From assembly GCA_037893245.1 (NCBI GenBank), contig JBAIAA010000074.1:3844001-3908000 (forward strand): a stretch of DNA of 64,000 nt. Direction: 5' to 3'. The DNA comes from Crossaster papposus (Eukaryota; Echinodermata; Asteroidea; Velatida; Solasteridae). A program made the translations under genes and the position numbers. The notes under the pieces were generated by a model that had not been told where the DNA came from, searched no databases, and saw only the letters and a program-made list of their open reading frames with translations. Shown piece after piece: positions 1 to 64,000 of the stretch (position 1 is the stretch's first letter; every line of letters begins with the position of its first letter).

Positions 1-277
1 GTTTTAAACACTTCTCCGGTGTTACATGAAATGAAATTTGGACTCTAGTACCTTATCAATTTTGTTAGTGGTTAAACGTTCACAATGCATGCGCAATACT
101 TACCAGCGCGTCTGTATTTCATGACCCTAAATTCATAACGTATTAGCCACAGCTTAATCTGCTCAACTACACGCGACTTGTACTTGCACAACCGGTTGTT
201 TACATCGAATACGATGGTGTATGCAAATGCGACATCGCCTCGCCTCGCCTCGCCCCACTACATGTACTAATACTCAC

Positions 278-23710
<23,433 letters not shown>

Positions 23711-24770
23711 TATAGGCCAACTGTGGGCACAGTACAGATGAACTAACGAAAAACGGTTAATTTTTTTGATGAACCCACAAAAGTAATAAAGCAATGGAAA
23801 TAAATCTATTAGAAAAATACAAAATACAAAAGTAAAAATGTACTTCCTTGGCCGTCGATGAAATAATTACCCATCTGGCACAACTCCAAATCAACAAAGT
23901 GATTTGTACTGCGCACACAACAGTGAAATTCACAAAATGCCTTTTCAACAAATGAAAGTAGTTGACATTGTAGACATAACATAAGCTATTTAATTATCAT
24001 TTATTTGGACAGAATCAGTTTTGCATCCAAAAGTTAGCTTATAAAATAAAAAATAAAAAATTACACAAGTCAAAAGCAACACAGACATTTTTCTTTCCCA
24101 AGCCAATTTTGGGCCAATCTATCCATGTGCGAGATATGATGTTTTTCAATTTTGTATAAATTTTACATTGATCCATTTTACTGATTGCATATGGGACATG
24201 GTAACTTGTTCTGCAAATTGAGATTATTCACAATAAAAATACTCATTAGCTGAAAATTACTCCTTTTAAAAAATAAACCATGAATGGGTAAAGGAAAACA
24301 TTCTAAGATCAAAGTGACAACAATTCACAGACGGATGTCAACGTGAAAATGATGAGATTTTCTTTCACAAAAAGCTAGTGAAATGAATTTTGTTATATTA
24401 AGATTAACAAAATCACTACCAAAAGTGGGTATCTACAAGTTTCATTGAAAATTATCAGATTTGAAAACGCTTTGACAAATATTCCTGTTCGTGGATTTTC
24501 TATTTGTGTTTTTACTTTAAGGGATTCTTTTTACTTCAATATTTTATAGATACTTCATGAGTGAATGAATGAATAAACATAATCACTGATGTTGACAATT
24601 GCAAAAACTGAGAGTGATGTCACTAGTGCATAATACTAATTTGCTTATTAGGAAATTTTGGACTATAGTTTATCACATAGGGAAAACTATGCAAAAATAT
24701 ACCTTTCTATTTATTAAGCAAGCAAACGAGGTCACTATGAAAAGACCAATACCCTTCACTTGTGGTGCCA
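23711..24770. other. Intergenic, 5' of HSPA4
   Basis: AT-rich, no convincing ORF, repeat or RNA recognised. Confidence 0.5.
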
Positions 24771-24774
24771 GCTA

Positions 24775-25005
24775 ACATGGTTAATTTAAAGTTTGCTTAG
24801 CACAAAAATGTCTTGCTCAGTAAAAACAGGTAACCATCCAAAACCCGACGTGCTTTTAATGCTAAGCAAAAACCAACTGAATACCAGTCACAAACAATAA
24901 ACATCACATAAACATTTGGTTTGTAACCCTGTTTTTGCAAAGGAAGAATGTTCATGCTAAGCAAATGTTTGTGCTTACATATTTATGAAATTAACCCCAG
25001 ACAAC
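24775..25005. mobile_element. CTTAGCA-family MITE (diverged)
   Basis: Contains TTGCTTAGCACAAAAATGTC and ATGCTAAGCAAAAACCA, and ends TTATGAAATTAACCC. The same blocks occur at 38350-38558 and, as CAGGGCCCAATTTCAT-tipped copies, at 47733-48007. Confidence 0.65.
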
Positions 25006-25187
25006 ACTACTGTCAAATTAGAAGAAAAACAAAACAGAACCAAAAACCTGTACTGCATTTCCCCCATTTCATTTAAACATAAGACAGGTCTTTACAAAGT
25101 TTAGATTTTACAAGACATATTACAAGTTTTACATGAACTAGACAACGAAGAGAGCCCTGATGCCCCAAGCTTTTCAATGAAACCCGA

Positions 25188-25400
25188 ATGGCTGTGACTT
25201 ACTATCACTATTGCCCTAATGATAAAAGCAGCCAGAGCCACTTCCAATAAGACACAAGCCAAAGCCAATAATTCACACACAACCATAGCCAAGAAATATG
25301 CACACTGCGTCCTAATTATGGCTATAGCCTGTATTTACACATGACTAGATATGGAAGCAGCTAAGCTATAGCCATAGCCAAGTCATTTAAACACAGCCAT
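25188..25400. mobile_element. Motif-saturated inverted-repeat element (AGCCATAGCC word)
   Basis: ATGGCTGTG at the left pairs with CACAGCCAT at the right. Between them AGCCA, AAGCC and ATAGCC recur many times without a fixed period. Confidence 0.5.
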
Positions 25401-25747
25401 ACCTTCCAGCTTCTGCCTAGCTTTAGCCGTTGAAATAGCCTAGCCAGAAAGTAGTTATCCACATTTGGCCGGGACTCAGGGATCACCAACAATTTGTTTT
25501 TCTCATATCCACATATTCATTACAAAATGAATCACACCATGCTATTTACACAATCAATATTAAACAAAATGAAGGATTTTGTTTCCCTTGGATTGTTCAG
25601 TGATTTTTGGACATGCCCAGACGATCGGTAATAGGCATTCGTGCTACTGGGACGTAACCATAATGATTGTTAAAATGTTTAGATTCTGGTGTCCCATGGT
25701 TTCTAGCTCTACTGTGAGCCGCATACTGCACTCTGTAGGTAAAGCCA

Positions 25748-26162
25748 TGTGACCTGGCACCACAAAATGGGTGGAAAGTCGCGAAATTAAAAAGTTGACA
25801 TTATTATATTTCTAGAAAGAAGAAGTCCTCAGCTTTCAAATGATGTATTGTGTGTTGTTTTAGCTTATTCCTAGCTGCCGCTATACTCTTTTGAAATAGC
25901 TGAAGTCATGCTCCCTTGTTTTAAGAAAACGGAGTTCAAAGTCTGTGAACCGTGCCAACTATACTATCAATCAGTGCAATTCAGCCACAAGAAAACACAC
26001 CTTAGAGTTTTAATTGAGCTATAAAATTTTGGGATATGATAAAGAAGGGTTTTTTGTATGTAAACTCCAAAACGACCTCCCACTTGAAAAATTAACGTTT
26101 TCTGCCAATAACTCGTTTTGGCAATGTGCGACTTTCTGCTCATTTCGTGGTGCCAGGTCACA
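25748..26162. mobile_element. TGTGACC-family MITE
   Basis: Ends TGTGACCTGGCACCACAAAA and its inverse. Closely related to the copy at 44150-44542, sharing the subterminal GGTGGAAAGTCGC block. Confidence 0.85.
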
Positions 26163-26328
26163 TAATGGTACAATGTGAACAATTGCTAAGTTGATTAACT
26201 TGATTTCCTTGATAATGGGAAAGGCTTTATGAAATGATGATGTACACTAAACTGAATTGGGTGTGAGTTGCTGGAATAAACTCAGACACCAAACTCAAAT
26301 GGTCAAAGGTAATTTGCCTTTTCACATT

Positions 26329-26569
26329 TGTGACCCGATCAAGAGAAATGAGTCGCATGTCGCTATTGTCTTTTCGGCGTACAGGCCAAAACAACGTAAA
26401 GGTAGATTTTTTAGGAAATTGAGTATAATGTACTATTTACTCAATAAACTCTTCAATTATATATTCCCAAAGTATCTTAGCAGATTTTTGATGAGAAATA
26501 TATATTTTTGAGTGATTTTCAGCACCACCGGAAAACGACATGTGACTCCGTTCCCTTCATCGGGCCACA
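26329..26569. mobile_element. TGTGACC-family MITE (short)
   Basis: Left TGTGACCCGATCAAGAG, right CATCGGGCCACA, with subterminal AATGAGTCGCATGTCG and CGACATGTGACTC also paired. Confidence 0.65.
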
Positions 26570-26722
26570 GTTATTCTTTTTTCTTTGTTTCGAGAATTTT
26601 TTTCAGTTTGATATTTTCATTTTCCATCTTTTCCCCCTAAATGATACTACAAAATGAAATTAATGTTGTTGTGGCTGCTCAAATTTGGCTTCCATCCTCT
26701 AAATTTCTTTATTACATAAATA

Positions 26723-27023
26723 CACTGAACAAAAATATAAATGCCCACAAAAATATAAACGCCCCCAAAATGGTTATTTGGGTTGATTTGTAAACAACAT
26801 TTGTGTCCATCTCTGCCAGTGAGAAATTGCAGCGATTCCACCCACAACACAGATGTGGGTGGAATTACTGCATCACTGAGCAGTTCCTCACTGGCAGAGA
26901 TGGACCCAAATGTTGTTTACAAATCAAGACAAATAACCATTTTGGGGGCGTTTATATTTTTGGGGGCGTTTATATTTTTGGGGGCGTTTATATTTTTGGG
27001 GGCGTTTATATTTTTGTTTAGTG
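26723..27023. mobile_element. Hairpin MITE with amplified 18-bp terminal unit
   Basis: CACTGAACAAAAATATAAA at the left and its inverse ending TTTAGTG at the right, flanked by TA. The GGGGGCGTTTATATTTTT unit occurs once or twice at the left but four times in tandem at the right. Internal arms pair over about 100 bp around CATCTCTGCCAGTGA. Confidence 0.8.
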
Positions 27024-27708
27024 TAAATGAAGTTCTACAAAATTCATTGGGTTTTCATTTCAAAACCAAGGAAAACCCTCCCTTGTTGAAATCAAATTTC
27101 AAATACATGCACCAGCCAAATACATGCATCAGCAGCAAACTGTACAGCTATCTTGGTCTGGCTCCCTTAAGCGTCTTACTAAGGTGCATTGCAACACAAG
27201 ACAAGGCATCCAAGGTACCCGACTTACTTCTAACGTTATCCTACATTTTAGGCTCCTACACTATGCACTCAAGGAAAAGCCAAGATGACCGCACTGGGAT
27301 AAATGTTGAATGAAGACGAGAGCACAAAGCCAATCCTTGGCCAATTTTATTGCAACAGACCTTGCCTAATTTGTTCAGAAATATTTTAACAGCATTTTGT
27401 TTGAATGCCGGGTTGCTACAAGGTTATGAATTAAAGCTGTGATTTGGCCAAAAATCGTTATTGTCACTCTCAATCTTTCATTATGTGAAAAAGAGGCATT
27501 TGATACAAATATGTATTTGTTAGCATTTTTTTTCCCCAAACGTTTAGACACACATTTTATTTTAGATTTTGCATCGTTGGCCTTCCATAGGAAAGTCTAT
27601 ACAGCAACTGATGGTTCCGAACGAATACGAAATGTAAATCTCATGAAACTTCTTTAGGTTTCCCGATTTGGCTAAGAATTTGTTTTCTGTTTCAGCCAGT
27701 TTCTGTGC

Positions 27709-27966
27709 TTAACCAGTTCGCGCCGGAGGACGTATATACACGCAAAGTTTTCCCCAGATTCAAAACAGATGACGCATAAACACGTCACGAGCAAGGCCGG
27801 AAATGTCTGTCAGCAGCGAGCAAGCATCAGCAGCGAGCAAGGCTGGAAATGCGTGGGTGTGCTTCCCGGTACCATCGGCCTGAACCCGCTTCGGATCGCG
27901 TTTCGTTAAAAATAATTCCGCGCCACGGCTCGGTGATGTTAAAATAATCTCGGCCAGACTGGTTAA
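27709..27966. mobile_element. TTAACCAGTTCGC-family MITE
   Basis: TTAACCAGTTCGCGCCGGAG to GACTGGTTAA. Intergenic between HSPA4 and UBE2K. Confidence 0.85.
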
Positions 27967-28602
27967 CAGACCCGTAGCATTGGCAGAAATTTTTCCTTGC
28001 AAAATGTGCGCATACAAATCAGAGAAAATCAGTCGGCAGCCGGTCGCACGCCAACAACATACAAAGTGCAGTGGAACACCGCTAACCCAGAACACCATCG
28101 TTGGCTCCCGATTTTGGTGTACAAAAATACCGAACACTGTTGTTAGAAAAAAAGTCAACAGATTTAACAAAATCCAGCGTCCTTTGCCTCCGGCATTTGT
28201 GTCCGAACATATCAAACGTTGTTGTTGAAAATGTGTCAATATATTTGTGTAGAAATCCACTAGGTATATCGAATGCTATTTAGGCTGTTTTCAATTCCCG
28301 AACGTCAAACTATCGGTGCTTTATGTTAAAGATGGCACCTGATGGATTGCCGGCTGAAAATCACTATACCGACAAATCGATATACTGAACCAAATCTGTG
28401 GATCCTGTGATATTTGTTATAACGGAATTCCACTGTATGTTGTTTAGTTCTTTTGTTTTGTTACCATCTCAGAAAAAAACTAAAGAAATTTGTTACATGG
28501 GGCAACCGCAGACTTTAATCTTACCATCACCACCCTTCTCTTGCCTGGTATTTTTTGCTGTTAGCCTGAAATTTCTGAGTAAAATTTTTTGTGTTCTTGG
28601 CA

Positions 28603-28608
28603 TTTATT
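28603..28608 (-). terminator. Candidate UBE2K polyadenylation signal
   Basis: AATAAA on the minus strand (TTTATT on plus), about 77 bp after the UBE2K stop codon. A short 3' UTR would be unusual but possible; later signals also exist. Confidence 0.35.
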
Positions 28609-28684
28609 TTTGGAAGGAGTTTTGTGAACGAGGATGTATTTATACATATATATAGTTGATAGCATTACGGATAAATCGTTTGCA

Positions 28685-28756
28685 TCAACTCATTAGTTTT
28701 TCTACGGCCCTTCCAACATCCCAGTCTGTGGAGGAGAGTGCGTCTCTTGCGTCCGA
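28685..28756 (-). CDS. UBE2K: UBE2K exon 5 (stop codon)
   Basis: 72 bp, residues 177-199 then TGA at 28687-28685. It reads [20 protein letters not shown], the second half of the UBA domain. It has a TTGCAG acceptor. Confidence 0.94.
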   Translation of the reverse strand, partial: SDARDALSSTDWDVGRAVEKLMS

Positions 28757-31700
28757 CTGCAAACAAATACAAACAGAAAGTGTAATTAGGTTTTTTATTT
28801 GTATTGGTTTCTCTAGGGTTACATCTCATAAAAACTCAAGAAATAGGTGGATTCAGGACAACCCGTGCACAAACAGTACAGTAGAACATCGCAATAATGA
28901 TTACGATTTGGTGCAGACAAGATTGTTTATTATAGCAATTCTCGGCCAGGGTGAGTGAAAAACAAGATGGCAATGCCCATAGAGAAAAGTGCGCCCACTT
29001 TGGGAAGAAAGCTATTTGAAGTATGTCCTTTTTAGTGATAAATTGGACACGTTGGTATAACATAACGATGCATGTTCATGTAGTGCCCTTAACATATTCC
29101 AACAGAATTAGTCAAATTTAAGGGGTTTTCCTGGTTTTCAAATTAAAAAAATTATCCTTCATAATAACTTAGCAAATTGTTACTAGTACCCAGTCAATTT
29201 TGCTTGAAGAATTCAAGAAGTCAGTAAAGCCTGAAATACTTGCAGATGCTCACCTCATTGAAGCCCATCTCTGTTATTCTTTCTACCTTCTCATCAAACT
29301 CTCTACTGCTGCTCTTAGCTCCAGCGTAGGCGCAAGCCCAATGTCTGGCCGTTCTCTGATAGGCATTAGGATTCTCTTTGTACTGTCATCAAAGAGATAA
29401 TAGGCAAAGTACCATGAGAATAACCACATAGTTATGACCTTAGATAGTATGGCAAGTTATAACTGATGGGTTTGTGCCTTCATGATGCAAGTTTACAAGG
29501 GTCGAATTTGGCACATAGTCAGAGTATGTCACGAGAAAGATACTTGGCTATTGGGCCATCGAAGATTTGTCCTTTTAACCCTTTGCACTCAGCCCCGCGC
29601 TACATCTGACTTCGTGTCCCTTAAAAGCTCCTGGGGGTCCAAATATTTCCCAAAATATAGTCCTATTTGTAAGCTTTCCAATGATACATGTACATAATTA
29701 TATGGGATTTGTACACTGTAAATGAAATTTGTATACAAACTAGCAACACCTACAAAATCTTTGAAAACAGGCCTGAGTTTAAAGGGTTAAACAAATATAG
29801 GTAGAATAATAAGCAATGGCAGCCATTTTGAAAATTGCTTGTTATTCTACCTGTATTTCTTTAAAGGACAAATTGTTGATGGCCCTATAACTAAATATCT
29901 TGCTCATGAGATACTCTAACTGTGTGCCAAATGCCATGCTTGTATCATCAAGGGCACAATTCCCCCAAATATCTCCCATATCTGCTTTAAGAACATGGCC
30001 TGTCAGATGAATACATGTAGGTTCTGACTTACTGTCTTCAGATGCAGCCAACAATAAACATCCAATGTTCATAAGAATACAGCAGTTATAATAAGGTGTG
30101 TTTTATCCCCCCCCCCCAACAACAAAATAAACCAAGAAAAAAAACCCCAAAACAACAACCAAACTCCAAAATCAGTTCTATTATATGTATGTCACTTGTG
30201 GGCTTGCTATTACATTTTCAACTTCAAATACCATATTTTATTGGAAATCAACAACCACTTCGTGCTGGATGACGTATATAAACGCAAAGTTTTCCCCAGA
30301 TTCAAAACGGACGACGCATAAACACGTCACGAGCAAGGCCGGAAATGTCAGTCAACAGCGAGCAAGGCCGGAAATGCGTGGGTGTGCTTCCCGGTACCAT
30401 CGGCCTGAACCCGCCTCTGATTGAGTTTCAATAAAAATAATCTCGCGACTCGGCTCGGTGATGTTAAAATAATCCTGGTGCGAACTGGTTGATAAGGTGT
30501 GTTTTATGCCCTCCCCCAAACCCCACCCCCCCCCCAAAAAAAATATATATATATAAAACCAAGAAAACTCCAAATCAGTTCTATTATGTGTATGTCACTT
30601 GTGGGCTTGCTATTAAATGTTCAATTTCAAATACTATATTTTTGGGGAAATCAATATGTGACCCAGCACGAGTAAATGAGACACTTTGCGGCAAAAATAA
30701 AAATTGAGATTTTGATTTCATCATTTAAAGCTTGTTTAGCTTTAAATGATGAAATCAAAATCTCAAATTTTATTTTTGCCTCAAAGTGTCTCATTTACTC
30801 AGGTGGGTCACATATAACTACTGACTTTAACAAGAAAATACCAAAACACACCTTATATACAAGTAGCTGCACTTTAGAATAGGCCTGGGCGAGGAGTGGA
30901 TTATTCGGGTACTCATGAAAAAAACAACTTGCGAGTAGTCAAGAACTCGCTAGTAATTTAGCTGAACAATTTTCCACAATTTACAGAAACATTACAAACA
31001 TACATGTTATTACTGCAAAGATTTAAAAAAATTACAAAATAAAATTTTCATCTAACCCCCTCCCAAAAAAAAAATTAAAAAAATAAAATAATAAAATACC
31101 AAATGGTTCTAAACAAGGTCAACAGCCAACAGCCAGTGCAATTGATGATTTACATACAATCCATTATGCTTGATATAAACAAAACCCCTGCATAGAAGAT
31201 TTATAAACATGCATGACCTTTGTTTGACCCATATAAGTGGGCTTATTTATATGATTGAACTAACTGCCGTTGTACATATGGGTGTAAAGTTGTGCATGGG
31301 CAATGCTGACAATTTGTACATGTACAAGGGAAGTCCGAAATTTAAGCAGGTTTATATTCCAGCGAAGCTTGTGGTCAACGGGTCAAGAAAAAACAACTGT
31401 AATGTTGTGTTTGAAAGTCTGAAACAGATTTTAGTCTTGAATACAATTAATACATGGCAGATTTTAATTTAGTCTGTAATTAGCTCAAACAGCCCGAATC
31501 CTCTCATTTTAATAGGAATTTGAACAAAATCAAAGAAGTTAGGGTTTTAACAGAAAAACTTATTTATTTATTTTGATATTTAAGGTTTGATAAATAACAA
31601 GAATCGACAATTACACTAAAGTCACCATAAAGTACTCATGCAAATTTACATTGAATCTACACATCTACATGTGTGTGTCATACCAGTGGTTAATTAAATA

Positions 31701-34700
31701 TGCAAATGAGCATGGTTGAAGCTACAAGTGAAAACAATAGTCATTAAATGGCTGTACTCTCAAATGTATGAGTCATCTAGATGAGACTAGATGAGACTTG
31801 TGGATTGTGGTCTGAAGGCCAAATTATTATGTACTTGAAAATAGGCTGCAAGGTCACTGCTTACTAAGGGAATGTGGTTAAAGTGTGTCTAGAAGCAATC
31901 ATAATGTGTAGATCTGTGAAAACTGAGGTACATGTATGGGGCTGGGGTGGAGGCTGGGAAATAGGGGTGGGAGATAGGGGTGTGGGATGGGGGAAAGGGG
32001 TGTGTGGTGGGGAACAGGGGTGTGGGGTAAGGGAATAGGGGGTGTGAGGTAAGGGAATAGGGGTGGGGAGGGGAATAGGGGTGGGGAGGGGTGGGGAGGG
32101 GAATAGGGGTGGGGAAGGGAATAGGGGTGGGGAGGGGAATAGGGGTGGGGAGGGGAATAGGGGTGGGGAGGGGAATAGGGGTGGGGAGGGGAATAGGGGT
32201 GGGGAGGGGAATAGGGGTGGGGAGGGGAATAGGGGTGGGGTGAAGTTGGGGGTAGGGGGTGGGGTGAAGTTGGGGGTAGGGGGTGGGGTGAAGTTGGGGG
32301 TAGGGGTTGGGGGTAGGGGTGGGGGTTGGTTTGGGGTGAGGGTTGGGGATAGGGGTGGGGATGGGAAGAGTGGTAATAGAGGTGGTGGGAGTGGGGTTAA
32401 GAGTGTGAATAGGAATGGGGATAGGGGTAAGGACAGGGAAGGTCATACAAGAGAAATTGATGACCTGCTGGGGGGAGGGTGTCAGACTCCGGTTGGGAGG
32501 GGGAGTGGCTGGATGGGGTAGGGATGGAGGGTGCTAACCTGTTGTGCTACCACAGCATCCTGTGGATCATCTGGCTCTGGTAGTGACAGCAAGGCTTGGA
32601 CAGACAGTAGCACCGTACGTAGCGTCATGGCCGCCGCCCATTGATCCTTCAAGATATCTAAGCAGATGGCCCCCGTTACTGAACTGATGTTGGGATGCCA
32701 AATCTTGGTAGTGAAGCTCACCTTAGTTGGGAGGATAAACACTTTTTTTTTATAAGTTGCTTTGCGCAAAATTGTTTGTTTCAATCCATAAAGCCTAGGA
32801 ACCATTCTCAATTCTCCAAAACCCTCATATTACCAGTATGTAAATATTAGATTCATCCTCAATCTTTCAAAATCATCGGTTATTTCTTGCATTTGTTCAG
32901 TGGAAGGGTAACCACTGCCTCAATCCTCCAAAATCATCGGTTATTTCTTGCATTTGTTCAGTGGAGGGGTGACCATTGCCTCAATTCTCCAAAATCCTCA
33001 CTAACTCAATGCTATGGGTTGAGTCGGTGCCAATGACATTAGAAGCAATGTGGGTGGTATATTGAGCATAATGAAATGTTGCATGTCTGAACATAAAGAG
33101 TGCTGGGTAAAGCCTACGACTTTGACCCTTTGCATCCTCCAAAATGAACTGTCACTTTTTGCTATTCATTCGTAATCCTCAAAACCTGCAATGAGGAAGA
33201 TTAAGGCTTTTTGAAAATAAGGAGGTGTCTGTTTTTGTTTTTCCCCAAGATGGCAGATTTTTCCAAAATGGACTCCATTTTCTCAACTTTCTTGGCTGAT
33301 ACTTTTGTGATCCAAAGAGCAGTCACTCTTTCAATCAGAGACTTATCTTGCATAATTTTGATGGAAGCACACAAAAGACAAACAATATTACAAATGTACA
33401 ATTTAAACAAAAACAAAATGGGCGAAACTGAATGAGAAACTGGTTTAAAGTGACTGGGTTAATACCTGTGGAGGGTTGAAGGGATAGGTCTCAGGGATGA
33501 TGATCTTGAGATGGAATATCCCTCCTTCATACGGTGTGTCTTTAGGGCCTGGGATCTCACCGGTAAGAGATAAATAGGAATTATCCACCAGTTCGACAGA
33601 GACGTCATCTTTAATGAGCTGGAGAAAAAAAATTGTTTGAATTGTTTTTTGTTGGAATAAGAATTATAAGTATTATAAAACAAATTTTCTTTTAAATTTG
33701 AAGTTTGAATAGGCGAGTTATGATGCCAATCCGACATTAAAAAATAAATTAATTAATACAGCAAATATTGATATAACACAATAAATTGCCCCTGCTGTTG
33801 AGCCATCATGTGGTAGAGAGGTTAACACTACAGCACTGGCGTTCCTGGTTTTCTTAGGGGTTTTCTTTGCCAAAAAAAGCAAGAATATTGTTTTTGTTTT
33901 TAACCAAATCCTAAATTAATTGCAGATAATTTTTTTTTCTGATCATCAATATGGATTATTTTTTTAAGGGAAAATAAAATCTGAAACTGCATTTGGTCAG
34001 ATTCCCATCTCGTGAACACGGAGTCACAATGACAACAGAGGCATAAAACCAGATTTTTTTTTTAGGCCTTTAGTAAAAAAGTCCCAAACCAACAATATCA
34101 GATTTTAGCTTTATTATTATTTAGCTTATTATTTATTATATTAAAATTTCTAAAATGCAGGCGTCTAATAACATTGTTTCTTTTAACTTCTCTATGCTGT
34201 GGAAAAACATTGTTAAAAAAAATACAAATTCATGCCTAACGTTATTATTTGAGTAGCTTAAAAGTGGGCGTGGCGATGAAGTCAAAACGATGGGGCCTAA
34301 ATAAGGTCGTTATAGACCCACAAACGTGGCGTTGATATACATGTATACAACGCCACGGTATGTTACTCGGTAAAAACGGGCGAACAATTCACCTTTGCAT
34401 CTGCTAAGTTTTAAGAGCTGAAATTGCACCAGAATGTTAGGCACCCACTTACATTGTAAGTTTATCAGTTAACCGTCAATTGCCCGGTATCTGTAATTCC
34501 CCAGAAAAAAAGGAAATGTTGAACCCAAAACGACTTTAAAAAAAAAATGGCCCGTGTTGTTGTGCACTGGTTTTTGCACTGTTCCCAGACATAACTGTGT
34601 GTGGTTTTTACTTTAAAAAGTGCTTAACATTCTGCATTTCTGGTGCAATTTCAGCTCATAGAAGTTAGAACGTAGCAGATGCAATAGGAACATTTTCGTC

Positions 34701-34947
34701 AGTTTTAACCGTGTAACAGACCGTGGCATTGTAAATCAACGCCACGTTTGCAGCACTAAAACTAAAGTAAGAACGTCCAACTCCAAACTTCGAAGGCGAA
34801 GTGATGAAGGCGTTTCGGGTACGGGTGGCGTGTCACTGTCAATGAATGTAATTTGTAAACAATCTGTACAAAATAAAATCTCACCTCCGCATCTTGGTTT
34901 ACTTCTTTGAGTTCCCTCTTTATTCTTGAAGCTGCTATAGTAGCCAT
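28685..34947 (-). CDS. UBE2K: Ubiquitin-conjugating enzyme E2 K (E2-25K / Hip2)
   Basis: Five exons in transcript order: 34947-34885, 33618-33466, 32721-32539, 29382-29254, 28756-28685. They give 199 codons plus TGA, one residue shorter than human UBE2K. The E2 fold is complete: N-terminal helix [16 protein letters not shown], then [16 protein letters not shown], the HPN motif at residues 81-83 and the catalytic cysteine in [12 protein letters not shown] at residue 92, the same number as in human. A C-terminal UBA domain ([10 protein letters not shown]...[10 protein letters not shown]) completes the UBE2K architecture and excludes other E2 classes. UBE2K builds Lys48-linked ubiquitin chains in the cytosol and nucleus. 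The gene is divergent from PRPS with 567 bp between start codons. Intron 3 (about 3.2 kb) holds a G/C-strand-biased minisatellite 120 bp past exon 3. Confidence 0.97.
29254..29382 (-). CDS. UBE2K: UBE2K exon 4
   Basis: 129 bp, residues 134-176, reading [20 protein letters not shown] then a linker and the first UBA helix ending EMGFNE. It has a GACAG acceptor and GTGAGC donor. Confidence 0.95.
29508..29937. mobile_element. Nested elements: outer inverted repeat with inner TTAACCC element
   Basis: Outer arms: TTTGGCACATAGTCAGAG at the left and its inverse (ACTGTGTGCCAAAT) at the right. Inside, 29575-29790 is flanked by TTAA, starting TTAACCCTTTGCACTCAG and ending GAGTTTAAAGGGTTAA. A small hairpin (AGCAATGGCAGCCATTTTG) lies just to its right. 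Confidence 0.65.
30088..30656. repeat. Direct duplication flanking a TTAACCAGTTCGC-family MITE
   Basis: 30088-30248 and 30491-30655 share AAGGTGTGTTTTAT, a C-rich run, CCAATCAGTTCTATTAT-like sequence and GTCACTTGTGGGCTTGCTAT. The MITE (30249-30490) sits between the copies. Confidence 0.7.
30657..30812. mobile_element. 156-bp near-perfect hairpin, TGTGACC family
   Basis: TGTGACCCAGCACGAGTAAA pairs with the right end GGGTCACA, flanked by TA. The arms are almost perfectly complementary down to the centre GCTTGTTTAGC. Confidence 0.85.
31925..32420. repeat. G-rich minisatellite in UBE2K intron 3
   Basis: About ten copies of the 18-bp unit GGGGTGGGGAGGGGAATA, then three of GGGGTGGGGTGAAGTTGGGG type, then degenerate G-rich sequence. 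The long reading frames on both strands are simply products of the repeat. The UBE2K transcript carries the C-rich strand. Confidence 0.9.
32539..32721 (-). CDS. UBE2K: UBE2K exon 3 (catalytic)
   Basis: 183 bp, residues 73-133. It holds [19 protein letters not shown] with active-site Cys92, then [13 protein letters not shown]. It has an ACTAAG acceptor and GTTAGC donor. The intronic minisatellite begins about 120 bp downstream in transcript direction. Confidence 0.97.
33466..33618 (-). CDS. UBE2K: UBE2K exon 2
   Basis: 153 bp, residues 22-72. It holds [17 protein letters not shown] and [13 protein letters not shown], the E2 beta sheet and PxxYPxxPP motif. It has a TCCAG acceptor and GTATTA donor. 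Confidence 0.96.
33619..34884. other. UBE2K intron 1
   Basis: Mostly AT-rich single-copy-looking sequence. Weak inverted similarity exists between about 34310-34450 and 34560-34745 (CAACGCCACG, GCATCTGCTA words), suggesting an old inverted-repeat element. No gene seen. Confidence 0.4.
34885..34947 (-). CDS. UBE2K: UBE2K exon 1 (start codon)
   Basis: 63 bp, 21 codons, [20 protein letters not shown] then Glu, followed by GTGAGA. The start aligns with MANIAVQRIKREFKEV of vertebrate UBE2K, which fixes this ATG against longer upstream reading frames. Confidence 0.95.
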
Positions 34948-35514
34948 GAGGTAGTTGATTTTTCAAAGCTATTTCCAGGTCAAAAGTAAATGTCAATTTG
35001 GTAAAAACCTCAACACCAACGTTAGACATCTGCCTCCATTTTCTGATCTTGCGCAAATTTCCCCCAAATGATTGAGAAAGAACAACAGAGGGCGGGCCTC
35101 AAAATAAACGGTGACCTCAACCTCGTGTCGTGGAATGTTAGGTCACGGTCGTTCTAAATGAATATTTGTTTTAACCTTTAACAATTACATATGTTTCAGT
35201 ATGCAGTTACACTATCTCACATATTTTTATTGTTCTTGTATAATTTATTAATTTATTTCACTTTTATGTTTAAAAATAAATAAAACAGACTATTTGTAAG
35301 ATGTAAACACTTCTTCTTTTAGACTAATGAATATTTATATTTACGTTTCTGATTTCTCCCGCGAGCGCGCGCGCCCGCCGTCGTCGTGTGGCGCACATGT
35401 TGATAGTCCGGCTCCGGGTACGATTTGGTGATCGATCGGCGCAGGTGAAACAGTGAAAGTAAACTGGACGGAAATTCTGAACTGCGTGGACTAAATAACA
35501 GAGAACTGAAAAAG
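34948..35514. promoter_or_regulatory. Probable bidirectional promoter of UBE2K and PRPS
   Basis: 567 bp lie between the divergent ATGs. The segment 35358-35420 is the most CpG-dense near these genes, with runs of GCGCGC and CGTCGTCG, and sits closer to PRPS. No TATA box is evident. Short divergent spacing and CpG enrichment are typical of shared housekeeping promoters; co-regulation is inferred. Confidence 0.6.
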
Positions 35515-43825
<8,311 letters not shown>

Positions 43826-44149
43826 ATAGTTATTTCACTGTACTATTCTTACAGCATAATTGCCATCTGCTTTGTCTTTAGAACATTCTCAGCTCTGTAT
43901 TACACCTGTCTGGTTCCAAGAAGGCAAGCCTGTTTCATTTGATTTTCTCATCTAATGATAGAGGCATCTGTCTATTTTAAACACATGCTTTAAAAACACC
44001 TCTATAGTCATGTATGAAGTTATTATATTGATGTTGTCAGCATTTTCAATGTGTCTGAACTTGCCCCGAGGATTACTTTGGTATTCTAAAACCTGCGTTG
44101 GTAACTTTTTGTGGTAAAGTTTTTCACTTTTGAATTCCAAGTGTCTATT

Positions 44150-44542
44150 TGTGACCTGGCATCACGAAATGAGCGGAAAGTCGCACTTGGCCAAAACGAG
44201 TTATTGGTCGAACTGCCATTTTTCAAGTGGAAGGTCGGTTTCGAGTTAACGTTTTTACATACAAAACAACCTTCTTTATCATATCCCAAAATTGTATAGC
44301 TCAATTAAAACTTAACCGAATTGCACTGAGTGATAGTATAGTTGGCGCGGTTCACAGACTTTGAACTCTGTTTGCTCAAAACAAAGGAGCATGACTTCAG
44401 CAGTTATAGCGGCGGCTCAGAATAAGCTACAGCAACACACAATACATCTTTTGAAAGCTTAGGACTTCTTCTTTCTAGATATGTAATAATGTCAATTTTG
44501 TTATTTTGCAACTTTCCACCCATTTTGTGGTGCCAGGTCACA
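44150..44542. mobile_element. TGTGACC-family MITE
   Basis: TGTGACCTGGCATCACGAAA to TTGTGGTGCCAGGTCACA. An inverted relative of 25748-26162. Lies 3' of the PRPS stop. Confidence 0.85.
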
Positions 44543-44889
44543 TTTGTTTTTTTCTCTATACTTTAGGTTGTTTTCAAAGGAACTGCATATTTTCTTGGTA
44601 TTAACACTGAACAAGTAACGATGGATGTTAATTGTTACTGCATCATGTGTCTTTTGTTAGAGGTTCATAGTGTAAGTTACCACATGCACAATGCGAATAC
44701 CTGTAACATTGAGGCCTGTGTAAAACTAAACTGCCTGGATTGGAAACCGTCTTGGTTTGCAAAAATCGGGGTCAATTTAACAATAGATATTTGTGTACAT
44801 GTACATGTTAATGCAATTTACTAGGTACACGTACATTTTAAGGGAACAATCCTTTTGAAAAATCTGTCTAAAGAAATATGGACATGATA

Positions 44890-45319
44890 TGTGACCTGTT
44901 CCATCGAAACCCGGACAAAGTCGCACAATGTGTTTTGTCACAATGTACTCCTGAAGTCATTTCGGGATGGATTTTACCATTTTGAGGTTTTAGGTTTTCC
45001 TAAGTCACTCACTATTAATCTACAATCTCCTCAAATTTGAACAAAATCCGTTTACCAGAAGTGTGTTTTTTTTGTCAATTTTGTGAAACATTTGTGTATA
45101 GAAATAATACGCTTTTTTGAACTTCAAAGCTGTTTATCTCATAATTAGGTTATCAGGGTTTTATCACTAAATCCAGACCCCAGGGAAGATAGGGTGGGAG
45201 TACATATGTAAACTTTATGGTACATAATTTTAAAGCTGAGAACCTAGAGAATTTGAAAAAAGCAAAATCTGAAAAACTAAAAAGTCGACTTTGTCCGGGT
45301 TTCGTTGGAACAGGTCACA
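44890..45319. mobile_element. TGTGACC-family MITE
   Basis: TGTGACCTGTTCCATCGAAA at the left; inverse ending CAGGTCACA at the right; flanked by TA. Subterminal CCCGGACAAAGTCG pairs with CGACTTTGTCCGGG. Confidence 0.85.
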
Positions 45320-45332
45320 TATAGTCTTTATC

Positions 45333-45451
45333 TAGACCGAGGTACTTGCCTCTAGTTATCGCTTTTTAACATTTGGGCATTATCTTGCGCTAGCGCAAGA
45401 TAATGCCCAAATGTTAAAAAAGCGATAACTAGAGGCCAGTAACTCGGTCTA
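45333..45451. mobile_element. 119-bp palindrome with 9-bp target duplication
   Basis: Near-perfect palindrome centred on GCGCTAGCGC, starting TAGACCGAG and ending CTCGGTCTA. It is flanked by GTCTTTATC at 45324-45332 and 45452-45460. The same TAG...CTA tips and 9-bp duplication occur at 57556-58735. Confidence 0.85.
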
Positions 45452-45607
45452 GTCTTTATCCATAATTTTGATTTGTTGTATTTAAATGGCAGTGATGAAC
45501 CACACAGAAATCTTGATATTTGCAAAATAGATTTACAGTTTCTACTAATTATGTTATTAATGTTAATCAGTATTTGTGTTTGTTTAATGATGCACAATTT
45601 TGAGCTA

Positions 45608-45613
45608 AATAAA
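45608..45613 (+). terminator. Candidate PRPS polyadenylation signal
   Basis: AATAAA about 1.8 kb after the PRPS stop. If used, the 3' UTR would contain two TGTGACC-family elements (44150-44542 and 44890-45319) and the 119-bp palindrome at 45333-45451. Earlier variant signals may be used instead. Confidence 0.25.
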
Positions 45614-45639
45614 TTGGCCTAGAACAGCTGTTAATAAAC

Positions 45640-46018
45640 GTAGCTATACACCATTTGCAGATATCGGAAAAATTTACTACCGAATTATTAAGAAATATCT
45701 TACTTTGTATTTGAAAGTAAATAATGATTGTAGGCATCCAGCAAAATGAGGGCCCTAGATATCCTGTAATTGTTCCAAAAAATAGAATTGTATAAACCAA
45801 AATTCATTCTCGCCGGACGGCGATCGCGAAAAAACAAAAACAACATAACTAAGAAAAACTGCCCGACTCCGGTTAAAAACGAACGTCGTTTTTCTTGCGT
45901 TTCTCAGCAACCATGATTGTAAAACTTCGGACAGGTCAGTTAAACGATATTTAATATGAAATACAACCCCCCAAATCCACCCATTCCTGATAATTCAAAA
46001 AATTACCAATGGTGTATA
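45640..46018. mobile_element. GGATACACC-family MITE, interrupted
   Basis: ATACACCATTTGCAGATATC near the left and CAATGGTGTAT at the right. The expected CTACCTTTAA end appears displaced at about 46157-46167, so 46019-46156 may be a later insertion. Confidence 0.6.
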
Positions 46019-46169
46019 GGTCGGGGCGGACATCCGGGAACCTTCACAATAACGCGTCATAATACGTACACCGCGCCGATGAAAACGATAATCGCGCTTC
46101 AGTGCAGTGTCGGCGCGCATTGTATGTGACCGTGACGTATGTCCGCGGTGATCAATACTACCTTTAAAT

Positions 46170-47640
46170 GAAATCATTTCGGATTCGACCATTCGACTCT
46201 AATGCGCACTGCTGGTGGAACAAATATCTAACTTTACATTCAACAGTCTAGTCAGTCTCTAATTCAAAGTGAAAACGTTAAGTCAGTGTACCAGATTCTC
46301 GTGGTCGGCACGACGTCACCGGGCCCTGTTTCTTGTCTCTGATTGGTCAGTGGTGTGGTGGCTGTTAGTTATCACCCCCTCTGGACTCAAAGGGAATGAG
46401 TAGCAATGAATAGTGTTGTGGTCTATGTAAAAACAATCTAAATAATTAATTATTGTCCAATGCCTATTAAACACTACACCGAAATATTTTTATAAAGTAA
46501 CGAAATCTCCCACGATACACCGACAAAAAAAGTATGCATTTTTTTATTGCTGTAAACAAATATAGAAAACACGTAATTCCCTGTACAAATTGAATGGAGG
46601 GCTACCCGGCCCTTTGCCCGACGGCGTGTGCAATAGGTGGAACAGCCTCCGACCATGAGAATGTTATTTAAATTTAATAAATACCTAGGAGAGTTGATGG
46701 CTTCTGATTGGTTGAGACTCGATCACGTGGAGGGATTATTATGTAGTAATAACCCGGCTTTTGAGAAGAAGCGAATAAATGTCCCCTGAACCAGCATTAA
46801 TCAAGCATCATGTAAGCCAATTGGTCGAATGCAACAGTAACTTGTAACAAGGGTGCACCAGCCTAATTCAAGTCCCATTGAAAACAGTGTAAAATCAACA
46901 ATGTTCACGACCAAGTTTCATGCACACCGACATCACTGGGGTTTCTCAAACAACAATCAGATTATTGTCTTGGTCTTTATCTTTCCATTTCTTTTCAATT
47001 TTTAGTAGGTTAGCCAATTACATTTTTTAATATTCACACCAAAAGAAACTCACCTCCCGAAAAGTGATACTTCCCGAGCCTGCAAGCAGCCATTTTACAA
47101 ATGGCATCCCTCCACGTTCTAGGGCAATTAGGACCCATTTTTCAACCGTAATTTTGTCAAGTCTGCCCTCAGATTGAAGCTCAAAAACCAGGGAGTTGAT
47201 CCTATCCTATATTTACACAATCCCACCATTTATTTCACCAAACGGCATCCTTTTTCAAAAGGGGGGCACATTTCATGCAGATGAGCTCGCGTAGAAATTC
47301 TCCTTTCAATTAGGGTGGTGCACCCACAAGGACGCGTCAAATCTTGATACTGCGCGCTATAAATGTACGCATAGAACGTTTGTATCTATACGCGCGACAA
47401 TTTTCAAAATGCGCGTGTCGTCTGTTAACGCTAGGGCGTTGCTATGCTATATAGCACGGTGGGCATCATAATGGTCAGCTAGTCTGGTCTCAAAGTATAG
47501 GTTATAATAACAATACATATTGAAGAGACAGGGTACCATGCATAAGCTAAAATATGGCCAATGAACACAAAACGCTGGAAATATCGCCGAAAAACATTTG
47601 GAGCATTTTCACCATTTTTCTCGTTAAAAAGGTATTTATT
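46170..47640. other. Intergenic between PRPS and EGF-type gene
   Basis: No ORF of interest. It holds short blocks shared with other repeats (CAGTGTACCAGAT at about 46280, also in the 14443 element) and CG-rich islands near 46310 and 47390. The class of any element here is unclear. Confidence 0.4.
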
Positions 47641-48140
47641 AAAGGTAATTATCATTGCGAGGACCCGGTTATTACTGCGTGATAATGATCACCGGGTTGG
47701 GGATGACCGCTGGTAATGGCTCGATCTATTACCAGGGCCCAATTTCATAGCGCTGCTTATCAGTTAGCGGAAAAGTTGTGCTAACTTTAGCAGAAAAATT
47801 TGCTAACCTTAAGCGCTATTTCACGGCGTTTTTGTGCTAACGTTTGCGCGCGCATGGAGATTCTACTGTTACGTCACTGATTTAAGCAAATTTTCCCGCT
47901 AGGTTAAGCGTGCCTTTTGCTGCGCTTACTGCTTACGGTCTCCATGAAATAGGAGGCTCGGTTAGCAGAAAATCGTGTGCTTAGCAGCTCTATGAAATTG
48001 GGCCCTGGGCTAGGTCATCCCCCAACTTGTAACAAGGACGCGTCAAATCCTTCGGCTCGATCCATTACCAGCGGTCATCCCCCAACCCGGTCATTATCAC
48101 GCAGTAATAACCGGGTCCTCGCACTGTTATTACCTAATTA
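47565..48140. mobile_element. GAGGACCCGGTTATTACTGC repeat with nested CAGGGCCC MITE
   Basis: GCGAGGACCCGGTTATTACT at 47657 is inverted at about 48125. A CAGGGCCCAATTTCAT-tipped MITE (47733-48007) sits inside. Flanking sequence recurs inverted at 50614-50835. Confidence 0.7.
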
Positions 48141-48779
48141 ACGCGCAAGTGGCTTATTGTGCTTGGCAGATTCATGTGGTGTTCCAAGTTCACCGGTAAG
48201 TCATGTATGTATCTAACGTGTAGTTCACCGGTAAGTCATGATGTATGTAAACCGAAAGGTTGACTAGTTTTCTTTTGAGCACTGCTTTGATCCAGTGCTA
48301 CGCAGCATGATACCTATTTTCATTTTACTATGTTCAAATTTTGGATAAGGCAAATGTTGAAGTTGATATTTATCAGAGGGAAAATACAAAAGTAATAATT
48401 GGTTGGGGTATTATAAAGCTTTAACCACCTTTATTTTTAAATGAATACAAATAACTACAAGGTATTTTATAAAATAAAGAGAGAAATATCAAATTATTGA
48501 ATGAATACTGACTGTATATAAGCGAGGAAAACCCTACAATAAGTTAATGCTGGAGAATGTTATTCCTACCACTGATAAGTATCACATTATTTTTTTGCGT
48601 TTTGTCTTTACCTCAGTCTCTTTCTCTCCTCTCCCCTCTATTTTGACATTTTTATTCTTTGAAATAATCCCAATTTGTTAAAAATGTAATTTGCAATATG
48701 TTACACGTATTTTGCATAGTCAGAAACTTACTTTGCATAGTCAGAAACACACACAAAATCTCCTAAGCCAAATTACCAC

Positions 48780-48812
48780 CCCCACCCCCCCCCCCCCCCC
48801 CCCCCCACCCCC
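48780..48812. repeat. Poly-C tract
   Basis: C-run interrupted by single A residues. No associated feature recognised. Confidence 0.8.
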
Positions 48813-49139
48813 CACCACTACAAAAGGAAACTTAGTATTGTAAATGTATGAAAATACTGTTCCTAAAAAAAATACTTTCTACCAACAAAAAGTAGCTACT
48901 TCAAAAACCTACAATGAGGCTTGGTTATATAAAATGATGCTGCCAGTTGAACTCAAAATTCTAAATCGTTATACAAAAGTACCAATGCTTATACTTTGTT
49001 TTTTCATAAAAAAAACCAACCTAAAACCAAACAAATATCAAACCATCTACATAATCAAATACAATCGATAAAAACTTCGTACAATATTGAGCAAGCTGTA
49101 GTGCATATTGCCCAGATTGTCATGGGATAGAAGGTCGTT

Positions 49140-49207
49140 TTAGAAGACGCAGGCCTTGGCATCCAATTGATCCTCATTAGGAACGCTGGACAGATCTTTG
49201 GGGCATT
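49140..49207 (-). CDS. Terminal exon (exon d) with stop
   Basis: 68 bp, reading KCPKDLSSVPNEDQLDAKAC then VF and TAA. Two extra cysteines follow the EGF domain, so they could pair with each other. It has an ACACAG acceptor. Confidence 0.7.
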
Positions 49208-52200
49208 CTGTGTGTCAAAATACAACAACAAGTTATAATCTGTGCGTGAATAAAATTAAGCTAAAACTGGTTAAATTAAATATATCAGTCAAAATTTGTT
49301 TTTTATCTCATTAAAAGACGAAATTTAATATCTTGTTATTATCAAATTATAGGTTCTATGCTATAAAAAGTGTGTACAGTTTGAGTTGATATAAGCTTGA
49401 ATTACACATTAATTATATCAGCAAAAAAGTTGTTCTGCGCAGGCTCCAATCTGTTCATCTAGGGCAATGTTAAAGGTAGGATACACCATTGGTAATTGCT
49501 TGAATTGTCAGGAATAGGTGGATTTGAGAGGTTGTATTTTATAGTAAATATCGTTTTATGATCATGGATGCTGAGAAAGGCAAGAAAAACAGCGTTCGTT
49601 TTTAACTGGCGTCGGGCAGTGGTTTTTATGTTGTTTTTGTTTTTTTCGTGATTGCCGTCTGGCAATTGCAATTTGTTTAATATACCGGTACTATTAAATT
49701 GTTATGAACAATTACAGGATATCTAGCGCAATAATTCTGCTGAATGCCTACAATCATTATTTACTTTCAAATAAGTAAGATATTTCCTAATAATTCGGTA
49801 GTAAGATTTTTCCATGACTGACGCAATGACAAATGGACCAGTAAGAATTTGGCTCCCGCTCATGAGGTGTAACATGAAATATCTTCTATCATAGAGCAGT
49901 GATTAAGACCAATATGTATGCTTACTTATCTCACAGCGGTGCCCATAGTAGCCAGTGCCTTCACACTTGCAGAGGTACACGTCACTCTTGGTTTGTACAC
50001 ACTGACCCTTGTTCTCACAATTGTTCTTACGACAGGTATCACCTGTAGAAATACAAAAAAATAAAAAAATATTTATGTATTATTAAATAAAAGCAAATCA
50101 ATTATACTTATTTCAAAAGTAACCTGCCAAATTATTACAAAAAAACTCACTTATATTAAAGATGATACTACATTGTAGTACTAATCACCAGGGTATATCG
50201 TGTCAGTTGGCTTGCTGTCATTCAGAAGAAATCAGGAAAAATGAGGAATCGTACAGTAAATTAACACAATTTTGAACGAAATCATGTTTCGAGATTGAGA
50301 GGTTGTGAATGGCTTTTTACTGCTTTCTTGAAATGAGTCTCGTATATTAGCTGAAACTTGGCTCAGTAACCCTGTGACCACTGAACGACCACTGAACGAT
50401 GAACCGTACACTCCGAAAACAGATGCCATCCTGTACTTTCAAATATTGTCATCAGAGGTTAAGTGGATTTAATTGGACTACATTTTGTATATTTTTGTCT
50501 GACTGTCTGGCACTAACCAGACAGGATCTGTAACCCGGTTACATGTGCTTTCATCTATGCCTTTGTAACTTTAGCTTCTTTATGCGGCCCATACTGTAAA
50601 TGTATAGGTTATCAGTGCGAGGACCCGGTTATTACTGCGTGATAATGACCGGGTTGGGGGATGACCGCTGGTAATGGATTGGACCGAAGGCGAGGCCCAT
50701 TACCAGCGGTCATCTTCCTCGCACTGTTATTACCTCTAATAAATACCTTTTTAACGAGAAAAATATTGAAAATGCTCCAAATTTCGTGACTTTTCTTTTT
50801 GTGATATTTCCAACGTTTTGTGTTCATGTTCAGGGGCCGAATGCGACTCTCGTGAACACTGCACTCGGAACAAGAACACACACCACCTATTCATCAGAGT
50901 TTTGCAAGAACAAGTTACGCGTGTCAAGAACAGACCGCCCGAACTCGGCCTTGGTGTACAAAACCGCAACCAATTTAAGCAGATGAGGGTTTGGTTGTTG
51001 TTTACTAAGAATAAAACAGTTTTTTTCAGCTCCAAATCACTCAATTGAAAAACTGACAATGTGCAATATAAAATGTTTAGTATTCTTTGTAAACACTACT
51101 GGAAAATAAGTACATGGACACTTGCGACATCATAAATAATTGTTTTGAGACGGTTTTAAGACGGTTCATATAGTGTTTACCCTCTCTGGCATCAAAATAA
51201 GACAAAATCACTTGTAAAATTTTAAGAAAATGACACAAAATAATATAATTCGTCTGAAAATTTTATATCGAAATGCAAAATGGAATCATAATCACATCTT
51301 ACCGAAGAGGGCACGGCGCTTGCGTGACTCGGCGAAGTATGGATCAACGGCCCATGGGTTGTCAACAGGCCGAGCCTTAATACTTCCTGTAGCTGTGTGC
51401 ATGGAGGTAGGAAACACTGTGTGTATCAGTCAATTGTCTTCCAAATGAGTTTTATTTGGCCTGACCCCATACAAGTACAACAAAACGCAACCTACTGCAT
51501 ATCCTACTGTTCACAGAATGTATGACACATGATGTATGACACATGATGTACAAAACCGCAACCAATTTAAGCAGATGAGGGTTTGGTAGTTAAGAATAAA
51601 ACAGTTCTTTTCAGCTCCAAATCTCTCAATTAAAAAAAAAGGTGCAAAAAAGTGTGTTTAGTATTCTTTGTAAACACTACTGAAAAATAAGTACATCATT
51701 ATACTCCCTAAAGTAATTGTATCAGTGGTGTATGGGGGGGAAACTTGCGACATCATAAACAAATTGTTTTAAGTGACAGTTTTAAGACTGTTCAGATAGT
51801 GTTTACCCTCCCTGGCATCAAAATACGGCAAAATCACTTGTAAAATTTCAAGAAAAAGAAACAAAATATTATAAATAGTCTGAAAGTTTCAACGCGAAAT
51901 GCAAAATGCAATCGTAATTTATAAATTCTCTTCGACAAGTACATAAGAAGATAATTACTATCTACGGGCAATAGCAATTATAGAGCCACCGCAGCATTCC
52001 CACGGTCACATACTGTAGCAGTCATTAGGTATAGGGTAGCCGCACGGCGTTTTGTGGAGACAGAAAACCTGCGGCGGCCATACGGCCGTTGAAGTGATGG
52101 CGCACGGTCGCCTTGGGGCATCCCTGGCCCTGCGGCAGCCGCATTTTTTTAAAACAAATACCAAGGCAGACGCAAGTTAGCAAGGGGGACCATACGGCGA

Positions 52201-53673
52201 CCGTGCGGCCAGACTGACGCGCTGCAAACGCAAGGCTACCGTACACCCGACGTATGGTCGCACGGTGGAACCGCTCTACGGCATGGCTACGGTGTGTCGA
52301 ATTCAGTAATTGCTACGGCGAACCTAGAAATGGAAACAGTTATAACTCCGCGTTATAATCACACGGCGACCTCTACGGCCTGTAAAAGATAGGGATACGC
52401 CCTAGGGCGACCCTGACTGAGGCCACCGCAAATCCTCTGCGGCCGCCGCAGGTATCTCTCGATTTCGGGCGTTACGGCCGCCGCATCCTAGCCGTAATCT
52501 TCATTGGAATACACAATCTGAGAAACGTCACTGCAGTAACGCTTCTCAGATTCAAAGTTTTCGGGATAAAAAGTGATATCTTTTTCCATAACCTCAGTAT
52601 ATACTTCGAAGTAAAAAGTTTCTAAAAATACATTATACTATCCAAAGCTGCTGTACTTCTTACCGAGTAAGTTTTTATTGCCATTAATTTTTGGAGTAAT
52701 TACCAAACGTATACGATCCCTTTAAGTTTCAGATCATAGCCATGAGATATGACTTTAGAGGCACGAGTTCCTAGTAATCTGAATCACTCCCATTGAGTCC
52801 ACGAGAGACGCAAAGTAACTCACGAGTGGCGATTTTGACCAACTGTATTTATACAGTACGGAGGCATTACGAAAGTTTAAAAGATTAACAAACGGCATAA
52901 ACCTGTATACAAACAAACTATTGAGCCGTTTTTATATCAACACTCGTTGCCTACCGTACGAGAGGCTGGGTAGCACGTAACCACATCTGTTTGCTTTCGT
53001 TGCATAACACGGCATTTACTTTGCTCGTCTAGCCTCATCAATTGTTATTTTTATTTTCCCAGATAACAATACTCGTATGTTTTTCAGATGTACTGAAGAA
53101 AGGAGTTTGGAGAGAGATTACTTTGGACGTCGAGGACGTCACTACCCGGGTACACACAGCCTGAGAGCTGGCGGAGCTTCCGAAGCTGCCTCGGATGCGT
53201 CTATTATTATTACGAAAGATGTATCGTACGCCAAGGAGGTTGGAAATCTGCAGCCTCCATAGACATGTACATAAAGGACTCTATCCCGAATAAACTTTCG
53301 GTTACCAGAGCCATGAAGTTATATATAGGTCCAAGTTCATTCACTGCATAATACAGACGCACAATACAAGCGTTCATTTTCTAACTTTGCCCTCGCGCTA
53401 CATAACGAACCGTTTCAAGAGCGCGGTGGCTGTATAGGCCATCCAAAGATTAAAACAGTTTAAGAACAAACAATGTATACATTTGGTTTTTATTTGTGGC
53501 AGGTTTGTCGGGGCTGAGATGAGATCATATCTTACCAGAGAGGGCACGCTGGCATCGCTCGAGATCTTGATAGGAGAATGGGTTGTCACAAGCCGTTTTG
53601 GTTGAACAGAAACACTGCGTGTTGACCAGATCACACCCAGAAAACTCCTGCTCCACACAATCACTGCCGACAA
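49140..53673 (-). CDS. Small cysteine-rich EGF-domain protein, probably secreted; 5' end missing
   Basis: Four exons in transcript order: 53673-53536, 51392-51303, 50042-49926, 49207-49140. All internal junctions are phase 1, typical of shuffled extracellular modules, and about 136 residues are visible to the TAA. Exon a is a Cys-rich module (DCVEQEFSGCDLVNTQC, then FCSTKTACDNPFSYQDLERC). Exon b is Cys-free and ends ESRKRRALFG, a furin-type RKRR site. Exon c is one EGF domain (DTCRKNNCENKGQC, YLCKCEGTGYYGHRC). Exon d gives CPKDLSSVPNEDQLDAKACV then Phe and stop. No signal-peptide exon was found between 53674 and 64000, so the start probably lies outside or among repeats. The EGF tail resembles that of cyclooxygenases, but the stop after exon d rules out a peroxidase domain. 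I do not recognise the family. An EGF-like growth factor or peptide precursor is inference. Confidence 0.7.
49470..49812. mobile_element. GGATACACC-family MITE, right end truncated
   Basis: TTAAAGGTAGGATACACCAT at the left; homology fades near 49812. In intron c-d of the EGF-type gene. Confidence 0.65.
49926..50042 (-). CDS. EGF-domain exon (exon c)
   Basis: 117 bp, phase 1-1. Six cysteines in canonical EGF order: DTCRKNNCENKGQCVQ then VYLCKCEGTGYYGHRCE. The GTGYYGHRC ending matches the EGF consensus GxGxxGxxC. It has a CTACAG acceptor and GTAAGC donor. Confidence 0.85.
   Translation of the reverse strand: MIPVVRTIVRTRVSVYKPRVTCTSASVKALATMGTAVR
50614..50835. mobile_element. CAGTGCGAGGACCCGG hairpin element
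   Basis: CAGTGCGAGGA at 50614 pairs with TCCTCGCACTG at about 50724. The right part to 50835 matches 47565-47662 in reverse. Confidence 0.65.
50957..51917. repeat. Direct duplication flanking exon b of the EGF-type gene
   Basis: 50957-51297 and 51548-51917 share AAAACCGCAACCAATTTAAG through ATCACTTGTAAAATTT and CGAAATGCAAAATG. Exon b lies between them; the second unit lacks a recognisable exon at the equivalent place. Confidence 0.75.
51303..51392 (-). CDS. Linker exon with RKRR site (exon b)
   Basis: 90 bp, or 84 bp if the second in-frame AG is used. It reads ATGSIKARPVDNPWAVDPYF then AESRKRRALFG. It has no cysteines. The dibasic cluster directly precedes the EGF exon, as expected for a propeptide cleavage site. 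Confidence 0.65.
51975..52510. repeat. GC-rich region saturated with CGGCC / CACGG words
   Basis: Words such as TACGGC, CGCACGG and CCGCCGCA recur in both orientations. Style is like the motif-saturated elements, but clear terminal inverted repeats were not found. Confidence 0.5.
53077..53262 (+). CDS. Weak candidate terminal exon opposite the EGF-type gene
   Basis: Open from a good acceptor (pyrimidine-rich tract then TTTTTCAG at about 53087) to TAG, followed 30 bp later by AATAAA. It reads ERSLERDYFGRRGRHYPGTH then a Ser/Ala-rich tail ending NLQPP. The segment is unique in the window and has balanced composition. FGRR resembles an amidation plus dibasic site of neuropeptide precursors. There is no upstream partner exon and no recognised homolog; the opposite strand is also open. 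It is intronic and antisense to the EGF-type gene. Confidence 0.2.
   Translation: MFFRCTEERSLERDYFGRRGRHYPGTHSLRAGGASEAASDASIIITKDVSYAKEVGNLQPP
53536..53673 (-). CDS. Cys-rich module exon (exon a of EGF-type gene)
   Basis: 138 bp, phase 1 to phase 1 if the acceptor CTTCTAAG is used; a second AG lies 10 nt further in. It reads VGSDCVEQEFSGCDLVNTQC, then FCSTKTACDNPFSYQDLERC and QRALSG: seven cysteines in 46 residues. Its last 25 bp and the GTAAGAT donor closely match those of exon b. Confidence 0.65.
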
Positions 53674-54191
53674 CTTAGAAGAGATTAAACAGTAACAAAA
53701 ACAAATGTGTATGATTTTTTTTATAAAGTTTTTTATAAAAAACTAGTACCTGTCCCGACAATGTAAATCATTTTTTTGAAAATCCCAGAACATTTTCTTG
53801 TCGGCATAAAACTGTTTCTGGTTTAAAACTTTAAATATTTTGTCCCAAAAATGACAAGAAATACATTGTGATTTCTGTCTGCACATTACCAACCCTTACT
53901 TACTAGGGTGTGTGAAAGATTATCTTTAAATTTAATGATTCAGAAATGTTGGGGTTAAAAATTGTCTTGATAAAATAACAGATTTACACTTGAAATGTAT
54001 TCTCAGAGTGCATTTATTTGATGTTTATTTTAATACCAAATTGTCAGCCACATTTATGTGACATTAAAATGTTTATGCACAAATGGACTGAACATGCGAT
54101 GAAACTAGTATGAAAATAATTTGTATCACATACATTGTAGGCTACATGTCCATATTTCATTTAATTTAGAATTGGAGACAAATACCTTAAG

Positions 54192-54664
54192 TAGGATAAT
54201 TAATACACCATTGGTTATTGCTAATTGGTTTTTTTTTTGGGGGGGGGGGTGTTGTATTTTATAGTAAATATCGTTTAAATAAACTATCCAAAGTTTTACA
54301 ATCATGGAGGTCAAGAAAAAAGCATGAAAAACGGCAGTTGTTACACCATTGGTAATTGCTTAAATTATCATGAATGGGTAGATTTGGAGGGTTGTATTTT
54401 ATAGTAAATATCGTTTAACTGATCTGTCCGAAGTTTTACAATCCTGGATGAAGAGAAAAGCACGAAAAACAGCGTTTGTTTTCAACCTGCGTTGAGCAGT
54501 TAATCTTATGTTATCTTTGTTTTTTCGCGAATAATTACAGGATATCTAGCGCAATCGTTTTGCTGGATGCCTAGAATTATTATTTATTTTCAAAAAAGTA
54601 ACATATATCTTAATAATTCAGTAGGAAAAACTTTCTATATCTGCAAATGGTGTATCCTACCTTT
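54192..54664. mobile_element. GGATACACC-family MITE, rearranged
   Basis: Two left-type ends (54192 and about 54343) and one right end (AATGGTGTATCCTACCTTTA). The left end appears duplicated. Confidence 0.6.
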
Positions 54665-54889
54665 ACCTTTTGTGTAATACACAAAAGAAATAAAATTATT
54701 TTCCACATGTGTAGTAAATAAGTGGAAGGTCAAATAGGCCATTGTACTGTAAACTCCTAGAGTAGCAGGCTAAGCAACTGTGGTCAGTACTTCATAGGTA
54801 CAGTGTACATGTATCATGTAACATACTATGTCAAGCCAAAGCGGAATTAATTCAAAACCGTATTTTTTGGCCAACACCCAAAATTTCAT

Positions 54890-55370
54890 GCAAGACTAAC
54901 TCGTTTTTTCGTGCAAGACCCAATATTTCGTGCAATACCCCCAACAAAATCGTCCAAGACTTAATTTATCGTGCAAGACCAACATTTTCCTGCAAGACCA
55001 AAATTTTCCTGCAAGACCCAATTTTATATGCAAGACCCAATTTTTCCTGCAAGACTCAATTTTTCCTGCAAGACCCAATTTTACATGCAAGACCCAAATT
55101 TTCGCGCAAGACCAAATTTTTCGTGCAAGACTTAATTTTTCGTGCAAGACCAAATTTTACATGTAAGACCAAAATTGTGTGCAACACCAAATTGCACAAC
55201 ATTTTCCGGCAAGACTAAATTTTACATGCAAGACCCAAATTTTTATGCAAGACCCAAATTTTTATGCAAGACCCAATTTTTTGTGCAAGACTCAATTTTT
55301 CGTGCAAGACCAAATTTTACATGCAAGACCAAAATTGTGTGCAACACCAAAATGTTCGCGCAAGATGCAC
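54890..55370. repeat. Degenerate ~20-bp tandem array (TGCAAGACC word)
   Basis: About 24 units of the form TTTTTCGTGCAAGACCCAA with spacing near 19-20 bp. Direct orientation throughout, unlike the hairpin elements. The inverse array is at 63540-63998. Confidence 0.85.
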
Positions 55371-56168
55371 GTGACCTATTGTGTATGGTGGCTCTGAAGG
55401 GACATCGCACATTTCTGCGTAGATTTGTTTCAACAGAACGTGTTTAGCATTCGAATGTCGAATAAGGAGCTTGTAGTTTGTGTTGAACATCAAACGAGGA
55501 AAGCAGCTTCGTACAGTAACGTTCAGATGTTGACCTTTTCCATCCGTTACCACTCAAAATCACTTCATTTCAAATGCAGATTACTACGCAACTATGGACA
55601 AATATTCAAATAAAAATAACCACCAGGTCAATAAATTTCCATTCTTAAATGTTTTCTGTTCTTTTCAACTTTGATTGTATTATTAACTTAACAAATTACA
55701 TAAAACAAATATATTATGAAATTGTTATTATTCAATCTGCACAAACCTTTCAAGAATTTGCAATTTAGATACAAACTTTTGCACAGTATTAGTAGCAATA
55801 GCTATCTCCCCCCCCCCCCCCCACATAACTGAATCTAACTAAATACTCAAGTGTAGGCACCTGTGCTTGAAATCTACAGTTAACAATAAATTTCAAATAA
55901 TGCAAAAATTCAATATTGTATCAAAAACAATAGATTGACATTACATAGTTATGTTTAAACGCACATGAGCATGGCTTTCCCACCAGTTTCCAAATTAAAT
56001 CCATTTATTTTAACTTGTTCACAATCAAACAAAATATGCTTTATTGCCTCGGAAAAATTGGAACAAAAAGCGGGAGAATCATCATTCACAATTTTCATTT
56101 GGAAAAGTCTAATATTCTCCATTAAAGTATTCCTATTAATGTTACTGGAAGGTTTTAGGTAATAAGGT
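54893..56168 (+). repeat. Left arm of a large inverted duplication
   Basis: Matches the reverse complement of 62203-64000, apart from a 545-bp insertion in the right arm and a longer G-run there. Contents in order: the TGCAAGACC array, about 250 bp unique sequence, an AT-rich stretch, a poly-C run (55807-55822) and a LINE fragment. Confidence 0.85.
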
Positions 56169-56179
56169 GACAGTGGCAC
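55955..56179 (-). pseudogene. LINE ORF2 C-terminal fragment
   Basis: Frame reads MENIRLFQMKIVNDDSPAFC then SNFSEAIKHILFDCEQVKI. C..C spacing followed by H-IL-x-C is typical of the C-terminal zinc-like motif of non-LTR retrotransposons. Only the 3' end remains. Confidence 0.5.
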
Positions 56180-57555
56180 TTAGGGAGACTTAGGGAGTAC
56201 AAACAAAGGAAATTTTCGAGAGGAACAAAGGAAACTCCTCGATTTACACCATAAACAAACGTGACTGTGCATGTGTTCTTGTCTTGCATTACGATCGAGG
56301 ATCGAAACACAAAAGAGAACAAAGGGAACAAAGGATCCTCGATCGACGGTTTGCTTGTCCGAATTCTGTCCTCGATCGACGGTGCAAGCGCTAAGCAATG
56401 GGGATTGGGTTAAGTAAAGGAAGAAAGGAAAACACAATATCGATCCTCGGTCGTTATGTGGTTCACGACTGTGTGTGTGTGTGTGCGTTTGTTTTTGATT
56501 GAAATAGGGGACGTATGACAAAGGGAACAATGGGGTCCCCTATTCCGCAAAGGTCCCCGATTCAGACTCGTGTGCAAATCCTATGGCGATCATCCGAAAA
56601 CGTTAGAGTACAAACAAAAGAGGGAAGACGGTCGGACAATGCCCCGTCCCCTATTGACGGCATTTACCCACTTGCGTGTGTGTGCAACGCAGGCTTTTCC
56701 CTAAGAATATTTGGAGGTGCATTATACTATGCATCACCTAAATTATTATCGTTTGTATAATCAAAATTAATTGATAATAAAATATACTTCTCGTATGGTT
56801 ATGTAAAACAAATGTACTGCATTGTCATGTTAACATATCATTTACATTTTTCATAATTGTTTTGATTTGTGTTTAATTTCAGATTAAACCCAGTTCCACA
56901 AGTTAAACATCTGCGTATGAGTGTCTAACGGGTTTAGCAAACCAGATTGCGTTACAGTGTGCATTGATTAGAGGCCTTGAATAATATAATGAAGATAGTT
57001 AGTCATCTCTTTTTTTGCAATGGTAAAATTATTCCCTAAATAGAGGGGTCCAAGATATTTATTTTATGCACCGGAGAGATATTTCTTTCTGCCATCCCGG
57101 TCATTTAGAAGAACATTTTGAAAGAGGGATTTGCGAGAAATCAGTGTTGATTTATGGAGGAAAGAGGTATAATGCGGTTTGTCTAATGAACAAACGTGTT
57201 CCTTTTTTAAATTCTAGAATGTTCAAACCTCCAGTAGTACTGTCAAATTATTTTTGTGAATTTGACATTCATAAAAAGGACTGGAGTACGATTTATTATT
57301 TGACTTTTAGATCTTGTAATAGCGCTGGACGATACGGCGATTTTATCGTGACGATACGATATTCGCAAAAGAAATCGGAATCGCATACATTTTAATACAT
57401 ATCGAAAAGTCGGCATATCGCCGATATCGTTTTTGAAATCGGCTACCTTTTCGTGACTCGCATTTTCCTTTTAAACAATCGGCAATACTTGTGTTTCAGT
57501 TCAAACTTGTATCCACTGGAACCGGCAGTCATTGTGCACAATGCGCCTGCCAAGC
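56180..57555. other. Spacer region, no confident gene
   Basis: Short inverted words (CTCGATCG, AACAAAGGGAACAAAG) around 56200-56530 suggest a small hairpin element. A 109-codon frame at 57066-57395 begins HRRDISFCHPGHLEEHFERG and may be another retrotransposon remnant. Confidence 0.35.
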
Positions 57556-58735
57556 TAGTCTTGGCCAAGACCAAGCTAGCCCGTTCATTTGTTCCGCGGC
57601 GCGCCGTCCGTATTATCTGGGATTATTGAGGGCGCCCTTTATTATCGCCATAATTCCTGGATCTCTTCCACTAGCTTGGTCTAAGCTTGGCGCATCGGTC
57701 ACGTGAACCCGGAAAATTCCGAGGACATTCCAAGCATAGCTCAAATAGCTACTCGCCCCCGCATGCGCACTAAGTCGTTTTTGTTTAATGTGGTGTTCGA
57801 TTATTATAGTCTGGTTCCCAGACCAAATATTTCTGACTATTTGTGATTTTTCATTTATTATTTAGCCGTTAATGTCACGTGACCAACAACTGGAGGAATT
57901 GCTTAACGTTCGCGATGTTCGAGTGTTTCCAGGTTTTTATAAAATAAAACTCACATTAGCAAAGGTCAACACCAGACGAAATGCCTAAGACTATCACAGT
58001 CATTGTAGTCATTGTGCTATTTTTTTGGAAAGAGCCGTTAAAATTTGAATTGTTGCGTCGTCATAGCTACGCTGCTTGTATCGCGTCATTATCTATTTTG
58101 TTGTCGCCGGCTGCTACCTGACCGGACGTGTAAGAAACCACATTTGGCTATACGTCTAAATTGTAGTGTAGGTCAGGTAGCCGCCGGCGACAACAAATAG
58201 ATAATGACGCGATGATACAAGCAGCGTAGCTATGACGACGCAACAATTCAAATTCTAACGGCTCTTTCCAAAAAAATAGCACAATGACTACAATGACTGT
58301 GATAGTCTTAGGCATTTCGTCTGGTGTTGACCTTTGCTAATGTGAGTTTTATTTTATAAAAACCTGGAAACACTCGAACATCGCGAACGTTAAGCAATTC
58401 CTCCAGTTGTTGGTCACGTGACATTAACGGCTAAATAATAAATGAAAAATCACAAATAGTCAGAAATATTTGGTCTGGGAACCAGACTATAATAATCGAA
58501 CACCACATTAAACAAAAACGACTTAGTGCGCATGCGGGGGCGAGTAGCTATTTGAGCTATGCTTGGAATGTCCTCGGAATTTTCCGGGTTCACGTGACCG
58601 ATGCGCCAAGACCAAGCTACTGGAAGAGATCCAGGAATTATGGCGATAATAAAGGGCGCCCTCAATAATCCCAGATAATACGGACGGCGCGCCGCGGAAC
58701 AAATGAACGGGCTAGCTTGGTCTTGGCCAAGACTA
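57556..58735. mobile_element. 1.18-kb giant palindrome with 9-bp target duplication
   Basis: Left arm 57556-58123 and right arm 58171-58735 are near-exact inverses around a 47-bp loop. Tips TAGTCTTGGCCAAGACCAAG and the inverse. Flanks CTGCCAAGC at 57547-57555 and 58736-58744. No coding capacity. A 9-bp duplication fits Mutator-like transposition; the family is inferred. Confidence 0.9.
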
Positions 58736-58744
58736 CTGCCAAGC

Positions 58745-59737
58745 TTGATCAATGATAAACATAGCCGGCCATGTGTAGTGTGGCATGGCATTTACCAACA
58801 CACAACGCGCGCCGCATGGTCCTGACGACTGCGCGTGGCCTGATGACGTATGACCCGGTTACCGGTGTGGTGTGCAATCTGTACTCAATGAACAGACTTG
58901 TTTAAGCGTATCGCGCATGTCTCAGTGTAACCAATACTCGCAAACAAGTGCGAGACTGAGCGCCACAGACCGGATTTAATAGAAGACTAGAATTCGTACA
59001 ACACCGGCCCCTGCAGAGTTCCACGTAGTCTAGTCCTAGACCCTTGTGTTATTTCGGCGCCCACGCGCGCAGATTCGTTAACGCTGTCTCTTTTTCAAAT
59101 CCCGACTTCGTGTGCGTTGGTGTCTCACGCATGCGTAGTTTACATAATGCAGCTGGATCCATATTCGCACTGGAGCCGACGTTTGACAAACGTACATGAT
59201 TTTGGATTCCCCAATGGGTCTAGCACTAGTTGGCAATCAATTGTTAACTTTAACCTTAGTTTTCGACGAATCTCCCTCGCTTTTTCGAGGGATCCAATCA
59301 GCGACCGAGTTTGAGCCTCATCATGAATTATTCATTATACACAAATATAAGATACTGTGTGTGTGTACACAAGACAGTGTACATGTACAACATTGTACAT
59401 GTACAATGTACATGTATGTGATGGTGACTGTATGCACGTGCATTGCGCGAAATGTGCAGACTTTTAATAGCATTGTACATTACATACGTACGTGTGTCCG
59501 ATCTTCCGGGGCATGGCAGTGCAAGCTAGCTACAGCCACCGGTACCGTACCGCGGGTCTGCCCGCTGCAGCATCGCTATGTTATGGTGCTTCAGCGCGGT
59601 GCGTTTTTTTGTATTCCAGTGTATCGAACGTACAGTACGTCAGTATTAGCCTCAAATCTAGTGAGGTCGTGCTTCATTTTGGCAAACAGTTAATTATTAC
59701 CTGCAAAAACTACCTTTCCCTGAAATAAAAGGGGAAA
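58745..59737. other. Spacer region, no gene recognised
   Basis: Moderately CG-rich to 59130, then ATGTAC-type palindromic words at 59380-59480. The 165-codon frame across 59196-59693 has no recognisable domain. Confidence 0.4.
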
Positions 59738-60245
59738 TTTATGGTGGCTCTGCATGGAGGGACATAAAAGTCGTGAATTTGTTTGCGAGTAGTTGTGAAT
59801 TTATTCGCGACTGGTTGTTAATATTTTTGCGACTGTTCGGATATTTTTGCGACTAGTCGTATAATTCGTGATTATTAGTGAATATTTTCGCTACTAGTCG
59901 CGAATTTTTTTCGCGACTATTGAAAATATTGACGACTATTCGCGAAAAAATATTTACGACTAGTCGCAAAAAACAAGTCGTAAAAAATTCAGGACTCAAA
60001 TTTGCGACTTGTCATTAATTTATTTGCGACTGGTCGTAAATATTTTTGCAACTAGTCGCAAATAATTTCACAACTAGTCGCGAAAAAAATTCGCGACTAG
60101 TCGCAAATTTTGTCACGACTAGTTGTGAAATTATTTGCGACTAGTTGCAAAAATATTTACGACCAGTCGCAAATAAATTAACGACAAGTCGCAAATTTGT
60201 CGCGAAAATGTTCACGACTTTTGATATCCCTCAGGGCCACCATAT
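59738..60245. mobile_element. Motif-saturated inverted-repeat element (CGACTAGTCG word)
   Basis: ATGGTGGCTCTGCATGGAGG with AAAAGTCGTGAA at the left; inverse TTCACGACTTTTGATATCCC and GGGCCACCAT at the right. About 500 bp are filled with GCGACTAGTCGCAAA-type words, themselves palindromic. Confidence 0.85.
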
Positions 60246-60253
60246 AAATTAGT

Positions 60254-61009
60254 AGCCCCAGTCCCACTGAAGCCGGATATGCTACGGATCGCCCCGGATC
60301 GCCCCCGGATGAAACTACGTGTTTGATCCGGGGTGGTCCGGGAAGGCAATCAAAAACAAAGTGACATGTTCCCCGATCCTACTACGGTTCTACTACGGTT
60401 TGACTACGGTTCTGCCACGAATGGGCCCGGATCACCCCGGTTCAAGCCTGTTTTTCCCCCATGACCCCGGATGGTCACGGATTCACTACGGTTCCGCCAC
60501 GGTTTCACTACGGATGCGCCACGGTTCATCCCGGATGTGCCACGGTTCACCCCGGATGGCCCCGGATACACTACGGTTCATCCCGGTTCATCCGGGAAAT
60601 ACCGTGGTGACACCGTAGTGAATCCGTAGTGGAACCGTAGTGGAACCAACTCCCGTTTCATCCCGGATAAACACGGTTACACTACGGTTACGCTACGGTT
60701 TATCCCGGATACACTAGGGATCATCACGATCGCACTACGGTTTCACTACGGTTCTTCGCCGCCCCCCTCTCCCTTCCCGGATGGCCCCGGATCACTCCGG
60801 ATGCTAGATGCTGATCCAGGGTGACGCTCGACTTCCCGGACTCACTACGGATGTCCCCGGATGGTCCCGGATGCATGGCCCCGGATAGTCCCGGATAGTC
60901 CCGGATTATCACGGTTTGACTATGGTTCCACTCCGGATGACCCCGGATATGAACCGTAGTGCATCCGGGTTGATCCGTAGCGTATCCGGCTTTCGGTGGG
61001 ACTGGGGCT
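60254..61009. mobile_element. Motif-saturated inverted-repeat element (CCCCGGAT / CTACGGTT words)
   Basis: Tips AGCCCCAGTCCCAC and its inverse, then subterminal CCGGATATGCTACGGATC paired with GATCCGTAGCGTATCCGG. The interior alternates CCCCGGAT and CACTACGGTT words for about 700 bp. It starts 8 bp after the previous element. Confidence 0.85.
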
Positions 61010-61299
61010 TTGGAGGTTTTCACCATAGAGCAAAGTTGTTTCAATCAACAAATTCACCCGCAGTCACAAAAAAACGCCGGGGCAGCTATGATTTGCTGTG
61101 TCAATGTACATGTAAAGTACATGTACATGTACATATGTACATGTACTGTATGGTGCGAAATACGGTACCTCTGGAGACTTGAACACAATGGGGACAATGG
61201 GAGTAAAAAGGTCTCCAAAGGGTGATTTATATTTAGGTCTCCATTAGGAATTTCACGAATTAGATTTTTGGATTGTACTTAAATTACTCAAAAGCTAGG

Positions 61300-61350
61300 G
61301 TTAGGATGTGGGTTAGGGTTAGTGTTTGGGTTAGGGTATAATATAGGGTA
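61300..61350. repeat. GGGTTAGGGTTA-like short repeats
   Basis: A few degenerate TTAGGG-like words. Too short and imperfect to be telomeric; they may mark an end of a CCCTAACC-family element. Confidence 0.4.
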
Positions 61351-61985
61351 TATTGGTTGGAAATTTCAACCCGGGAAAATAATTGTGGTTAAAATGGGAG
61401 CATTTTGAAAAAAGTGCTCGACTTTCTAACCATTTTGTACACGAGAACATGTCATGTTCGGTAAGGGAAGCCATGTCTCCGTCCACAGTGATACAAAAAT
61501 GCGAATACATGTACAGTATAGTACATGCACATCACGGCCGGGTCAATCGCGGCGTGTAACGTTTTGCGTAACCCTCGCACGAATTTGCCTATAACCGTCC
61601 ATCATTATCACGTGATATGAATAATGCATATATTACAATAGTCTGACCACGCCCCCTGTGTGCCAACTTGTCCAAGACCTTCGAGAGAGTCCACTGAGTT
61701 CGCGGGTGCGATTCGTCTGTAGATAGCGCCCTCTATAACATCGGTGGTTTGTGTCAGTGATCGCGCCGGAATAAACAACACGAAGGTCTTGGAACCAAGA
61801 CTAAGTTCCACGCTGATTGGCCGAGAACGTTATGTATTATGTATATGCAGCACATCAACCTCGTTACCATGGCAACGATTATGCCTTGCGCGATCTATAG
61901 CCCCTTTCACACTAGACGATTTCCCCGGCAATTCCCCGGGAAATTATGCATCCTTAATCTTTTGCCGATTTTATCGCCATATCGC

Positions 61986-61988
61986 GGG

Positions 61989-62019
<31 letters not shown>
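61986..62019. repeat. Poly-G tract
   Basis: About 34 nt, almost all G. Flanking sequence (CTTGCGCGATCTATAGCCCC, CACACTAGACGATTTCC) shows no gene. Confidence 0.85.
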
Positions 62020-62202
62020 TATACGTACGCCGCAAGGTGTTTGATGGACGATCATGGCGATACTTACAGAAAGCTGCTTTGGGGGTGTTCGAAAGCTGTT
62101 TGAGCGTACCTTTGGCGACATTTTTTCATGCCTTATTTTTTTGCCGATATCGACTACGAAAAATATAAATATCGCCAGCCCTATCTTGTAAGGAGGTTAA
62201 AA

Positions 62203-64000
62203 CATAAATCTTCCAGTATAAAATTAATAGGAATTCTTTAACCCTATAACTCCCTACCCCATTTTTCTTGCACATAACCTAAATCATGCAAAATCCTGCA
62301 AATCCAAAGTGTTAAAACTCTATGTAACCTCAAGCCTGCAAAATCTTGCAGTGGGTTTACTATTGAGCTATAAGCACCCAAACAGGAAACAAACGCTGCT
62401 AAGTGTAGTATTACAACAATGGTATGCACACGTGACTCTTGGTATGCTAACGTTTCCTGTCCTTGTCACATTGCACATTGACTGAAGCTCCATGGAAAAT
62501 GTACATAGAGCATGAGCAGTGTGAAAGTACGAAGTAACAAATAACCTAAATCCCCCAAAATCCTCATTTAGATAAATACCAAAGTAACCCAAATCCTGCA
62601 AAATCATTAGTTTAGGCCTTATGACCTGGATCCTACCCTCCGTCCAGTCACAAAAACTCCAAACGCACCAATATTGCAAAGTCCCCCGATTCATCAACTA
62701 CAGTTCCAAGTCCCTCAATGATCCTGCAAACTCCTGCATTTTGCAAAGAGAATTTTGGAGGATTTGGGATGGTTAGGGTTAATGACGAATGTTAGACTTT
62801 TCCAAATGAAAATTGTGAATGATGATTCTACCTCTTTTTGCTCAAATTTTTCCGAGGCAATGAAGCATATTTTGTTTGATTGTGAACAAGTTCAAATAAA
62901 TGGATTTAATTTGGAAACTGGTGGGAAAGCCATGCTCATGTGCGTTTAAACATAATTATGTAATGTCAATCTATTGTTTTTGATACAATATTGAATTTTT
63001 GCATTATTTGAAATTTATTGTTAACTGTAGATTTCAAGCACAGGTGCCTACACTTGAGTATTTAGTTAGATTCAGTTATGTGGGGGGGGGGGGGGGGGGG
63101 GGGGGAGATAGCTATTGCTACTAATATTGTGCAAAAGTTTGTATCTAAATTGCAAATTCTTGAAAGGTTTGTGCAGATTGAATAATAACAATTTTATAAT
63201 ATATTTGTTTTATGTAATTTGTTAAGTTAATAATACAATCAAAGTTGAAAAGAACAGAAAACATTTAAGAATGGAAATTTATTTACCTGGTGGTTATTTT
63301 TATTTGAATATTTGTCCATAGTTGCGTAGTAATCTGCATTTGAAATGAAGTGATTTTGAGTGGTAACGGATGGAAAAGGTCAACATCTGAACGTTACTGT
63401 ACGAAGCTGCTTTCCTCGTTTGATGTTCAACACAAACTACAAGCTCCTTATTCGACATTCGAATGCTAAACACGTTCTGTTGAAACAAATCTACGCAGAA
63501 ATGTGCGATGTCCCTTCAGAGCCACCATACACAATAGGTCACGTGCATCTTGCGCGAACATTTTGGTGTTGCACACAATTTTGGTCTTGCATGTAAAATT
63601 TGGTCTTGCACGAAAAATTGAGTCTTGCACAAAAAATTGGGTCTTGCATAAAAATTTGGGTCTTGCATGTAAAATTTAGTCTTGCCGGAAAATGTTGTGC
63701 AATTTGGTGTTGCACACAATTTTGGTCTTACATGTAAAATTTGGTCTTGCACGAAAAATTGAGTCTTGCACGAAAAATGTGGTCTTGCGCGAAAATTTGG
63801 GTCTTGCATGTAAAATTGGGTCTTGCAGGAAAAATTGAGTCTTGCAGGAAAAATTGGGTCTTGCATATAAAATTGGGTCTTGCAGGAAAATTTTTGTCTT
63901 GCAGGAAAATGTTGGTCTTGCACGATAAATTAAGTCTTGGACGATTTTGTTGGGGGTATTGCACGAAATATTGGGTCTTGCACGAAAAAACGAGTTAGTC
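62203..64000 (-). repeat. Right arm of the large inverted duplication, running off the window
   Basis: Reverse complement of 54893-56168 plus a MITE insertion at 62238-62782. The LINE fragment (62785-62949), a 25-nt G-run (63081-63105) and the TGCAAGACC array (63540-63998) follow in mirrored order. The outer edge lies beyond 64000. Confidence 0.85.
62238..62782. mobile_element. CCCTAACC-family (TTAA) element inserted in the LINE fragment
   Basis: Starts TTAACCCTATAACTCC and ends GGTTAGGGTTAA. The interior is filled with AATCCTGCAAAATC words. The corresponding uninterrupted site, with a single TTAA, is at 56122-56125 on the other arm, so the insertion duplicated TTAA exactly. Confidence 0.85.

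Follow-up and report, generated by a model that had tools for sequence, protein, structure and literature searches.

Candidate foldback/MITE-like relics with amplified subterminal words in a 64,000-nucleotide window of DNA

How do two neighboring stretches of DNA, each bounded by its own inverted repeat, come to be filled with short recurring words, one word type in the first and another in the second? This question is raised by two elements in the 64,000-nucleotide stretch of DNA analyzed here (hereafter, the window). The first-pass annotation had described them as adjacent inverted-repeat elements separated by 8 bp; each indeed carries its own inverted tips and a crowded interior, and with the present borders the gap between them becomes 9 bp. 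The left element (E1, 59740-60244, no strand assigned) has inverted tips of the form TATGGTGGCYCTG..AGGGA and an interior built mostly of 22-bp units around the self-complementary CGACTAGTCG. Its neighbor (E2, 60254-61009, no strand assigned) has inverted tips AGCCCCAGTCCCAC and 48 words with a CGGWT core, of which 40 lie on the plus and 8 on the minus strand. A third element (E3, 41836-42242, no strand assigned) has tips GGTGGTCACATCTTACGGT and words of the form (A/C)CGTAGTTGA, which run in plus orientation to about 42115 and in minus orientation from 42124. Matching terminal inverted repeats, as expected of foldback or MITE elements, thus bound all three. The tips of E3 are identical on both sides over 19 bases, and those of E2 over the first 14 bases, with a 47-column arm match at 89%, while in alignment the tips of E1 match more poorly than those of E2 and E3, sharing a 9-base TATGGTGGC followed by one substitution and a short indel.

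Comparison with 300 dinucleotide shuffles of each element showed how densely the words are packed. Counted on either strand, recurring 10-mers occupied 223 positions in E1 (shuffle mean 2.7, maximum 14), 211 in E2 (mean 3.6, maximum 22) and 105 in E3 (mean 1.6, maximum 12). The single-strand folds were likewise strong, with z-values of -28 for E1, -9.0 for E2 and -9.7 for E3, and none of the 100, 20 and 100 dinucleotide shuffles, respectively, folded equally well. A similar architecture had also been reported at two other places in the window. At 41836-42242, the position of E3, the tips, the crowding and the fold all bear this out, whereas 25188-25400 (E4) is marginal. The inverted tips of E4 span only 9 bp, its recurring 6-, 8- and 10-mers (62, 23 and 10) are barely above the largest values among 300 shuffles (61, 18 and 6), and its commonest words of these lengths (5, 3 and 2 copies) do not exceed the shuffle maxima of 5, 3 and 2. 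Its fold reached a z-value of -1.8, with 8 of 200 shuffles equally good. Given these short tips and the marginal word counts and fold, E4 was set aside as a solid fourth example.

The words had further been described as mirrored in the two arms, which holds for E3 alone. There, 15 plus words, spaced like the others mostly at 10 bp, give way to 9 minus words at one switch near 42118. E2 departs from this pattern, as its CGGWT words divide into 21 plus and 3 minus in the left half and 19 plus and 5 minus in the right half. Three of its minus words form an island at 60590-60637, four belong to the right terminal repeat, and one lies at 60326; the island takes part in an internal inverted pair (60479-60647, no strand assigned), in which the plus words of 60479-60537 and the minus island of 60589-60647 are 80% complementary. 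For E1, the description is meaningless: CGACTAGTCG is its own reverse complement, leaving the word without orientation, and E1 was dropped as evidence on this point. All 12 matches to CGACTAGTCG with at most one mismatch fall within 59850-60191, mostly at a spacing of 22 bp. Direct repeats inside inverted arms, the arrangement expected of foldback elements, were found in E3 and E1; E2 has words in each of its terminal repeats and a mostly one-sided interior.

The clearest sign of inverted copying comes from an internal palindrome of E1 (59997-60199, no strand assigned), which corresponds to the right arm minus its tip. Its arms, 59997-60091 and 60105-60199, are separated by a 13-bp spacer and identical in inverted orientation at 91 of 95 positions, including an exact run of 66 bp; when its 22-bp blocks were reassembled into 300 arrays with order and strand randomized, the longest such run was 39. 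All eight non-central words of this right arm pair best with their own mirror word, above any direct partner, and here, unlike in E3, mirror positions were more alike than neighboring words, as template switching would leave them. An early register test of E1 had scored mirrored blocks that spanned the spacer, some down to 0.545, and the later word-pair and exact-run tests avoid the spacer. A single inverted-copying event inside the right arm of E1 is well supported. Since the identity of the palindrome exceeds that of the tips, the palindrome is probably younger than the element itself. Template switching, gene conversion and a single inverted duplication may each account for the copy. According to the extracts available of a study in yeast, template switching homogenizes the arms of inverted repeats and inverts their spacers (PMC8604942). 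Template switching or quasipalindrome correction of this kind, which makes arms identical and can invert a spacer, might thus explain both the E1 right arm and the minus island of E2, although the arms documented in those extracts for yeast genes measure about 7-16 bp, compared with about 95 bp in the E1 word array.

Did such copying also carry words from one arm to the other? The first-pass annotation had held that sequence was spread between arms rather than by tandem slippage; a hairpin of the whole element would let one arm template the other and place each new word at its mirror position. The 66-bp mirrored run and the strong fold-back potential of E1, E2 and E3 are in keeping with this scheme, and template switching between arms has precedent in the excerpted yeast work (PMC8604942). 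However, the run lies within a single arm. Because the whole arms of E1 match less well, with a longest exact cross-arm run of 27, the best-matched, homogenized inverted pair is placed inside the right arm and not between the arms. Furthermore, the whole arms agree about equally well in inverted (184/244 columns) and in the same orientation (148/198 columns), and the words of E2 are not mirrored at all. E3 provides evidence on both sides. Its tips are identical though no target duplication was seen, as if they had been kept alike by conversion, and its arms, which match at 88 of 120 columns when aligned from the tips inward, share a coarse order, with GAAC-type words close to the tips and GACC-type words deeper. 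Yet the word pairs of mirrored rank (first 7/15 on the left versus 9 on the right) reached a likeness of 0.738, compared with 0.730 for random pairs, and 48% of random pairings did as well; because mirrored pairs equal random ones, E3 appears to bear no trace of register-specific copying.

A direct example of arms that grew separately was found in a comparison element (P2, 26721-27025, no strand assigned). P2 has the terminal repeat TACACTRAACAAAAATATAAAYGCCC and an 18-bp subterminal unit, of which the left arm holds two copies and the right arm four; the right-arm copies are 100% alike. Given the unequal counts and the identity of the right copies, the expansion was recent and confined to one arm, consistent with very recent slippage there. 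As the unit is part of the terminal repeat, it would be mirrored by descent, after which each arm can expand alone; the 2 versus 4 copies indicate that arms can do so independently. P2 resembles E1-E3 in that its word lies within the terminal repeat and has been multiplied, and differs from them in that the copies are few and near-identical and the word is missing from its middle, whereas E1-E3 are filled with diverged words. Altogether, we consider spreading between arms an unlikely origin of these arrays: what remains of the proposal is one inverted copy within the right arm of E1, and as a general cause it is contradicted by E2, E3 and P2.

Our preferred reading, which we hold to be reasonably probable, is that E1-E3 are non-coding, non-autonomous foldback/MITE-like DNA-transposon relics whose subterminal motifs were amplified, with an inverted duplication or template switch added in E1. 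Such an element would have started short, and its terminal inverted repeats would have contained a subterminal motif at which a transposase probably bound; as part of these repeats, the motif would have been present in both arms, mirrored, from the start. Slippage or unequal exchange could then have multiplied it in each arm separately, for which P2 offers the one direct example, and separate growth would give either roughly symmetric arrays, such as that of E3, or lopsided ones, such as that of E2. E1 would then have undergone another step, an inverted duplication or a template switch, that placed about 95 bp onto their mirror in the right arm, and the minus island of E2 fits an inverted-copy event of the same kind. 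With a spacing close to one or two helical turns, the words would, in addition, line up as sites along a single face of the DNA. In support of this reading, tips and word arrays occur together, and the inner tip repeat already holds the word in the tip alignments of E1 (AAAAGTCGTGAA) and E2 (CCGGATAYGCTACGGATC); in E3, it holds TTACGGT, which resembles a word and runs against the orientation of the rest of the words in its arm. The expansion in P2, the lopsidedness of E2 and the random-like word pairs of E3 also speak for it. The word spacing, the absence of a Pfam family from the open reading frames, and the literature on Galileo, Herves and template switching, as far as its extracts go, count in its favor as well.

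The coding content agrees with elements that lack a transposase of their own. Among the 21 stop-to-stop open reading frames of at least 85 aa listed for 54800-64000, none matched Pfam at the curated cut-off; none of this length overlaps E1, and the three that overlap E2 (97-106 aa) have no Pfam match. Only one open reading frame of at least 60 aa lies wholly inside E3, with 82 aa. Five sub-threshold Pfam matches, namely PF02771 (E 0.0074), PF19001 (0.083), PF17830 (0.0091), PF00084 (0.025) and PF07051 (0.055), were attributed to chance. Evidence of mobility is where the preferred reading meets its main counter-evidence, in that E1-E3 have no convincing target-site duplication, and neither a transposase nor another complete copy bounded by both tips was found in the window. 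Within the offsets tried, E2 and E3 show no target-site duplication of at least 4 bp, and E1 is flanked only by a possible plus-strand AAATT pair (left, 59735-59739; right, 60246-60250), which is weak given the free choice of offsets and the AT-rich flanks.

The missing target duplications of E2 and E3 would suit ordinary minisatellites that grew in place and are not mobile, their inverted ends having arisen by local inverted duplication. TRF reports tandem arrays in all three elements (periods 10-11, 21-24, 44 and 89), and an inverted duplication without tips is present inside E1. However, the TRF units match at only 62-92% over 17 rows, which makes them poor tandem arrays, and instead of head-to-tail units devoid of conserved tips we found interiors that are partly tandem and, outside the words, well-matched tips in each of E1, E2 and E3. 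The tip of E1 occurs again, moreover, on the plus strand at 55384-55402 (TATGGTGGCTCTGAAGGGA), at a distance of 4.4 kb and with no E1 word behind it, and on the minus strand at 63511-63529, inside the same large inverted duplication (96%); counted independently, the tip is present at one more place in the window. As exact pairs, the tips of E2 and E3 occur in the window only at their own element. A purely local, minisatellite origin is therefore one that we doubt.

The recurrence of the E1 tip also bears on the idea that each element has its own private word. The crowded words are distinct from element to element, yet ACTACGG is common to E2 and E3, and the E1 tip recurs without the E1 word, so that strict privacy does not hold. 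ACTACGG is present 14 times in E2 and 7 times in E3, with a single copy in the remainder of the window. Sharing as extensive as that between the words of E2 and E3 was seen for 0.6%, 3.5% or 7.3% of words with shuffled letters, the figure varying with the choice of consensus. The two elements share 12 8-mers, above the mean of 134 tiles (4.9) and below their maximum (15), and their shared 8-, 9- and 10-mer counts were reached by 11, 3 and 4, respectively, of 532 overlapping tiles elsewhere. These controls point in both directions, and the match between the words of E2 and E3 is suggestive at most. A common word core behind different tips in E2 and E3, and a tip without its word in the case of E1, run against the preferred reading, being unlike what one transposase reading both tip and word would leave, with one case of each. 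They might instead indicate a modular make-up in which tips and word arrays are independent of each other: a shared recognition core, ACTACGG/CGGWT, phased with the helix, would sit within unrelated tips, and words would be changed by hairpin-templated synthesis while the ends are kept, forming a self-renewing array. If one tip can carry different words, elements would change words while retaining their ends, which would be unlike known foldback elements. We regard this modular scheme as improbable.

The shared core and the spacing of the E2 words lead to a further possibility, namely that the arrays would be binding sites for a host protein (e.g. an architectural or zinc-finger factor) that were carried by transposon tips or built beside them, their helical phasing having been under selection. 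E2 combines two word types in irregular order, the 10-bp YCCCGGAT and the 11-bp CTACGGTT, and adjacent plus-strand words with the CGGWT core lie on average 10.43 bp apart (30 pairs). Each type keeps its own length: words with CTA or CCA before CGG lie 11 bp from the preceding word in 12 of 12 cases, and the remaining words 10 bp in 17 of 18. At a period of 10.3, the phase coherence of E2 is 0.75, compared with 0.45 at the 99th percentile of random positions, a null that is lenient for a repeat array. Such regularity, together with the presence of ACTACGG in E2 and E3 despite their different tips, is what selected protein sites could produce; fixed-length word types are, however, equally expected from two mixed repeat units. 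The larger gaps between E2 words (79, 80 and 14) fall off the helical phase and miss whole turns, the unit of the neighboring array at 54905-55365 is 19 bp long, and the word match between E2 and E3, equaled by 0.6% to 7% of shuffled words, is suggestive only. Selection by a host protein thus seems to us a rather remote explanation for the arrays.

Among known mobile elements, hAT elements carry 8-bp target duplications and hAT-type tips, neither of which was found in E1-E3. They nevertheless resemble E1-E3 in having short transposase-bound motifs near both ends; in the extracts of a study on the hAT element Herves, a short subterminal motif suffices for transposase binding (PMC3143072). Tol2 and Ac may be likened to these as hAT elements with subterminal motif repeats, as judged from reference titles in the same source (PMC3143072). 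Galileo, a Drosophila element of the P superfamily, is described in the accessible portions of its literature as having long terminal repeats that are repetitive inside and hold several THAP sites for the transposase (PMC3688188) and a tandem copy number that differs from one terminal repeat to the other within a single copy, termed 'independent TIR dynamism' (PMC3573991); in D. willistoni, its copy numbers are likewise unequal at the two ends (PMC4168063). In Tetris of D. virilis, according to similarly partial text, tandem repeats lie within the termini, and the tip portion is common to DAIBAM while the interiors differ (PMC4079207). As far as these extracts describe them, Galileo and Tetris share with the present elements inverted termini with direct repeats in their inner part and the existence of non-autonomous copies. 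Galileo adds the unequal copy number at its two ends and repeats that hold further transposase sites, and Tetris and DAIBAM add a common tip portion in elements with different interiors. Galileo is the best parallel. Differences are apparent as well: E1-E3 measure only 0.4-0.8 kb, they have units of 10-22 bp, most of the E2 words point the same way, and neither a transposase nor a convincing target duplication was found for any of them. In the same extracts, terminal-repeat arrays with a stated unit length have units of about 140-220 bp, and the 10-22 bp found here count against the preferred reading.

The architecture therefore has named relatives in foldback elements, Galileo and Tetris, although the first-pass annotation knew of no named family with this property. 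As seen, the elements are ordinary in kind, plus one neat inverted duplication in E1 and an unusual two-word array. If copies exist genome-wide, the growth of subterminal repeats in non-autonomous transposons would become observable, slippage within arms could be separated from copying across a hairpin, and transposon ends would be linked to the birth of minisatellites. Six tip or word strings were also searched in full-text literature, where two matched, in three papers judged unrelated from their titles and the beginnings of their abstracts.

E3 ends 117 bp ahead of a PRPS1-like exon and, by position, lies in its intron. When translated, 42359-42478 gives a match to human-type ribose-phosphate pyrophosphokinase 1 (E 8e-17), for which reason the window was taken as animal DNA. 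As expected for animal DNA, exact scans of the E1, E2 and E3 tips in viral contigs returned zero stretches each, and an exact scan of the E1 tip in prokaryote genomes also returned zero.

Several other inverted and repeated structures were observed in the window. The segments 54894-56125 and 62779-64000 form inverted arms that are 96% identical over at least 1.2 kb and enclose E1, E2 and a palindrome at 57556-58735; their outer end lies beyond the window, and each arm contains a 19-bp-unit array (TTTTTCGTGCAAGACCCAA) adjoining an E1-type tip. The tip pair at 55384 and 63529 was rejected as the ends of one 8.1-kb element, as the two inverted copies continue to match beyond the tips, in the flanking 19-bp arrays and up to the window end; we take it for part of an inverted duplication whose outer end is out of view, though it may also stem from a haplotype assembly join. 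The enclosed palindrome is near-perfect (1180 bp, 95%), and the 9-bp sequence CTGCCAAGC stands on both sides of it as an exact direct repeat, an arrangement expected of a Mutator-like foldback element (superfamily by target length). Two 1.2-kb copies in opposite orientation, 21151-22346 and 36092-37303, are 87% identical, and each has inverted ends of 54-56 bp. At least five copies of a dispersed repeat of about 210-260 bp were seen, with both orientations represented (2279-2516, 15388-15631, 27709-27966, 30253-30490 and 43338-43545). Near the first of these, Rfam matches a tRNA at 2581-2653 (31.6 bits), and ARAGORN, run with the bacterial code, called no tRNA genes. Further short palindromes, 82-95% self-complementary, were seen at four places (14443-14839, 2855-3018, 30654-30815 and 45332-45452), and foldback structures are therefore common in the window.
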